This document shows positions 1-64,000 of a stretch of 64,000 nt of DNA, piece after piece (the first letter of the stretch is position 1; every line of letters starts with the position of its first letter). The position numbers and the translations under genes are program-made. The notes under the pieces were generated by a model. That model was not told the origin of the DNA and made no database searches. It saw only the letters and a list, made by a program, of their open reading frames with translations. The stretch is from Nocardia sp. BMG111209 (lineage in GTDB: Bacteria > Actinomycetota > Actinomycetes > Mycobacteriales > Mycobacteriaceae): positions 682,001 to 746,000 of the forward strand of contig NZ_KB907309.1 of NCBI RefSeq assembly GCF_000381925.1, given 5' to 3'.

Positions 1-28
1 GCACTACGCGGTAGGTCGGTGCGGACAT
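1..28 (-). CDS. N-terminal end of a gene cut by the window edge
   Basis: An ATG at 26-28 read leftward gives MSAPTYRVV before the sequence ends. It is preceded by an AGGAG ribosome site at a good distance, and it lies 13 bp downstream of the stop of the SDR gene, so the two are probably co-transcribed. The start resembles dihydrodipicolinate-reductase-like NAD(P)-binding proteins, which often open with YRVVQW, but nine residues cannot prove this. Confidence 0.45.
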
Positions 29-41
29 CCGAAAACTCCTG

Positions 42-830
42 TCACAGATCGGGAAGACCGAGGTCCAGGTTGGGTTGTTCGATGCCGCCGTCGATCTCGA
101 GCACCTTACCCGTGATGTAGCCACCGGCCGGTGACGACAGATACACGATGCCCGCCGCGATCTCCCACGGCTCGCCCAGCCGGTGCAGCGGCGTGGCGGT
201 CTCCATCGTCTCCTTGATCGCCGGTTGCGAGGCGACCACGTCCAGCGCGGAGGTGAGCACCGAGCCGACCGCGATCGCGTTCACCCGGATCCGCGGGGCC
301 AGATCGGTGGCGGCCAGCCGCGTCCAGTGCGCCAGCGCGGCCTTGGCGGTGCCGTAGGCGAGATAGCCCCGGCCCGGCGTGCGGCCCATCATCGAGGAGA
401 TGTTGACCACCGATCCGCCGCCCCCGGTCAGCATGTGCGGCACCGCCGCGCGGGTCAGCGCGTGCGCGGTGGCGACGTTGAAGTGGAACGCCCGCTCCAG
501 ATATCCCGGCGTCGTGGTCAGGAAAGTGTTGGGTGCGGTCCCGCCGACGTTGTTGACGACGATATCGATCCGCCCGAGTTCGGCGGCCGCGGTCTCCGCC
601 AGCCCCGCGACCGCGTCCAGATCGGAGAGATCGGCGGCTACGGTCACCACCCGGCGGCCCAGCGCGCGGATCTTGCCCGCGACCTCCTCGAGCTGTTCGG
701 CCGTGCGCGCGGCGATCAGCACATCGGCCCCGGCCTCGGCCAGGCCCAGCGCGGCCGCGGCGCCGATCCCGCGCCCGGCGCCGGTGACGACGGCGACCCG
801 GCCGTCCACACGGAAGTTGTCCAGAATCAT
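42..830 (-). CDS. SDR family oxidoreductase (KstR-regulon candidate)
   Basis: A classical short-chain dehydrogenase/reductase of 262 residues. The cofactor loop TGAGRGIG is at about residues 16-23, the NNVGG motif near 95, and the catalytic Ser (NISS) and YGTAK follow in the usual order. The start is the ATG at 830, because a strong GGAGGAGG ribosome site lies just upstream; a longer frame to 914 has no such support. A near-perfect KstR-type operator at 949-962 lies in its promoter region, so I infer a role in sterol or steroid side-chain or ring oxidation, or in another acyl-CoA pathway. The substrate cannot be read from the sequence. It probably forms an operon with the truncated gene at the window edge. 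Confidence 0.88.
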
Positions 831-948
831 TGCGGGGTTCCTCCTCCGACCGACCGTGCGCGCCCGAGCTGTGCTCGAAAAGCCTTGGCGTACCGACGAA
901 CTCACCCACCCCACCGGAGCGGCGTGACGACCGTCACAGAGCAGTCTT

Positions 949-962
949 TAGAACAAGTTCTA
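949..962. promoter_or_regulatory. KstR-type operator
   Basis: TAGAACAAGTTCTA is a perfect 6+6 inverted repeat with a 2-nt spacer and fits the published KstR consensus TnnAACnnGTTnnA at every fixed position. It lies about 120 bp upstream of the SDR start at 830 and about 80 bp upstream of the DUF2752 gene at 1043. KstR is the TetR-family repressor of the sterol catabolic regulon in mycolate actinobacteria; its gene is not in this window. Confidence 0.7.
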
Positions 963-1042
963 GTCTGTCAAGGGTCGGTGCCGGATCGCGGGATCGGAAC
1001 CACCTGGCGAGACCCGGCCTGCCCTCGCTACCGTGGACGACT

Positions 1043-1483
1043 GTGGACACCGCAGCCGCACCGCCGGCCGAAACCCGCACCGGCTGGGTCACTCTGGGGC
1101 AGCCGGCCCTCATCGCCGGCGGGCTCGCCGCCGCCGTCGCGGTCCTGCACTTCCGCGATCCGCACGTCTCCGGCTCCTACGGCTACTGCCCGTTCTACGC
1201 GCTGACCGGGTATTGGTGCCCGGGGTGCGGCGGGCTGCGCGCGATGCACAACCTCAGCGAGGGTCACGTACTCGACGCGATCCACAGCAATATCCTGCTG
1301 CTCCCGCTGACGGTGGCGTTCGTGGTGTGGTGGGTGCACCTGGTGGTGAACCGATGGAACGGCCGGCGCCGGCCGTTCCCGTTCCACGCCGGTCCGATCA
1401 CCCTCGCGGTGTCGCTGGCGCTGCTGGCGGTGTTCAGTGTGCTGCGCAACACGCCGTGGGGCAGCTGGCTGGCGCCGGTGTGA
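1043..1483 (+). CDS. DUF2752 domain membrane protein
   Basis: A small integral membrane protein of 146 residues. It has an N-terminal hydrophobic segment, then the DUF2752 signature: a CPFYALTGYWCPGCGG cysteine motif with an RA(M) sequence after it, and two further hydrophobic segments (LLLPLTVAFVVWW and LAVSLALLAVFSV). The GTG at 1043 (VDTAAAPPAE) is chosen because the upstream in-frame extension is arginine-rich and unlike the family. The function of DUF2752 proteins is unknown; the cysteines might bind metal or form disulfides. A KstR-like box lies about 80 bp upstream, though it more likely serves the divergent SDR gene. Confidence 0.8.
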   Translation: MDTAAAPPAETRTGWVTLGQPALIAGGLAAAVAVLHFRDPHVSGSYGYCPFYALTGYWCPGCGGLRAMHNLSEGHVLDAIHSNILLLPLTVAFVVWWVHLVVNRWNGRRRPFPFHAGPITLAVSLALLAVFSVLRNTPWGSWLAPV

Positions 1484-1539
1484 CCCGGCCGACGGCGTGG
1501 TGACCGTGACATCCGCCCGGTACTGGGCATGCTGACGGC

Positions 1540-1728
1540 ATGATCGATTCCCTGAAGAACCGGGTGCGCGAGAAGTTGATGCGACAGCTCCGGGAGGACG
1601 GGCCCTACGATCCGGACCTGGACGATCCCCGTCTGGTCGCCGTGGCGACCGACCTCGACGCACTGGAGTCGGTCGCCGACGACGACCCGCTGGTGGAGCA
1701 GCTCGCCGAACGCTATCTGGTGTTCTGA
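1540..1728 (+). CDS. small acidic hypothetical protein
   Basis: A 62-residue protein beginning MIDSLKNRVREKLMRQL, predicted amphipathic helix first, then an Asp/Glu-rich part (DDPRLVAVATDLDALESVADDDP). No known domain is recognised. It starts at an ATG 57 nt after the DUF2752 stop and ends 5 nt before the convergent class-V aminotransferase. Codon use (GC at third positions) fits a real gene. No transmembrane segment or signal peptide is seen. Confidence 0.6.
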   Translation: MIDSLKNRVREKLMRQLREDGPYDPDLDDPRLVAVATDLDALESVADDDPLVEQLAERYLVF

Positions 1729-1732
1729 CCGT

Positions 1733-3043
1733 TCAGAAGGAACACGGCGCCGCACCGCCGGCGTCCTGAGCGGTCAGCCGTGGCCGGGTCTCCGGCTGGG
1801 GATTCCAGTGGCCGTCCGCGCACGTGTACTCCCACGACGGCCCCCGCCGCACCAGCACATCGATCGCGTCGACCAGACGATCCACATCGGCCGCGGTGGT
1901 GCCCAGGCCGATACTGGCCCGGATCGCGCCGTCGACGCCGAGCCGGGCGAGCAGCGGATGCGCGCAGAATCGGCCGTCGCGCACCCCGATCCCGTGTTCG
2001 GCGGACAGATACGCCGCCACCCGGCCCGGTTCGACACCGTCGAGGGTGAAGGTCACGATGCCGACGCTGTCGGCGCTGTCCGACCAGATGCGCAGGAAGC
2101 GCACCCCCGCGATACCGCCCAGCCCCTCGCGCAGCCGGATCGCCAGCCGCCGCTCGTGTTCGGTGGCCCGCTCCTGCAGTTCGGTGAGCGCATCACAGGC
2201 CGCGGCCAGGGCCGCCACGCCGAGGACATTCGGCGATCCGGCCTCGTGCCGCTGCGGCGCGGGCGCCCAGTCGACACCGGTCGTGCGGACCTCTCGGACC
2301 GCCCCGCCGCCGGCCAGGTACGGCTCGGCGGCATCCAGCCAATCCCGGCGGCCCACCAGCACTCCCGCGCCGAACGGCGCGTACAGCTTGTGCCCGGAAA
2401 AGGCGAGGTAGTCGATTCCGCTGTGCCGCAGGTCGATTCGCCGATGCGGCGCCAATTGCGCGGCATCCACCAGGATTCGGGCCCCGCACTCGTGCGCGAC
2501 GGTCGCGAGCCGTTCCAGCGGCAGCACCTCACCGGTGACGTTCGACGCACCCGTGATGGCAAGCAGCGCAGCGGGTTTGGTACACAGCTCCGCGACCACC
2601 CGGCGGATCGTCTCGGCCACGGTGTCGGCGGCCCGGACCACCCGCCGCCCGTGCCGCAGCCACGGCAGGAAGTTGGCGTGATGTTCGATGTCGAGCACCA
2701 CGGTATCGCCGGGTACGCAGGCGGCCAGCAGGTTCAGCGAGTCCGTGGTGTTGCGGGTGAACACCACGACCTGGTCGTCGGTACAGCCCAGGAACCGGGA
2801 CACCGAGGTCCGGGCGGCCTCGTAGCAGTCGGTGGAGATCCGCGAGGCGTATCCGGCCCCGCGATGCACGCTCGCGTAGTAGGGCAGCAACTCCGACACC
2901 CGGTCGGTGACCTGTGCCAGGGCCGGGGCGCTGGCGGCGTAGTCGAAATTCGCGTAGCGCACGGTGCCACCGGACACCAGCGGAACCTGCAGGTCGGCGC
3001 CGGATACCTGGGCGGCACAGGTCGGGTCGAGAACAGCGGTCAT
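1733..3043 (-). CDS. class-V aminotransferase / cysteine desulfurase-like PLP enzyme
   Basis: A 436-residue fold-type I PLP enzyme of the aminotransferase class V / cysteine desulfurase (Csd-like) family. Visible features are NFDYAASAP near the start, RNTTDSLN, the Asp-containing ILVDAAQLAPH and the PLP-lysine motif AFSGHKLYAPFG. The start is the ATG at 3043; a GTG directly before it is also in frame. The leader carries a SAM-IV riboswitch, so expression probably falls when S-adenosylmethionine is plentiful. That points to sulfur amino-acid metabolism (sulfur mobilisation from cysteine or a related carbon-sulfur reaction) more than to general Fe-S assembly, because no suf/isc genes are nearby. 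Confidence 0.85.
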   Translation of the reverse strand: MTAVLDPTCAAQVSGADLQVPLVSGGTVRYANFDYAASAPALAQVTDRVSELLPYYASVHRGAGYASRISTDCYEAARTSVSRFLGCTDDQVVVFTRNTTDSLNLLAACVPGDTVVLDIEHHANFLPWLRHGRRVVRAADTVAETIRRVVAELCTKPAALLAITGASNVTGEVLPLERLATVAHECGARILVDAAQLAPHRRIDLRHSGIDYLAFSGHKLYAPFGAGVLVGRRDWLDAAEPYLAGGGAVREVRTTGVDWAPAPQRHEAGSPNVLGVAALAAACDALTELQERATEHERRLAIRLREGLGGIAGVRFLRIWSDSADSVGIVTFTLDGVEPGRVAAYLSAEHGIGVRDGRFCAHPLLARLGVDGAIRASIGLGTTAADVDRLVDAIDVLVRRGPSWEYTCADGHWNPQPETRPRLTAQDAGGAAPCSF

Positions 3044-3064
3044 CACGCAATCCCTTCGGTTCGG

Positions 3065-3100
3065 GGACTCCGGAAACGACGAGGAAAAAAGTCGGAGTCC
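3065..3100 (-). promoter_or_regulatory. riboswitch expression-platform hairpin
   Basis: GGACTCCG and CGGAGTCC pair as an 8-bp stem around a 20-nt loop, immediately between the SAM-IV aptamer and the ribosome site of the aminotransferase gene. On the transcribed strand a run of six U lies inside the loop, not after the stem. It may therefore compete with another pairing (terminator or RBS sequestering) rather than be a plain terminator. The regulatory mechanism is inferred. Confidence 0.5.
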
Positions 3101-3215
3101 GCGCTTGCCGAGCCCGGTCGGGCTGCGGCCCGGTCGTCACCCGGAGCACCCCGCCGCGGAGGAGGGTTGCCGGCCAGCAAGCCGGGGCTTGACGCTGGCA
3201 CTCATGACCTGAGCT
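3100..3215 (-). promoter_or_regulatory. SAM-IV riboswitch aptamer
   Basis: On the minus strand the segment starts GGTCATGAGTGCCAGCGTCA, continues with the S-box core AAGCCCCGGCTTGCTGGCCG and GCAACCC, then GGGGTGCTCCGGGTGACGACC. The outer stem is formed by GGTC and GACC. A GC-rich hairpin (3104-3130) follows, as in the pseudoknotted SAM-IV class of actinobacteria. It lies about 60 nt upstream of the class-V aminotransferase ATG. Ligand class is assigned from conserved core sequence and is firm for the SAM clan, a little less so for subtype IV. Confidence 0.85.
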
Positions 3216-3331
3216 GAAGATAGGCACTGGCCCGAACCCTTGTCAAGATTCGGACGTGTCGCCGCGCATGTCCGGGGGGACTCGCCGTAATCGCCTTGCC
3301 ATCCCGATCCGACCTGCGCTTATATCGAACG

Positions 3332-3955
3332 GTGACCGTCTCCCTGCTGCTCGGATTCACCGGACTGTGCGTACTGCTGGCCATCACCCCCGGCCCGGAC
3401 ACCTTCCTGGTCCTGCGCTTCTCGATCGCCGGGCGCCGGCACGGGATCGCGGCGGCGCTCGGTTCCGCGGTCGGTGGCATCGTCTGGGCAACCGTGGTCG
3501 CGGCCGGGGTGGCGGCCCTGCTCGAGCAATCTGCGACCGCCTACCGCGCGGTGAAGGTGGTCGGCGGAATCTACTTGATATATCTCGGAATTCGGACGCT
3601 GATCGAACATCGCCGGGCCCGCGCGGACGGCGAGCCGGCGGACACCCGGGCCAGCACGGCGACCGTGCCGTCCGCATTCAGCGCGGGCCTGCTGTCGTGC
3701 CTGCTGAATCCGAAGGTCGGATTGTTCTATCTGGCGGTGCTCCCGCAGTTCCTCACGACGGTCACCTTCCTGAACGCGCTGGCGCTCGGCGCGATCGAAT
3801 CGACGGTCGCCGCCGTCGAGATGGTACTGCTGGCGACGCTGGCCGCCCGCGCGATCGAACTGCTGCGGCGGCCGCGCACCCGGGCCCGGCTGGAACAGAT
3901 CAGCGCGGGCGTGCTGACGGCGCTGGGCATCGGCACCGCGGCGTCGGCGGCCTGA
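3332..3955 (+). CDS. LysE/RhtB family amino-acid exporter
   Basis: A 207-residue polytopic membrane protein. The family signature AITPGPDTFLVLR follows the first hydrophobic helix; further helices are seen at AAALGSAVGGIVWATVVAAGVAAL, VKVVGGIYLIYLGIRTLI, and in the C-terminal half after FSAGLLSCLLNPKVGLFYLAVLPQF, the usual second conserved block. The GTG at 3332 gives the canonical length; an upstream TTG at 3296 would add 12 residues. It probably exports amino acids or small metabolites. It converges with the flavin reductase gene with no base between the stops. Confidence 0.87.
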   Translation: MTVSLLLGFTGLCVLLAITPGPDTFLVLRFSIAGRRHGIAAALGSAVGGIVWATVVAAGVAALLEQSATAYRAVKVVGGIYLIYLGIRTLIEHRRARADGEPADTRASTATVPSAFSAGLLSCLLNPKVGLFYLAVLPQFLTTVTFLNALALGAIESTVAAVEMVLLATLAARAIELLRRPRTRARLEQISAGVLTALGIGTAASAA

Positions 3956-4498
3956 TCAGTCCAGGGCGGTGGCCCGGTGATAGGCGCCGTTGTAGTACAG
4001 CAGCGGCGCGGCCAGGGGCGCGGCGCCGGTCTCGTCGTGCACCCGGGTCACCAGGCCCACGACCAGGGTGTGGTCACCGATCGCGAAACGTTCCCACACG
4101 GTCGCCCGCACCCAGAGCGGCGTCCCGTGCAGCACCGGCTCGCCGGAGTCGAGCGTGGTCCACAGCGCGGGTTCGCTGAACCGCTGTCCGGCCTCCCGGG
4201 AGAACCGCCGCGCCAGCTCCTGCTGATGCTCGCCGAGGAAGTGCACGACCAGCGAATCCGCGCCCAGCATCGACGCGATGCTGGAGGAGGTGTGCGCGAT
4301 GTTGAACGAGATCAGCGGCGGCTCGAGCGACAGCGAGGCGAACGAGGTGGCGGTGAACCCCACCGGCCCGTCCGCACCCGCGAGCGTGACGATGGTCACA
4401 CCGGCCGGATAATGCCGCATGGCCGACCGGTACTGCTCGGCCGGAATGCCGTCCGAGCCCACGGACGCCCGTAGTTCCGCGTCGGGAGATCTGCTCAC
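3956..4498 (-). CDS. flavin reductase family protein
   Basis: A 180-residue protein of the flavin reductase-like, FMN-binding split-barrel family (HpaC/HsaB type). It shows [13 protein letters not shown] at the start, [19 protein letters not shown], a central block [18 protein letters not shown] and the late segment [16 protein letters not shown]. Such proteins supply reduced flavin to a partner monooxygenase. No monooxygenase is adjacent, so the partner is unknown. The start ATG at 4498 is the only one that gives the normal family length. Confidence 0.85.
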
Positions 4499-4563
4499 AG
4501 TTCCAAACTACGTCGCGCGATCGCGACCCTCGCCGGGAGGACGGATGACCGGCGTCACACCGC

Positions 4564-5037
4564 CTAGTCGACGTCGATCGACAGCCCCGCGGTGATCCGC
4601 ACCAACTCCGGGAACGAGGTGCGGAAGACGGTGTTCGGATGGCCTCCGGCCGCCCACAGCTCCCGGTATTCCGACAGCGCATTGTCCACGTAGGTGGGCA
4701 GATTCGTGGGATGGCCCACCGGCGCGATACCGCCGATCGGCTGCCCGGTCACCTCCCGGGCGGTCGCCGCCGGGGCGGGCGTCAGCGTCCCTTCCAGCCG
4801 GTCCCCGGTCCGGGCCAGATCCACCCCGTGCGCCCCGGAAACCAGCAGCAACACCGGTTCGTCGTCGAGCAGGTACACCATCGACTCCGTGATCGCGCCG
4901 ACGTCCACCCCGAGCGCCCGCGCCGCCTGTTCAGCGGAATGCGTGGGCTCGGTTTGCGTGATGATCACCCCGTGATGCCCACGTGCGATGAGCGTGTCCG
5001 ACACCCGAGATGCGACCGGAGGCAACGACCTGCGCAT
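4564..5037 (-). CDS. YbaK/EbsC-type aminoacyl-tRNA deacylase
   Basis: A 157-residue YbaK/aminoacyl-tRNA synthetase-associated domain protein. The core is THSAEQAARALGVDVGAITESMVY, then PVLLLVSGAHGVDL, and the closing GGIAPVGHPTNLPTYVDNAL carries the family GGxxPxG motif. These proteins hydrolyse misacylated tRNA (Cys- or Pro-tRNA editing). The start at 5037 (MRRSLPP) gives the usual length. It is read in the same direction as the TetR gene at 5133 but about 95 bp away. Confidence 0.84.
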   Translation of the reverse strand: MRRSLPPVASRVSDTLIARGHHGVIITQTEPTHSAEQAARALGVDVGAITESMVYLLDDEPVLLLVSGAHGVDLARTGDRLEGTLTPAPAATAREVTGQPIGGIAPVGHPTNLPTYVDNALSEYRELWAAGGHPNTVFRTSFPELVRITAGLSIDVD

Positions 5038-5132
5038 GGCACCAGAGTAGAGGGGCAAGCTGTGCCCCGCCGACCGGGCGATCGAATCCGACACCACCGC
5101 AACGGCATTCCCACGGCAACCGGGAGCCGCAC

Positions 5133-5858
5133 TCACTCCTCGACGACCACGTCCGGTAGCGGCTCGCCGGTGGTCCGCCGCACACTCGGCCGCGCACCCA
5201 CGGCGACGGCCGTGAGCAGCGTCGTGAGCTGCTCGCGGAAACGCAATGCGCTGTGCGCCCACCGCGGTTGCTCCTCGTACAGCCGGCGCAGCGTCTCGGT
5301 CGGCTGGGACAGCTGGTACAGGTACGCCCCGATGGTCATCGCACCCGTCAGCACGAGCTGCGCCGCGACCTTGTCGAGGTCGGCGGACGCCGCGACCACG
5401 GCCGCGACCATCGCGTCGTAGGCGCTGCCGGCGGCGAACTTGTACTGCCGCGCCCGCTCGATCCGCACCGCACCCTCCAGACTCAGGGCGACGTGGGTGA
5501 GCAGATCGCAGAACAGCGGCAACCGCACCATCGACTCGGCGACGAGGACGGCGATCCGGTCGGCCTCCAGGCCACGCGCCGCACCGAGCTCGGCCAGCAG
5601 CCCGTCCCGCCAGTCCGCCCACCCGTCCTGCGCGAGTTCGAGCAGCAGCTCCTCCCGCGATTCGAAATACCGCCGCAAGGCGGAGGGATGCAGCCCGACC
5701 CGCGCGGTCACCGCGGTCAGCGTGACCTCGCGCACCCCCTGCTCCACCGCCAGCTCCCGCGCGGCCGCCAGCAGCGCGGTTTTCCGCAGTTCCTTGTCCT
5801 GCACCGATCGGGCGCGTTGCCTCGTCGAACCCACCCCCACACGATAACGCAAGGCCAT
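5133..5858 (-). CDS. TetR family regulator, divergent from an SDR gene
   Basis: A TetR/AcrR repressor of about 241 residues. The N-terminal helix-turn-helix reads LTAVTARVGLHPSALRRYFESREELLLEL; the C-terminal half is a helical ligand domain. The start at 5858 is uncertain, because a copy of the operator half-site TAACGCAA (5845-5852) falls inside its first codons; an in-frame GTG a few codons later is an alternative. It is divergent from the SDR gene at 5934, and the shared promoter has a perfect palindrome (5890-5910). I infer that it represses the SDR gene and itself. Confidence 0.87.
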   Translation of the reverse strand: MALRYRVGVGSTRQRARSVQDKELRKTALLAAARELAVEQGVREVTLTAVTARVGLHPSALRRYFESREELLLELAQDGWADWRDGLLAELGAARGLEADRIAVLVAESMVRLPLFCDLLTHVALSLEGAVRIERARQYKFAAGSAYDAMVAAVVAASADLDKVAAQLVLTGAMTIGAYLYQLSQPTETLRRLYEEQPRWAHSALRFREQLTTLLTAVAVGARPSVRRTTGEPLPDVVVEE

Positions 5859-5889
5859 TGACTTAACCGTGGGATCGGCCTATCGTCTA

Positions 5890-5910
5890 TAACGCAAGCA
5901 CATTGCGTTA
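5890..5910. promoter_or_regulatory. palindromic TetR operator
   Basis: TAACGCAA, five bases (GCACA), TTGCGTTA: an 8+8 perfect inverted repeat between the divergent TetR and SDR genes. A second half-site TAACGCAA lies at 5845-5852. The AT-rich TATCGTCTAT just before it may hold a promoter element. Confidence 0.75.
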
Positions 5911-5933
5911 CCCGTCAGAGAGGACTCACCACC

Positions 5934-6821
5934 GTGAGCTCGGTATTCTTCGTCACCGGTTCTTCGCGCGGGCTCGGCCGTCAGATCGTCGAGCAGGCGC
6001 TGGACGCCGGTCACCGCGTGGTCGCCACCGCCCGCAACCCGCGCTCGCTCGACGACCTCGCCGAGAAGTACGGCGACCGCATCCACGTCGAGGCGCTGGA
6101 CGTCACCGACCCGGCCGCCGCCGAAACAGCTGTCGCCAACGGCGTCGCCGCCTTCGGCCGCCTGGATGTCGTGGTCAACAATGCCGGTCAGGGCGACCGC
6201 GTCGCACTGGAGGACACCACACTGGAGGTCTTCCGCCGGCAGATCGAAACCAATTTCCTCGGCACCGTCTACGTCACCAAGGCGGTGGTGCCGATCCTGC
6301 GCAAGCAGGGCGGCGGAAGGATCATCCAGATCTCCTCGGTCGGCGGTCGCGTCGGCGGCCCCGGCATGACCGCCTACCAGTCCGCGAAGTGGGCAGTCGG
6401 CGGCTTCAGCGAGGCCCTCGCCGCCGAGGTGGGCGCGCTCGGCATCAAGATCACCGTCGTGGAACCCGGCGGCATGCGCACCGACTGGGCCGGCTCATCG
6501 ATGACCATCCCCGAGATCAGCGAGCCCTACCGGCCCACCCTCGGCGCCTCGGTCGCCGCGATGGCCGATTTCGAGCACACCGCGACCAGCGACCCCCGCA
6601 AGGTCGCCCAACTGGTACTCACCGTCGCCGCCCTGGACGAACCCCCGCTGCGCATCCTCGCCGGCAGCGACGCCTACGAGATCGGCCGCGACGCCTGGCA
6701 GAACCGCGTCGACATCGACACCCGATGGGCCGACCTCAGCCGCTCCACCGACCACGACGACGCCCCCGAGGGCGGCTGGCACGCCCAACGCGGAGTGAGC
6801 TTCCCCGACGTCCGGTCGTGA
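5934..6821 (+). CDS. SDR family oxidoreductase
   Basis: A 295-residue short-chain dehydrogenase with TGSSRGLG (about residues 8-15) for NADP(H) binding, NNAGQGD, Ser in QISSVGG and YQSAKWAVGG as the catalytic Tyr/Lys. The C-terminal region (about 40 residues beyond the core) is like the SDR proteins often annotated as oxidoreductases or short-chain dehydrogenases acting on unknown substrates. Start is the GTG at 5934 behind GAGAGGA. It is divergent from, and probably controlled by, the TetR gene. A terminator hairpin follows 19 bp after the stop. Confidence 0.87.
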   Translation: MSSVFFVTGSSRGLGRQIVEQALDAGHRVVATARNPRSLDDLAEKYGDRIHVEALDVTDPAAAETAVANGVAAFGRLDVVVNNAGQGDRVALEDTTLEVFRRQIETNFLGTVYVTKAVVPILRKQGGGRIIQISSVGGRVGGPGMTAYQSAKWAVGGFSEALAAEVGALGIKITVVEPGGMRTDWAGSSMTIPEISEPYRPTLGASVAAMADFEHTATSDPRKVAQLVLTVAALDEPPLRILAGSDAYEIGRDAWQNRVDIDTRWADLSRSTDHDDAPEGGWHAQRGVSFPDVRS

Positions 6822-6840
6822 CCGACCCACACCCCGAACA

Positions 6841-6869
6841 CTTGTGCCCCACTCATGGTGGGGCACAAG
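6841..6869 (+). terminator. intrinsic-type terminator after the SDR gene
   Basis: CTTGTGCCCCAC, loop TCATG, GTGGGGCACAAG: a 12-bp perfect stem with a 5-nt loop. The following sequence has only a weak T tract. From here to the tRNA gene at 7071 I see no other gene. Confidence 0.7.
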
Positions 6870-7070
6870 CCATTTCGGCCGGTCGATCACCGGCACCGCT
6901 CTCGCTCGATCCACCGGAAGAGCCGACCGTTATCGCGCCCCGCCGACAACACCACGCCATACCCGAAGGTCGCCGACCGGATGCTGCATGACGCCGCAGC
7001 CTGCATGAACAGGCCCGTTCGGCAGTGCCCGATGTTGCCTATCGGCCGCCATCCGGTGAGAGGGGAAAAG

Positions 7071-7146
7071 TGGAGCCGCCTGGGGGAATCGAACCCCCGA
7101 CCTTTTCATTACGAGTGAAGCGCTCTACCGACTGAGCTAAGGCGGC
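7071..7146 (-). tRNA. tRNA-Thr (anticodon CGT)
   Basis: The minus strand folds as a full cloverleaf: acceptor GCCGCCT/AGGCGGC, D arm GCTCAGTCGGTAGAGC, anticodon loop CTCGTAA with CGT, and a T arm GGGGGTTCGATTCCCCC. CCA is encoded at the 3' end (7071-7073). In the M. tuberculosis genome a tRNA-Thr gene also lies close to holB. Confidence 0.95.
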
Positions 7147-7269
7147 GTGCCTTCCGGCGGTGGAAGTCTATCGTCTCGTGGCCGGATCACGAAAATCGGT
7201 GCTCCTCGTCACCGCGGTCCAGGTCGGCACGCGCGGCCCGGACCCCTCGGGCCGGTGGCGATCCCGGGA

Positions 7270-7425
7270 TCATCGCCGCCTGCCCCAGAGCAGATAGCCG
7301 GCTGCGACGAACTGGCTCGCGGCGATCAGCGCGGCGCCCTGCGCGTGCCCGTACACGACCAGCAGAACCACTGCCACCAGCACCAGAGCGAAGGCGATGA
7401 GGTCGACCCACCGCTTTCCGTTCAT
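7270..7425 (-). CDS. 51-residue two-helix membrane protein
   Basis: A short frame that gene callers easily miss: it begins MNGKRWVDLIAFALVLVAVV, continues with LLVVYGHAQGAALIAASQ and ends WGRRR. There are two hydrophobic helices (about residues 8-25 and 30-46) joined by YGHAQG, a positively charged end on each side, and a GGAAGGGTGG ribosome site before the ATG at 7425. No family is recognised. The overlapping longer arginine-rich frames of this interval look like shadows. Confidence 0.6.
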   Translation of the reverse strand: MNGKRWVDLIAFALVLVAVVLLVVYGHAQGAALIAASQFVAAGYLLWGRRR

Positions 7426-7631
7426 ACATCCACCCTTCCAAAACATACCTCAGGTTTGTTTATTGACCAGAAACATACTTGACGCCTAAAGTTGGCGCCA
7501 GAAGCAGAGTCTCAGTCTTGATCGCTCGGGATCAAGTACTTCGGCTCGACAGGAGAAGAGCAGGGCAAATCCGGAGTCAATGAGGTTGAAACCCGCAGGT
7601 GCCCAGCGTTCGAGCACGGGAGATTGCCACG

Positions 7632-8927
7632 ATGGCCAAGAAGCCGCTCAAGCCACCCAGCGTCCCTCTGGGCGCCCGGCACAGTTTCTTCGCGTACATG
7701 CAGCGCCTGGTCATCGAGAACGGCGACATGTCGACCCCGCAGTTGGGCCGGCTGCTCGACTACTCACATCAGGCGGTCTACAAGGCTTTGACCGGGCCGC
7801 GGATGCCCAGTCACAGCATGGCCGCCGGTCTCGCGAGGGTGCTCGCGGGTGAACCTGCCGCCGCCGTGGCGCTGCGACTGTGGAGCGCGGGTGTCCAGGA
7901 GGAGCAGCGGGTGATCAGAGAGCGGGTTGCCGCACGCGGAAAGCCGGTCGGCTACGGCGCGAATATCGGTGTGGCCGTGAGTGCTTCGAGCGACAACACG
8001 TTCACGGACGGGCCGCACCGGACGGATCACGCGCTGCTGGCGGCGAAGTCACGCCGCGGCAGCCGAGTCGTGGTCTCGAACGACGTGGTGCGTCCGGATT
8101 TCGAGCCGGACGATCTGCGCCGCGCGGTCGCCGACGGCTCGCTGGTGCTGCATTACCAGCCCGAGGTGGATCTGCGCACCGGCACGATCCGTGCGCTGGA
8201 GGCGCTGGTGCGCTGGCAGCACCCGACGCGCGGGCTGCTGCCGCCGGGCGCGTTCCTGCAGGTCGCCGAGGCCACCAATCTGGCCGGTGAACTCGGGCGA
8301 TGGGTGATCCGCACTGCCTGCGCCCAGTTGGCGCAGTGGCGACGGTGTGGGCTGGCGTCGAATGTGGTGCTGCGGATCAACGTCTCGCCGGTGCAGTTGG
8401 TCGCGCTCGACTTCGTGGAGAACATCGAGGATGTGCTGCGCAGGCACGGCATCGAGGGCAGCTCGATCTGCCTGGAGATCACCGAGCACGTGGTCGTGCA
8501 GGATCTGGATCGCACCTGCGCCACGCTGAACGGGCTGAAGGAGCTGGGCGTACAGATCGCCATCGACGACTTCGGTACGGGATACAGTTCGCTGTCCCAG
8601 CTGAAGGCGCTCCCGGTGGATGTCGTGAAGATCGACCGCAGCTTCGTGCAGCGGCTGGGCGCCGACCCGGACGACTTGCCGTTCGTCGAATTCATTGTGG
8701 GACTTGCCCATTCATTGGGGCTCCAGGTCGTCGGCGAGGGTGTGGAGACGACCGCCGCCGCACGCACCCTGGTCGGGCTGGGATGCTTTCGGGCACAAGG
8801 CTTTCTGATCGCACAGCCGATGCCCGCCGAGGCAGTGGAGCCCCATCTCATGGCCGGCCGGATCCCGCTGGACCTGAAGCTACCGGAAATATCGCAGGTG
8901 CCGAGCGCAATTCGACGCGGCGAATGA
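7632..8927 (+). CDS. HTH-EAL fusion: c-di-GMP phosphodiesterase with DNA-binding-like N-terminus
   Basis: A 431-residue cytoplasmic protein. Residues about 30-75 look like a Cro/lambda-repressor helix-turn-helix (STPQLGRLLDYSHQAVYKAL); a linker follows; residues about 155-410 are an EAL domain. All residues expected of an active phosphodiesterase are present: EAL at 190-192, Asn250 (RINVSP), Glu282 (LEITE), Asp312-Asp313 (DDFGTG), Lys333, Glu369 (GEGVE) and Gln389. It should cleave cyclic di-GMP to pGpG, and the HTH suggests DNA binding linked to the nucleotide. No GGDEF domain and no membrane segment are seen. Start at 7632 has a GGGAGA site; an upstream ATG-less extension is not needed. Confidence 0.87.
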   Translation: MAKKPLKPPSVPLGARHSFFAYMQRLVIENGDMSTPQLGRLLDYSHQAVYKALTGPRMPSHSMAAGLARVLAGEPAAAVALRLWSAGVQEEQRVIRERVAARGKPVGYGANIGVAVSASSDNTFTDGPHRTDHALLAAKSRRGSRVVVSNDVVRPDFEPDDLRRAVADGSLVLHYQPEVDLRTGTIRALEALVRWQHPTRGLLPPGAFLQVAEATNLAGELGRWVIRTACAQLAQWRRCGLASNVVLRINVSPVQLVALDFVENIEDVLRRHGIEGSSICLEITEHVVVQDLDRTCATLNGLKELGVQIAIDDFGTGYSSLSQLKALPVDVVKIDRSFVQRLGADPDDLPFVEFIVGLAHSLGLQVVGEGVETTAAARTLVGLGCFRAQGFLIAQPMPAEAVEPHLMAGRIPLDLKLPEISQVPSAIRRGE

Positions 8928-8992
8928 CATCCGGCTCCGCTGTCCGTATCTCTGAGCAAGGACAGCGACCCGGCAACCGATCCGCACCGGCC

Positions 8993-9198
8993 GGGTCGAG
9001 GCGGCACGCGTACCAACCAGACCGAGCCCGCACGCCTCCCGGCCGGACCGAGGCCGCCGCGTCCCAACCAGACCGAGGCCGCCGCGTCCCAACCAGACCG
9101 AGGCGGCACACGTCCCGACCAGACCGAGACGGCACGCCTCCCGACCAGACCAAGGCCGCACACGTCCCGACCGGACCGAGACGTCGCGCCTCCCGGCC
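8993..9198. repeat. minisatellite, eight units of 25-26 bp
   Basis: Eight head-to-tail units follow the EAL gene, of the form AGACCGAGRCGGCACGCCTC followed by CCGACC, with two units of 25 bp that are near-identical to each other (9045-9069 and 9070-9094). The mix of 25- and 26-bp units changes the reading frame, so this array is not under coding selection. It separates the EAL gene from the convergent holB. Confidence 0.85.
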
Positions 9199-9243
9199 GG
9201 ATCACGAGAACCGGCTGGTCCAACTCCACTGTGTCCGGGCCGG

Positions 9244-10452
9244 TCAGGCGCCCCGTGCGGCGATCATGGTGGCGACCATGGCCGCGACCGCGAACCGGGG
9301 TTTCACGTTCTGGTCCAGGGCCTGACGGCAGGCGAGGACTGCTTCGATCGAGCGCAGCAGACCTTCGGGGCGGACCTCGGACGCCAGATCGCGGATCTGG
9401 TCCGGGAGGTCCGGATGGGTGAGGGTGACACCGCCGGCGGCGGGGGTGGTAGCGCGCAGGCGGACGGCGAGGGCATCCCGGTAGAGGCCGGCGACGTCGA
9501 TGAGCGCGCGGTCGAGTGCGTCGCGGCCGGTGCGGGTGGCCCGGGACTTCTGGCGACGTTCCAGATCCTTCAACGCGCCGGCCGATCCACGAGTGGCAGA
9601 CGCGGTGCCCTTACCGGTGCCGCCGGCGCCGAGAGCGGTGGCCAGTTCCTCGCGCTCGCGTTCGTCGCGGGTGGCGCTGACCTGTTTGGCCTCCTCATCC
9701 GCGGATTTGACCAGTTCGTCGGCGGCGGCATACGCGGCGCCGGGGCGAGCGGTGGCGGCGACCAGGGCCAGGGCGCGGGTGCGGCGGGTACGGGCTTCCG
9801 CATCGGTGGCGAGCCGGCGGGCCCGGCCGACGTGACCGCCGCTGACCGAGGCCGCCCAGGTGGCGGTCTCATCGTCGAGACCGTCGCGGTCGCGCAAAAC
9901 CTGAGCGATCGCCGGGACGGAAGGGGTGACCAGCGGAATGTGCCGGCAGCGCGAGCGCAGGGTCACCGAGATGTCCTCGGGATCGACCGAGGGGGCGCAG
10001 AGCAGGAACACCGTGCGCGCCGGTGGCTCCTCGACGACCTTCAGCAGCACGTTGCCGGCGGCCTCGGTGAGGCGGTCGGCATCCTCGACCAGCACCACCT
10101 GCCAGCGACCGGTACTGGGCCGCCGGGCGGCGACCTGCACGATCTCGCGCATCTCCTTGGTGCCGATGGACAAGCCCTCGGGGATGACCCGGCGGACATC
10201 ACCGTGGGTACCCGCCATGGTGGTGGTACAGGCATGGCAGCGCCCGCAGCCGGGGACGCCCGCGTCGGTGCACTGGAGGGCGGCGGCGAAACACAGGGCG
10301 GCGACGGACCGGCCCGAACCGGGTGGGCCGGTGAACAACCAGGAATGGGTCATGGCCGACGACGACCCCCCGCTGCGCGCGGCGACCGCGGCAGCGGTCA
10401 GTTCGGACTCGACCGCATCCTGGCCGACCAGCCGATCGAAGACTCCCGCCAC
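9244..10452 (-). CDS. holB: DNA polymerase III subunit delta'
   Basis: A 402-residue clamp-loader AAA+ subunit. The start is the GTG at 10452 (VAGVFDRLVGQ), the usual beginning of actinobacterial delta'; longer frames upstream do not match. Walker A GPPGSGRS lies at about residues 42-49, the four zinc cysteines at about 61, 69, 72 and 75 (QCTDAGVPGCGRCHAC), and the sensor and DxD-like region in VVLVEDADRLTEAAGN. It loads the sliding clamp with the tau/gamma and delta subunits. An inserted charged segment (ATRDEREREELATALG, about residues 260-300) is longer than in E. coli but usual in this order. It has the same place and direction as Rv3644c. Confidence 0.93.
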   Translation of the reverse strand: MAGVFDRLVGQDAVESELTAAAVAARSGGSSSAMTHSWLFTGPPGSGRSVAALCFAAALQCTDAGVPGCGRCHACTTTMAGTHGDVRRVIPEGLSIGTKEMREIVQVAARRPSTGRWQVVLVEDADRLTEAAGNVLLKVVEEPPARTVFLLCAPSVDPEDISVTLRSRCRHIPLVTPSVPAIAQVLRDRDGLDDETATWAASVSGGHVGRARRLATDAEARTRRTRALALVAATARPGAAYAAADELVKSADEEAKQVSATRDEREREELATALGAGGTGKGTASATRGSAGALKDLERRQKSRATRTGRDALDRALIDVAGLYRDALAVRLRATTPAAGGVTLTHPDLPDQIRDLASEVRPEGLLRSIEAVLACRQALDQNVKPRFAVAAMVATMIAARGA

Positions 10453-10687
10453 GACGTACACCCTAACGGCCGGCACCGACAGCGAACTTTCACCGTCCGC
10501 CCCGGCGCCACCACGACCCACCGCCACCGCGACGAGGATCACATCCGGAATACTCGCAAACTTCGCAAACCAGCCCACCGTTCCGTGAACCATGTTGCGG
10601 CCGTGGCTGTTCGAACGCCGAACGATCACGCGTCGAAAAGCCGCCGATCCCAGCTCGTTTCGAGCGCGACGACGCCGATTTCCGCCG

Positions 10688-11194
10688 CTACGAGGCTCGT
10701 TGATATGTGGTGTTGGCGCCGTCCAGCGCCTCGCGGATGATGTCCGCGTGGCCGGAATGGTGGGCGATCTCGCGGAGGATATGGAGCAGCGCGAAACGCA
10801 CTGTCCACCATTGCCTTTCGGGTGACCACGGCGCGGTCGGCAGCGGAATGGACGTGTCCAGGCTGTCGAGGTCGCGGATCAGTTTCTCGGTCTCCAGGGC
10901 CGCTTCTTCCCAGGTGGCGAGCAGATCCGCGACGGACTGGCCGGGGCCGAGGCGGTATTCCGAATCCATCCGGGAGACATCGAATGTCGCGGTCTCGTCC
11001 CGTTCCACGATGACCGTGTACCAGTGCCGCTCGATATTGACCATGTGATTGAGCAGCCCCCCGAGGGTCAGCTCGCTCACGGTGGTGCGCTGGCGCGCTT
11101 GCTCGTCATCGATTCCGCGCAGGGTGATGCGGAACAGATCGCGCTGGCTCGCCAGCATGCCGATCAGATCTTCGCGTTCGGTGTCGACGGCCAT
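10688..11194 (-). CDS. DinB-like (DUF664) metal-dependent protein
   Basis: A 168-residue protein of the DinB/YfiT-like fold (DUF664 group). The family histidine metal ligands are seen in LGGLLNHMVNIERHW and in LLHILREIAHHSGHADIIREAL. These proteins are often mycothiol- or bacillithiol-dependent transferases of unknown substrate. It lies between topA and holB, where M. tuberculosis has an adenylate cyclase gene instead. Start ATG at 11194 is clear, with a purine-rich sequence before it. Confidence 0.85.
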   Translation of the reverse strand: MAVDTEREDLIGMLASQRDLFRITLRGIDDEQARQRTTVSELTLGGLLNHMVNIERHWYTVIVERDETATFDVSRMDSEYRLGPGQSVADLLATWEEAALETEKLIRDLDSLDTSIPLPTAPWSPERQWWTVRFALLHILREIAHHSGHADIIREALDGANTTYQRAS

Positions 11195-11304
11195 CGCGGG
11201 TCCTTCCGCTCGAGCGGGCTTCGATGGCTGGTCACGGTACGGCAGGCCACCGACAGAAATCGGACTACGGCCGATTTCCGCCAGTGAACGAGCGTGGCGC
11301 CGGA

Positions 11305-14247
<2,943 letters not shown>

Positions 14248-14459
14248 CGGCGAACACACCTTTCCTGTCGACCCGCGCGACACAGGAGCGCAGCGCGCGG
14301 CTGGGGCAAGCGGCGGAGGAACCTATCCCCGCCAGAGACGTTTATACCGTGTTTCAGCACTGCGCCCCCGATGCAGCGGGTGCGCAGATCGCCGCGCCGG
14401 TGGCCCGGCGCCGGGCGATGCCCCGTTCGCGGTCGAGTGTACTGGGCCCGGAAACGGCT

Positions 14460-14490
14460 CGTCCCCCACCGCGGTGGGCGGTGAGGGACG
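14460..14490 (-). terminator. terminator hairpin of the cold-shock gene
   Basis: CGTCCCCCACCGC and GCGGTGAGGGACG pair over 13 positions with one mismatch around a 5-nt loop, 28 bp downstream of the cspA stop. No long T tract follows, as is usual in high-GC actinobacteria. Confidence 0.65.
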
Positions 14491-14517
14491 TAGCCTTCGG
14501 ACCTGTTGGGTTACCGC

Positions 14518-14724
14518 TCAGCTGAGCGCGCGAACTCCGGTGGCCTGCGGGCCCTTGGTGCCCTGGCCGACCTCGAACTCGACCTTCTGGTTCTCCTCGA
14601 GGGTGCGGAAGCCCGTCCCCTGGATCTCGGAGTAGTGAACGAAGACGTCAGCGGAGCCGTCCTCGGGCGCGATGAAGCCGAAACCCTTCTCCGCATTGAA
14701 CCACTTCACAGTTCCCTGTGCCAT
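14518..14724 (-). CDS. cspA: cold-shock protein CspA family
   Basis: A 68-residue cold-shock domain protein. It has both RNA-binding motifs, KGFGFI (about residues 13-18) and VFVHYSEI (about 27-34). It melts RNA secondary structure and acts as an antiterminator or RNA chaperone. The ATG at 14724 is preceded by AGAGAAGGAACAG. The order cspA, then a divergent helicase gene, matches Rv3648c and Rv3649. The leader region upstream is long and comparatively AT-rich, which fits cold-shock control by a 5' untranslated region. Confidence 0.95.
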
Positions 14725-15160
14725 TCTGTTCCTTCTCTTTCCATACCGGAACGGCAGACTAGTTAGGTTCGTCCACCGGGCCCGTTCCGACCGCTGTACT
14801 CTGTTCCCCCTGCAGGAAGCATCAAGCACACCGTTCGCAACATCGATCCTGCTGATGGTGTTGGACTTTGGATCCGTTCCCTCGAACACAGAAGCTTGCG
14901 ACCAGGAACCAGTGAACCATGTCTCCGAGCAATTCAACAGTCGAGTTACCGACAATTTGCAAAAAAGATGATCTTGCGAATGCGCAGGTGAGGGCTCGAA
15001 TGCTCAAATCCGTACTTGAGGTAGGTTTGCTTCGCGATAACCGGGTTGGCGTCAGGCAATGGGGGTGTGATACAGATCGCTACTCTGTAGTGAAATGGCA
15101 GGTAGGGCACACACCACACACATGGTTCACAGTTCTTCAGCGTGTCGCGATCACGGTCGA
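14725..15160. other. divergent promoter region without genes
   Basis: A 436-bp interval of lower GC than its surroundings between cspA and the helicase gene. It should hold the long cspA leader and both promoters; the segment 14930-15080 is especially AT-rich (CAATTTGCAAAAAAGATGATC region). I see no convincing protein gene and no clear structured RNA. Confidence 0.6.
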
Positions 15161-17587
15161 ATGAACCCGACGCGCACGACACACGACACCACGCCGGAAA
15201 CGGCGCCCGGATACGGCCGCGCGTTGCTGAACCGTGTCCTGGCCGCCGTACCGGACGGCGAGGAACGACTCACCCATCTCGCCGAGCTTCCGGCACGATC
15301 CGCGCAGGTCACGGACTGGCCGGAGTGGGCGGCCCCGGAGGTGATCGCGGCATTCCGGGCGAACGGGGTGGTCACACCTTGGTCACACCAGGCCCGCACC
15401 GCCGAGCTCGCCGTTACCGGCCGGCACGTGGTGGTCAGTTCCGGCACCGCCTCCGGCAAATCACTGGGATATCAGCTGCCGGTTCTGACCGATCTGTATC
15501 GGGATCCGCAGGCCACAGCCCTGTATCTGGCGCCGACCAAAGCCCTCGGCGCCGATCAATTGCGCGCCGTCTCCGAACTCGTCCTCGACGGCCCGCTACG
15601 CGACGTCCGGCCCGCCTCCTACGACGGCGACACACCCGCCGAAGTGCGGCAATGGGTGCGCGCGAATGCCCGGTGGATCTTCACCAATCCCGACATGTTG
15701 CATCTGGGCATTCTGCGATCGCATCAGCGCTGGGCGCGGGTACTGCGCCGGCTGCGCTATGTCGTGGTCGACGAATGTCACGCCTACCGAGGTGTATTCG
15801 GATCGAACGTCGCATTGGTGCTGCGCCGGTTACGGCGGCTGGCCGCGCATTACGGCGCCGACCCGGTCTTCGTGTTGTGCTCGGCCACCACGGCCGAACC
15901 CGCGGCCGCGGCGAGTGAATTGATCGGCGCGCGGTGTATCGCGGTGACCGAGGACGGCTCCCCCACCGGGGCGCGCACGGTCGCGTTGTGGGAACCGCCT
16001 CTGCTGCCCGTGATCAGCGGCGAGAACGGCGCCCCGGTGCGGCGACCGGCCGCCTCGGAGGCGGCCCGGATCATGACCGACCTGGTGGCCGAGGGTGCGC
16101 GCACCCTGACCTTCGTCCGGTCCCGCCGGGCCGCCGAGACGGTCGCGATCGACACCCGCCGCCTGCTCGGCGAGATCGACCCGGAACTGCGCGACCGGGT
16201 GGCCGCTTACCGGGCCGGATACCTCGCCGACGACCGGCGCGAACTGGAGTCGGCCCTCAATGACGGCACTCTGCTCGGCGTCGCCACCACCACCGCGCTG
16301 GAGCTGGGTGTGGACATCGCCGGGCTGGACGCGGTGGTCATCGCGGGCTTCCCCGGGACGGTGGCCTCGTTCTGGCAGCAGGCCGGGCGCGCGGGCCGGC
16401 GTACCCAGGGCTCGCTGGTGGTGCTGGTGGCCCGCGACGACCCGCTGGACACCTATCTGATCCACCATCCCCAGGCCCTGCTCGGCCGGCCCGTGGAAGC
16501 CACGATCACCGACCCCCGCAATCCGTACGTACTGGGTCCGCACCTGGTCTGCGCGGCGCTGGAGCAGCCGCTGACCGATCTCGAGGTCGCCGAACTCGGC
16601 GCCACCGAACTGGCCGCGGACCTGGCCGCCGAGGGGCTGATCCGGCGCCGGACCGGCGGCCGCGGACCGGCCCGGTGGTACGCGACCACCACCGAACAAC
16701 CGCACGATGCCGTCGATGTGCGCGGCGGTATCGGCACCCAGATCGCCATCGTCGACGAGGAGACCGGGCGCCTGCTCGGCACCGCCGACGCGGGCCGCGC
16801 CCCCGCCACCCTGCACCCCGGCGCGGTCCACCTGCACCAGGGCGAGACCTATGTGGTCGATGACCTGGACCTGGAGGCGGGCGTCGCCTTCGTGCACGCC
16901 GACCAGCCCGGCTGGACCACCAGCCCGCGCACGGTGACATCCATCGGAATCGTCGACGTGACCACCGAACACCGATTCGGCGAGGTCACCGCCGCGCTGG
17001 CGCGGGTGCACGTGTCCCGTCAGGTGGTCGCCTACCTCCGTACCCTGTCCACCGGCGAGGTGCTGGACCTCGTGGAACTCGAGCTGCCGGAACAGCGGCT
17101 GCCCACCCGCGCCGTGCTGTACACGGTCACGCCGAGCCTGCTGGCCCGCGCCGGGCTCGACGCCCGCCGGCTGCCCGGCGCCCTGCACGCGGCCGAACAT
17201 GCCGCGATCGGCATGCTGCCGCTGGTCGCGAGCTGCGACCGCTGGGATATCGGCGGCGTGTCGACCGCGGAACACCCCGACACCGGCCTGCCCACCGTCT
17301 TCGTCTACGACGGCCACGCGGGTGGCGCCGGCTTCGCCGAACGCGGCTTCGCCGAGCTCCGCACCTGGCTGACCGCGACACTCGAGGCCATCGAGTCCTG
17401 CGGCTGCCCGAGCGGCTGCCCGTCCTGCGTGCAGTCGCCGAAGTGCGGCAACGGCAACCATCCGCTGGACAAGGAGGGCGCCGCGGCCCTGCTGACCGCC
17501 GTCCTCGCCGAGCTCCGCGCGGGTGCGAACCCACCCGAGGAACCAGGCGGCCAGTCGTCGGATGACGGCGACACTGTTCAACCGTGA
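15161..17587 (+). CDS. MrfA/Hrq1-type DEAD/DEAH-box helicase with DUF1998 zinc domain
   Basis: An 808-residue superfamily 2 helicase. Motif I SSGTASGKS is at about residues 93-101, motif II DECH near 206 (VVDECHAYRG), motif III CSATT, and motifs V-VI ALELGVDIAGLDAV and QQAGRAGRR. The C-terminal DUF1998 region carries the cysteine cluster CGCPSGCPSC...CGNGNHPLDK. This architecture is that of Bacillus MrfA and yeast Hrq1, 3'-to-5' helicases for repair of mitomycin-type and crosslink damage. Orthologous in position to Rv3649. The start at 15161 (MNPTRT) avoids an upstream non-family extension. Confidence 0.92.
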   Translation: MNPTRTTHDTTPETAPGYGRALLNRVLAAVPDGEERLTHLAELPARSAQVTDWPEWAAPEVIAAFRANGVVTPWSHQARTAELAVTGRHVVVSSGTASGKSLGYQLPVLTDLYRDPQATALYLAPTKALGADQLRAVSELVLDGPLRDVRPASYDGDTPAEVRQWVRANARWIFTNPDMLHLGILRSHQRWARVLRRLRYVVVDECHAYRGVFGSNVALVLRRLRRLAAHYGADPVFVLCSATTAEPAAAASELIGARCIAVTEDGSPTGARTVALWEPPLLPVISGENGAPVRRPAASEAARIMTDLVAEGARTLTFVRSRRAAETVAIDTRRLLGEIDPELRDRVAAYRAGYLADDRRELESALNDGTLLGVATTTALELGVDIAGLDAVVIAGFPGTVASFWQQAGRAGRRTQGSLVVLVARDDPLDTYLIHHPQALLGRPVEATITDPRNPYVLGPHLVCAALEQPLTDLEVAELGATELAADLAAEGLIRRRTGGRGPARWYATTTEQPHDAVDVRGGIGTQIAIVDEETGRLLGTADAGRAPATLHPGAVHLHQGETYVVDDLDLEAGVAFVHADQPGWTTSPRTVTSIGIVDVTTEHRFGEVTAALARVHVSRQVVAYLRTLSTGEVLDLVELELPEQRLPTRAVLYTVTPSLLARAGLDARRLPGALHAAEHAAIGMLPLVASCDRWDIGGVSTAEHPDTGLPTVFVYDGHAGGAGFAERGFAELRTWLTATLEAIESCGCPSGCPSCVQSPKCGNGNHPLDKEGAAALLTAVLAELRAGANPPEEPGGQSSDDGDTVQP

Positions 17588-17897
17588 CGGCACAGTCGCC
17601 ATCCGTTTCCGCGTGTCGTGATGCGCGTCGCGCGCGTCGCATCGACCGACTTCGGGCGCGTCGCTGATCCGAACGGGTTCAACGTGGGCCGAATAAAAAG
17701 GAAAACCGTCATGTTAACTAGTTCATTGCCCGAGTGAATTAACTGCGAGCTGCGAGAACTCGGGAATGGCACCGGCGAGTGGGCCTGCAATTGATCGATC
17801 CCGAATAATTCGTACTCCATTTCGGCAATTTCCAATCACGTCGGGAGGGATCTGTGGTCGGACTCACTTAAAGCCTCCATCACCAACCGTTCGGTAT
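17588..17897. other. AT-richer intergenic segment with a long hairpin
   Basis: A 310-bp interval between the helicase and the end of the convergent tad operon. It contains CCCGAGT (17729-17735) and ACTCGGG (17758-17764), a 7-bp inverted repeat with a 22-nt loop, plus GTTAAC-rich sequence. It may act as a terminator for either side. No gene is seen. Confidence 0.5.
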
Positions 17898-18317
17898 TCA
17901 TTCGGTTCCGTAAGGACTCGCCGGACCCGCACGCGCACTCGCCCGAACCCGACGTAATCCCAATGTCGCGAGTGAGACCTCCCTATCGACCGTGACGATC
18001 ACATCCCAATCCACGACCGAACACGCGCCGAGGCGAAATCCCGCGCGCCCGGCGATCACTCCGGCCCGCGCACACCCCGCCGCGATCCCCTCGTCCAATG
18101 CACCGGCACCCGCCAGCGCACTCAGATCGGCCGCCGACTGCGCCCGATGCCGCATCACCGCCACCACCCCGACCTGTCCGATCAGTCCGGTGATCGTCAG
18201 CAGCGCCAGCACCGCGAAGCACGCGGCCACGGTCGCCACCCCGTCCTCCGCCGCGATCCGCCGCCCGACGACCCCACGGATCCCCGCAACGCCCGCACCC
18301 CCACCCCCGGAACTCAT
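17898..18317 (-). CDS. TadE/TadG-like pilus-assembly protein (helicase/secretion-neighbourhood type)
   Basis: A 139-residue protein like Rv3654c. After a short glycine-rich start comes EDGVATVAACFAVLALLTITGL, a type-IV pilin-like cleavage region followed by a membrane helix, then MRHRAQSAADLSALAGAGAL, the TadE/TadG signature. It is the last gene of the leftward tad operon. Its ATG (18315-18317) overlaps the TGA of the upstream repeat frame as ATGA. Probably a minor pilin or assembly protein in the cytoplasmic membrane. Confidence 0.82.
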   Translation of the reverse strand: MSSGGGGAGVAGIRGVVGRRIAAEDGVATVAACFAVLALLTITGLIGQVGVVAVMRHRAQSAADLSALAGAGALDEGIAAGCARAGVIAGRAGFRLGACSVVDWDVIVTVDREVSLATLGLRRVRASARAGPASPYGTE

Positions 18318-18880
18318 GAAGCCATGCCCCGAGCTCTGCTCACGCCCCAACTCCGGTCCCACCGGCTGCCGACTTCACACCGGTCCCACCAACTCACAAG
18401 TTCACTCCGATCCAGCCGACTCGAGACTTCACCACGGTCCCGCCGACTCCTGAGTTCACTTCGGTGTGACCGACTCACGACGCCACCCCTGCGCGGCCGA
18501 CTCAGAACGCCCCTCCACGCCAGCCATCTCAGAACGTCTCTTCGGCCCAGCTGATCCACGAAGTCACTCCAACGCGGCCGACGCACAACGCCGCTCCAGC
18601 CTGGCCAGCTCACGACGCCACTCCTGCCCAGCCCGTTCACGACGCCACTCCAACGCGGCCCGTTCACGACGTCGCTCCAACGCGGCCGACACACAACGCC
18701 GCTCCAGCCCACCCGACTCACGACGCCGCTCCAGCCCACCCGACTCACGACGCCGCTCCTGTGTGGCCGGCTCGGGATGCATCTCCAGTACGGCCGATTC
18801 GCGACGTCAGCCCGTCCCGCCGACTCGTGAAGCCGCTGCGGCCCCCTGAGCCATGGCGCCACCTTGATCCGCCGACTCAT
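18314..18880 (-). CDS. repeat-only open frame of 9-residue units, coupled to both tad neighbours
   Basis: A 188-residue frame made almost wholly of 9-residue repeats, for example SGVVSRVGW, SGVVSRVGW, SGVVCRPRW, SDVVNGPRW, SGVVNGLGR. It is rich in Trp, Arg and Val with no membrane helix or signal peptide and no recognised domain. What makes it noteworthy is that its ATG (18878-18880) overlaps the stop of the upstream TadE-like gene as ATGA, and its own TGA overlaps the ATG of the downstream TadE-like gene as ATGA. The 27-bp unit keeps all frames open, so an unselected frame could arise. Translation is therefore possible but unproved; it may be only a translational bridge. Confidence 0.4.
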   Translation of the reverse strand: MSRRIKVAPWLRGPQRLHESAGRADVANRPYWRCIPSRPHRSGVVSRVGWSGVVSRVGWSGVVCRPRWSDVVNGPRWSGVVNGLGRSGVVSWPGWSGVVRRPRWSDFVDQLGRRDVLRWLAWRGVLSRPRRGGVVSRSHRSELRSRRDRGEVSSRLDRSELVSWWDRCEVGSRWDRSWGVSRARGMAS

Positions 18881-18893
18881 GGCGCCACCCCGG
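18354..18893. repeat. minisatellite of about 20 units of 27 bp
   Basis: Direct head-to-tail units of 27 bp (two of 26), consensus roughly CAGCCCGGCCGACTCACGAC followed by GCCGCTC. Two neighbouring units (about 18705-18758) are identical. The array fills the whole space between two TadE-like genes and runs into the 3' end of the upstream one, whose stop codon is in a unit. Divergence is greatest at both ends and least in the middle, as in arrays that expand from the centre. Confidence 0.9.
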
Positions 18894-19230
18894 GCTCACG
18901 AACCGCGAAGGCGCTGGCGTGCAGTTTCAGTCGCGGCAGCAGGGGGGTATGTGCGGTGACGGTTGCGGTCACTCGGTCGCCGTCGACGTGGACGGCGACC
19001 TCGGCCCCCGGCGGCGCTACCCGCCGCGCCGCCGCGACTGCCTCGTCCTCCGCACCGCGGGCAACCAGTCGCGCCGCTTCCCGCGCCGCGTCGATGCATC
19101 GCACCTGGCTGGATGCCGCCAGTAGCCCACCGAGGCACATCGTCAGTACGGCGACCAACGCCGCCAGTGCGAACGCCGCCTCCACTGTGACGGCACCGCG
19201 CTCTCCGCCGCCCCACGTCCGCCGGATCAC
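18877..19230 (-). CDS. TadE family protein
   Basis: A 117-residue TadE-like protein corresponding to Rv3655c. It begins at the GTG at 19230 (IRRTWGGGERGAVTVEAAFALAALVAVLTM): a positively charged end, a G-AVTVE pilin-like processing site, then one membrane helix and the AAREAARLVARG segment usual in TadE. Its last residues are coded by the edge of the 27-bp minisatellite. The 284 bp between it and the DUF4244 gene hold no recognisable gene, although the frame stays open; in M. tuberculosis these genes are much closer. Confidence 0.82.
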   Translation of the reverse strand: MIRRTWGGGERGAVTVEAAFALAALVAVLTMCLGGLLAASSQVRCIDAAREAARLVARGAEDEAVAAARRVAPPGAEVAVHVDGDRVTATVTAHTPLLPRLKLHASAFAVREPGVAP

Positions 19231-19514
19231 CGACCGGGTTCTGCGATGATCCGAATCGGCCGGTTCACGACCTCCGCACCACCACGCCACCGAGCCGACC
19301 GCAGACGGCAGCCGACACCCACTCCACATCGGTCCTGAAATACCTGTGGCGGCATGATCGAAACACCGCCATGCGCTCGAACCGGATTCGGCGTGCGGGC
19401 TCAGGTGCTGCGGCGCCCCTGCGGCACCGGATCCGACCGGCGGTCCTGAGGTGGCCGCGTGAAACTCGTTCAGCGCGAACGGTTCAGCGATCGCGCCCGG
19501 TTCGTGGCCGCGAC

Positions 19515-19727
19515 TCAGGGGGTGGCGTTCAGGGCTCGGTCGATGATCTTGGTCAAGGCGTTCACAATGTTGTCGCCGGTGACGACGGTGTAGAGCACCG
19601 CGCCGAAGGCCGCGGCTGCGATCGTGCCTATCGCGTACTCGACCGTACTCATGCCGGCATCGTCGACCAATGCCAGCGTCAGGCGAATCCGCAAGGTGCG
19701 CAACGCCCCTCGAACCGTCGATCGCAT
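19515..19727 (-). CDS. DUF4244 Flp-pilin-like protein
   Basis: A 70-residue small protein corresponding to Rv3656c. It has a basic N-terminus, then AGMSTVEYAIGTIAAAAFGAVLYTVVTG: the GMSTVEYAIG sequence with Glu at +5 of the likely cleavage site and one hydrophobic helix, as in Flp major pilins. It is probably the structural subunit of the tad apparatus. Unlike its neighbours it is not overlapped and has its own strong AGGAGAG ribosome site, which fits a need for more copies. Confidence 0.85.
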   Translation of the reverse strand: MRSTVRGALRTLRIRLTLALVDDAGMSTVEYAIGTIAAAAFGAVLYTVVTGDNIVNALTKIIDRALNATP

Positions 19728-19784
19728 AGATCTCTCCTTCCTCTCCGATCGGCACGGTCCGTCCGTGCCAGGTTCCGACGTCAG

Positions 19785-20381
19785 TCACGGCAACCCACCA
19801 CCCAGCACCCGGTCGGCCAGACCGATCACCACAGGCACGATGCCGAGGCATACGAAGGCCGGTAGGAAGCACAGCCCGAGTGGTCCGGCGACCAGCGTGC
19901 CCGCGCGGGCAGCCCGCGCGGTGGCCGCGTCGGTGACCCCCGCGCGACAGCGCTGCGCCACCTCCGCGACCGCATCGGCGAGCGCCGCGCCGGAACGGGC
20001 CGACCGTCGCACCAGCCGGGCCAGTGTCCGCAATTCGTCGGAGCGGGCGTCGGCCGCGGCGCGCTCCCATGCGGCGACCGGGTCGGCGCCGAGCGCCAGC
20101 AGGTCGGCTGCACGCCGCAGCGATGGTGCCAGTGGACCCCCGGCCCCGGCAGCGACCGCGCGCGCAGCCGCCGCGATCGGCAGTCCTGCCCGCAGGCAGG
20201 CTGCCAGTAGATCGAATACCGCCGCTGCGGCCAACGGATCGGATTCGGTTGTCGGTCGCGAAATACTTTGTGCTGGAGTGACTTTCCCGATGAGTGCGTG
20301 CAGACGTCCGGCGGCAACGCCGCGATGCGGCAGTACCAGCAGAGTCGCGGCGAGCAGAGCCATCGACAGTGTGCCCGTCAT
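19785..20381 (-). CDS. tadC: type II secretion system F family protein (TadC-like)
   Basis: A 198-residue inner-membrane platform protein like Rv3657c. The T2SSF core is seen in AAAAVFDLLAACLRAGLPIAAA and ARLVRRSARSGAALADAVAEVA, and the C-terminus has a hydrophobic helix (LVAGPLGLCFLPAFVCLGIVPVVIGL). It works with TadB and the CpaF ATPase to move pilin subunits through the membrane. Its ATG (20379-20381) overlaps the tadB stop as ATGA. Confidence 0.88.
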   Translation of the reverse strand: MTGTLSMALLAATLLVLPHRGVAAGRLHALIGKVTPAQSISRPTTESDPLAAAAVFDLLAACLRAGLPIAAAARAVAAGAGGPLAPSLRRAADLLALGADPVAAWERAAADARSDELRTLARLVRRSARSGAALADAVAEVAQRCRAGVTDAATARAARAGTLVAGPLGLCFLPAFVCLGIVPVVIGLADRVLGGGLP

Positions 20382-21670
20382 CGCGACACCCGCTCGGTGA
20401 TCGCGTCGGTCCACCACACTCCCGCACAGGCCAGTGCGGTACCGAGCGGCAGCAGCACCGTTCCCGGACCTCGACCGAGCAACAGGCCGATCGGGTGGGC
20501 GCCCATCAACTCGCCGAGCGCGACCCCGAGCAGGGGCAGGCCCGAGAGCACGAGTGCTGTGGCACGGGCACCGGCCAGCCCAGCGGTGGCGCTCTCCCGG
20601 AACCGCATTCGGCCGGACAGATCGGTCCGGGCCGCGGCCAGCAGCTCGACGAGTGCGAGTCCGTGCTGCTCGGCCAACCGCCACGCCGTCGCGATCCGAG
20701 CCAGCTCGTCCTGGAGAACCGTTCCGGGAGAGCACAAACCGTCCGCCACCGAACCACCCAGGCGACCGCGCGCGGCGCCGACCGTCAGTGCCCGGCCCGC
20801 AGTTCCAGTCAGATCGGAGGCGGCGCTGGCGGCAGCAGCACTGGGATGAGCGCCCACCCGCAACTCGCCGATCACCGCCTCCAACCCCTCTGCCAGCGCA
20901 CGACACTCGCGGTCGTGCTCTTGCTTGCTCCTGCCTCGTCGGATCCGGACACCAGCCGTGACCGCGACCAGGCACACCGCGATCAAGACGCCGATGCCCG
21001 CGAACGCCGCGACTGTCGGCACCACCAAGACGCAGGCTCGAAACAACAACCGGGAAGGGACTTTTCGCTCCGGCCGACGTGACACGAGCAGGACCGACAA
21101 CCGTCTACGTGACCGGGCTCCCGGCCACGCCAGCAATGCGACGGCGCAGAAGACGAGCGTCCACGGCCGCGGTCCGCAACCGGTGAGCCCGGCAGTCCAG
21201 ACCGGCAATGCGATGGGCGAGCCGACATTCGACCACATCCGGACGTCGAACTCGGCTCGTCCAACCGTCCAGCGAACCGAAACAGACGGTGCTGCAACGA
21301 AAGCCGCTGACTTCCGACTGCGTGCCGACATCAGATTGCGTGCCGACTTCTGACTGTGCGCCGATGCCATTCCGGCGAGAGTCCGCACCACAGACACCGG
21401 ACGAAGGCGCAGGACCGGCTTCTCGTCACGCCCTATGAGCCACGCGCCTCGCGACATCGGCACAGACACCGCGCGACCCGGCATCGAGCGCTTCCGGATG
21501 GATCGACCAAGCGCAGTGCTTCCGCTCCGCCGGGCATCGGCCCCGCACAGTGTCACTCCAGCCTTCGAGTCGCCGCCGGAGTGGTCGGTGGTGTGATCAC
21601 GAAACGACACTGTCCCGTTGACGAACGACGGCGTCTGGTGCTCGCACCCGATATGGGCGGGTGTGGTCAT
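20378..21670 (-). CDS. tadB: type II secretion system F family protein (TadB-like) with an unusual N-terminal extension
   Basis: Read from the ATG at 21670, which overlaps the cpaF stop as ATGA, this is a 430-residue protein. Its last ~285 residues are TadB-like (Rv3658c): hydrophobic WTLVFCAVALLAWPG, ACVLVVPTVAAFAGIGVLIA, then the T2SSF domain with SAAAASAASDLTG and WRLAEQHGLALVELLAAAR, and two final helices. The first ~144 residues are not TadB-like: they are polar, Arg/Ser-rich and contain 6-residue repeats coded by 18-bp units. A start at 21238 (MWSNVGSP) would give the normal family length. Coupling favours the long form; family length favours the short one. Confidence 0.75.
   Translation of the reverse strand: MTTPAHIGCEHQTPSFVNGTVSFRDHTTDHSGGDSKAGVTLCGADARRSGSTALGRSIRKRSMPGRAVSVPMSRGAWLIGRDEKPVLRLRPVSVVRTLAGMASAHSQKSARNLMSARSRKSAAFVAAPSVSVRWTVGRAEFDVRMWSNVGSPIALPVWTAGLTGCGPRPWTLVFCAVALLAWPGARSRRRLSVLLVSRRPERKVPSRLLFRACVLVVPTVAAFAGIGVLIAVCLVAVTAGVRIRRGRSKQEHDRECRALAEGLEAVIGELRVGAHPSAAAASAASDLTGTAGRALTVGAARGRLGGSVADGLCSPGTVLQDELARIATAWRLAEQHGLALVELLAAARTDLSGRMRFRESATAGLAGARATALVLSGLPLLGVALGELMGAHPIGLLLGRGPGTVLLPLGTALACAGVWWTDAITERVSR
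21307..21360. repeat. three 18-bp direct repeats within the tadB extension
   Basis: Units GACTGCGTGCCGACATCA, GATTGCGTGCCGACTTCT and GACTGTGCGCCGATGCCA lie head to tail. They code 6-residue units around SARSRK in the N-terminal extension. With the 27-bp array they show that short in-frame repeats have expanded more than once in this operon. Confidence 0.7.
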
Positions 21671-22860
21671 GCCGAGGCTCCCAGCCGCTCGTCGAGGAGG
21701 CGGTGCAGTGCTGGGGCGGCGGGGGTGGGAGCGGCGTCGGAACGCCAGGCGGCTTCGATGGTGACGGTACCGTCGGGGCCACGGGTGACGAGTCCTACCT
21801 CACGGAGAGCGCGGGAGCCGTCGGCCCGGCGGTGCATGTGCAGGATCACCTGAACCGCGGCGGCGAGCTGGCTGTGCAGGGCGTCGCGGCCCATACCGCC
21901 CAGTGCCGCAAGGGCTTCCAGGCGAGCAGGGACCTCTCGCGGCGAGTTGGCGTGCACCGTACCGGCGCCGCCGTCGTGGCCGGTGTTCAGCGCGGTCAGC
22001 AGGTCTACGACCTCGGCGCCGCGAACCTCCCCGATGACGATGCGGTCGGGACGCATACGGAGTGCCTGACGGACCAGGTCGCGGACCGTAACAGTGCCTG
22101 CACCTTCGACATTCGCGGTGCGGGACACCAGCCGGATGACATGCGGATGGGGTGGGGCGAGTTCGGCGGCATCCTCGACGCAGACGATACGTTCGGCATC
22201 GTCGACCTCGGCAAGCAAGCCGGCCAGCAGGGTTGTCTTGCCCGCCCCGGTGCCGCCCACCACCAGGAAAGCCAGGCGCGCGCGAATGATGTGCTCCAGC
22301 AACACTTTCGCGGTGGCGGGGATGGTTCCGCCCGCGGCGAGGGAGGTGAGGTCGTGTGCGGCGGGGCGCAGCACGCGCAGGGAGACGCAGGTGCCGCCGT
22401 GGGCGATCGGGGCCAGGATCGCGTGCAGGCGCACGCCGAACGAATCACCCAGTGCGCCTTCGAGTTCCGGCAGGCGGCCGTCGACCCACGGCTGCGCGTC
22501 GTCGAGGCGGCGGCCGGCGGCCAGTGCGAGACGTTGCGCCAGACGGCGTACGGCGGCCTCGTCGGGGAATGTGATCGATGTGCGATGCAGGCCGTGTCCT
22601 CGGTCCACCCACACCGCATCGGGTGCGGTGACCAGGACGTCGGATACCTGCGGATCGTGCAGCAACGGTTCGAGGACGCCGGCTCCGGTCATCTCGGTCT
22701 GCAGCAGGCGCAGGGCGCGCAGCAGGTCGGTGTCGCCCAGTACACCGGCGGATTCGGCGCGGATCGCGGCGGCCAGCCGGGCCGGATCCGGACCGGCATG
22801 CTCGCCTGCCAGGCGTTCGCGAACCCGTTCCAGCAGTTCCGGAGTGACGAGGGTGGTCAT
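21667..22860 (-). CDS. cpaF: CpaF/TadA family pilus-assembly ATPase
   Basis: A 397-residue secretion ATPase like Rv3659c. It has Walker [10 protein letters not shown], the Asp box [10 protein letters not shown], Walker [17 protein letters not shown] and the His box [14 protein letters not shown]. It powers assembly or secretion of the Flp pilus from the cytoplasmic face. Its ATG at 22860 overlaps the stop of the ssd gene as ATGA. Confidence 0.94.
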
Positions 22861-23960
22861 CGGGTACCGCCACCGAGTTCGGCGAGGACCGCCTCGGCGG
22901 CGGTCCGCAGCGGTCCACGGGCCAGTGCCAGGCCGCCACGCTCCAGGCGGACATCCAGGCCGGGTTCGGCTCTGATCGCGGCCAGCAGTGGCAGACCCAG
23001 TGCGTCGGCCACTTCGGCGGCTCGGAGACCGCCCGGGGCGGGGCCTCGAACTATCAAGGTCTGGTTGGTGTTTCGTTCGCCGATGTATGCGGATACCGCT
23101 TGGGCAGCGGCTACCGCGCGCAGCCGGGCCGGTACCACCAGGACGACCAGATCGGCGGCGTCGAGCATGCGGTCGGTATGGGGGCCGCGCTCACCGGACA
23201 CGTCGCACACGACCAGATCGCCGGCGCCGCGGGCGGCGGACAGGACCGCCTGAACGGCGGCAGGTCCCGGTTCGTCCGGGACGCGGCCGTCGAGGGCTCG
23301 ACCGCATGCCAGCACACCCAGGCCGGGCGCCGCGGCGGGCAATGCAGCATGCAGTGCCGAGGCGGCGACCCGGCCGTCCCGGACGACGAGGTCGGGCCAG
23401 CGCAGGCCGTCGACCGCTTCGACTCCCAGCAGGAGGTCGATGCCGCCGCCGAGGCGGTCACCGTCGACGACCACGGTTTCGGGGCGGAAGCGACGGGTCG
23501 CGGCGACGATGGCGATCGCCGCGGTCAGGACGGAGGCGCCCGCGCCTCCGGTGGCCCCCGCGACCGCGACCACCGTCCCGTCCGCACCGGTCGCCTCGGA
23601 TTCGGCGAACGCCTCGATGAGACGGTCGGCATCGTCCGGTAGCGCGAACACTCGATCGGCGCCGACGGTCGCGGCGGCCTGCCAATCGGGCAGGGCCGGT
23701 TCGCCTTCGGTGACCAGGATGGTGTCGGACCTGCGTGGATATCGGGACAGTTCCGCCGTGGCGACCGTGGCGCTGTCGAGCACCACGAGCGCGGCTTCGG
23801 TCCAGAGACGCCGCCCTGGTGGCGCGGATTGCTCGTCCAGGTGACGGTCGGCTGCCGCGGCGATCCGGCGGACTTCGTCGCGCAGCCGGTGCTCTGCGAT
23901 CAGCATCAGCGCGGAGGGTGTGGTCGATTCGGAACCCATGCGGCCCAGAGTCGCGTCCAT
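22857..23960 (-). CDS. ssd: CpaE/Ssd-like MinD-type protein
   Basis: A 367-residue protein like Rv3660c (septum site-determining protein Ssd), which also resembles CpaE of tad operons. An N-terminal receiver-like region is followed by a MinD/ParA-type ATPase domain with the deviant Walker A VAGATGGAGASVL. The usual KGG lysine is replaced (GATGGAG), so ATP binding may be altered, as in the M. tuberculosis protein. It would localise the pilus machinery or influence septum placement. The start at 23960 (MDATLG) is chosen; upstream frame is of non-protein composition. Confidence 0.85.
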   Translation of the reverse strand: MDATLGRMGSESTTPSALMLIAEHRLRDEVRRIAAAADRHLDEQSAPPGRRLWTEAALVVLDSATVATAELSRYPRRSDTILVTEGEPALPDWQAAATVGADRVFALPDDADRLIEAFAESEATGADGTVVAVAGATGGAGASVLTAAIAIVAATRRFRPETVVVDGDRLGGGIDLLLGVEAVDGLRWPDLVVRDGRVAASALHAALPAAAPGLGVLACGRALDGRVPDEPGPAAVQAVLSAARGAGDLVVCDVSGERGPHTDRMLDAADLVVLVVPARLRAVAAAQAVSAYIGERNTNQTLIVRGPAPGGLRAAEVADALGLPLLAAIRAEPGLDVRLERGGLALARGPLRTAAEAVLAELGGGTR

Positions 23961-24495
23961 CTCTGGCCTCCGACAGTGCCGATCGACCGAATGTGGACAA
24001 CTCGGGGGGTGTGAGCAGAATCGGTACCGCCGGTGCCAGACATATGCGATCACCGCATCACCGGCCGCTGCGGACCGAACAGCACTGCCGAACGGACAAG
24101 CCAGCGGAGTGTGAACCGGTCCGAAGGCAGTGAGAGTCGCGCCGGGGGAGCGGATCGGTCACCACTGGAGTTCGGCGCCCTGCCCGATTGTGGTGGCGGG
24201 TACGGCAGCTCGTCCGAATGGTGGGCGCACACCGTTCGACGGTCCGGTTCCGACGGCACTGGCGGATGTACTTCCAGTGCGTCCGCGAAGGCGGCGAGCG
24301 GGTCCGACGACGAGACGGAAGACACAGTCGGCGAACGGGTTCGGACCGATACCGGTCGGGTTCCGAGTTGTGTGCAAGACCGACGAACCACCGTCGTGCC
24401 CGGGAAACCGCTCTGCGCGCGGGCCGAAATCATGTCGCGGGATCCAGAGCGATCCGACATCGAAGATGGAGTGCCGCAGGAAATGACCTGGTCGG
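23961..24495. other. gene-free leader between ssd and the 6C RNA
   Basis: A 535-bp interval with long arginine-rich open frames that do not resemble proteins. It should hold the promoter of the leftward tad operon. No repeat or clear hairpin is seen apart from the neighbouring RNA gene. Confidence 0.5.
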
Positions 24496-24592
24496 AAATA
24501 GAAGACGGCCCCAGCCGGGGGGGAGGAGGCTGGGGCCGTCGGGTTCAGCCCCGGGGGGTCGGGCTGAACACGCCTGGACCATGTCCAGGTGT
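24496..24592 (-). ncRNA. 6C RNA (B11-like small RNA)
   Basis: On the minus strand two GC stems carry loops with runs of six or more C: GTTCAGCCC/GGGCTGAAC (24543-24569) with loop GACCCCCCG, and GACGGCCCCAGCC/GGCTGGGGCCGTC (24504-24540) with a C8 loop, followed by TTCTATTT as terminator. A short stem CCTGGAC/GTCCAGG (24573-24589) lies at the 5' end. A TACTAT -10 box (24598-24603) puts the start near 24592. The two C-rich loops define the 6C family of actinobacteria; in M. tuberculosis (B11) it is at the same place, between ssd and the HAD gene. Genes under its control are not shown here. Confidence 0.9.
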
Positions 24593-24713
24593 CAGCAATA
24601 GTACACCCAGGCACCGCACGAAACGCAAGTCCGTCGATCGCCACAATCCGGTTCCGCACGTCCCCCCGAACCTGGTCACCCGCACGACTGCCGAGTTCCC
24701 TATCCTTGACCGC

Positions 24714-25823
24714 GTGACGGAGACCACCGGCGCCGGCGCCGAATCAAAGTCTGTTGCGGGCGCCGAACCGAAGGCAGTGGCGGGCGCCGAACCGGAGTCT
24801 GTGACGCCCGCTGGATCGCAGTCTGCGGATGACGCCGGCTCGAAGTCGATGGCCGACGACCCCGACGCCGGGGTGCGCGACGAGTCCGCCGAGGACAACG
24901 CGGTGACCGAAGCGCGGACCAACGGCGTGGGTGCGAAGGCCGCGATTTCGGCGCACACCGCGTCGGGCAACGGCTCGAGGTCCGCGCCCGATGCGGTCGC
25001 ACACGCCGCGACGGGAACCCATCCGGGCGGAGAGTCGGGCCGGGTGGCGGCCTTCTTCGATCTGGACAAGACGGTCATCGCGAAGTCGAGCGCATTCGCG
25101 TTCAGCAAGCCGTTCTTCGCCCAGGGCCTGCTGAACCGCGGCACCGTGCTCAAGGGCAGTTACGCGCATTTCCTGTTCCTGCTCTCCGGCGCTGATCACG
25201 ATCAGATGGAGCGGATGCGGGAGTACCTGACCAAGATGTGCGCCGGTTGGGATGTCCAGCAGGTGAAGTCCATCGTCGCGGAGACCCTGCACGACATCGT
25301 CGATCCGCTGATCTACGCGGAGGCGGCCGACCTGATCGCGGACCACAAGATCCGTGGCCACGATGTCGTGATCGTCTCCGCCTCCGGCGAGGAGATCGTG
25401 GCGCCGATCGCGGCCGCGCTCGGCGCGACACATACCGCCGCGACCCGGATGGTGGTCGAAAACGGAAGGTACACAGGCGTTGTCGAGTTCTACTGCTACG
25501 GCGAGGGTAAGGTGCGCGCGCTGCAGGAACTCGCCGCGGAGCACGGCTACGACCTGACCCGTTGCTACGCGTACTCGGATTCGATCACCGATGTGCCGAT
25601 GCTGTCGGCGGTCGGCCATCCCACGGCGGTCAATCCGGATCGAGCGCTGCGCCGGGAGGCCACGACCCGAGGCTGGCCGATCCTGACATTCTCCGATCCG
25701 GTATCGCTGTGGTCGCGGATCCAGACCCCGTCCTCGGCGACGATCGCCGCCAGTGTGGCGGTCGGGCTCAGCGCGGTGCTGGCGGGCGCCATCAGTTACC
25801 GGCTGCTACGCCGGCGGCAGTGA
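24714..25823 (+). CDS. HAD-IB family phosphatase with C-terminal membrane helix
   Basis: A 369-residue protein like Rv3661 (SerB-like). The first ~105 residues are low-complexity (Ala/Ser/Asp-rich, AGAEPKAVAGAEPESV). The phosphatase follows: motif I FFDLDKTVIAKSS, motif II VSASGEE, a Lys in KVRALQELA, motif III YSDSITDVPML. The C-terminus has a membrane helix (ATIAASVAVGLSAVLAGAISY) and a basic end. Family members hydrolyse phosphoserine or phospholipid-type substrates; the substrate is unknown. The GTG at 24714 sits 13 bp after the start of TATCCT, so the message is probably leaderless. Confidence 0.87.
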   Translation: MTETTGAGAESKSVAGAEPKAVAGAEPESVTPAGSQSADDAGSKSMADDPDAGVRDESAEDNAVTEARTNGVGAKAAISAHTASGNGSRSAPDAVAHAATGTHPGGESGRVAAFFDLDKTVIAKSSAFAFSKPFFAQGLLNRGTVLKGSYAHFLFLLSGADHDQMERMREYLTKMCAGWDVQQVKSIVAETLHDIVDPLIYAEAADLIADHKIRGHDVVIVSASGEEIVAPIAAALGATHTAATRMVVENGRYTGVVEFYCYGEGKVRALQELAAEHGYDLTRCYAYSDSITDVPMLSAVGHPTAVNPDRALRREATTRGWPILTFSDPVSLWSRIQTPSSATIAASVAVGLSAVLAGAISYRLLRRRQ

Positions 25824-25851
25824 CCTGCATGTTTCGATTCCCACACAGGGC

Positions 25852-25880
25852 TTGATGTGAGGCGGCTCACAGAGTAACAA
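25852..25880 (+). promoter_or_regulatory. sigma-A-type promoter of the Ms1-like RNA
   Basis: TTGATG (25852-25857), 17 bp, TAACAA (25875-25880). It is one of the best-spaced promoters of the window and points to a start near 25888. Confidence 0.7.
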
Positions 25881-25887
25881 TGGTGCC

Positions 25888-26186
25888 ACGGAAGGACGGA
25901 AGGCCAGGATCGCGCCGGAAGAGAAGGCCCGATCTCCCTACCCACCCTTCCCGGCACGGTAGCCGGGCACCCACGCGGAGCGCGCCGCGACAAGGGCAAC
26001 AGCGTTGTGGGCTTGCGAGATCCGGGGCCGCGGTGGCGAGAGCCTCGCACGGGTTGCGGGGATGAACCACCGGGAACTGGAGGCTCGCCGAGGCCGCAGA
26101 ACACAACCCGACCAGCACGCATGGTAACCGGGCTGTCCGTGCCAGCGGGCGGTGAGGCCACGAGGGCCACACCGCCCGCTTGCGTG
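25888..26186 (+). ncRNA. Ms1/MTS2823-like abundant small RNA
   Basis: A gene-free stretch of about 300 nt begins with a strong promoter and ends in a terminator hairpin, GCGGGCGGTG ... CACCGCCCGC, then TTGCGTGTG. The place (between the Rv3661-like and Rv3662c-like genes), strand and length agree with MTS2823 of M. tuberculosis and Ms1 of M. smegmatis, an RNA that binds core RNA polymerase in stationary phase. Several long internal complementarities are seen, for example GGCGAGAGCCTCGC with GAGGCTCGCC. Identity rests on synteny and architecture, not on a covariance search. Confidence 0.72.
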
Positions 26187-26192
26187 TGCGGA

Positions 26193-26936
26193 TCAGGCGG
26201 CGCTGTCGGCGATGGAGCGCGCTTCCCGGGCGCCGTCCTCCAGCGCTTCGCAACAGAGCAGCGTCCATTCGCGCACCCCGTCGGGACCGCCGCCGGCGAA
26301 TCCGGCGGCCGCATCGTGATAAGCCTGCCGACGGCGCAACCAGAACACTTCCGGCACGCCGAGGGCGCGCGGATCCAGGCCACTGGACACCGTGACCAGT
26401 CGCGCGGCGGCGCGGGCGACCAGGCCGTCGGCGGTGCCGAACGGCCGCAGCGCCAGCAACTCGCCGTGCACCACGGCCGCTACCACCGGGGCGGGGGCAT
26501 TGGACGTCAGCACGGTCTGGGCCAGCAGGTCCAATCGCTGCGCGATCCCGGATTCGGCACGGGGACGGCCCAGCAATTCCGGATCCGCGACCAGATCGGT
26601 GGCCGCCAGTAGGTGCAGGCGGGCCAGGGCCTGTAGCGGGGCACGCTGCCAGACGCCGGCGAGATTCCGCAGCGCGTCGCCGTCGAGCGCCTGCCCGATC
26701 CGCAGCGCCCCGGCCAGGACCGGATCGGCGACCTGCCCGTCCGGCGGCAATTCGGTACCGGCGCCATCGATCGCCGCCGACGACCGGGCGGCCCGGACCG
26801 CGGCCTCCGCCGCCGTCACTGCCCAGCCACGGCGGTTGGCGCGATGCATGTGCACCTGAGCGAGCGCATCACGGGCCCGCTCGGCGGCCTCGCGCACGCC
26901 GGGCAGATCGGCCAGGGGTTGCAGCACATCGGTCAC
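26193..26936 (-). CDS. degenerate Fic-fold-like protein (Rv3662c type)
   Basis: A 247-residue helical protein in the position of Rv3662c. Its central part LLALRPFGTADGLVARAAARLV resembles a Fic core motif (HPFxxGNGRxxR) in which the catalytic His is Arg and GNGR is ADGL. If it is a Fic-derived protein it should not AMPylate by the standard mechanism. The N-terminal half is a helical bundle with SSAAIDG as in Fic inhibitor or TGxEGN-like sequences. The start is the GTG at 26936. Function unknown. Confidence 0.75.
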   Translation of the reverse strand: MTDVLQPLADLPGVREAAERARDALAQVHMHRANRRGWAVTAAEAAVRAARSSAAIDGAGTELPPDGQVADPVLAGALRIGQALDGDALRNLAGVWQRAPLQALARLHLLAATDLVADPELLGRPRAESGIAQRLDLLAQTVLTSNAPAPVVAAVVHGELLALRPFGTADGLVARAAARLVTVSSGLDPRALGVPEVFWLRRRQAYHDAAAGFAGGGPDGVREWTLLCCEALEDGAREARSIADSAA

Positions 26937-27527
26937 GCCCTCACGCTACTGTCACGCCGGTAGCGGCAGATTCCGGCCCGGACGGGGTCCGGCAGCCGTT
27001 GAGCGTATGCGACCGATCGAACAATTCGACGGTGGGTGGACGGGGCTCCTCCGGTGACGATCCGCAGAATCAGGGCCGGGGGCGATGAAGGACGTCCGGA
27101 CCTATCCGGCGGACTGCCACAACAAGCCGAGAACTGTTGCGTAACAGTTGATTACGAGATCCGGGCACATCGGACCGTGCTGCGGTGGCAGGATGTCCCC
27201 CGGCGGAACGAGAGATCGACCGCGCTGCGGGTTCCGTTGCACACCAAGGTATCTCACCACCCGGGCGACCTCTGTGCCACGACGGGGACGTCCGCCTGTT
27301 CCGTTGCGCACCAAGGTATCTCATCGGTTCCGGAATATCCCGGCCGGATGGCGGGCAATCGGCACATCGCCGGGCGGTCGCGGCACCCTCGCGTCGGTGC
27401 CCGTTCGTCGGCAATCGGCGGTTTCGGCGTCCGAACGGGACGTGCCCACGACCCCGGTTACCGTCCGTTAGGGTCGGAACGTGGCCGCGGTCACCCCGGC
27501 CGAAGCGCATGCGAAAGAAGAGACGAC
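26937..27527. other. long intergenic region upstream of acs
   Basis: A 591-bp interval between the Fic-like gene and acs, where M. tuberculosis carries the dpp operon. It contains two 26-bp direct repeats (27231-27256 and 27298-27323). Arginine-rich open frames here are not protein-like. The acs promoter should lie in the last 100 bp. Confidence 0.55.
27231..27323. repeat. two 26-bp direct repeats
   Basis: GTTCCGTTGCACACCAAGGT plus ATCTCA at 27231-27256 recurs at 27298-27323 with one change (A to G at position 11). The copies are 67 bp apart and about 200 bp before the acs ATG, and the rest of the interval is unrelated. They may be operator sites or the trace of a small mobile repeat. Confidence 0.75.
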
Positions 27528-29477
<1,950 letters not shown>

Positions 29478-29677
29478 CCCGGAAGGCTCGGGACACACCG
29501 AATTACGAGGGTTCGGCGACCACCGCGACAATCCGCAGCGGCGGTCGCTGAACCATCGGCGGTCAAACGCTAGTGTTGCGACCGGGCCGTGTGTGGGTAG
29601 GCGCGCGGCCGCAGGCGACCGCCGCGGCACGACGCGGCCGGCCGGGCAGCACCGGAACATCGAGAAGGGTCGAGTAA

Positions 29678-30202
29678 TTGAGCTTCACACAGGGCGGTAA
29701 CGGGAGCGACGGGGGCCGCAATCGGACCATCACCTCGATTCCGCTGTCCGGCGTCGACACCACCGCGGCCGCCACCATCGGCGATCTCGTCCGCGATGCC
29801 TCCGAGCAGGTGTCGACCCTGGTCCGGGCCGAGGTGGAGCTGGCCAAGACCGAGGTGGGTCGCGAGATCCGCAAGGCCCTGCAGGGCAGCGTGTATTTCA
29901 TCGCGGCGCTGACCATCCTGTTGTTCAGTACCTTCTTCTTTTTCTTCTTCCTCGCCGAACTGCTGAACGTCTGGCTGCCGCGGTGGGCGTCGTTCCTGAT
30001 CGTGTTCGGCCTGATGCTGCTCGCCACGGCCGGGCTCGGGCTGCTCGGCTATCTGAAGGTCCGCAGGCTGCGGGCGCCGGCCAAGACCATCGAGAGCCTC
30101 AAGGAGACTCGTTCGGTGCTGCCGCACGGACTGGGCGCACACGCCGAGCCGGTTTCCGCCGGACCCGATGAACACGTGGTAACCGAAAGGTCCGGGCGGT
30201 AA
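29678..30202 (+). CDS. phage holin family (holin-X) membrane protein
   Basis: A 174-residue protein like Rv3669. After a soluble first part comes the amphipathic DLVRDASEQVSTLVRAEVELAKTEV, then two membrane helices (VYFIAALTILLFSTFFFFFFLAEL and WASFLIVFGLMLLATAGLGLLGYL) and a polar tail. This is the actinobacterial DUF1469/holin-X arrangement; it is a bacterial membrane protein rather than prophage. The start is TTG at 29678. It is followed 23 bp later by the EphE-like gene, likely in one operon. Confidence 0.84.
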   Translation: MSFTQGGNGSDGGRNRTITSIPLSGVDTTAAATIGDLVRDASEQVSTLVRAEVELAKTEVGREIRKALQGSVYFIAALTILLFSTFFFFFFLAELLNVWLPRWASFLIVFGLMLLATAGLGLLGYLKVRRLRAPAKTIESLKETRSVLPHGLGAHAEPVSAGPDEHVVTERSGR

Positions 30203-30225
30203 TTCGCCTACTACGCTCCGACAGC

Positions 30226-31209
30226 GTGTCGTCTACTCCGACCCCGGATCCGTCCAGCGTCCGCTACGACGGCGCCTGGACACACCGGGATGTGCATGCC
30301 AACGGCATCCGGTTCCATATCGTCGAGGCGCCGGAATCGCCCGCGCGTGCCGCCTCGGGTCAGCGGGCCGGCGTCGACCCGGACGCCACCCTGGTACTGC
30401 TGCTGCACGGGTTCGGCGATTTCTGGTGGTCCTGGCGGCATCAACTGACCGGCCTGGCCGATCGGGGTCATCGGGTGGTCGCGGTCGATCTGCGCGGGTA
30501 CGGCGATTCCGACAAGCCGCCGCGCGGCTACGACGGCTGGACCCTCGCCGGTGATGTGGCCGGTCTGATCCGCGCGCTCGGCCATACCGAGGCCACGCTG
30601 GTCGGACATGCCGAGGGTGGGCTGGTGTGCTGGGCCACCGCGGTACTGCATCCGCGGCTGGTGCGGTCGATCGCCCTGGTGAGCTCGCCGCATCCGGTCG
30701 CGCTGAAGCGTGCGGTACTGCGCGACCGACGGCAACGGGCGGCGTGGCTGCCGAACTTCCTCCGGTATCAGCTACCCCGGTATCCGGAGCAATTGCTCAC
30801 CACCGCAGACGGTTTCGAGATCGAACGACTGCTGCGGGCGCGCGTGGATCCGCGCTGGTCCGGCTCGGCCGAATTCGTGGACACCGCGCGCCGGATGCGC
30901 TCGGCGATCCGGATTCCCGGCGTCGCGCACTGTGCGCTGGAGTATCAGCGCTGGGCGTTCCGCAGTCAGTGGCGGCCCGACGGCCGCCGGTTCATGTCGA
31001 TGATGCGGGAACCCGTGCGGGTGCAGGTGCTCTCGCTGTACGGCGAGACCGATCCGTACATCCTGGACACCACGGTCCGCCGCGGCCACAATCTCGCGCC
31101 GAACCGGCGGGTCGCCCAGATCCCGAGCGCGGGCCACTTCGCCCATCAGGAGAATCCGGACGCGGTGACCGCCGAACTGGCCAAACTCCTCGGCCGGCCC
31201 GGCAGCTGA
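30226..31209 (+). CDS. alpha/beta hydrolase, EphE-like, nucleophile apparently absent
   Basis: A 327-residue alpha/beta-hydrolase in the position of Rv3670 (ephE). The oxyanion region LLLHGFGDFWWSWRHQL and the strand-helix DLRGYGDSDKPPRGYDGW match epoxide hydrolases. The nucleophile elbow, which should be G-H-D-x-G, reads GHAEGG, with Ala at the nucleophile site. His of the triad is probably in SAGHFAHQENPD. It may therefore not be an epoxide hydrolase by the usual mechanism. Start is the GTG at 30226. Confidence 0.82.
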   Translation: MSSTPTPDPSSVRYDGAWTHRDVHANGIRFHIVEAPESPARAASGQRAGVDPDATLVLLLHGFGDFWWSWRHQLTGLADRGHRVVAVDLRGYGDSDKPPRGYDGWTLAGDVAGLIRALGHTEATLVGHAEGGLVCWATAVLHPRLVRSIALVSSPHPVALKRAVLRDRRQRAAWLPNFLRYQLPRYPEQLLTTADGFEIERLLRARVDPRWSGSAEFVDTARRMRSAIRIPGVAHCALEYQRWAFRSQWRPDGRRFMSMMREPVRVQVLSLYGETDPYILDTTVRRGHNLAPNRRVAQIPSAGHFAHQENPDAVTAELAKLLGRPGS

Positions 31210-31275
31210 TCCGGCCCGCACGCAAGCGATCCGGCCGCGCGGGCGACCGGCCCGCGCGGGCCGTCGATCAGCTCA
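31203..31275. terminator. GC hairpin between convergent genes
   Basis: AGCTGATC ... GATCAGCT encloses GGCCGCGCGGGC/GCCCGCGCGGGCC (one bulge). It lies between the EphE-like and MarP stops and can serve as a bidirectional terminator. The outer arm includes the last codons of both genes. Confidence 0.6.
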
Positions 31276-32461
31276 GCACGCACTCCCCGGTCCCGACGGA
31301 TTGGGTCGAACCGGTCGCGGCATCCAGATCCGCCTTCACCTCGCTGAGGGTCAGGACGTATCCGGTGTCGTCGTCGGTGACCGCGGCGCCGAAGACCACG
31401 CCCAGGATCTCACCGTCGGTATCCACCAGCGGGCCACCGGAATTACCGGCCCGCACCCGGCCGCGCACGGTGTAGACCTCGCGCTCGACGGTGCCGCTCT
31501 TGTAGATGTTCGGACCGGTCAGATCCAGGGTCTCGCGGACGCGGGCGGCACTGGCCGTGTACGGGCCGCCGCCGGGATAGCCCAGCACAATGGCGCTCTG
31601 TCCCGACTTCGCCGCCACCGCGGCCAGCGGGACGACCGGCGCGCTGAGGCCCGGGACCGCCAGCACCGCGACGTCACGGGACGGATCGAACAGCACCACC
31701 GAGGCGTCCAGCGGCCCGCGCGCGGTGTCCACCTGCACCGTGGTGGTGCCGGCCACGACGTGTGCGTTGGTCATGATCCGCTCCGGCGCCACCACGAAAC
31801 CCGAACCCTCCAGCGCGCGCTGGCAACTCGGTGCGACACCGCGGATCCGCAGCACGCTGTGCTGCAGGTTCAGTGCGACCGGGGTATCCAGCACGCTGGG
31901 ATCCGGCGGTTCGACGGCCGCGATCGGCGCGCGGCCGAACGGGCCGATCACATCCGGCAGTCCGGAGGTGTTGAGCAGCCGGGAGAATTCGTTCGGCACC
32001 CGGCGCAGCCAGTTCGGCGCGACCTCGTTGACGTCCGAGAGCACCCGGGAACCGTTGACCGCCGCGGCGATACCCGGCTGTGAGGAGGAGGCCAGCGGCA
32101 GCGCCAGCAGCCACGCGGTCACCAGCACCGCGACGCATTGCAGCGCGGCGCCCACCACGCTGTCGACGCTGCGGGTGAACGGATGCCGCATCCCCGATCG
32201 GGCGGCCCGGCCCAGCACCATCCCGGCGACCTCGCCGATGATCACCAGCGCCACGATCAGCACGACGCCGACCAGCACCCGTTTCCGGCCCTCGCTGATG
32301 TGGATGAGGATGTGCGGCGCGATCAGGATGCCCGCCACCGCCCCCAAGATCACGCCGAGGAAGGCCAGCGCCGACGCGACCGCCCCCTGCCGCCAGCCCG
32401 AGGAGGCCGCCAGCAGCGCGATGATCACGACCGCGAGGTCGAGCCACGCCGAGGAACTCAT
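31268..32461 (-). CDS. marP: acid-resistance periplasmic serine protease
   Basis: A 397-residue protein like Rv3671c (MarP). Four N-terminal membrane helices form a CvpA-like part (WLDLAVVIIALLAASSGW, ALAFLGVILGAVAGILI, VLVGVVLIVALVIIGEVAGM, LQCVAVLVTAWLLALPLA). A chymotrypsin-like protease domain follows with His in TNAHVV, Asp in DPSRDVAVL and Ser in GNSGGPL. It is needed for survival in acid and oxidative stress in mycobacteria and acts outside the membrane on peptidoglycan enzymes. Its ATG overlaps the stop of the Nudix gene as ATGA. Confidence 0.94.
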   Translation of the reverse strand: MSSSAWLDLAVVIIALLAASSGWRQGAVASALAFLGVILGAVAGILIAPHILIHISEGRKRVLVGVVLIVALVIIGEVAGMVLGRAARSGMRHPFTRSVDSVVGAALQCVAVLVTAWLLALPLASSSQPGIAAAVNGSRVLSDVNEVAPNWLRRVPNEFSRLLNTSGLPDVIGPFGRAPIAAVEPPDPSVLDTPVALNLQHSVLRIRGVAPSCQRALEGSGFVVAPERIMTNAHVVAGTTTVQVDTARGPLDASVVLFDPSRDVAVLAVPGLSAPVVPLAAVAAKSGQSAIVLGYPGGGPYTASAARVRETLDLTGPNIYKSGTVEREVYTVRGRVRAGNSGGPLVDTDGEILGVVFGAAVTDDDTGYVLTLSEVKADLDAATGSTQSVGTGECVLS

Positions 32462-33249
32462 AACGTCATCCCCACTGCCGCGAGCGAGGCCTGCAGATCA
32501 CGCACATCGTGGTGATCCCATTCCCGCTCCCATCCCGAAACCGCCAGCAGACCGGCCAGCACACCCGCGGTGAAGCCCCAGACGAGCATGCCGTCGACGG
32601 CGAACGCCGGGCCCAGGTAGCCGCGCGGATGTTTGACGACGAACCGGTTGGCCGGGTCGAGCAGGTGCGCCACCGGCACCCGGACCACCTTGGTCGCCTC
32701 CGCGGCGCTGACCACGCCGACCTCGCCGGGGGTGCGCCAGTACGCCACCACCGGGGTCACATCGAAGCCGGACACCGGCACGAAGATCTTCGGCAGCACC
32801 GCCAGCGGCTGTACCCCGCCGGGCTCGAGACCGGTCTCCTCCCGGGCCTCGCGCAGTGCGGTGCCGATCGGGCCGTCGTCGCCGGGCTCGACGCCGCCGC
32901 CGGGAAACGCGACCTGGCCACTGTGCTGGCGCAGGGTGGCCGCGCGCTGGGTGAGCAGCACGTCCGCGTCGGCGGGCAGACCACCCGTCGCGGCCGGATC
33001 CGGCCGCACCGCACCGCCGAACAGCACCAGCACCGCCGCCTGCCGCACCCGCGACGCCATCGCCGCGTACTCGTGCAGGGTGGAACGCCGGGTGAGCACC
33101 TGGTTCACCCCGGCCGGATCGGCCGGCGGCCGCTCGGCCACCCGCCGCAACCAGGGCGGGATATCGCCGGGACCGTGATGGCCCGCCACGACGATCGTCT
33201 CCTGATGCCCGTCGTGCTCCGCTATCGCCTCCGGGTCCTTGTCGCTCAT
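32458..33249 (-). CDS. Nudix hydrolase, CoA pyrophosphatase type
   Basis: A 263-residue protein like Rv3672c. The Nudix box GGGVEPGDDGPIGTALREAREETGLE is complete (GX5EX7REUXEEXGU), and LLTQRAATLRQHSGQVAFPGG before it carries the UPF0035 motif of CoA diphosphatases. It should cleave CoA or related nucleotides. Start is the ATG at 33249; overlaps tlpA-like stop as ATGA. Operon nth-thioredoxin-Nudix-marP runs leftward. Confidence 0.9.
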   Translation of the reverse strand: MSDKDPEAIAEHDGHQETIVVAGHHGPGDIPPWLRRVAERPPADPAGVNQVLTRRSTLHEYAAMASRVRQAAVLVLFGGAVRPDPAATGGLPADADVLLTQRAATLRQHSGQVAFPGGGVEPGDDGPIGTALREAREETGLEPGGVQPLAVLPKIFVPVSGFDVTPVVAYWRTPGEVGVVSAAEATKVVRVPVAHLLDPANRFVVKHPRGYLGPAFAVDGMLVWGFTAGVLAGLLAVSGWEREWDHHDVRDLQASLAAVGMTL

Positions 33250-33884
33250 GCCCGGATCCCCAGTTCCCGGTCTACCGTCACCGCGATGTCGTCCGCGTCG
33301 GCGAACGGGCGGACCACGACCTTGGCGAGGGAGCCGTCGGCCCGGATCAGCACCGAGACCGGGAGCACCGCGGGGGCCCGGACGGCGCCGCGCAGCCGGG
33401 AGTCGGTGTCCTGCACACCGGGCAGATGGACGCCCAGGTCCGCGAGGCGGGCCAGCCCGCGCGGCTCGGCCGGATCGCTGTGCACGGTCAGCACCGTGAC
33501 CGCGCCGCCGGCCCGATCGGCGTACTGCTGCAGCGCGGGCAGTTCCCGGGCGCACGGCTGACACCAGTAGGCCCACAGGTTCAGCAGCGCGGGACGACCG
33601 GCGAGCGCGGTGGCGAGGTCGACGGGGGCGCCGGTGGCCAGGCATTCCAGGGTGAGGCCGGCCAGCGGGCCGGTGGTCACCGGCGGCGCCCCGGCGGCGG
33701 GGTGCGGGCAATCGGGCAGGCCCGCGGCGGCGCGTAGTTCCGTGGCGACCGCCGGAACGCTCGACGCGGCGGGAACCGTCGCGACGGAGCGGTGCTGGTC
33801 ACGCGGCCACACCGCGACCGCGAGCGCGACCACCGCCACGACGGCGACCAGCGTCCAGCGCCACGCCGGGGGGAAAGCTCTCAC
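33246..33884 (-). CDS. membrane-anchored thioredoxin-like (TlpA/ResA) protein
   Basis: A 212-residue protein like Rv3673c. One N-terminal membrane helix ([17 protein letters not shown]) anchors an outside TlpA-like domain with the active site WCQPC in [16 protein letters not shown]. It should reduce or exchange disulfides of exported proteins. The GTG at 33884 overlaps the nth stop as GTGA, which fixes the start. The pair of Cys before the domain (LPDCP, LECLA) may form a further disulfide. Confidence 0.89.
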
Positions 33885-34729
33885 CGGCCCACCAGTTCGA
33901 GCAGGTGCGGCGCTTCGGGCCCCTTCACCAGCGCGGCGGCGGTGGCCGGATCGGTCGGCCCGGCGCCGAAGGACGGGCAGTCCTTGGCAAGCACGCAGAC
34001 ACCGCACGCCGGTTTCCTGGCATGGCACACGCGGCGACCGTGGAAGATCACCCGATGCGACAGCATGGTCCAGTCCTTGCGCTCGATCAGCGCGCCGACG
34101 GCGTGCTCGATCTTCACCGGATCGTCCTCGGTGGTCCAGCGCCAGCGCTGCACCAGCCTGCTGAAGTGGGTGTCGACCGTGATTCCCGGCACATCGAAGG
34201 CATTGCCGAGGATGACGTTGGCGGTCTTGCGGCCGATGCCCGGCAGCCGGACCAGCTCCTCCAGCGTGCGCGGCACCTCGCCGTCGAATTTCTCCAGCAG
34301 CGCCCGGCCCAGCCCCATGAGCGAGTTGGCCTTGTTCCGATAGAAACCGGTCGGCCGGATGTACTCCTCGAGTTCGGTGCGATCGGCCTCGGCGTAGGCG
34401 CGGGCATCGGGGTAGCGGGCGAACAACGCGGGGGTGGTCAGATTCACCCGCACATCGGTGCACTGCGCGGAAAGGATGGTGGCGACCGCCAATTCGAGCG
34501 GATCACCGAAATCGAGCTCACAGTGCGCGTCCGGGAAGGCCACGGTCAGCGACCGGTACATGCGCCGCGCGCGGCGGACCAGCCCGAGACGGGTCTCGTC
34601 GGTGAACCGGCCGGCCGGCGCCTGCACCTTGCCGCGGCGGGCCGGGGTGGCGGGAGCCTCGGGCGCGGCATCATCGGACGTCGTAACCGGTTCGTGCCCG
34701 TTCGCGGCGGCGGATCTGGGTAAACGCAC
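33881..34729 (-). CDS. nth: endonuclease III
   Basis: A 282-residue base-excision DNA glycosylase/AP lyase. The helix-hairpin-helix [14 protein letters not shown] holds the catalytic Lys; the catalytic Asp is in VDTHFSRL; and the C-terminal iron-sulfur ligands are C-x6-C-x2-C-x5-C ([17 protein letters not shown]). It removes oxidised pyrimidines. Start is uncertain: the GTG at 34729 is chosen; an ATG at 34810 is in frame. The first ~45 residues are Ala-rich and probably disordered. Confidence 0.95.
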
Positions 34730-34840
34730 CCGTCCACCATACGGAACCCCACCGACGGCCGCGCCGGTAGCGGGTGCGAGCGCGTGCGCACATCGACCGC
34801 CGTGTTCCATCCGAGACCTTCTCAGTGTTTACTCCTCCGT

Positions 34841-35083
34841 ATGCAAGGACTCGCTGTGGTGCTCTTCCCGGTGGTGCTGATGCTGTTCGCGCTGTTCATG
34901 GAACGGGTCGAGAACCGGCTACGCAAGTTGCTCGAGCCCGAGGAAGAGGTACAGCAGTACCTGGACCGCGCCAGCAACGCCGAGGTCAACGAGCTGGCGA
35001 AGCTCGGTGTACCCCCCGCCGCCACGAGGATGCGCCGCACCCGCGCCAGGGAAGACGAACTGGACGTCGCACAGGCCAGCTGA
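34841..35083 (+). CDS. small single-helix membrane protein (Rv3675 position)
   Basis: An 80-residue protein: MQGLAVVLFPVVLMLFALFM is a membrane helix, then a charged amphipathic region (ERVENRLRKLLEPEEEVQQYLDRASNAEV) and a basic tail. It lies divergent from nth and upstream of crp. Function unknown; Rv3675 occupies this place in M. tuberculosis. Confidence 0.75.
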   Translation: MQGLAVVLFPVVLMLFALFMERVENRLRKLLEPEEEVQQYLDRASNAEVNELAKLGVPPAATRMRRTRAREDELDVAQAS

Positions 35084-35166
35084 CACCGCTCCGGCCGGTC
35101 GGCGCCCGCGGACATCCGCCGCGGGAACCCTGAAGGCACCTCGTACGTTGCACGAACCGCACGTTA

Positions 35167-35182
35167 CGTGGTGTCTGTCACT
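35167..35182. promoter_or_regulatory. possible Crp site upstream of crp
   Basis: CGTGG, six bases, TCACT: seven of ten positions agree with the mycobacterial Crp consensus TGTGA-N6-TCACA. It lies about 90 bp before the crp GTG. This match is weak and could be chance. Confidence 0.3.
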
Positions 35183-35270
35183 ACGCTGTGCGCGCGCAAA
35201 GTAGACTGCACTGTCGGCCGAATCGCTACGGTCCGGAGGACAGAGCCAATCGTCGGATAGGAGCACATTC

Positions 35271-35945
35271 GTGGACGAGGCCCTCGCCAGAGCAGGCATC
35301 TTCCAAGGCGTCGAGCCCACCGCGGTCGCGGCTCTCGCCAAACAGCTGGAGCCGGTGGACTTCCCCCGTGGCCATGTCATCTTCAACGAGGGTGAACCCG
35401 GCGATCGGCTCTACATCATCACATCGGGCAAGGTGAAGATCGGCCGCCGTTCTCCGGACGGACGCGAGAACCTGCTCACCATCATGGGCCCGTCGGACAT
35501 GTTCGGCGAGCTGTCCATCTTCGACCCGGGCCCGCGCACCTCGACCGCGACCACGGTCACCGAGGTCCGTGCCGTCACGATGGATCGCGACGCGCTCAAG
35601 GCCTGGATCGATCAGCGTCCCGAGATCGCCGAGCAGCTGCTGCGTGTGCTCGCCCGCCGGTTGCGCCGCACCAACAACAACCTGGCCGATCTGATCTTCA
35701 CCGACGTGCCCGGCCGCGTCGCCAAGGCGCTGCTGCAGCTGGCACAGCGCTTCGGCACGCAGGAGGCCGGCGCGCTGCGGGTCACCCACGACCTGACCCA
35801 GGAGGAGATCGCCCAGCTGGTCGGCGCCTCGCGCGAGACCGTGAACAAGGCGCTCGCCGACTTCGCCCACCGCGGCTGGCTGCGGCTGGAGGGTAAGAGT
35901 GTGCTGATCACCGATTCGGAACGGCTGGCTCGCCGGGCTCGATAG
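35271..35945 (+). CDS. crp: cAMP receptor protein family regulator (Crp/GlxR)
   Basis: A 224-residue protein equivalent to Rv3676. The N-terminal cyclic nucleotide domain has [18 protein letters not shown] (phosphate-binding cassette, Glu-Leu and Arg-Thr-Ser), a long dimer helix, and the [33 protein letters not shown]. It is a global regulator of carbon and redox genes. GTG at 35271 has AGGAGC upstream. It is the likely binder of the TGTTA-N6-TCACA site at the whiB4 promoter. Confidence 0.95.
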
Positions 35946-35969
35946 TTTCGCGCCCGGCTCGCCGGACGA

Positions 35970-36761
35970 TCAGTTCCGGCCGCGCAGATACGACAGTTGT
36001 GCCTGCACCGAGTGCTGCGCGACCGGCCACAGGCTCTTGTCCACGTCCGCGTAGACCCGCTCCACCACCTGCTCCGGGGAGGCGTCGGCGCCGAGCACTC
36101 GCAGCGCCTCCCGGATCTGGTCGAGGCGCTCCCGCCGATGCCGGATGTAGTACCGCAGAACCGGGTCCGCGGCGGGATGATCCGGACCGTGGGCGGGCAG
36201 CAGCGCCCGCCCGTCGGCCACCTCCACGAGCTGGTCCATCGAATCCAGGTAGTCGCCGAGGGCGCCGTCGCGGGCTTCCAGCACGGTGGTGCCGCTGCCG
36301 AGCACGGTATCGCCGGTGAGCACCGCGTCGTCGAGCAGGAAGCTCACCGAATCCTCGGTGTGCCCGGGGGTGGCCACCACCGTGATCCGCAGGCCCGCCG
36401 CCTCGACGACCTCACCGTCGGTGAGCGCCGTCACCTCGCCGCGCAGGAAGCGGGGATCCACCGCGCGCACCGGCGTCCCGGTCAGCTCGACCAGCCGATC
36501 GATACCGTCGGTGTGGTCGGGATGGTGGTGGGTGATCAGGGTGAGCGCGATCGAACCTCCGGTCGCCCGCACGATCGCGTCGGTGTGCGCGTGATCCTCC
36601 GGCCCCGGATCGACCACGACGTACTCGGATCCTCCGGGCGCCCGGAGGATCCAGGTGTTCGTGCCGTCCAGCGTCATCTGGCCCGGGTTGTTCGCGAGCA
36701 GCACCGAGGCGGTCTCGGTGACGGCACGCAACTGCCCGTACGCGGGATGAGTGAGGGTCAT
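35970..36761 (-). CDS. metallo-beta-lactamase-fold hydrolase (Rv3677c type)
   Basis: A 263-residue enzyme. The metal motif [10 protein letters not shown] is followed by His in TPGHTEDS, Asp in LTGDTVLG and a final His in LPAHGPDHP. The DGTNTWIL start is as in glyoxalase II or LACTB2-like proteins. Substrate unknown (thioester or RNA). Start at 36761 (MTLTHPAY). Downstream of the RidA gene in one leftward operon. Confidence 0.88.
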
Positions 36762-36849
36762 TGCTCGTCCTAACGCGCGTGGGGCCGCAACGCCCCTGTG
36801 CTCCAACGACTTCCAGTATCCGCGTCCGAACCGGAGCCGGCCGTCCGGG

Positions 36850-37320
36850 CTACCGGACCTCGACGATCAGCTCCACCTCGACCGGGGTGTCGCGCGGCAG
36901 TTCCGCCACGCCGACCGCGGAACGAGCGTGCTTGCCGGCGTCGCCGAACACCTCGCCCAGGAATTCGGAGGCGCCGTTGATCACCACCGGCTGATCGCCG
37001 AATCCGGGTGCGGAGGCGACGAAACCGACCACCTTCACCACCCGTACGACCTCGTCCAGGCCGACCAGATCGTGCACGGCCGCGAGCGCGTTCAGCGCGC
37101 ACAGCCGGGCGGCCTCGGCCGCCTGCTCGACACTCACCGCGGCGCCGACCTTGCCGGTCACCGGCAGCGCGCCGTTCACGAACGGCAACTGCCCGGAGGT
37201 GTAGACCAGCGAACCGGTCCGCACGGCCGGGACGTAGGCGGCCAGCGGCACGACGACCGGCGGCACCTCCACCCCGAGCCGCTCCAGATTCTCCCGCCAG
37301 GCGGTCGCGGCGGCGCCCAT
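36850..37320 (-). CDS. RidA family protein
   Basis: A 156-residue YjgF/YER057c/RidA protein in the position of Rv3678c. The core [43 protein letters not shown] and the [18 protein letters not shown] end are as in RidA, although the active-site Arg is in KHARSAVG. RidA proteins deaminate reactive enamines/imines. Its ATG and the DUF4177 stop overlap as TGATG. Confidence 0.9.
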
Positions 37321-37484
37321 CAGTTCTTCGCTCGCTTCAGGTACGCGACATGCTGCTCGCCGGTCGGGCCGGGGAGCACCGTGACCAGCTCCCAGCCGTC
37401 GGCTCCCCACTGGTCCAGGATCTGCTTGGTCGCGTGCGTCAGCAGCGGCACGGTCGCATATTCCCACACGGTCGCATCACTCAT
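37320..37484 (-). CDS. DUF4177 protein
   Basis: A 54-residue protein (MSDATVWEYATVPLLTHATK start) with the DUF4177 pattern WEY..VPL....K.ILDQWG.DGWELV.V, as in Rv3678A. It is translationally coupled to the RidA gene. Function unknown. Confidence 0.85.
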   Translation of the reverse strand: MSDATVWEYATVPLLTHATKQILDQWGADGWELVTVLPGPTGEQHVAYLKRAKN

Positions 37485-37656
37485 GCCGCAGAGCGTATCG
37501 GTGACCGGCGGCACCGAGAACCCCTGGGCTCACCCGGATCACGATCGAACCCGTCCCCCGAGCACATCACGGAACGCCATCGCCGCGGTTGTGGTCTACC
37601 AGACACTGGCGCGATCCCGTGTCCGGCGGATTTGAACCAGTTATAGGCTCGCGGAC

Positions 37657-38715
37657 GTGGGAGTACCGACGACGGTGCCCGTTTCGGTGGAGGCGGGGCA
37701 GGAACGAGGCTGGCCGGACCGAGCCGACAAGGCGCGGCTGCACTACGTCACCGGCAAGGGGGGCACCGGGAAATCCACGGTCTCCGCGGCGCTGGCGCTG
37801 GCGCTGGCCGCGGGTGGGCGCCGGGTGCTGCTGGTGGAGGTGGAGGGCCGGCAGTCGATCGCGCAGCTGTTCGACCTGCCACCGCTGCCACCGACCGAGA
37901 CCAAGATCGCGACCGCCGACGGTGGCGGCGAGGTGATGGCGCTCGCCCTCGATATCGAGCACGCCTTCCTGGAATACCTGGACATGTTCTACAACCTGGG
38001 CTTCGCCGGTCGTGCGATGCGCCGCATGGGCGCCGTCGAATTCGTCACCACGATCGCGCCGGGCCTGCGGGACGTCATCCTCACCGGCAAGATCAAGGAG
38101 TGCGTCGTCCGCACCACCAGGACGGGCACCGGCAAGGACGCGGTGTCCCGGCCGGTCTACGACGAGATCGTGGTGGACGCCCCGCCGACGGGCCGGATCG
38201 CCGGTTTCCTGGACGTCACCAAGGTGATGGCCGAGGTCGCCAAGGGCGGCCCGATCGCCTCCCAGGCCGAGGGGGTGTCCACGCTGCTGCATTCGGATCA
38301 GACCGTGATCCATCTGGTCACGTTGCTGGAGGCCCTGCCCGTACAGGAGACCGCCGACGCCGTCGCGGAGTTGACCGCCGGCGACTTCCGGATCGGCGCG
38401 GTGATCGTGAACCGCGCCGCCACCGGCTATCTGCCGACCGACCTGCGCGCCCGCGCCGCCGCCGGCGATATCGACGCCGACGCGATCCGCGCGGAACTCA
38501 CGGCCCAGGGAATCACCCTGTCCGACGAGGACTTCCGCGGCCTGCTGCGGGAGACCGTGGAGCATTCCGCCGCGCTGCGGGCCCAGGACGACAGCGCGAT
38601 CGAACTCGCCGAGGTGGCGGGCAGCCGCCTGTACCTGACCTCGCTGCCGGGCGGTATGGACCTCGGCGGCCTGTACGAGCTCGCGGAGCAGCTCACGACG
38701 CAGGGGGTTCGCTGA
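37657..38715 (+). CDS. ArsA/GET3-like ATPase, first of a pair (Rv3679 type)
   Basis: A 352-residue soluble ATPase with deviant Walker [12 protein letters not shown], the switch region [15 protein letters not shown] and a C-terminal [12 protein letters not shown]. The pair Rv3679-Rv3680 (Bag system) forms a complex in M. tuberculosis that is reported to sense glycerol and nutrient status. It is not accompanied by arsenic genes, so the arsenite role is unlikely. GTG start at 37657; coupled to the next gene. Confidence 0.9.
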
Positions 38716-39878
38716 TGACCACGCCCGGCACCACGCCCGTCCTGGACATCGCGCGGATCATCGCCGATCCCGAGGCCCGGGTGGTCGTGTGCTGCGGCTC
38801 CGGCGGCGTCGGCAAGACCACGACGGCCGCCGCGATCGCGTTGCGGGCCGCGGAATCCGGCCGCAAGGTGGTGGTGCTGACCATCGATCCGGCCCGCCGG
38901 CTGGCCCAGTCGCTGGGGGTCGACGATCTCGGCAACAGCCCGCAGCGGGTGCCGCTGGGCCCGGAGGTGCCGGGCGAACTGCACGCGATGATGCTGAACA
39001 TGCGCCGCACCTTCGACGAGATGGTGCTGGAACACGCCAGCCCCGAGAAGGCCGAGCAGATCTTCGCCAATTCGTTCTATCAAGCGATCGCCTCATCGTT
39101 CGGCGGTACGCAGGAGTACATGGCGATGGAGAAGCTGGGCCAGCTGGTGGGCCGGCGGGAGTGGGATCTGGTCGTGGTCGACACCCCGCCGTCGCGCAAC
39201 GCGCTGGATTTCCTGGACGCGCCGAAGCGGCTGGGCACCTTCCTCAACGGAAGGATGATCCGCGTGATCATGGCGCCGGGCCGCGGGGTCGGCAAGCTCG
39301 TGACGGGTGCGATGAGCCTCGCGGTACGCGGCGTGTCCACCATCGTGGGCGGTCAGATGCTCAAGGACGCCTCGTTGTTCCTGCAGTCGCTGGAGACGCT
39401 GTTCGGTGGCTTCCAGGCCCGCGCCGAACGCACCTACGCCATGCTGTCGCGGCCGGGCACCCACTTCCTGGTGGTCGCGGCCGCGGAACCGGATGCGTTG
39501 CGGGAGGCGTCGTTCTTCGTCGATCGGCTGTCCACGGACCGGATGCCGCTGGCCGGGCTGGTACTCAACCGGACCCATCCGGTGTGGTGTTCGCTGTCGC
39601 CGGCCCAGGCGCTGGCCGCCGCCGACCGGTTGAGTCCGGACGGCGCCGAAGAGCCCGCGCCGGGCGCCGACGCCGCCGCGCTCACCGCCGATGTGCTGCG
39701 TATCCATGCCGATCGGGCCATCACCTCGAAGCGGGAACAGCATCTACTGCTGCGCTTCACGGGCGCTCATCCCCGGGTGCCGATCGCCGCGGTGACGGCG
39801 CTGCCGTTCGAGGTCTCGGATCTCGAGGCGCTGCGGGTCGTCGGCGATCAGCTGACCGGTTCCCCTCCGGCCGGGTAG
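38715..39878 (+). CDS. ArsA/GET3-like ATPase, second of a pair (Rv3680 type)
   Basis: A 387-residue ATPase with Walker [25 protein letters not shown] and switch [21 protein letters not shown] at 38715 overlaps the first gene's stop as TGATG, so the two are made together. The HPVW and C-terminal regions match the Rv3680 side of the complex. A strong terminator follows. Confidence 0.9.
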
Positions 39879-39910
39879 CGGAATGCGCGCGGACGGGATG
39901 CGCGCAAAAA

Positions 39911-39943
39911 GACACGGTCCGAGCCCCGTGCGGGCTCGGACCG
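39911..39943 (-). terminator. terminator of whiB4 (and of the ArsA pair)
   Basis: CACGGTCCGAGCCC, loop CGTGC, GGGCTCGGACCGTG: a perfect 14-bp stem. On the minus strand it is followed directly by TCTTTTTG, a proper intrinsic terminator for whiB4; on the plus strand it can still slow readthrough. Confidence 0.85.
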
Positions 39944-39960
39944 TGGACTGCGGGGACGGG

Positions 39961-40284
39961 TTACATGGCTACCTTCTGCTGGCGCTGGGACCGGAAGAAG
40001 TCCGCCCAGGACGTGACGTCGGGATGTTGTTTGAGCAGCGCCCGGCGCTGCCGTTCGGTCATGCCACCCCACACCCCGAACTCCACCCGGTTGTCCAGGG
40101 CATCGGCACCGCACTCCATCAACACCGGGCAGTGGCGGCAGATGGTCGCTGCCTTGCGCTGCGCCGCGCCGCGCACGAACAGCTGATCGGGATCCACTTC
40201 CTTGCATCGCGCCTGGGACACCCAGGCGATCCTTGCTTCGGCCTGCTCCACGTCCAATCGAGCGATGGGGGTAGTCATGTGCAT
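39961..40284 (-). CDS. whiB4: WhiB-family iron-sulfur transcription factor (WhiB4)
   Basis: A 107-residue WhiB protein. The four cysteines are in QARCKEVD, ICRHCP and LMECGA; the G[VI]WGG turn is GVWGGMTERQRRALLKQ. WhiB4 is an oxygen- and redox-responsive DNA-binding protein in M. tuberculosis. The start is the ATG at 40284, with AAAGGGG before it (a second ATG follows two codons on). It is divergent from ponA2, as in Rv3681c-Rv3682. Confidence 0.93.
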   Translation of the reverse strand: MHMTTPIARLDVEQAEARIAWVSQARCKEVDPDQLFVRGAAQRKAATICRHCPVLMECGADALDNRVEFGVWGGMTERQRRALLKQHPDVTSWADFFRSQRQQKVAM

Positions 40285-40613
40285 TTGGTGTGCCCCTTTG
40301 CAGTCCGAACACCGGTCAACGGCGCTCCGGAATCGCGTGCAGCACACAGCAACCCAACCCCGCTGCGAACTGCACCACATTCCACTTTGAGTGTTAGCTC
40401 TATCACACTGGGTTCTCAATCTAGGTAAAGGTATGAGTCCGCGCAAGACCGTCTCCTGCTTTTTTGGTACGAACGTCCCTGCAATTGCGATAAAGTACCG
40501 ATCGGTCGGTTCAATAAGGCCGACACGCCCGAGTTGACGAGCCGTGACCAGGCACGAGGCCGGACCTGAGGACGCATACCACGGACAATGCACCGGGGAA
40601 TTAGGCTGAAGGC
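40285..40613. other. divergent whiB4-ponA2 promoter region
   Basis: A 329-bp interval. It holds the whiB4 promoter with a Crp-like site (below), an AT-rich patch around 40460-40500, and a palindrome ACCGATCGGT at 40497-40506. No gene is seen. Confidence 0.6.
40391..40419 (-). promoter_or_regulatory. whiB4 promoter overlapped by a Crp-like site
   Basis: On the minus strand TTGAGA (40414-40419), 17 bp, TAACAC (40391-40396). TGTTA-N6-TCACA (40392-40407) lies on the spacer and -10 and differs from the Crp consensus by one base. Binding there would block RNA polymerase. Confidence 0.55.
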
Positions 40614-42968
40614 GTGCCGACCTCACGATCGCTCGCGAGACTGGCCGGAGCGTGCGTGCTCGCGGCCGTGATCGTCGCCGGGCTGCTCTTCCCGCTAGCC
40701 GGTGGCTTCGGCTACGTGTCCAACCGCGCCGCCGCCACCGTCGACAACGTTTCCGCCGAACTGGTGGAGGGCACGGTGCCCGCGGTGTCGACCATGGTCG
40801 ACGCCTCCGGCGCCCCCATCGCCTGGCTCTACGAACAACGCCGTTTCGAGGTGCCCAGTGACCGCATCGCGAACGATATGAAGCTCGCGATCGTCTCCAT
40901 CGAGGACCGCCGCTTCGCCGAACACGGCGGCGTCGACTGGCAGGGCACGTTCCGCGCCTTCCTGACCAACACCTCCTCCGGCGGTGTGCAGCAGGGCGGT
41001 TCGACCATCGACCAGCAGTACGTGAAGAACTTCCAGCTGCTGGTGGTGGCCAAGACCGACGCCGAGCGCCGGGCGGCGGTGGAGACCACGCCCGCTCGCA
41101 AGCTGCGCGAGATCCGGATGGCGCTGAACCTGGAGAAGCAGCTCACCAAGGACGAGATCCTCACCCGGTACCTGAACCTGGTGCCGTTCGGCAACGGCTC
41201 CTACGGCATCCAGGACGCCGCGCAGACCTACTTCGGGGTCGACGCCAAGGATCTGACCATGCCGCAGGCCGCGATGCTCGCAGGCATGGTGCAGAGCTCC
41301 TCCAAGCTCAACCCGTACAACAACCCGCAGGGTGTGCTGGAGCGCCGGAACACCGTCCTGGACACGCTGATCCAGAACATCCCCAGCCGGGCCGACGAAT
41401 TCCGCAAGGACAAGTCCGAGGCGCTGGGTGTGCTGCCCGAGCCGAAGGCGCTGCCGCGCGGCTGCATCGCCGCCGGTGACCGCGGCTTCTTCTGCGACTA
41501 CGCGATGCAGTACCTGGCCAACGCCGGCATCAGCGTGGACCAGCTCGACAAGGGCGGTTACCTGATCCGCACCACGTTGGATCCGGCGGTACAGAACTCG
41601 GTGAAGGCCTCGGTCGACTCGGTGACCAAACCGGACCTCGACGACATCGCCGAGGTCATGAGCATCATCGCGCCCGGCCAGGATTCCCATGCGCTGCTGG
41701 CCATGGCGTCCAGTCGCGAGTACGGACTCGACAGCGGCGCCCACCAGACCGTGCAGCCACAGCCGTACTCGATGGTCGGCGACGGCGCCGGGTCGATCTT
41801 CAAGATCTTCACCACGGCCGCGGCGATGGAGAAGGGTCTCGGCATCGCCTCCGAACTCGATGTGCCCCCGTTCTTCGCCGCCAAGGGCATGGGTAACGGC
41901 GGCGCCGCGGGCTGTCCGCCCGAGACCTACTGCGTCAAGAACGCCGGCAACTACCGGTCGCCGATGACCGTCACGGAGGCGCTGGCACAGTCGCCGAACA
42001 CCGCGTTCGTCAAGCTGATCCAGGACGTCGGCGTGACGCCGGCGGTGGATATGGCGCTGCGGCTGGGTATGCGCTCGTACGCCGAACCGGGCAGCTCGGG
42101 GCACGGCAGCCAGAGCCTCGCCGACATGATCAAGCAGCAGAATCTGGGCTCGTTCACGCTGGGCCCGCTGGCGATCAATCCGCTGGAGCTGTCCAATGTG
42201 GCCGCCACGATTGCCTCCTCGGGCAAGTGGTGCCCGCCCACCCCGATCCGCGAGGTGCTCGACCGCAACGGCAAGCAGGTGCCGCTGACCCAGGCGCCCT
42301 GTGAACAGGTGATCGAACCCGGTCTGGCCGATACGCTGGCCAACGCGCTCGGCCAGGACGCCGTCGGCGGTACCGCGGCCGGATCGGCGCGCAGCGTCGG
42401 CTGGAACGTGCCGGTCTCGGCGAAGACGGGCACCACCGAAACCCACCGCTCCTCGGCCTTCTTCGGCTTCACCAACGCGATGGCCGGCGCGGCGTACATC
42501 TACGGCGACTCGCCGACCCCCGGCGAGATCTGCTCGTACCCGCTGCGCAGCTGTGGCGACGGCAACCTGTACGGCGGTAACGAACCGGCGCGCAGCTGGT
42601 TCGGGGCGATCAAGCCGGTGCTCGACCACTTCCCGCCGACCGCCTTCCCGCCGACCGACGAGAAGTACGTGCGGGGCGCCAACAACGCCCAGATCCCGGA
42701 CGTCGCCGGAATGTCGCAGGCGCAGGCCAATTCGGCGTTGGTCGCGGCCGGCTTCCGGGTGTCGGTGGTGCCGCAGCCGGGTTCGCAGTCGAAGGGCACC
42801 GTGATCGGCACCTCGCCCAACGGTTCGGCGATCCCGGGTTCGATGGTGACGCTGAACGTCAGCGACGGCACCCAGACCGCCGCGGCGCCACCGCCTCCGC
42901 CGCCGGTGCCGCTCCCGGCGCCACCGCGCCTGCCACCGATCCCCATCCCGATCCCGTTGCCGCGCTAG
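40614..42968 (+). CDS. ponA2: bifunctional class A penicillin-binding protein PonA2
   Basis: A 784-residue peptidoglycan synthase. After a signal-anchor (LAGACVLAAVIVAGLLFPLAG) comes the GT51 glycosyltransferase (IVSIEDRRFAEHGG; GGSTIDQQYVKN). The transpeptidase has SxxK in AGSIFKIF, SxN in SPNTAF and KTG in AKTGTTE. A single PASTA domain (IPDVAGMSQAQANSALVAAG) and a Pro-rich tail end the protein. Start is the GTG at 40614. In mycobacteria it works in cell-wall repair and in dormancy. Confidence 0.95.
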   Translation: MPTSRSLARLAGACVLAAVIVAGLLFPLAGGFGYVSNRAAATVDNVSAELVEGTVPAVSTMVDASGAPIAWLYEQRRFEVPSDRIANDMKLAIVSIEDRRFAEHGGVDWQGTFRAFLTNTSSGGVQQGGSTIDQQYVKNFQLLVVAKTDAERRAAVETTPARKLREIRMALNLEKQLTKDEILTRYLNLVPFGNGSYGIQDAAQTYFGVDAKDLTMPQAAMLAGMVQSSSKLNPYNNPQGVLERRNTVLDTLIQNIPSRADEFRKDKSEALGVLPEPKALPRGCIAAGDRGFFCDYAMQYLANAGISVDQLDKGGYLIRTTLDPAVQNSVKASVDSVTKPDLDDIAEVMSIIAPGQDSHALLAMASSREYGLDSGAHQTVQPQPYSMVGDGAGSIFKIFTTAAAMEKGLGIASELDVPPFFAAKGMGNGGAAGCPPETYCVKNAGNYRSPMTVTEALAQSPNTAFVKLIQDVGVTPAVDMALRLGMRSYAEPGSSGHGSQSLADMIKQQNLGSFTLGPLAINPLELSNVAATIASSGKWCPPTPIREVLDRNGKQVPLTQAPCEQVIEPGLADTLANALGQDAVGGTAAGSARSVGWNVPVSAKTGTTETHRSSAFFGFTNAMAGAAYIYGDSPTPGEICSYPLRSCGDGNLYGGNEPARSWFGAIKPVLDHFPPTAFPPTDEKYVRGANNAQIPDVAGMSQAQANSALVAAGFRVSVVPQPGSQSKGTVIGTSPNGSAIPGSMVTLNVSDGTQTAAAPPPPPPVPLPAPPRLPPIPIPIPLPR

Positions 42969-42973
42969 CTGTG

Positions 42974-43007
42974 CGAAGGGCCTCGCACCACGGTGCGAGG
43001 CCCTTCG
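42974..43007. terminator. bidirectional terminator between ponA2 and the YqeY gene
   Basis: CGAAGGGCCTCGCACC and GGTGCGAGGCCCTTCG form a 16-bp perfect stem with only two bases between them. It lies 6 bp after the ponA2 stop. Confidence 0.8.
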
Positions 43008-43025
43008 TCATTGCGGAGCGGCGGA

Positions 43026-43490
43026 TCAGAGCCGCGACTTGACCGCCGCGGAGACGCGGGAGCCGTCGGCGCGGCCCGCGGCCAGCTGGGTGGCGATCTT
43101 CATGACCTGGCCCATCTGCTTCATCGTGGGCCGGGCGCCGGTCTCCTCGGCGACATCCGCGATCGCGGTGTCGGCGATATCGGCCACCTCGGCGTCGGTG
43201 AGCTGGGTCGGCAGGTATTCGTCGATGATCGACTCCTCGGCGCGCTCGTTGGCGGCCAGCTCGCCGCGACCGGCCTGCTCGTAGACCACGGCCGCCTCGT
43301 TGCGCTTCTTCGCCTCCTTGGTGAGCACGGCGATCACGTCGGAGTCCGAGAGCTCGCGGGCCTGCGGACCGGCGACCTCGGCGGTCTGCACGGCGGCCAG
43401 CAGCATGCGCAGGGTGCCGCGGCGCAGCGAATCCTTGCTCTTCATCGCCGCGGTGAGATCGGCACGCAGCTTCGACTTCAGTTCCGACAT
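43026..43490 (-). CDS. GatB/YqeY domain protein
   Basis: A 154-residue YqeY-like protein: LKSKLRADLTAAMKSKDSLRRGTLRMLLAAV, then EYLPTQLTDAEV and a KQMGQVMKIATQL close. It resembles the tail domain of GatB without the amidotransferase; it may bind tRNA. Start ATG at 43490. Confidence 0.9.
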   Translation of the reverse strand: MSELKSKLRADLTAAMKSKDSLRRGTLRMLLAAVQTAEVAGPQARELSDSDVIAVLTKEAKKRNEAAVVYEQAGRGELAANERAEESIIDEYLPTQLTDAEVADIADTAIADVAEETGARPTMKQMGQVMKIATQLAAGRADGSRVSAAVKSRL

Positions 43491-43600
43491 GCGCCCCACG
43501 GTATCGGTGAACCAGCGGGTTCTCACCTGATTTGTCCCGGCCGTGTCCCTGTGCCGAATCACACCGGGCGTCGGTCACACCGGTCGCCTATCCTGATCGA

Positions 43601-44563
43601 ATGCCGGTATTCTCGTCCCCCGCACTCCAACGGGTCGCTCTCGGCGCCGTCGGCGCCGCAGCAGCCGGAGTCGGCTACGCCTCGCTCATCGAGCGCAACG
43701 CCTTCACGCTGCGCGAGGCCACGTTGCCGGTGCTGAAACCGGGGTCGTCGAGCCTACGTGTGCTGCACATCAGCGATCTGCACCTGACCCCCGGGCGGAA
43801 GCTCGAGCAGGCATGGGTGCGCGAGCTGGCGCGGCTGGAGCCCGATCTGGTGGTCAACACCGGCGACAATCTGGCGCATCCGCGCGCGGTGCCCGCGGTG
43901 GTGCAGTCGCTGTCGGGCCTGCTGTCCCGGCCGGGCCTGTTCGTCTTCGGCAGCAACGACTACTTCGCCCCCGTGCCGAAGAATCCGTTCAAGTACTTCG
44001 ACAAGAACCACAAGCGGGTCTACGGCGCGCCGCTGCCCTGGCAGGATCTGCGTGCCGCGTTCGCCGAACGCGGCTGGCTGGACCTGACCCACGTGCGCCG
44101 CGATCTGGAGGTGGCCGGAATCAGGATCGCCACGGCGGGTGTCGACGATCCGCACCTGCAGCGCGACCGCTACGACACCGTCGCGGGCACCCCGAATCCG
44201 CTGGCGGACCTCAGCATCGGCCTGACCCACTCGCCCGAACCGCGCGTACTGGACCGGTTCGCCGCCGACGGGTACGACCTCGTCCTCGCCGGGCACACCC
44301 ACGGCGGTCAGCTGTGCCTGCCCGGATTCGGCGCACTGGTCACCAACTGCGGGATCGACCGTTCCCGGGTGAAGGGCCCGTCCCGCTGGGGCGCGCACAC
44401 CCAACTGCACGTGTCGGCCGGCCTGGGCACCTCGCCGTGGGCGCCGTACCGGTTCTGCTGCCGGCCGGAGGCCACACTGCTCACCCTGGTCGCGGCAGCA
44501 CCCGACCGGCCGGTTTCGGACAGCGGCCGAGGGGTATCGGAATCGGAGGCGGTCGCGCGCTAG
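43601..44563 (+). CDS. metallophosphoesterase (Rv3683 type)
   Basis: A 320-residue phosphoesterase. Motifs are DLHLTPG, NTGDNLAHP, GSNDYFAP (in place of GNHD) and GHTHGGQLCLP. A short hydrophobic N-terminus (LGAVGAAAAGVGYASLI) may anchor it. The replaced GNHD motif (GSND) is typical of YkuE/YkoQ-like members. TATCCT lies 8 nt before the ATG, so the message may be nearly leaderless. Confidence 0.9.
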   Translation: MPVFSSPALQRVALGAVGAAAAGVGYASLIERNAFTLREATLPVLKPGSSSLRVLHISDLHLTPGRKLEQAWVRELARLEPDLVVNTGDNLAHPRAVPAVVQSLSGLLSRPGLFVFGSNDYFAPVPKNPFKYFDKNHKRVYGAPLPWQDLRAAFAERGWLDLTHVRRDLEVAGIRIATAGVDDPHLQRDRYDTVAGTPNPLADLSIGLTHSPEPRVLDRFAADGYDLVLAGHTHGGQLCLPGFGALVTNCGIDRSRVKGPSRWGAHTQLHVSAGLGTSPWAPYRFCCRPEATLLTLVAAAPDRPVSDSGRGVSESEAVAR

Positions 44564-44592
44564 GTTGCGCCGACAATGACGTAGGGGTTCAG

Positions 44593-45795
44593 TTGAGCAG
44601 TGGGATCCAACCGCGACCCGGCGACGGGAGCGGACCGAGACCGGACCCGGTGGGGGAAGCACCGACCAAGCGGATCGAACGCGAGCGGCCGGGCCGTGCC
44701 GAGACTACCGGGGGCGCCGCGGCGTCCCCCGGTGACGCGAACGACCTGTTCCCCGCGCGTTCCAAGCCGCCCCGGCGAGTGGACCCGGCCGCACGCATCC
44801 CCCGAGCGACGCCGAACCCCGACGGCCCGCACACCGGCTCCTATCCGTCCGGATACCACCCGAACACCGGCGCCCTGCCCCGATTCGACCCGAACACCGG
44901 CACCCGGCCCGCGTTCACCGGACACGCGCCGCCACGCCCGGAACAACCCTGGAACCTCGGCAGCGTCCCAAATTACGCTGCACCGCAGCCCTATTCGACC
45001 GGCCGATACCCGGCCTGGGATCCGCCGCCGCCACCGGACGGCGGCGGCCGCACCCGCCTGTACACCGTTGTCGCGGCAGCGGCGGCGGTCGTAGTCGCGG
45101 GCATCACCGTCGCGGTGATCTCGACCGGACAACACGCGGCCCAGTCCGAGGCCGAATCCACCGGCCCGACGATGATCAGCGCCCTGACCAGCGACACCCC
45201 GGTCCCGGGCCGCGGCGGACCGAACCCGGCCGCCGGCGCCGCGCCGACCGCCCCCGCGACGGCCGTGATCCCCGGCTACCAGGTGGTCTCGGTCCCCGCC
45301 CGCGGCGCCGCCTACGACGTCCCCAAGGACTGGGTGGTGGACAGCATCGGCACCGCGATCTGGGGCGACCCGCCGGAGAGCCTGGAGATCGCCGGGCTCA
45401 CCCAGGAGGGCAAGGACTACTGCCCGAACTACGTGCGCACCAACGCGTTCCTGACCACCTCGTCCCAATCCGATCCGGCGCGCGCGGCCAACGAGGTCGG
45501 CATGCGGATGGCCAAGATCGGCTGGTCCACCGCCACCGGCGCCCGCGCCGATCTCGCCGAACCCCTGACCTCCCTGGACGGCCAGCTGAACGGCTCGTTC
45601 GTACAGGTCAACGGCACCGCCCCGGCCCCCGCCCCCGGCTGCGCCGCAACCTTCGCCATCTACACCTTCGCCTTCCCCAACGAGAACGGCAGCTTCGTCA
45701 TGACCATCGCCGCCGACACCGGCGTCCCCAAGGCCGTAGACGAGGACACCGCCAAGAAGATCCTGGCCAGCATCCGCCCCCTGCAAACCCACTGA
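44593..45795 (+). CDS. membrane-anchored protein with long Pro-rich cytoplasmic part (DUF8017-like)
   Basis: About 400 residues from a TTG at 44593 (no ATG or GTG nearby). The first ~165 residues are Pro/Arg/Gly-rich, probably disordered; a single membrane helix (LYTVVAAAAAVVVAGITVAVI) follows; the outer part GYQVVSVPARGAAYDVPKDW to the end is a compact domain with cysteines, seen beside many actinobacterial lipoproteins (called DUF8017 in recent databases, from memory). It lies 30 bp after the phosphoesterase. Function unknown. Confidence 0.7.
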   Translation: MSSGIQPRPGDGSGPRPDPVGEAPTKRIERERPGRAETTGGAAASPGDANDLFPARSKPPRRVDPAARIPRATPNPDGPHTGSYPSGYHPNTGALPRFDPNTGTRPAFTGHAPPRPEQPWNLGSVPNYAAPQPYSTGRYPAWDPPPPPDGGGRTRLYTVVAAAAAVVVAGITVAVISTGQHAAQSEAESTGPTMISALTSDTPVPGRGGPNPAAGAAPTAPATAVIPGYQVVSVPARGAAYDVPKDWVVDSIGTAIWGDPPESLEIAGLTQEGKDYCPNYVRTNAFLTTSSQSDPARAANEVGMRMAKIGWSTATGARADLAEPLTSLDGQLNGSFVQVNGTAPAPAPGCAATFAIYTFAFPNENGSFVMTIAADTGVPKAVDEDTAKKILASIRPLQTH

Positions 45796-45872
45796 CCACC
45801 CCTTCAGGGCAGATGACCAGGCGATTTAACGGATAGCGCGACCTTGTTATAAGCTATCGCAGGCTCACTTCA

Positions 45873-45947
<75 letters not shown>

Positions 45948-45966
45948 TCGTGTGTGGAGACACGAC

Positions 45967-46005
45967 AGGACCCCCCTCACCGGCATGTTCGGTGAGGGGG
46001 GTCCT
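45967..46005 (+). terminator. strong terminator after tRNA-Pro
   Basis: AGGACCCCCCTCACCG, loop GCATGTT, CGGTGAGGGGGGTCCT: a 16-bp perfect stem, 20 bp after the tRNA. It also lies downstream of the convergent sigma-factor gene. Confidence 0.85.
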
Positions 46006-46053
46006 ACTCGTTGGAGACCGGCCCGGATCGGGCATCGGGCACTGGTATCGCGC

Positions 46054-46944
46054 TCAGCGGCTCATTGTTGTTTCCTGGGCTACCCGGGAGAGTTTTTCCG
46101 GGTTGCGGACGGAGTAGACGCCGGTGATGAGGCCGTCGTCCATGCGGATCGCGACGACGCCGTCGATTTTGCCGTTCAGGCGGATCAGGAGGGCGGGGTG
46201 GCCGTTGACCTGGGTGAGGTCGGTGGTGACCACGCCGCCCATCCAGCGGGTGCCGCCGGAGAGGAGGCGGGCGACGGGGGTGCGGCCTACGACCGGGTGG
46301 AGCAGGGCCTGTTTGATGCCGCCGCCGTCGCCGAGGAAGACGGCGTCGGGGGCCAGGAGGTCCAGGAGGCGTTGCAGGTCGCCGGTTTCGACCGCGCGCT
46401 GGAAGGCGGCCAGGGTGGCGCGGGCCTCGGTGGCGGAGACGGTGCCGCGGGGGCGGCGGGCCGCGACGTGGGCGCGGGCGCGGTGGGCGATCTGGCGGAC
46501 GGCGGTGGGGGTCTTGGCGACGGCTTCGGCGATCTCGTCGTAGCCGAGGTCGAACACCTCGCGCAGGACGAATACCGCGCGTTCGGTGGGGGTGAGGGTC
46601 TCGAGGATCAGGAGCATGGCCATCGAGACGCTCTCGGCCAGTTCGATGTCGTCGGCCACGTCGGGGGCGGTGAGCAGGGGTTCGGGTAGCCAGGGGCCGA
46701 CGTAGGACTCCTTGCGGCGGCCGAGGGTGCGCAGGCGGCCGATCGCCTGGCGGGTGGCGATCCGGACCAGGTAGGCGCGGGGGTCGCGCACCTGGTCCAG
46801 GTCGACGCCGGCCCATTGCAGCCAGGTCTCCTGGAGGACGTCCTCGGCGTCGGCGGCCGAGCCGAGCATCTCGTAGGCGACCGTGAACAGCAGGTTGCGG
46901 TGGGTGACGAAGGCCTCGGTGGCGGGGTCCATCGGGTCCGTCAT
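46054..46944 (-). CDS. ECF41-type RNA polymerase sigma factor (SigJ-like)
   Basis: A 296-residue sigma factor. Region 2 is RNLLFTVAYEMLGSAADAEDVLQETWL; region 4 is LTPTERAVFVLREVFDLGYDEIAEAV. A WLPEP linker motif, then a SnoaL-like C-terminal domain of about 110 residues with DGGGIK and NPEKL, marks the ECF41 group, in which that domain modulates activity and replaces an anti-sigma factor. Start ATG at 46944. Divergent from two redox genes that ECF41 factors commonly control. Confidence 0.91.
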   Translation of the reverse strand: MTDPMDPATEAFVTHRNLLFTVAYEMLGSAADAEDVLQETWLQWAGVDLDQVRDPRAYLVRIATRQAIGRLRTLGRRKESYVGPWLPEPLLTAPDVADDIELAESVSMAMLLILETLTPTERAVFVLREVFDLGYDEIAEAVAKTPTAVRQIAHRARAHVAARRPRGTVSATEARATLAAFQRAVETGDLQRLLDLLAPDAVFLGDGGGIKQALLHPVVGRTPVARLLSGGTRWMGGVVTTDLTQVNGHPALLIRLNGKIDGVVAIRMDDGLITGVYSVRNPEKLSRVAQETTMSR

Positions 46945-47002
46945 GTGTCGCTCCTGCCTTCGGGGGTCTTGTCATGCATACGTGGTCCGGGGGCGGGGAT
47001 CC

Positions 47003-47048
47003 GTGACATCCGGGCGGGGTGGTGTTCGTCACATCGGGCGGGTGTCAC
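47003..47048. promoter_or_regulatory. repeated TGTCAC motifs, ECF41-type promoter candidates
   Basis: TGTCAC on the plus strand at 47043-47048, GTCACA at 47028-47033 and TGTCAC on the minus strand at 47003-47008. The known ECF41 -35 consensus is TGTCACA with a CGTC -10; a clear CGTC at the right distance is not seen on the plus strand, and on the minus strand only CGTA. Confidence 0.45.
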
Positions 47049-47123
47049 GGGGGGACGGCCTCGCGCCACTTGTGTTCGGCACTCGGGACACGAGGACCTT
47101 CCACGACTTCGAGGAGATCGATC

Positions 47124-47705
47124 ATGACCACGATCGGCATCATCATCGGCAGTACCCGGCCGGGCCGCAACGGCGAGGAGGTGGCGCGCTGGGTCCGGGA
47201 ACTCGCCGTCGCGCATGCGGGCGATGCCGCGGACTTCGACCTGGTCGATCTGCAGGACTATCGGCTGCCGCTGCTGGACGAACCGATCCCGGCGGCCCGG
47301 GCGGACGGGACGCAACCGCACACCCGGCGCTGGGCCGAGCGGATCGGCGCCTGCGACGCCTTCGTCGTCGTCACGCCCGAGTACAACACCACCGCACCCT
47401 CCTCGCTGACCAACGCGATCGACTACCTGCTGCGCGAGTGGGCCGGGAAACCGGTCGGCTATGTGGGGTACGGCATCTACGGCGCGGTGATGGCGATCCA
47501 CAAGTTGCGCGCGCAGGCGGGCGTGCTGCGGATGGCGGATATCGGGCCGCAGGTGGCGCTGACGCTGGCGGAGGATTTCGTGAACTTCACCGAGTTCCGG
47601 CCGCGCGAGTTCCAGGCCGGCCGGCTGCACGAACTGCTCGACGAGTTGCTGGCGTGGGAGCGAGCGCTCGTCTCGCTGCGCACCGAGGCCGGTGCCGCCT
47701 CGTGA
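47124..47705 (+). CDS. NADPH-dependent FMN reductase
   Basis: A 193-residue flavodoxin-fold reductase: IGIIIGSTRPGRNGEEVARW (FMN phosphate loop), VVVTPEYNTTAPSSLTNAIDYL and GYVGYGIYGAVMAI. It reduces FMN or quinone-like compounds with NADPH. It has GAGGAG before the ATG at 47124 and overlaps the next gene by GTGA. Probably under the divergent ECF41 sigma factor. Confidence 0.9.
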   Translation: MTTIGIIIGSTRPGRNGEEVARWVRELAVAHAGDAADFDLVDLQDYRLPLLDEPIPAARADGTQPHTRRWAERIGACDAFVVVTPEYNTTAPSSLTNAIDYLLREWAGKPVGYVGYGIYGAVMAIHKLRAQAGVLRMADIGPQVALTLAEDFVNFTEFRPREFQAGRLHELLDELLAWERALVSLRTEAGAAS

Positions 47706-48403
47706 CCGCGCGGCTCACGATCTTCGGCGCCAACGGGCGCACCGGCCGCCTGCTCACCGCCCGCGCGCTGGAGGCCGGACATCGGGTCACCGCGGTCACC
47801 CGGCAGCCGGACTCCTTCCCGCTGCAGCATGATCGGCTCGAGGTGGTGCGGACGGACGTGCTGGATCCGGCCGGGGTGGACGCGGCGGTCGCGGGCCGGG
47901 ACGCGGTGTTGTCGGCGCTGGGGGTGCCGCCGGGCAACGGGCCGATCACGACCTATTCGGCGGGTACCGCCAACATCGCGGCCGCGATGCGCGACCACGG
48001 GATCCGCCGGCTGGTCGTGATCAGCTCGAGCGGGGTCGATCCGCGGCCGTATTCCGACGGCGGGGTCCTGTTCAACCGGGTACTGCTGCCGTTGGTGACC
48101 CGGGTACTGGGCCGGACCCTGTACGAGGACATGCGGCGGATGGAAACCCTGTTGCGCGACGGCGATCTGGACTGGACGATCGTCCGGCCGAGCGGGCTCT
48201 ACCACCTGCCCTCGGCCACGGACTACACCGTGGTCGAGGGGCATGCCGACGGCCGGTTCACCGCGCGGGCGGACCTGGCCGCGAGCATGCTGGACCTGCT
48301 CGGCGACGAACGCTGGGTGCGCCGCATCGCCGGGGTGATCACCACCGTGGACAATCCGCCTCTGCTGCAATGGATTCGGCGGGAGGCGATGGCCGGCGGC
48401 TGA
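47702..48403 (+). CDS. NAD(P)H-binding epimerase-like protein
   Basis: A 233-residue atypical/extended SDR (NmrA-like): LTIFGANGRTGRLLTARALEAG is the nucleotide loop, LVVISSSGVDPRP and DWTIVRPSGLY follow. Translationally coupled with the FMN reductase through GTGA. Epimerase-type partners of this class are known next to ECF41 factors. Confidence 0.87.
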   Translation: MTARLTIFGANGRTGRLLTARALEAGHRVTAVTRQPDSFPLQHDRLEVVRTDVLDPAGVDAAVAGRDAVLSALGVPPGNGPITTYSAGTANIAAAMRDHGIRRLVVISSSGVDPRPYSDGGVLFNRVLLPLVTRVLGRTLYEDMRRMETLLRDGDLDWTIVRPSGLYHLPSATDYTVVEGHADGRFTARADLAASMLDLLGDERWVRRIAGVITTVDNPPLLQWIRREAMAGG

Positions 48404-48409
48404 GTCCGG

Positions 48410-49591
48410 TCAGCGCGGCGGGGCGTAGGCGGGACGGCCGAGGCCCAGCGTCTGCTGCGCGATGATGTTGCGGAAGACCTCCAGGGTGCCGCCGTAGATC
48501 CCGCACAGCGGCGCCCACCGGAACAGGTATTCGGCCCCGCCGCCGTCGTCGATCGCGGCGGCCTCGGTGGTCAGCGCCGCCGTGGGGCCGAGTGCGTCCA
48601 TGAGTTCGGGGGCGATGTCGCGCATGGTCTGCGCGACCGCGACCCGACCGAACACCCCGGGCGCGGATACCGCGGCCTCCATCCGGGCGATGCTGTGCCC
48701 CAGGCGATATGCCACCGAGGCGTCGTCGAGGCGGCGCTGCCCGTCCGGTCCGGGTTGCGCCACCGCCGCGGCGACCTCGTCGACCACCGCGGCCATGTAC
48801 GACGCCTGATGCGCCATGATCGAGACATCCTGCAGGCCGTCCGGCGCGGTCTTGCGCACGCCGTGCTCCTCGTTCAGCGGACCCTGCAGCACCGCCCATC
48901 CGCCGTCGACGGCGCCGAGCCGATACCGATCGGGAACCCGCACATCGGTGTAGTACACGATATTGGTGCGGTCGCCGTCGACGGTGCGGATGCCGTGGAT
49001 CTCGATGCCCGGCGCCGACAGCGGCACCAGGAACATGGTGAGGTTGCGATGCCGCTTCCCGGCCGGATCGGTGTTGGTGATCAGGAAGACGTACTGGCAA
49101 TTGTGCGCACCGGTGGTGAACATCTTGGCGCCGTTGATCACCCAGTCGTCGCCGTCGCGGACCGCGCGGGTCTTGCAGGTGGCCACGTCGGAACCGCCCT
49201 CGGGCTCGGTGTAGCCCAGGCACAGGCGAATTCGGCCGTCGTACACCCCGGGCAGCACCTCCTCCTGTAGTTCGGGGCTACCGTGCGTGCGCACCGCGGG
49301 CACCACGATCGCGGTGGTCCCCCAGGTCACCCACGGCACCCGATAGCGTCGTTTCTCCAACTCCCACAAGCGGGTTCGCAGTCGATCGAAGCCGCCGCGG
49401 GCCTCGGACCGCAGTTCCCCGGCGAGCCAGCCCTCGGCGCCCATCGCGAGATGTACCGCCTCGTCGAAGTTGTCGCCGGTCTCCCGGTCGCGGCGGCGTA
49501 CCTCGTCGGTGACGTGGGTGTCGAGGAAGGCGCGCGCCCGGTCCCGGAACTCCTCGTCCGCTCCGGACAGTGCCACTCGTGCGAAATCCAT
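48410..49591 (-). CDS. acyl-CoA dehydrogenase (FadE), large-type subunit
   Basis: A 393-residue acyl-CoA dehydrogenase. It has the FAD/substrate motif LCLGYTEPEGGSDVAT, INGAKMFTTGAHNCQYVFLI and the C-terminal AEYLFRWAPLCGIYGGTLEVFRNIIAQQTLG. The ATG at 49591 is preceded by GGAG; GTG two codons up is open. It follows a second FadE by 13 bp. Such FadE pairs form heteromeric enzymes in sterol and CoA-thioester catabolism. Confidence 0.92.
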   Translation of the reverse strand: MDFARVALSGADEEFRDRARAFLDTHVTDEVRRRDRETGDNFDEAVHLAMGAEGWLAGELRSEARGGFDRLRTRLWELEKRRYRVPWVTWGTTAIVVPAVRTHGSPELQEEVLPGVYDGRIRLCLGYTEPEGGSDVATCKTRAVRDGDDWVINGAKMFTTGAHNCQYVFLITNTDPAGKRHRNLTMFLVPLSAPGIEIHGIRTVDGDRTNIVYYTDVRVPDRYRLGAVDGGWAVLQGPLNEEHGVRKTAPDGLQDVSIMAHQASYMAAVVDEVAAAVAQPGPDGQRRLDDASVAYRLGHSIARMEAAVSAPGVFGRVAVAQTMRDIAPELMDALGPTAALTTEAAAIDDGGGAEYLFRWAPLCGIYGGTLEVFRNIIAQQTLGLGRPAYAPPR

Positions 49592-49604
49592 TGCCACTCC
49601 TGCC

Positions 49605-50663
49605 TTATCGCACCGAGAAATCGGGGGCCGGGGCGGCGGTCCGCGCGGCCACGATGCGGGCGATCCGCACCGCGTCGGCGGCCGGATCGCCCGCGGCCAG
49701 CGGCCAGCCGCGGGCCCGGACCAGGTAGGCGGGCGCCGCGGATTCGGTGGACACCCCGAGCCCGCCCTGGATGTGCACCGCGACCGTGGCCGCTCGCGCG
49801 GCCTCCTCGCTCAGGTAGACGAAGGCGGCGGGGGCCAGTTCGGCGCGCTCGTCCGGTTCGTTGTCGAGGAACCAGGCCGCCCGCCGCACCAGATTCCGGC
49901 CGCCGTGCACCACAACGGCGATATCGGCCAGCGGATGGGAGATCGCCTGCAATGTCGAGATCGGCACGCCCAGTGTGTATCTCGTGGTGGCGAAGGCCGC
50001 CGCGATCCGCATGGTCTCCTCGATGAGCCCGACCAGCGCGGCGGCGGTCAGCAACCGCCATTCGTCCAGGGCCCGTTGATATTCGGTGAGCGCGGCCGGT
50101 CCGGCGGCCAGCACGGTACGACTGCTCGCGGCGCCGGGATCGACCAGGGCCATCGGCAGCCGGCCCAGATTGCCGACCCGCGGCGGCGGGGTGTCGTGGG
50201 TCAGCCGGACGATCTCGTCCCCGTCCCGGACCACCAGCTCGTCGGCGATCGCGCCGGCGGCCACGAGGCGCGAACCGCGCACGGCCCCTTGCGGATCCAG
50301 TGCGACCAGCCGTTGCCCGTCCACCGCCTCGGCCGGGAACGCGCCGAGCCGGGCCAGCAGCCGCGCGGCGCAGACGTGATCGATCCACGGCACCGGGGCC
50401 AGCGTGCGGCCGATCTCCTCGGCCACCACGATCAGATCGACCAGGGTCGCGCCGTCACCGCCCACCGATTCGGGGACGGCCATCGCGGCGGAACCGTTGG
50501 CGCACAATCTCTTCCACAGCTCAGGCGCGAATCCGAGCGGCTCGGCCGCCCGGACCACCGGCAGCGGGCACTGCGCGGCGAAGAATTTCGCGTACGTACT
50601 CCGCAACTCCCGCTGCTGGTCGGACAGGCTGTAATCCTGTCGCCGCAATTCGTAGCGGTCCAT
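49605..50663 (-). CDS. acyl-CoA dehydrogenase-like (FadE), second subunit
   Basis: A 352-residue protein of the same fold but more divergent, with VPESVGGDGATLVDLIVVAEEIGRTLAPVPW early, TRYTLGVPISTLQAISHPLADI in the middle and VHIQGGLGVSTESAAPAYLVRA at the end. It is likely to be the non-catalytic or partner chain of the neighbouring FadE. Start ATG at 50663. Confidence 0.9.
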   Translation of the reverse strand: MDRYELRRQDYSLSDQQRELRSTYAKFFAAQCPLPVVRAAEPLGFAPELWKRLCANGSAAMAVPESVGGDGATLVDLIVVAEEIGRTLAPVPWIDHVCAARLLARLGAFPAEAVDGQRLVALDPQGAVRGSRLVAAGAIADELVVRDGDEIVRLTHDTPPPRVGNLGRLPMALVDPGAASSRTVLAAGPAALTEYQRALDEWRLLTAAALVGLIEETMRIAAAFATTRYTLGVPISTLQAISHPLADIAVVVHGGRNLVRRAAWFLDNEPDERAELAPAAFVYLSEEAARAATVAVHIQGGLGVSTESAAPAYLVRARGWPLAAGDPAADAVRIARIVAARTAAPAPDFSVR

Positions 50664-50685
50664 GGTGATCCTTGTCTGCCTGTGG

Positions 50686-51522
50686 TCACACCGCGGAATT
50701 GCGGTCGGCGAAGAAGAATTTCTCGGCATTGTGGTGGAGGTAGTTGTCCAGTACCTCGGGGGGCAGATCCAGCGCCGCCGCCTCGGGGATGACCCGGCGC
50801 ATCGGCAGCACGGGCCAGTCCGAACCGAAGATCACCCGGTCCTTGCCGCGGGTGCGCATATAGTGCAACAGCGTCTCCGGCAGCCGTTTCGGTGACCACG
50901 CCGAGGTCATCAGCCGCAGGTTGGGATATTTCAGCATCAGCCGGATGGCCACGTCCCACCACGGATCCGCACCGTGGATCATGCACAGCCGCAATTCCGG
51001 GAAACGGATGCACACCCGGTCCAGATGTATCGGATGCTGCGCCTCGCCGGGAATCGGCGGACCGGGAATACCGGTGTTGAGGCACAGCGGCAGACCGAGT
51101 TCCGCGCATTTGGTGTAGAGCGGATAGTAGACGGCATCGCTGGCCGGATACCGGCCGTCGCCCCAGAAACTCGGGCCCATCACCGCATAGGACACCGGCA
51201 GATCGGCGACGGCCGAGGCGAGTTTGCGCAGCGTCGGCATGGGCCGCAGCAGGTCCAGTCCGCCCATGCCGAGGGTGAACCGGTCCGGTCGCGCGGTCGC
51301 GAATTTCCGCGCGGTGACCGACGGTTTCGACAGCGAATCCAGCAGGATCGCCCGGCGCACGCCCATCTCGTCCATCTCGTCGAGCAGGGCACTCAACTCG
51401 ACCTGGTCGTACATCGACGACGGGCCCTTGAAATAGTCGTCGCGCACCTTCAGCATCCAGCCGGGCTGTTTCTCGGTCTCCCCGAAATGCACATTGACCA
51501 GACAATCGATCGCCGCGGTCAT
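50686..51522 (-). CDS. amidohydrolase-2 family metal-dependent hydrolase
   Basis: A 278-residue TIM-barrel hydrolase. LDRVCIRFPELRLCMIHGADPWW and VIFGSDWPVLPMRRVIPEA are the usual amidohydrolase-2 blocks (metal His and GSDWP Asp). The N-terminal DxHxH is only DCLVNVHFGE, thus partly changed. The ATG at 51522 overlaps the fadD-like stop as ATGA. It may hydrolyse or decarboxylate a ring-opened CoA intermediate. Confidence 0.85.
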   Translation of the reverse strand: MTAAIDCLVNVHFGETEKQPGWMLKVRDDYFKGPSSMYDQVELSALLDEMDEMGVRRAILLDSLSKPSVTARKFATARPDRFTLGMGGLDLLRPMPTLRKLASAVADLPVSYAVMGPSFWGDGRYPASDAVYYPLYTKCAELGLPLCLNTGIPGPPIPGEAQHPIHLDRVCIRFPELRLCMIHGADPWWDVAIRLMLKYPNLRLMTSAWSPKRLPETLLHYMRTRGKDRVIFGSDWPVLPMRRVIPEAAALDLPPEVLDNYLHHNAEKFFFADRNSAV

Positions 51523-53168
51523 CGTCGCTCCGTCCCGTTCACCATATCCGCCGTATCCCCCACGGGCACCGCATCGGCCGCGCGGGCCAGGGCCCAGCGG
51601 TAATCCGGTTTGCCGTTGCCGAGCCGCCGGATCTCGTCCACGAACAGCACCGCCTTCGGCGCCTTGAATCCGGCCAGTCGTGCCCGGCACGCGGCCCGCA
51701 ATGCGTCGCCGGTGAGGCCGGCGGCGGGATGCGCGCACACCAGCGCGACCACCTCCTGACCCCAGCGCGCGCTGGGGCGGCCCACCACGAGGGCATCGGC
51801 CACCCCGTCCTGGGCCCGCAGCACGGTCTCGACCTCCTCGACGAAGACCTTCTCGCCGCCGGTGTTGACCACCAGCGAATCCCGGCCGATCAGCCGCAGG
51901 GTGCCGTCGGCGTCGAGGGTCGCGCGGTCGCCCGGAATCGCCACCCGGACGCCGTCGATGACCGGGAACGTCGATTCGGTGGCCGCGCGATCGTCGAAGT
52001 AGCCCAACGGAACTCGTCCGGTGCGCGCCGCCCAGCCGGTCTCGGTGTCACCGGGCCGCAGGAATCGCCGGCGATCCGCGGCGACGGCCGCGCCGCCGGG
52101 CATCAGCGCGAAGGTGTCCACGCGAGCGTCGTTGCGGCTGTTGCCGTATCCCATGCCGCCGGTCTCCGACGAGCCGTACCCGTCGACGATGGTGACGCCC
52201 GGCAGCAGTTCGAACAGCGCCTCCCGGTGCCGGGAATGCGTTGCGGCGCCGCCGGTTCCGACCGAGCGCAACGCGGACAGGTCGTATTCGCCGCGGCGCA
52301 GCTGCGCGACCAGCGGACCGGCGTAGGCGTCCCCGACGATGGTGAGCATCCGGACCCGTTCCCGCGCCGCAGTTTCCCAGGTGCGGTGCGCGTCGAAGGG
52401 CTCGCGGTCGTCGTAGAGCACCACGGTGTGCCCGTTGAGCGCACCGGCCAGTACGGTCCACACCCCCGCCGCGTGCAACAGCGGCGACACCGCGAACCAG
52501 GTCTGGCCGCCGTTGCGCGCGATCGTGTGCAGCGCTTCGGCATTCGCGTGGTCGGCGCCGCCCATGGCGGCCACGTACATATCGCTCTGCCGCCACAGCA
52601 CGCCCTTCGGACGGCCGGTGGTACCGCCGGTGCACATCATGATCAGGTCGTCCGGCGAGGTGTCCGGAACCCCGGCGGTGCCCCCGGCCGCGACGGCGTC
52701 GTCGAAGGACACCGCGCCCGGCAGGTCCGCGCCGGTACTGCCGTCGTCGACCGAGACCAGCAATTCGGCCCCGCCGAGCGCCTCGGCCACCACGGGGGCG
52801 AACTCGCGGTGGTAGACGACCCCACGGGGACGGACGTACGCGAGCAGATCACGGATCTCCGCAGCGGTGTAGTGATGGTTGACGTTGACCGGGACCACCC
52901 GGGCCTTCAGGCATCCGATCAATGCCTCCGGATAGCGGTCGTTGCGCATGAGCAGCGCGATCCGGTCCTGTCCGCATTCCCAGCGCGCCAGTCGCTCGCG
53001 CGGGGTGTGCGCGCCGAAACCCCGGTCGGCCAGGAAGTTCGCGAACGCGCGGGTGCCGGCGGCGGCCGCGGCGAAGGTGGTCCGCCGGGGCCCGCACACC
53101 GTCATGAGCCGGTCCGGCACCGCCGCGGCCACGGCGTCGAGCACTGCGCCGAGGGTCCATTCGGGCAT
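51519..53168 (-). CDS. AMP-dependent acyl-CoA synthetase (FadD-like)
   Basis: A 549-residue adenylating enzyme with MCTGGTTGRPKGVLWR (P-loop), DGYGSSETGGMGYGN, the hinge GRDSLVVNTGGEKVFVEEVE and C-terminal RLGNGKPDYRW (Lys). It resembles FadD17/FadD19-type ligases acting on steroid side chains, with low certainty for the substrate. It probably activates the substrate for the two FadE enzymes of the operon. Overlaps the amidohydrolase gene. Confidence 0.91.
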   Translation of the reverse strand: MPEWTLGAVLDAVAAAVPDRLMTVCGPRRTTFAAAAAGTRAFANFLADRGFGAHTPRERLARWECGQDRIALLMRNDRYPEALIGCLKARVVPVNVNHHYTAAEIRDLLAYVRPRGVVYHREFAPVVAEALGGAELLVSVDDGSTGADLPGAVSFDDAVAAGGTAGVPDTSPDDLIMMCTGGTTGRPKGVLWRQSDMYVAAMGGADHANAEALHTIARNGGQTWFAVSPLLHAAGVWTVLAGALNGHTVVLYDDREPFDAHRTWETAARERVRMLTIVGDAYAGPLVAQLRRGEYDLSALRSVGTGGAATHSRHREALFELLPGVTIVDGYGSSETGGMGYGNSRNDARVDTFALMPGGAAVAADRRRFLRPGDTETGWAARTGRVPLGYFDDRAATESTFPVIDGVRVAIPGDRATLDADGTLRLIGRDSLVVNTGGEKVFVEEVETVLRAQDGVADALVVGRPSARWGQEVVALVCAHPAAGLTGDALRAACRARLAGFKAPKAVLFVDEIRRLGNGKPDYRWALARAADAVPVGDTADMVNGTERR

Positions 53169-53174
53169 CGCGGC

Positions 53175-54404
53175 TCAGCCGTTCGCGGCGGCCGTGGCCG
53201 GGACGGGCAGCCCTAGATAGTCGAGGGCGTTGTCACGCATGATCTTCCGGACGTCGTCCGGCCCGAACGCGGACAGCTCGTCGAGGAACGACAGTGGTTG
53301 CGCCAGGCCCTCACCGTGCGGCCAGTCCGAGCCGAACAGGATGCGATCGACCCCGATCACGCCGGCGAGCCGGACCAGATCCTCCTCGTAATACGGTGAG
53401 ACCCAGACATGTTCGCGCAGCGCGTCGACCGGATCGTGCGGGAAGGACCGCGGCGTCTGATTGGCCAGCTTGTGCAGGCGCTTGGACAGCCGATGCACCC
53501 ACTCCGACCCGTTCTCGATACTGGCCACCCGCAGCGTGGGATGCCGGTCGAACACCCCGTGCACGATCAGCGACGCCATCGTGTCGTGGATCGCGCGATC
53601 GTCGACCAGGATCTTGTCCAGCGGATCGCCGGGCCCGAACGGCTCGAACGTCTCCTTACCGCCCCACATGGCCGCGATCCGCAGATATCCGCTGTCGCCC
53701 AGGTGGAATGCCGCCGGCACGCCGGCCTCGGCCAGCCGGGCCCACACCGGATCGTGCGCGCGATGCCCCAGCGAGCGCGGCCCGGTCGCACCGGGCACCG
53801 GCGCCGGGCGCAGGTGGACCAGGCGCGCGCCACGCGCCAGTACGTCGTCGACCTCGGCCACCGCGGCCGCCGGATCGGCGAGCGAGATCATCGGCGCGGC
53901 CAGGACGCGATGGTCCGGGCGGTCGAAGCCCCAGTCCTCGTCCAGCCAGCGGTTGAAGGCGTGCAGCGATGCCATGGTCGCCGGAATATCGTCGCGCAGA
54001 GCCTGTTCCACGCCGCAGCCGAAGGTCGGGAACATCACCGCGGTGGCGAGGCCCTGTTGTTCGACCACCGCCACCCGGGCATCGCGCTCGCGATACTCCG
54101 GCCGCAGCTCCAGCTGCTCCACCCGCATCAGCGCCGAGCGCTCGACCCCTTCCGGAACCTGGCCGCGGAACAGCAGATCCAGGCAGCCCGGCACGATGAT
54201 CGGGTCGAAGGTCGGATTGGGGATGAACCGGTTGACCCGATCACCGATGACGGCGGTGTAATGCTTCCCGTCGCTGACCATCCGGACCCCACGCCGCCGG
54301 AACGCCTTGTCCAGATGGCGGGTGAACGCATCCAGCGGTTCGTAGTAGTGGTTGTCCAGATCGATCGGCCGGTATCCGGGCCGCGCATCGTCGAGGTCGG
54401 TCAT
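53175..54404 (-). CDS. amidohydrolase-2 family protein
   Basis: A 409-residue amidohydrolase with DLDNHYYEPLDAF, AFHLGDSGYL, HPTLRVASIENGSEWV and ILFGSDWPHGEGL. It belongs to the larger amidohydrolase-2 type often annotated as uracil-5-carboxylate/ACMSD-like. First gene of the leftward acyl-CoA operon (53175 to 48410). Start ATG at 54404. Confidence 0.88.
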   Translation of the reverse strand: MTDLDDARPGYRPIDLDNHYYEPLDAFTRHLDKAFRRRGVRMVSDGKHYTAVIGDRVNRFIPNPTFDPIIVPGCLDLLFRGQVPEGVERSALMRVEQLELRPEYRERDARVAVVEQQGLATAVMFPTFGCGVEQALRDDIPATMASLHAFNRWLDEDWGFDRPDHRVLAAPMISLADPAAAVAEVDDVLARGARLVHLRPAPVPGATGPRSLGHRAHDPVWARLAEAGVPAAFHLGDSGYLRIAAMWGGKETFEPFGPGDPLDKILVDDRAIHDTMASLIVHGVFDRHPTLRVASIENGSEWVHRLSKRLHKLANQTPRSFPHDPVDALREHVWVSPYYEEDLVRLAGVIGVDRILFGSDWPHGEGLAQPLSFLDELSAFGPDDVRKIMRDNALDYLGLPVPATAAANG

Positions 54405-54490
54405 CAGCGTCCTTCCGTCGTCTCCGGCCGAAGTGCCACCGCCGCTCAGTTTTTCGCAGCGTGGGACGGGCCGCGAGCCTTGTGGATACA

Positions 54491-54617
54491 CATACTGTAT
54501 GCCTATCTATAATGCTTTCACAAGGTTCTGCGCGGGAATCGCCGCCGTCGCACCCGACCCCGGCGCGCACACCTCCGGCAAACGGGAGGATAGAATGGGT
54601 ATCGGTAAGACTTACCG
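54491..54617. promoter_or_regulatory. palindromes in the amidohydrolase/TetR divergent promoter
   Basis: CATACTGTATG (54491-54501) is a perfect 5+1+5 palindrome in an AT-rich stretch, near the likely promoter of the leftward operon. CGGTAAG-A-CTTACCG (54603-54617) is a perfect 7+1+7 palindrome 85 bp before the TetR start. Both are candidates for TetR binding. Confidence 0.65.
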
Positions 54618-54701
54618 TGCCGCGTACCACTGCCACTGTCCGCCGGTGGGCACGAAGCCGCTCCCTCCCATCCCGATATTTCGCGAAGGACGAGTTCAGC
54701 A

Positions 54702-55457
54702 ATGACCAAGCGAGGCACCCCCGTCAAGGGGCAGCGACGTGAGCGCGGATCGCTGAATCCCGAGGACATCATCGACGGCGCGTTCGAACTGGCGGAACAG
54801 ATCTCGATCGACAACATGAGTATGCCGTTGCTGGGCAAGCATCTCGGCGTCGGCGTCACCAGCATCTACTGGTACTTCCGGAAGAAGGACGACCTGCTGA
54901 CCGCGATGGCCGATCGCGCCCTGCGGCAGTACGCCTTCGACACACCGTTCGTGGCCGCCGACGACTGGCGCGAATCGCTGGCCGCGCACGCCCGCATGAT
55001 GCGGAACACCTTCCTGGGCAATCCGATTCTCTGCGACCTGATCCTGATCGGCGCGGCGCTGAGCCCGAAGGCCGCGCGCCTGGGGGTGCGCCAGACCGAG
55101 GAGGCCGTCGCCAATCTGGTGGCGGCCGGGCTGTCGCTCGAGGATGCCTTCGACACCTATTCGGCGGTGGAACTGCACGTCCGGGGGTCGGTCGTGCTGG
55201 AGCGGCTGCACCAGAAGCGCCGGCAGTCGGCGGAGGCGGAGACCGGCGCCTATTACGAGAACATGGTGGTCGCCCCCGAGACGACCCCGCTGTTCGCCGA
55301 GGCGACGGCCCGCGGCCATCGGTTCGGCGCCCCGGACGAGCGCAACTTCGAATACGGCCTGGCCTGCATCCTCGATCACGCCGCCCGCCTGGTCGCGCCG
55401 CCGGCGAAAGCCGCGAAACCGTCTGCCCGCCGGAGCCGCCCGGCCGCCACCCGGTAG
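54702..55457 (+). CDS. TetR family regulator of the acyl-CoA operon
   Basis: A 251-residue TetR protein: HTH MSMPLLGKHLGVGVTSIYWYFRKKDDLLTAM, and a ligand domain of TetR_C type (RMMRNTFLGNPILCDLILIG). Ends in a Lys/Arg-rich tail. Divergent from the amidohydrolase-fadD-fadE operon, so it probably represses it and responds to an acyl-CoA. Confidence 0.9.
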   Translation: MTKRGTPVKGQRRERGSLNPEDIIDGAFELAEQISIDNMSMPLLGKHLGVGVTSIYWYFRKKDDLLTAMADRALRQYAFDTPFVAADDWRESLAAHARMMRNTFLGNPILCDLILIGAALSPKAARLGVRQTEEAVANLVAAGLSLEDAFDTYSAVELHVRGSVVLERLHQKRRQSAEAETGAYYENMVVAPETTPLFAEATARGHRFGAPDERNFEYGLACILDHAARLVAPPAKAAKPSARRSRPAATR

Positions 55458-55493
55458 CGGGCACTTCCGCCGCACCCGACCCTCCGGTAGTGT

Positions 55494-55514
55494 TTACTGT
55501 ACATACGACAGTAA
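55494..55514. promoter_or_regulatory. TetR-type palindrome upstream of a crotonase fragment
   Basis: TTACTGT, seven bases, ACAGTAA: a perfect 7+7 inverted repeat just after the TetR gene and 53 bp before the crotonase remnant. It shares TACTGTA with the palindrome at 54491, so the same regulator may bind both. Confidence 0.65.
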
Positions 55515-55566
55515 GCGCTCGAGGCGCGGGCGAGCCCGTCCGTACCTCGGCGTCGGAGGGTTCGGC

Positions 55567-55764
55567 ATGGCGTTCTCCACGATCACCTACGAGGTCGACG
55601 GGCACACCGCCACGCTGACCCCGAATCGGCCCGCGGCGTTGAACGCGCTGAGCCCGCACCTGGCGAAACCGGTGCCGGCGGCGCTCCGCACCGGCCTGCG
55701 GGAACGGTTGTCCGCCTACAAGATTGCGCAGCGCTTCGTCACCGTCGCGCCCGCCGCGCCGTGA
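55567..55764 (+). pseudogene. crotonase (enoyl-CoA hydratase) remnant
   Basis: MAFSTITYEVDGHTATLTPN followed by RPAALNALSPHL is the normal opening of an enoyl-CoA hydratase, but after about 35 residues the match is lost and the frame ends at 65 residues. The Leu of TLNRP is Pro here. No oxyanion or catalytic region exists, and an intact crotonase gene begins 30 bp later. It looks like a deletion relic still next to its promoter. Confidence 0.65.
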
Positions 55765-55794
55765 CCCGAGAACAGTTCTCCAGAAGGAGTTTCC

Positions 55795-56595
55795 ATGTCA
55801 TCGACACGTGTCGAACGGGCCGACGGCCTGGTGACAATCATCTTCGACCGTCCCGCGAAGAAGAATGCGCTCGGCGCCGAGGACTGGGACATCCTGCGCC
55901 GCACCCTGATCGAGGTGACCGACGACCCCGCCGACCGCGCGCTGCTGCTGACCGGCGCGGGCGGCAATTTCTCGGCCGGTGCGGATCTGTCCGGCAATAT
56001 GAGCTCCGGTGACGGCCGCGGGCTCACCGGCGGTGCGCAGCAGTCGATCCTGTTCGAGATGCGCGCGGTCGGCGAGATCGTGGACCGCCTGCACCGGCTG
56101 CCGAAGCCGACCCTCGCCGCGGTCGACGGCGTCGCGTTCGGGGTGGCGCTCGGGCTGGTGCTGGCCTGTGATCTCGTCCTCGCCAGCGATCGGGCCCGGT
56201 TCTGCGAGGTGTTCGTCAAGCGCGGACTGGCGCTCGACGGCGGCACCTCCTGGACCCTGCCGCGTCAGGTCGGGCAGCGCCGGGCCAAGCAGATCGCCAT
56301 GCTGGGCGACGAATTCGGCGCCGACCGCGCGCTGGAGTGGGGCCTGATCAACGAGGTGGTCCCCGCCGACGAACTGCCGAAGGTGGCCCGCGACTGGGCC
56401 ACTCGCCTCGCCGCCGGACCCACCACCGCGCTGAGCCTGATCAAACGGTCGCTCGACGGCAGCGATTCGATCTCGTTCGCGCAGGCGCTCGAGGACGAGG
56501 CCCGCGCTCAGCACATCGTGTTCACGACCCACGACATGCGCGAGGGCATCACCGCCTTCCTGCAACGCCGGCCACCGAACTTCACCGGACGCTGA
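55795..56595 (+). CDS. enoyl-CoA hydratase/isomerase family protein
   Basis: A 266-residue crotonase. FDRPAKKNALGAEDW, GAGGNFSAGADLSG (oxyanion loop) and DGVAFGVALGLVLACDLVLASD are present. The residues after FVKRGLALDGGTSWTLPRQVG show an Asp where hydratases use Glu, thus an isomerase or other crotonase activity is possible. AGGAG ribosome site before the ATG. Confidence 0.91.
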   Translation: MSSTRVERADGLVTIIFDRPAKKNALGAEDWDILRRTLIEVTDDPADRALLLTGAGGNFSAGADLSGNMSSGDGRGLTGGAQQSILFEMRAVGEIVDRLHRLPKPTLAAVDGVAFGVALGLVLACDLVLASDRARFCEVFVKRGLALDGGTSWTLPRQVGQRRAKQIAMLGDEFGADRALEWGLINEVVPADELPKVARDWATRLAAGPTTALSLIKRSLDGSDSISFAQALEDEARAQHIVFTTHDMREGITAFLQRRPPNFTGR

Positions 56596-56661
56596 ATTCG
56601 GAAGAGTCCGCGCGGCAACGGCTTCCGGGCACAGCTGCGCCACACCGCGACGCGGCAGGGC

Positions 56662-57354
56662 TCAGCCCGCCACCGGGATGTGCAGATCGGAGAGGAGCCG
56701 CACGACGCGGCGGCGCAGATCGTCGCGGATCGGCCGCACCTGTGCCAGTGACAGACCCGCCGGATCGTCGACGATCCAGTCCTCGTAATAGGTGTCCGGC
56801 AACTGCGGGCACATATCGCCGCAGCCCAAGGTGATGATGATGTCGGCGGCCCGGACGATCTCGTCGGTCCACGGCTTCGGATATTCGTCGGTGATGTCGA
56901 TGCCGGCCTCGGCCATCGCGCCGACCACCGCCGGATTGAGCCATCGGCTCGGTTCGGTGCCGCCGGACCAGCCGATGGCCCGGCCGCGGGCCAGTTGCAG
57001 GAAGTAGCCCAGCGCCATCTGCGACCGACCGGCGTTGTGCGTACACAGGAACAGCACGATCGGTTTCGATTGCGCCACTCGCCCTTCGGCTTTCGCCTGG
57101 GCCTGCAGCCGTTGCCGGGCGAACCGTTCCGCCAGGACCGGCAGGTAGAGCGTCACGCTCGCCTGCGCGATGAAACGATCGTAGGAATCGTGCAGGATCC
57201 GGCGCACGGAATCGCGGTCGAATACGGTCGCGAACTCCGCGCGCAGTCGAATCTCGGCGCGGGACAGCGCCGTCGGGTGGTCGAGCTCCAGAAGTCGGTA
57301 AGCCGGAGTCAGCAGTGCGTATCCGACCCGCTTCCGGTCACCGGGCTGAGACAC
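56662..57354 (-). CDS. arsenate reductase-like low-molecular-weight phosphatase with N-terminal helical domain
   Basis: A 230-residue protein. The C-terminal ~135 residues are an ArsC/LMW-PTP domain: FLCTHNAGRSQMA is the CX5R loop and TLGCGDMCPQLP carries the redox cysteines. The N-terminal ~90 residues form a three-helix-bundle-like part (AEIRLRAEFATVFDRDSVRRIL) as in mycothiol-dependent arsenate reductases. No arsenic exporter or ArsR is adjacent. Confidence 0.88.
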   Translation of the reverse strand: MSQPGDRKRVGYALLTPAYRLLELDHPTALSRAEIRLRAEFATVFDRDSVRRILHDSYDRFIAQASVTLYLPVLAERFARQRLQAQAKAEGRVAQSKPIVLFLCTHNAGRSQMALGYFLQLARGRAIGWSGGTEPSRWLNPAVVGAMAEAGIDITDEYPKPWTDEIVRAADIIITLGCGDMCPQLPDTYYEDWIVDDPAGLSLAQVRPIRDDLRRRVVRLLSDLHIPVAG

Positions 57355-57484
57355 CGCCCAAGGGTCCCAGCCCGGGATGGCGAGCAGGTGAACCGTGTTC
57401 TGCGGACAGTCGACCGAATTCGCTCCACCCGGACCGGGTTTCGGCGAGGGGGCTCGGAATACCCTTGCCGCCCTGCGGATCGGG

Positions 57485-59089
57485 TCAGCGCAGCCGCAAC
57501 CGCCGCATCCACCGCAGGGTGAGCAGCGTGGTGGCGAGCTGTCTCTCGTACGGCATCCCCGCCCGTGCGGACAGGACCTGCCGCTTCTGCACGCCGATGT
57601 TGACGGTGTCGGTGTACTTGAGCAGGCCCGCGGCGCCGTGCCGGGTACCGACCCCCGACTGCTTCACGCCGCCGGACGGGGTGCCCTTGGCCGAATAGGT
57701 CGCCACGAAACCGTCGTTGATGTTGACGTTGCCCGCCTCGAGCCGATCCGCGACCCGGGCCGCGCGGGCCGTATCCCGGCTCCACACACTGGCATTGAGC
57801 CCGTAGGTGGTGGCGTTGGCGAGGCGGATCACCTCGTTCTCGTCGGTGTACCGGTACAGCGACACCACCGGGCCGAAGGTCTCCGCGGTCGCATGGACCA
57901 TCTCCGAGGTGACCCCGGTGAGTACGGTCGGCTCGTAGAAAGCCGGCCCCAGATCGGGCCGCGCGGTACCGCCGGTCAGCACGGTGGCCCCCTTGGCGCG
58001 CGCGTCCGCCACATGCGCGGCCACTCGTTCGAGGTGTTCGATCGAGACCAGCGAGCCGAAATCCGCGGTGTAGTCGTAGACCGCACCCGCCGTCTCCCCC
58101 AATTGCGCTGCGGCGGCCACGAATCGGCGCTCGAACTCCTCGTATACGCGCTCGTGCACATAGATTCGCTCGATGTGCATGCACGCCTGACCGCTGTTGG
58201 CGAACACGGCGAACAGCGCGCCGGGAATCGCCTCGTCGAGATTCGCGTCCTCGAGCACGATCATCGGATTCTTCCCGCCGAGTTCCAGGCTGCAGCCGAT
58301 CAGGTTGCGCCCCGCGCGTTCCCCGATCGTGCGGCCCGTCGCGGTGGAGCCGGTGAACATGACGAAATCGGTGTTGTCGATCAGGGTCGGCCCGATATCC
58401 GGACCCTCCCCGCACACCACCTGCACGAGTCCTTCCGGCAGCCCGGCCCGGTACAGCAGTTCCACGCCGAACAGCACGCACAGCGCGGTCTTGTTGTCCG
58501 GCTTGAGCACGACGCCGTTGCCCGCGATCAGGGCGGGGGTCGCATCCGAGAGCGAGATGGCGAACGGGAAGTTCCACGGCGAGATCACCGCGACCACGCC
58601 CTTGGGCCGATGCTGTTCGAGGCCGGCGCTGATGACCGGTATCGCACCCGGTCGCCGGGCCGGCTTCAGCACCCGATTCGCGGTCTTCAGATAGTGGCTG
58701 ATCACCATCGGCACATCGCAGGATTCCTCGAACGCCATCCGCCGGGTCTTACCGCAGCCGATCTGGATCAGATCGGCGACGGTCTCGTGCTCGGACAGGA
58801 TCAGCTCGTGCACCCGCGCGAATACCGCCAGTCGCCGCGACACCGGCCAGGCGGCCCATTCCCGTTGCGCCGCACGTGCTTTCGCCGCGGCCTCGGCCAC
58901 ATCCGCCGGCGCGGACTGCGGTAGGCCGCCGACGACCGCGCCGCTGTACACCTCGATCATCCGATACGGTTCGCGCGCCGCGCCCGCGACCACCCGCGCG
59001 GTGAGTCGTTCGATGAGCGCCGGCGTGATCCGCGCGGGCAGCGTGGCCGTACCGCCGGTTCCGGCCGCCTCCGTCGCCGTCGTCTCCAT
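57485..59089 (-). CDS. NAD(P)-dependent aldehyde dehydrogenase (succinate-semialdehyde dehydrogenase type)
   Basis: A 534-residue ALDH. VVAVISPWNFPFAISLSDA, LELGGKNPMIVLEDAN (general base Glu) and NSGQACMHIERIYVHE (catalytic Cys) are complete. It resembles actinobacterial GabD2-like succinic semialdehyde dehydrogenases. The ATG at 59089 is chosen; the upstream frame is not ALDH-like. It lies divergent from an enoyl-CoA hydratase gene across a KstR-like box. Confidence 0.92.
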   Translation of the reverse strand: METTATEAAGTGGTATLPARITPALIERLTARVVAGAAREPYRMIEVYSGAVVGGLPQSAPADVAEAAAKARAAQREWAAWPVSRRLAVFARVHELILSEHETVADLIQIGCGKTRRMAFEESCDVPMVISHYLKTANRVLKPARRPGAIPVISAGLEQHRPKGVVAVISPWNFPFAISLSDATPALIAGNGVVLKPDNKTALCVLFGVELLYRAGLPEGLVQVVCGEGPDIGPTLIDNTDFVMFTGSTATGRTIGERAGRNLIGCSLELGGKNPMIVLEDANLDEAIPGALFAVFANSGQACMHIERIYVHERVYEEFERRFVAAAAQLGETAGAVYDYTADFGSLVSIEHLERVAAHVADARAKGATVLTGGTARPDLGPAFYEPTVLTGVTSEMVHATAETFGPVVSLYRYTDENEVIRLANATTYGLNASVWSRDTARAARVADRLEAGNVNINDGFVATYSAKGTPSGGVKQSGVGTRHGAAGLLKYTDTVNIGVQKRQVLSARAGMPYERQLATTLLTLRWMRRLRLR

Positions 59090-59163
59090 CGCCGCTCCCT
59101 CCGTCGTCGTCGCACCGCCGCGGCGCCGAGGGGCGCCGTCGCGGATCCGGCCTGTTCCCAAAC

Positions 59164-59177
59164 TAGAACACGTTATT
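59164..59177. promoter_or_regulatory. KstR-like half-conserved operator
   Basis: TAGAACACGTTATT fits TnnAACnnGTTnnA except for the last base. A wider pair AGAAC (59165-59169) ... GTTCT (59178-59182) overlaps it. It lies between the aldehyde dehydrogenase and crotonase genes, 64 bp before the latter. Confidence 0.5.
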
Positions 59178-59240
59178 GTTCTGGACAACAGTCCGGGGTA
59201 ACTTCGACCACAGCCCCGACGTACACGAGAAGGAGCAGTG

Positions 59241-60074
59241 ATGGCCGAGACGACCTCCGCCGCAGCGCCGGCGACCGGGACCGATTCGCAACCGCACGCC
59301 CTCGTCGAGCGCCGCGGGCACACCCTGATCGTCACGATGAACCGCCCGGCCGTCCGCAACGCGCTCTCCGGCGAGATGCTGGAGATCATGGTGCGGGCGT
59401 GGGACACCGTCGACGACGATCCCGACATCCGCAGCTGCATCCTCACCGGCGCCGGCAACGCGTTCTGCGCGGGCGCCGATCTGAAGGCGATGACCCGCAA
59501 CGACCCGGGCAAGAATATGAGCGAGGGCGGCGCCTTCGACCCGGCCCGCATTCCCGGCCTGCTGAAGGGCCGCCGCCTCACCAAACCGCTGATCGCCGCC
59601 GTCGAGGGCGCCGCGATCGCGGGCGGCACCGAGATCCTGCAGGGCACCGATATCCGAATCGCCGGGGAGAGCGCGAAATTCGGTATCTCCGAGGCCCGCT
59701 GGTCGCTGTATCCGATGGGCGGTTCGGCGGTCCGGCTGCCCCGCCAGATCCCCTACACCGTCGCCTGCGATCTGCTGCTCACCGGCCGCCACATCACCGC
59801 GCGGGAGGCGTTGGGATACGGCCTGATCGGCCATGTGGTCCCCGACGGCACCGCGCTGGCGAAGGCCCTGGAGATCGCGGCCCTGATCGACGCCAACGGC
59901 CCGCTCGCGGTCCGCGCCATCCTCAAGACCATCCGCGACAGCGAGGGTATGCACGAGGAGGAGGCGTTCGCCGCCGACGCGAAGGTCGGCCTGAGCGTAT
60001 TCCTCAGCGACGACGCCAAGGAGGGCCCGAAAGCCTTCGCGGAGAAGCGGAAACCGAAATTCGAGGGCCGCTGA
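59241..60074 (+). CDS. enoyl-CoA hydratase (EchA19-like)
   Basis: A 277-residue crotonase. [30 protein letters not shown] and [22 protein letters not shown] are present, then [24 protein letters not shown] with the Glu/active-site loop. It is like EchA19-type hydratases of sterol side-chain degradation. AAGGAG site before the ATG at 59241 (a GTG directly precedes it). A KstR-like box is in its promoter. Confidence 0.91.
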
Positions 60075-60704
60075 TCACCGGCTTCCCGCCGCCAGTCCGA
60101 GACTGAGCGGTATCGCGGCGAAGGCCGCCCGCAGGCGGTCGGCCAGGCCCGGCCGACCGCCCGCGCCGTCCGCCCGGACCCAGTCCCGCCCCGCGATACT
60201 CCACGCCGTGGTGGCGAGTTCCGCGAGGATCCGCAATCGCAGATCATCGGCGTCGAGCCCGAGTTCGGTTGCCAGCGCACCGATCACGTCGCGTTCCACC
60301 CCGGTTCGGTGATACTCCACGTATCCGAGCAGACCGGGCGTCGTGAGGATCAGCCGCCGGGTGGCGACATACCGCGCGTCCCAGTCCCCCGGCAATCCGT
60401 CCACCGCCGCGATCAGACTGTCGCGCAACGCATCCAGCACCGTCCCGGCACGGGCCCGCGACGGCACCGCGGCGAGATACGCGGCCCACAACTCGGTCTC
60501 GGCCTCCACCGCCGCCGCCTCCTTCGTGGCGAAGGTGCGAAAGAACGTGCTGCGGGAGACTTCCGCGGCGTCGACGAGTTCGTCCACCGTGGTGGCATCG
60601 AACCCCCGCTCCGCGAACAGTCGCAACGCCGTATCGGCGAGTGACCGCCGAGTGCGCAGCCGCTTCCGTTCCCGCAGCGGCAGCGAACGATCATCCGGAT
60701 CCAT
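60075..60704 (-). CDS. TetR family regulator
   Basis: A 209-residue TetR protein: RRSLADTALRLFAERGFDATTVDELVDAAEVSRSTFFRTFATKEAA is the DNA-binding part. The C-terminal part is of the TetR_C type found next to oxidoreductases (AcrR/MftR-like). Converges with the crotonase gene with no gap; divergent from the MarR-like gene with a repeat-rich promoter. Confidence 0.88.
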   Translation of the reverse strand: MDPDDRSLPLRERKRLRTRRSLADTALRLFAERGFDATTVDELVDAAEVSRSTFFRTFATKEAAAVEAETELWAAYLAAVPSRARAGTVLDALRDSLIAAVDGLPGDWDARYVATRRLILTTPGLLGYVEYHRTGVERDVIGALATELGLDADDLRLRILAELATTAWSIAGRDWVRADGAGGRPGLADRLRAAFAAIPLSLGLAAGSR

Positions 60705-60729
60705 CCCGGCAGTGTAACCCGAACCGACT

Positions 60730-60785
60730 CTCAGTCCCAAAAGACACTACGTCACTAAAGACACTTGAGTTTTTCTGGGACTGAG
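60730..60785. promoter_or_regulatory. TetR/MarR-like divergent operator region
   Basis: CTCAGTCCCA (60730-60739) and TGGGACTGAG (60776-60785) form a perfect 10+10 inverted repeat. Within it AAAGACACT occurs twice (60740-60748 and 60757-60765), 17 bp apart. Either regulator may bind. Confidence 0.65.
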
Positions 60786-60833
60786 TGTCAGAATGGTTTC
60801 ACGCGGAACCACCGCCGAACCGAGGAGATCGCC

Positions 60834-61268
60834 ATGACCGCCCCCACTCTGAACCCGTCCATCGTCGGCCGCGCCGAGAAGCACCATTCGGCCATCCTGA
60901 CCAGGGCGTTGTCCGGCACCACGCTCGACGAGCACCAGTGGATCACCCTGAACCAGATCGTGGCCGCCGGCACCCCGATCGACCGCGCCGGCCACATCGA
61001 TCACATCGCGACCCTCACCCGTTGGTCCCCCGCCGAGGTCGGGACCGCCCTTTCCCGCCTGCTCGACGCGGGCCTGCTCCGCGAACTGCCCGAAGGCCGC
61101 GCCGAACTCACCGCGGCCGGTCGCGACCTGGTCGCGCGCATCCGCACCGAGACCGGCGAAACAATCTCGCGCGCTTACGGTTCGGTCTCGCCGGAGGATC
61201 TGGCGACCGCCGCCCGGGTGCTCACCACGATCACCGCGCGGATGGCGGCGGAACTGTCCCTTCCGTGA
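60834..61268 (+). CDS. winged-helix (MarR-like) protein
   Basis: A 144-residue protein. LDEHQWITLNQIVAAG, then IATLTRWSPAEVGTALSRLLDAGLLRELPEGRAELTAAGRDLVARI reads as a winged helix-turn-helix with a wing. It is MarR-like but without the typical dimer helices fully recognised. The gene overlaps the 3' end of the convergent SDR by 38 bp. Confidence 0.8.
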   Translation: MTAPTLNPSIVGRAEKHHSAILTRALSGTTLDEHQWITLNQIVAAGTPIDRAGHIDHIATLTRWSPAEVGTALSRLLDAGLLRELPEGRAELTAAGRDLVARIRTETGETISRAYGSVSPEDLATAARVLTTITARMAAELSLP

Positions 61269-62148
61269 CCCCGAGGCGCGGATCAGTGGGCTGTCGGTTC
61301 CCGGCATCGGCCTTGCGGGCCGCGCCGGTCAGCCCGAAGGCGGTGGCGACCACGCGGTCGCGCAGGGGATCCGGGAGGGCCGCGATGACGCCGAACAGGC
61401 GGACGCCGGTGCCGGCGGCGTAGTGGCGCTTTGGATTTCGGGCGGCGACGGCGCGGGCGACGGCCGCCGCCACCGGATCGATGGGCCCCAGGGGCTGGCG
61501 GGCAGCGGCTTTCGCGACCGCCGCCAATTGCGCACCGTACAGCGGGGCGCGGTCGGTCGCCATCGTCGCGGCCGCCACCCGCTCCGCCTTGGTGAAGATC
61601 TCCGTGCGGGTGCCGCCGGGTTCGACCACGACGACCGGGATGTGCCAGGCCGCCAATTCGCTGCGCAGCGCGTCCGACAGCGAGACCAGCGCGGCCTTGC
61701 TGGCGCCGATGGGCCCGAGGAACGGGACCGGGACCCGGGCCGTGGGGGCGCTGATGTTGACGATCCGGCCGTGACCGGCGCGGACCAGCGGCAGGAAACT
61801 GCGGCACACATAGGCGGGGCCGAGGGTGTTGACCGCGAACTGCCGTTGCAGTTCCGCGGGCGACACCAGCTCGAGCGGGCCCTGCACGATGATGCCGGCA
61901 TTGTTCACGACCGCGCGCAGGCCCGCCCCGCCGACCTCCGCCGCCACCAGTTCGGCTGCGGCCGAGACGCTTTCGGGATCGGTGACATCGATCGGCACGG
62001 GCCGCAGGCCCGGTCGCGGGGTGGCCGCGGTGGTGTGGACGCCGGCGAAGACGGTGTAGCCGCGACGGACCAGCAGGTCGGCGGTCGCGGCCCCGATCCC
62101 GGCACTCGCTCCCGTGATGAACACATTCCCCTGTCCGGATTCGGACAT
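61231..62148 (-). CDS. SDR family oxidoreductase under PadR control
   Basis: A 305-residue SDR: FITGASAGIGAATADLL, NNAGIIVQGPLE, ISAPTARVPVP and an S/K pair in GASKAAL. The usual YxxxK is IGASK, with Ile for Tyr, so catalysis may be altered. GGAGG precedes the ATG at 62148. It is divergent from padR across an array of PadR boxes. Confidence 0.86.
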   Translation of the reverse strand: MSESGQGNVFITGASAGIGAATADLLVRRGYTVFAGVHTTAATPRPGLRPVPIDVTDPESVSAAAELVAAEVGGAGLRAVVNNAGIIVQGPLELVSPAELQRQFAVNTLGPAYVCRSFLPLVRAGHGRIVNISAPTARVPVPFLGPIGASKAALVSLSDALRSELAAWHIPVVVVEPGGTRTEIFTKAERVAAATMATDRAPLYGAQLAAVAKAAARQPLGPIDPVAAAVARAVAARNPKRHYAAGTGVRLFGVIAALPDPLRDRVVATAFGLTGAARKADAGNRQPTDPRLGVTEGTVPPPSAR

Positions 62149-62173
62149 GGTTCCTCCAGGTGTCGATTTCGAC

Positions 62174-62255
62174 ATGTTACTTTGAACAGGTGAGCCAGAA
62201 GGAACCCTCTCATGTGGGCATCAACATGTCAACAGGAACATGTCCGTATGAACAT
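62174..62255. promoter_or_regulatory. array of PadR boxes
   Basis: ATGT-N8-ACAT occurs perfectly at 62212-62227, 62226-62241 and 62240-62255, so that neighbouring boxes share AT/ACAT and repeat every 14 bp. A fourth with one change (ATGT-N8-ACAG) is at 62174-62189, nearer the SDR start. The consensus for PadR-family regulators is ATGT-N8-ACAT. Confidence 0.85.
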
Positions 62256-62269
62256 CACGGCGGTGTGCC

Positions 62270-62809
62270 ATGTCGCTGAGGCATGCGCTGCTCGGACTGC
62301 TGGCCGAACAACCGGCCAGCGGCTGGGATCTGACCCGGCGCTTCGACGAGCTGCTCGGCTCGGTCTGGCCGGCCGGACATCCGCAGATCTACGGTGAACT
62401 GCGCAAATTGCAGCAGGACGGGTACATCGTGGTGGACGGTGAGGGGCCGCGCGGACGCAAGGACTACCGCATCACCGATACCGGGCTCGCCGAGGTGCGG
62501 CGGTGGCTGACCGAGGTCGAGGTCGATCACACGTTCCGGCTGGAACCCCTGCTGCGGTCGGTGTTCTTCTGGCTGATGACACCCGGGGAACTCGCGGACC
62601 ACCTCGAACGCGAGGCCGCCTTCTACCACGGCCTGGCCGAGGCCTATCGAAAGTTGTCCGCCGCCAAGGACAACGGCGAATACGGTTACACCCCGCAGGT
62701 GGCCGCGCTGCGCGTCACCGCCGAGGCCGGGGTCCGGATCACCGAGGCGCTGGGTGACTGGGCCGACTGGGCCGCGGGCCGCCCACCCGGCGGCGGCGCA
62801 GCGCCATAG
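62270..62809 (+). CDS. PadR family regulator
   Basis: A 179-residue PadR protein: MSLRHALLGLLAEQPASGWDL, IYGELRKLQQDGYIVVD, RKDYRITDTGLAEVRRWL form the winged helix, followed by the helical C-terminal dimer domain (PLLRSVFFWLMTPGELADHLEREA). Boxes upstream are typical for autoregulation and repression of the SDR. It ends 6 bp before the next (convergent) SDR. Confidence 0.92.
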   Translation: MSLRHALLGLLAEQPASGWDLTRRFDELLGSVWPAGHPQIYGELRKLQQDGYIVVDGEGPRGRKDYRITDTGLAEVRRWLTEVEVDHTFRLEPLLRSVFFWLMTPGELADHLEREAAFYHGLAEAYRKLSAAKDNGEYGYTPQVAALRVTAEAGVRITEALGDWADWAAGRPPGGGAAP

Positions 62810-62815
62810 GCCCGC

Positions 62816-63583
62816 TCACACCGCGGGTTTGACCATCCGGGTCACCTGCCTGCGCAGCAGGTCGGGGACGAAACGCCGCGCCAGCACCAGCGGCCGCGCG
62901 GAACCGGGGAAGACGAACAGCGGCGCCTTCGGATCGGCGATCGCCTTCTCCAGCGCGTCCACGACCTTCTCCGGCGACATCCCGTTCTGCCCGGCGACCA
63001 CGGCCGGATCCACGGCCCGGATCCCGTCCAGCAGTGGGGTTTCCACCATCGGCGGGCAGATCGAGACCAGCCGGACGCCGGTGCCGTGCAGTTCCTGCGC
63101 GAGCACCTCGGTGTAGCCGATCACGGCGAATTTGGAGGCGGAGTAGGCCGCCAGGCCGGGCGAGGGCAGCCAGCCCGCCAGCGAGGCGAACAGCGCCACG
63201 GTGCCGGCGCCTGCCTCCTTCATCGCGGGTACCACCGCCTGGCAAATGTTCACCGTGCCCAGGTAGTTCACCGCCATGACCCGGTGCAGCTCCGAAACGT
63301 CGTGCCCGAGTGCGGAACCCACCCGGCACAGGGCGGCCGCGTGGACGAGCAGGTCGATCGGGCCGAGGTCGGCGCGCGCCTTCGCGACGGCCGCGGTGAC
63401 CGCCTCCGGATCGGAGACGTCGCAGATGTAGGTGCCGGTATTCGGTGAGCGGCGGGCGGTTTCGGCCAGGCCCATCTCGTTGACGTCCAGGGCGGCCACC
63501 CGGTGCCCGGCGGCGGCCAGGCGTCGCGCCACCAGCCGGCCCATACCGCTCGCCGCGCCGGTCACCAGGGCGGTCTTGTTCAC
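62816..63583 (-). CDS. SDR family oxidoreductase
   Basis: A 255-residue SDR: LVTGAASGMGRLVARRLA, AALDVNEMGLA, CDVSDPEAV, FASLAGWLPSPGLAAYSASKFAV with the Ser, Tyr and Lys. GTG start at 63583 overlaps the stop of the upstream ADC-like gene. The C-terminus (LARRFVPDLLRRQVTRMV) is basic. Confidence 0.9.
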   Translation of the reverse strand: MNKTALVTGAASGMGRLVARRLAAAGHRVAALDVNEMGLAETARRSPNTGTYICDVSDPEAVTAAVAKARADLGPIDLLVHAAALCRVGSALGHDVSELHRVMAVNYLGTVNICQAVVPAMKEAGAGTVALFASLAGWLPSPGLAAYSASKFAVIGYTEVLAQELHGTGVRLVSICPPMVETPLLDGIRAVDPAVVAGQNGMSPEKVVDALEKAIADPKAPLFVFPGSARPLVLARRFVPDLLRRQVTRMVKPAV

Positions 63584-64000
63584 GACAGATCCTCCGCGTC
63601 GTCGAATTGCATGGTGAGAGAGCCGATCCGGCTGGTGAACAGGGCGCGCTTGGGCAGGCCGAGCGCCCGGAACCGGTCCGCGCCCGGATGCGTCCCCAGC
63701 TCGATCCGGCTGCCGCCGGGCATGATTCGCACCCCGGCCGGATGCATCGTCCAGGGCGTGCGGCGCAGTACGCCGCCGCGATAGGTGTACGCGTCGACCG
63801 AGGCGCCGCCTGCCCCACCGGGGGCCGGGAGGCCGGAGGTGGTGTGGATCGCGATCACCCGTTCGCCGTCGGCGCGCACCTCACAGCGCTGACCGCGGCC
63901 GGTGGCGGTGATGTCGACCTCGACGACCTCCTTGGGGAAGCCCCAGATGTCGCGGCCGGCCACACAGGCGAATTCCTGATTCACCGGCAGCCACTGGATG
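63580..64000 (-). CDS. acetoacetate decarboxylase family protein, cut by the window edge
   Basis: At least 140 residues: IQWLPVNQEFACVAGRDIWGFPKEVVEVDI then GTHPGADRFRALGLPKRALFTSRI. The GRDIWGFPKE motif with Lys is that of the acetoacetate decarboxylase fold. The 5' end lies beyond 64000. It is coupled to the SDR at 62816. Confidence 0.8.
   Translation of the reverse strand, partial: IQWLPVNQEFACVAGRDIWGFPKEVVEVDITATGRGQRCEVRADGERVIAIHTTSGLPAPGGAGGASVDAYTYRGGVLRRTPWTMHPAGVRIMPGGSRIELGTHPGADRFRALGLPKRALFTSRIGSLTMQFDDAEDLS

Follow-up and report, generated by a model that had tools for sequence, protein, structure and literature searches.

What is a tandem repeat that reads as an open frame doing on the boundary between two genes of a pilus operon? 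The question is raised by a window of 64,000 nucleotides (the whole stretch of DNA analysed here), which is part of the 9.14-Mb genome of Nocardia sp. BMG111209. The original prediction, made from the letters of the window, described a 27-bp array forming a repeat-only frame coupled to both of its neighbours, and it proposed three readings: a real Trp/Arg-rich repeat protein of the pilus system, a length-variable coupling element with phase-variation-like behaviour, or a neutral expansion. On the minus strand, the genes follow the order TadA, TadB, TadC, DUF4244, TadE (Rv3655c type), repeat ORF, and Rv3654c-type protein. The relevant features, in window coordinates, are the following:

15095..17587, plus strand: DEAH helicase (TIGR03817), beyond the Rv3654c-type gene
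17898..18317, minus strand: Rv3654c family TadE-like protein (TIGR03816, 96.8 bits against a cut-off of 50.95)
18302..18893, minus strand: 27-bp minisatellite (TRF period and wraparound alignment)
18314..18317, minus strand: ATGA overlap of the repeat-ORF stop and the Rv3654c-type start
18314..18880, minus strand: repeat ORF of 188 codons with an ATGA overlap at each end, putatively translated
18877..18880, minus strand: ATGA overlap of the tadE stop and the repeat-ORF start
18877..~19257, minus strand: TadE family type IV pilus minor pilin, Rv3655c type (NF041390, 110.1 bits against a cut-off of 40; start codon approximate)
19515..19727, minus strand: DUF4244 protein
~19785..20381, minus strand: TadC, T2SSF-type
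20378..21670, minus strand: TadB with a long N-terminal extension, its core starting near 21148
21305..21364, minus strand: 18-bp repeat, 3.3 copies, inside the TadB N-terminal extension (TRF)
21667..21670, minus strand: ATGA overlap of tadA and tadB, the second lengthened joint of the operon
21667..22860, minus strand: TadA family ATPase (TIGR03819)

The grouping of the DEAH helicase with Rv3654c- and Rv3655c-type, DUF4244, T2SSF-type and TadA genes is that of a Tad/Flp pilus operon. Both neighbours of the array score above curated family cut-offs (NF041390 for Rv3655c, TIGR03816 for Rv3654c), and the TadE of Nocardia aurantia RB56 (L151) is 84% identical to that of the window. In Mycobacterium tuberculosis, the available portion of one source describes Rv3654c and Rv3655c as secreted proteins (PMC2864267).

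The array has a period of 27 bp in TRF, and a wraparound alignment places its units from 18893 down to about 18302. Together with the two family matches, these results bear out the description of a 27-bp array between two TadE-like genes. It does sit at the Rv3655c/Rv3654c joint, but not exactly between the genes, as its first unit begins within the 3' end of tadE. The minus-strand frame of 188 residues is there as well, with ATGA overlaps at 18880-18877 and 18317-18314. Both ATGAs occupy one and the same column of the unit (in the units at 18891 and 18328), a column that holds ATGA or GTGA in 10 of the 22 full units. They lie 21 unit steps apart, 17 measuring 27 nt and 4 measuring 26 nt, arranged from the first ATGA to the second as three of 26 nt, seventeen of 27 and one of 26. 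These steps sum to 563 nt, which is 2 mod 3 given the four 26-nt units among the 27-nt ones, and hence the 188-residue ORF.

We compared this joint across the genus using 150 genomes, one per species and many of them draft; where short reads were assembled, the number of repeat units may be in error. TadE was present in 149 of them, and both genes were found in 147 of the 149 loci; the two loci where the second gene was missing (L047 and L150) were dropped. In one genus genome that is 99% complete (G134), the TadE and TadB queries had no match at E <= 0.001, and the pilus operon may have been lost. At another locus (L115, genome G070), the match to the Rv3654c-type domain begins only at position 41 of the model, which would fit a gene that is disrupted or diverged at its start. 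The spacer, taken as the distance between the tadE stop and the point where the conserved Rv3654c domain begins, ranges from -17 to 1145 nt across the 147 same-genus loci. At the tadE stop, 142 of these loci have an overlap of the form RTGA (R being A or G), and it opens the Rv3654c frame in 128 of the 147. Tandem repeats detected by TRF, which differ in period and sequence, occur in 20 of the 77 spacers of at least 60 nt, and six begin within the 3' end of tadE; the other 57 spacers lack a TRF repeat. Shine-Dalgarno-like 4-mers precede the RTGA start by 5-13 nt in 46% of the 142 loci; for a site lying 21 nt farther upstream, the figure is 2%. The conserved end codons of tadE may cause this enrichment.

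Two observations concern other genera. In Tsukamurella (L157, L158, L159, L163, L165, L179, L190 and L197), the tadE/Rv3654c spacer measures 41-128 nt, always 2 mod 3 and with RTGA. The 55 loci of mycobacteria and their kin have a spacer of -2 or +1, in another frame; nine Rhodococcus/Prescottella loci were dropped, since the Rv3654c model matched the tadE ORF itself (values -330/-333).

Most long spacers in Nocardia keep a frame open. Across the 56 spacers of at least 100 nt, the Rv3654c frame contains 18 stops in 5711 codons, against 92 in 5700 and 112 in 5706 in the other forward frames; 49 spacers are free of stops in the Rv3654c frame, against 19 and 17 in the others, and the window is among the 7 exceptions. 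We then applied a path rule, in which reading goes on from the RTGA, with restarts permitted only at RTGA, until the Rv3654c domain is reached in frame. An unbroken path leads into the Rv3654c gene in 51 of the 56 spacers: 43 are direct extensions and 8, including the window, are chains of extra ORFs with 1-5 restarts. Dinucleotide shuffles of the same spacers gave a mean of 18.3 open paths and a maximum of 25 in 200 rounds. Among the 13 non-direct spacers, 8 succeed where 1.26 are expected (maximum of 5 in 1000 rounds). Species that are related do not count as independent samples, and shuffling destroys repeats, two points answered in part by counting a single spacer for each similarity cluster (29.5 of 33 open against 10.7 shuffled, maximum 18) and by entering the real spacers 1 or 2 nt later (20 and 12 of 56 open). 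The five failures comprise three spacers with a right-frame start 4-13 nt before the stop, one with an ATG directly after it and one without a nearby start. The genus comparison hence agrees with the proposed length-variable coupling element, as length varies hugely while the RTGA and the continuous path mostly persist; the loss of overlap or frame in relatives, which would have spoken against coupling, is limited to a few loci (RTGA is kept in 142 of 147, and the path in 51 of 56 long spacers).

The length added to these 56 spacers is 0, 1 and 2 mod 3 in 45, 5 and 6 cases, respectively, phase 0 dominating, possibly owing to the position of the extension ahead of the first hydrophobic segment. 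At this joint, the first stop is an RTGA in 9 of 13 cases in the RTGA-opened frame and in 40 of 70 in other frames, with no significant difference (p 0.54), a result that speaks against a special role of the restart.

The peptide behaves differently from the frame. Between homologous spacers, compared in 18 species pairs, the rates of difference are 0.179, 0.201 and 0.190 at codon positions 1, 2 and 3. Eight pairs chosen for being open and in frame gave rates of 0.144/0.159/0.152 in the spacer, against 0.035/0.011/0.094 in tadE and 0.042/0.042/0.139 in the Rv3654c core of the same pairs. The amino-acid make-up of the extensions of other species is about that of unused frames. At the tadA/tadB joint, three pairs gave 0.085/0.068/0.069 in the spacer and 0.030/0.030/0.156 in tadA; a short control stretch of TadB (0.130/0.109/0.130) is also without a third-position excess. 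Long spacers seem to be kept readable and yet to drift at all codon positions, which suggests a constraint on translation that is separate from the peptide. With the path usually unbroken and the peptide drifting freely, the repeat looks like a filler that links translation, and not like a real repeat protein.

The best explanation, to which we give a probability of roughly 0.72, is a duplication of the gene junction that is tolerated while coupling survives, with the peptide as neutral filler. The overlaps, the genus-wide variation in length, the frame continuity above that of shuffled spacers and the equal rates at codon positions can be read from the sequences themselves. The process behind them would be a tandem copying of the junction, made of the last tadE codons, the RTGA and the first codons after it. 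Each duplicated unit would bring its own restart site, so that reading could pass on from tadE to the gene behind it without a break. An added length of 0 mod 3 would give an N-terminal extension of the downstream protein. With 2 mod 3, reading would meet the copied TGA, stop, and possibly restart on the overlapping RTG, making a new ORF bounded by an RTGA on each side; with 1 mod 3, the path would be broken. The window would combine both phases, having a 27-nt unit plus four 26-nt copies. Selection would act on unbroken translation, i.e., coupling, into the Rv3654c-type gene, and the peptide would be neutral filler. We infer that ribosomes terminate and restart at these joints and that selection acts against lost coupling; the repeat-free spacers of other species would be old, decayed duplications.

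An unlikely alternative is plain mutational expansion in a tolerant gap, without selection on coupling, where the open frame would be a by-product of stop-free units divisible by three. It would fit a neutral peptide, and also the fact that, once the repeat exists, the openness of the 188-residue frame in the window is not beyond chance (column permutation gave a mean of 1.57 stops and P = 0.14 for none). Junction duplications would, moreover, keep coupling mechanically in two of the three length phases, and only 27 of the 50 gaps in alignments of homologous spacers have a length divisible by three. However, the path is also intact in 33 of the 37 long spacers in which TRF detects no repeat, the stops number 18 against 92 and 112, and the length phases are far from uniform (64, 6 and 7 for 0, 1 and 2 mod 3 in the 77 spacers of at least 60 nt; p ~2e-19 with related species counted separately).

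To trace the ancestry of the unit, we built a profile of 17 interior units, in which the tadE stop/start site scores 16.99, and none of the other 63,377 positions on the minus strand of the window scores as high. The N. aurantia tadE junction reaches 12.29 against this profile, a value that again no position attains. In the window, the downstream junction scores weakly (3.92, a score equalled or exceeded at 35 positions), and in the other close relative (G110) the junction is unlike the unit (-1.69, with 349 positions as high). When the array is read in the tadE frame, the C-terminus and its stop recur, as GVAP, then GAAS, GATS and GVAS, each followed by a stop. A direct comparison of the window's two ATGA contexts gave 16 of 36 identical positions, below the 99% null level. 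A 27-mer search for junction copies reached p <= 0.01 in 4 of 77 spacers, the window not among them. Given the weakness of this search, the claim of ancestry for the window rests on the profile test and the tadE-frame reading: the unit likely descends from the tadE/Rv3654c stop/start junction, with the 20 nt from 18891 as the ancestor.

The original study of the mycobacterial interspersed repetitive units (MIRUs) reportedly dates from 1997. In the part of a later account available here, these are short, apparently mobile repeats found in many mycobacteria, which are inserted at start codons and carry an internal ORF coupled at -4 (PMC12548453). A dispersed element of this type, inserted at the coupled start codon, would give the same architecture as in the window, i.e., an intercistronic ORF with a -4 ATGA overlap (18317-18314) with the downstream start. 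We nevertheless regard such an insertion as quite improbable. MIRUs are dispersed, whereas the array was found by BLAST at a single locus of its 9.14-Mb genome, and the seven genomic sites of a 20-base unit pattern (at most 2 mismatches) are all inside the array. The unit resembles the local tadE junction above the 63,377 other positions, which is not what a foreign insertion would give, and one tadA/tadB spacer, searched in three genomes, occupies a single place in the two that have it. A dispersed element is hence unsupported. The MIRUs are nonetheless a close precedent, though dispersed, for an arrangement of which the original prediction knew no described example, as far as that portion of the account goes (PMC12548453).

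Finally, it is very improbable that the 188-residue ORF encodes a real pilus-associated or secreted Trp/Arg-rich repeat protein, in spite of its 188-codon open frame, its start and stop overlaps and its place within a pilus operon, because the 17 gapless units differ from their consensus by 28 synonymous and 86 non-synonymous changes where 34.5 synonymous ones are expected, heterozygosity at codon positions 1, 2 and 3 is 0.41, 0.30 and 0.34 with the third position not the most variable, none of 1509 candidate proteins is a homologue at E <= 0.001, and the extensions of other species resemble unused frames in amino acids and have equal rates at all codon positions. Judged from the window alone, there is no case for a selected protein, and the comparison of synonymous and non-synonymous changes that had been suggested for this purpose gave no synonymous excess. 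As for phase-variation-like behaviour, we found no evidence of it. Since 27 is a multiple of three, the gain or loss of a 27-nt unit would not switch the frame; 17 of the 21 unit steps are of this length, and only the 4 of 26 nt would shift it.

The tadA/tadB joint of the window is also lengthened, with a spacer of 521 nt that is in frame and open. We sampled this joint in Nocardia from the best 30 matches and the 60 subsequent ones by score, out of 146 genomes with a match (hence not at random), and two of the 90 loci were dropped (L301 and L304). In the 88 junctions of this sample, the spacer ranges from 20 to 953 nt, whereas all 65 non-Nocardia loci have 14-29 nt, a difference from other Tad/Flp operons. 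RTGA is present in 80 of the 88. Among the 46 spacers of at least 100 nt, the path is open in 30 (3 directly and 27 with extra ORFs), against a mean of 6.1 and a maximum of 12 in 100 rounds of shuffling. The other 16 fail the strict rule, and 6 of these lack an RTGA where tadA stops. The usual long form has one extra ORF with RTGA at each end, as at the tadE joint of the window, and its sequences are mostly unlike between species. The first stop is an RTGA in 30 of 34 cases in the RTGA-opened frame and in 27 of 51 in other frames (p 0.0008); stops are not rarer overall in the RTGA-opened frame at this joint (p 0.38). The added length is 0, 1 and 2 mod 3 in 9, 9 and 28 spacers, and this dominance of phase 2 leaves TadB's own start intact: a start 7 residues ahead of the core is kept in 20 of the 28 extra-ORF chains, and likewise in 26 of the 38 loci that are compact.

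The extra ORFs are slightly more like the genes flanking them than like those of other genomes. In 28 genomes, their tails match the tail of their own upstream gene at 9.7 of 20 nt against 8.6 when mispaired (p 0.0015), and their heads match the head of their own downstream gene at 6.7 of 17 nt against 5.9 (p 0.0125). For the extra ORFs of the tadE/Rv3654c joint, found in 8 genomes, the same comparisons of tails and heads gave p 0.028 and 0.003. One locus (L238) has four similar RTGA junctions, 110, 326 and 110 nt apart, and the best pair is identical at 32 of 36 flanking bases; these distances are 2 mod 3 because any such chain must be. By its sequence, this locus is a recent junction duplication seen directly. 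Junction copies reach the 99% level of unlinked RTGA sites, or exceed it, in only 16 of 41 extra-ORF chains.

The third joint, tadB/tadC, fits the model poorly. Its spacers range from 20 to 1059 nt in Nocardia (34 loci in 31 genomes, three of which were counted twice, as window/L231, L151/L232 and L160/L260, none being among the 19 long spacers). The other loci have 14-17 nt in 49 of 66 cases, and the rest -16 to 46 nt, with one at 430. The strict path is open in 6 of the 19 long spacers (shuffle mean 1.3, maximum 5), and the added lengths favour 1 mod 3 (13 of 19), a phase that the model does not predict. At several of these loci, the frame that the RTGA opens runs on without a stop deep into tadC, out of frame with that gene. 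We also measured two control joints outside the pilus operon, each in 26 of 30 Nocardia loci (the 30 best matches from 40 genomes drawn). In thrC/thrB, CTGA is found in all 26 loci and the length is constant in 25. In trpB/trpA (loci L331-L360), RTGA is found in 25 of 26 loci; the joint is compact in 20 and measures 70-165 nt in 6, so joints of genes other than those of the pilus may grow as well.

The window holds other repeats. A 26-bp tandem repeat of 7.2 copies (8997-9180) lies between the converging ORFs 7599..8927 (plus strand) and 9244..10629 (minus strand); its period is not a multiple of three and its site has no coupled joint. A cluster of imperfect 15- to 45-bp repeats occupies GC-rich DNA at 11326-11495.

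In-frame coding minisatellites exist in bacterial genes. The array of the window is like them in having a period that is a multiple of three and one stop-free frame, and it differs from them in being placed on a gene boundary, without sign of selection on the peptide. Termination-reinitiation coupling at ATGA/TGATG is treated in general terms in the accessible part of one source (PMC6728339). The overlap type at both ends of the repeat ORF is that of -4 (NTGA) coupled gene pairs, and coupling is predicted here on this basis (PMC6728339, PMC12548453, both in the portions available). In these portions, such overlaps are described for gene pairs, whereas in the window the overlap itself has been multiplied. 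The open-licence literature, in the excerpts covered, yielded nothing on coupling together with tandem repeats or duplication or on new genes arising by overlap duplication, and nothing on the subject for minisatellites or extensions in Nocardia.

We tentatively suggest, at somewhat less than even odds, that duplication of overlapping junctions is a general, self-coupling route to new ORFs and N-terminal extensions in operons, with Nocardia using it at several pilus joints. In one of the three length phases, the duplicate would immediately be a complete ORF with a restart site at each end, its head copied from the downstream gene and its tail from the upstream one. If ribosomes do pass through these spacers, this would be a concrete route for new ORFs inside operons, and the spacers would be natural test pieces for termination-reinitiation and for how many serial restarts are tolerated. 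The N-terminal extensions and hypothetical ORFs annotated at such joints in Nocardia should be viewed with caution, as they may be filler. If this is true, translated filler that is neutral in sequence could seed new genes.
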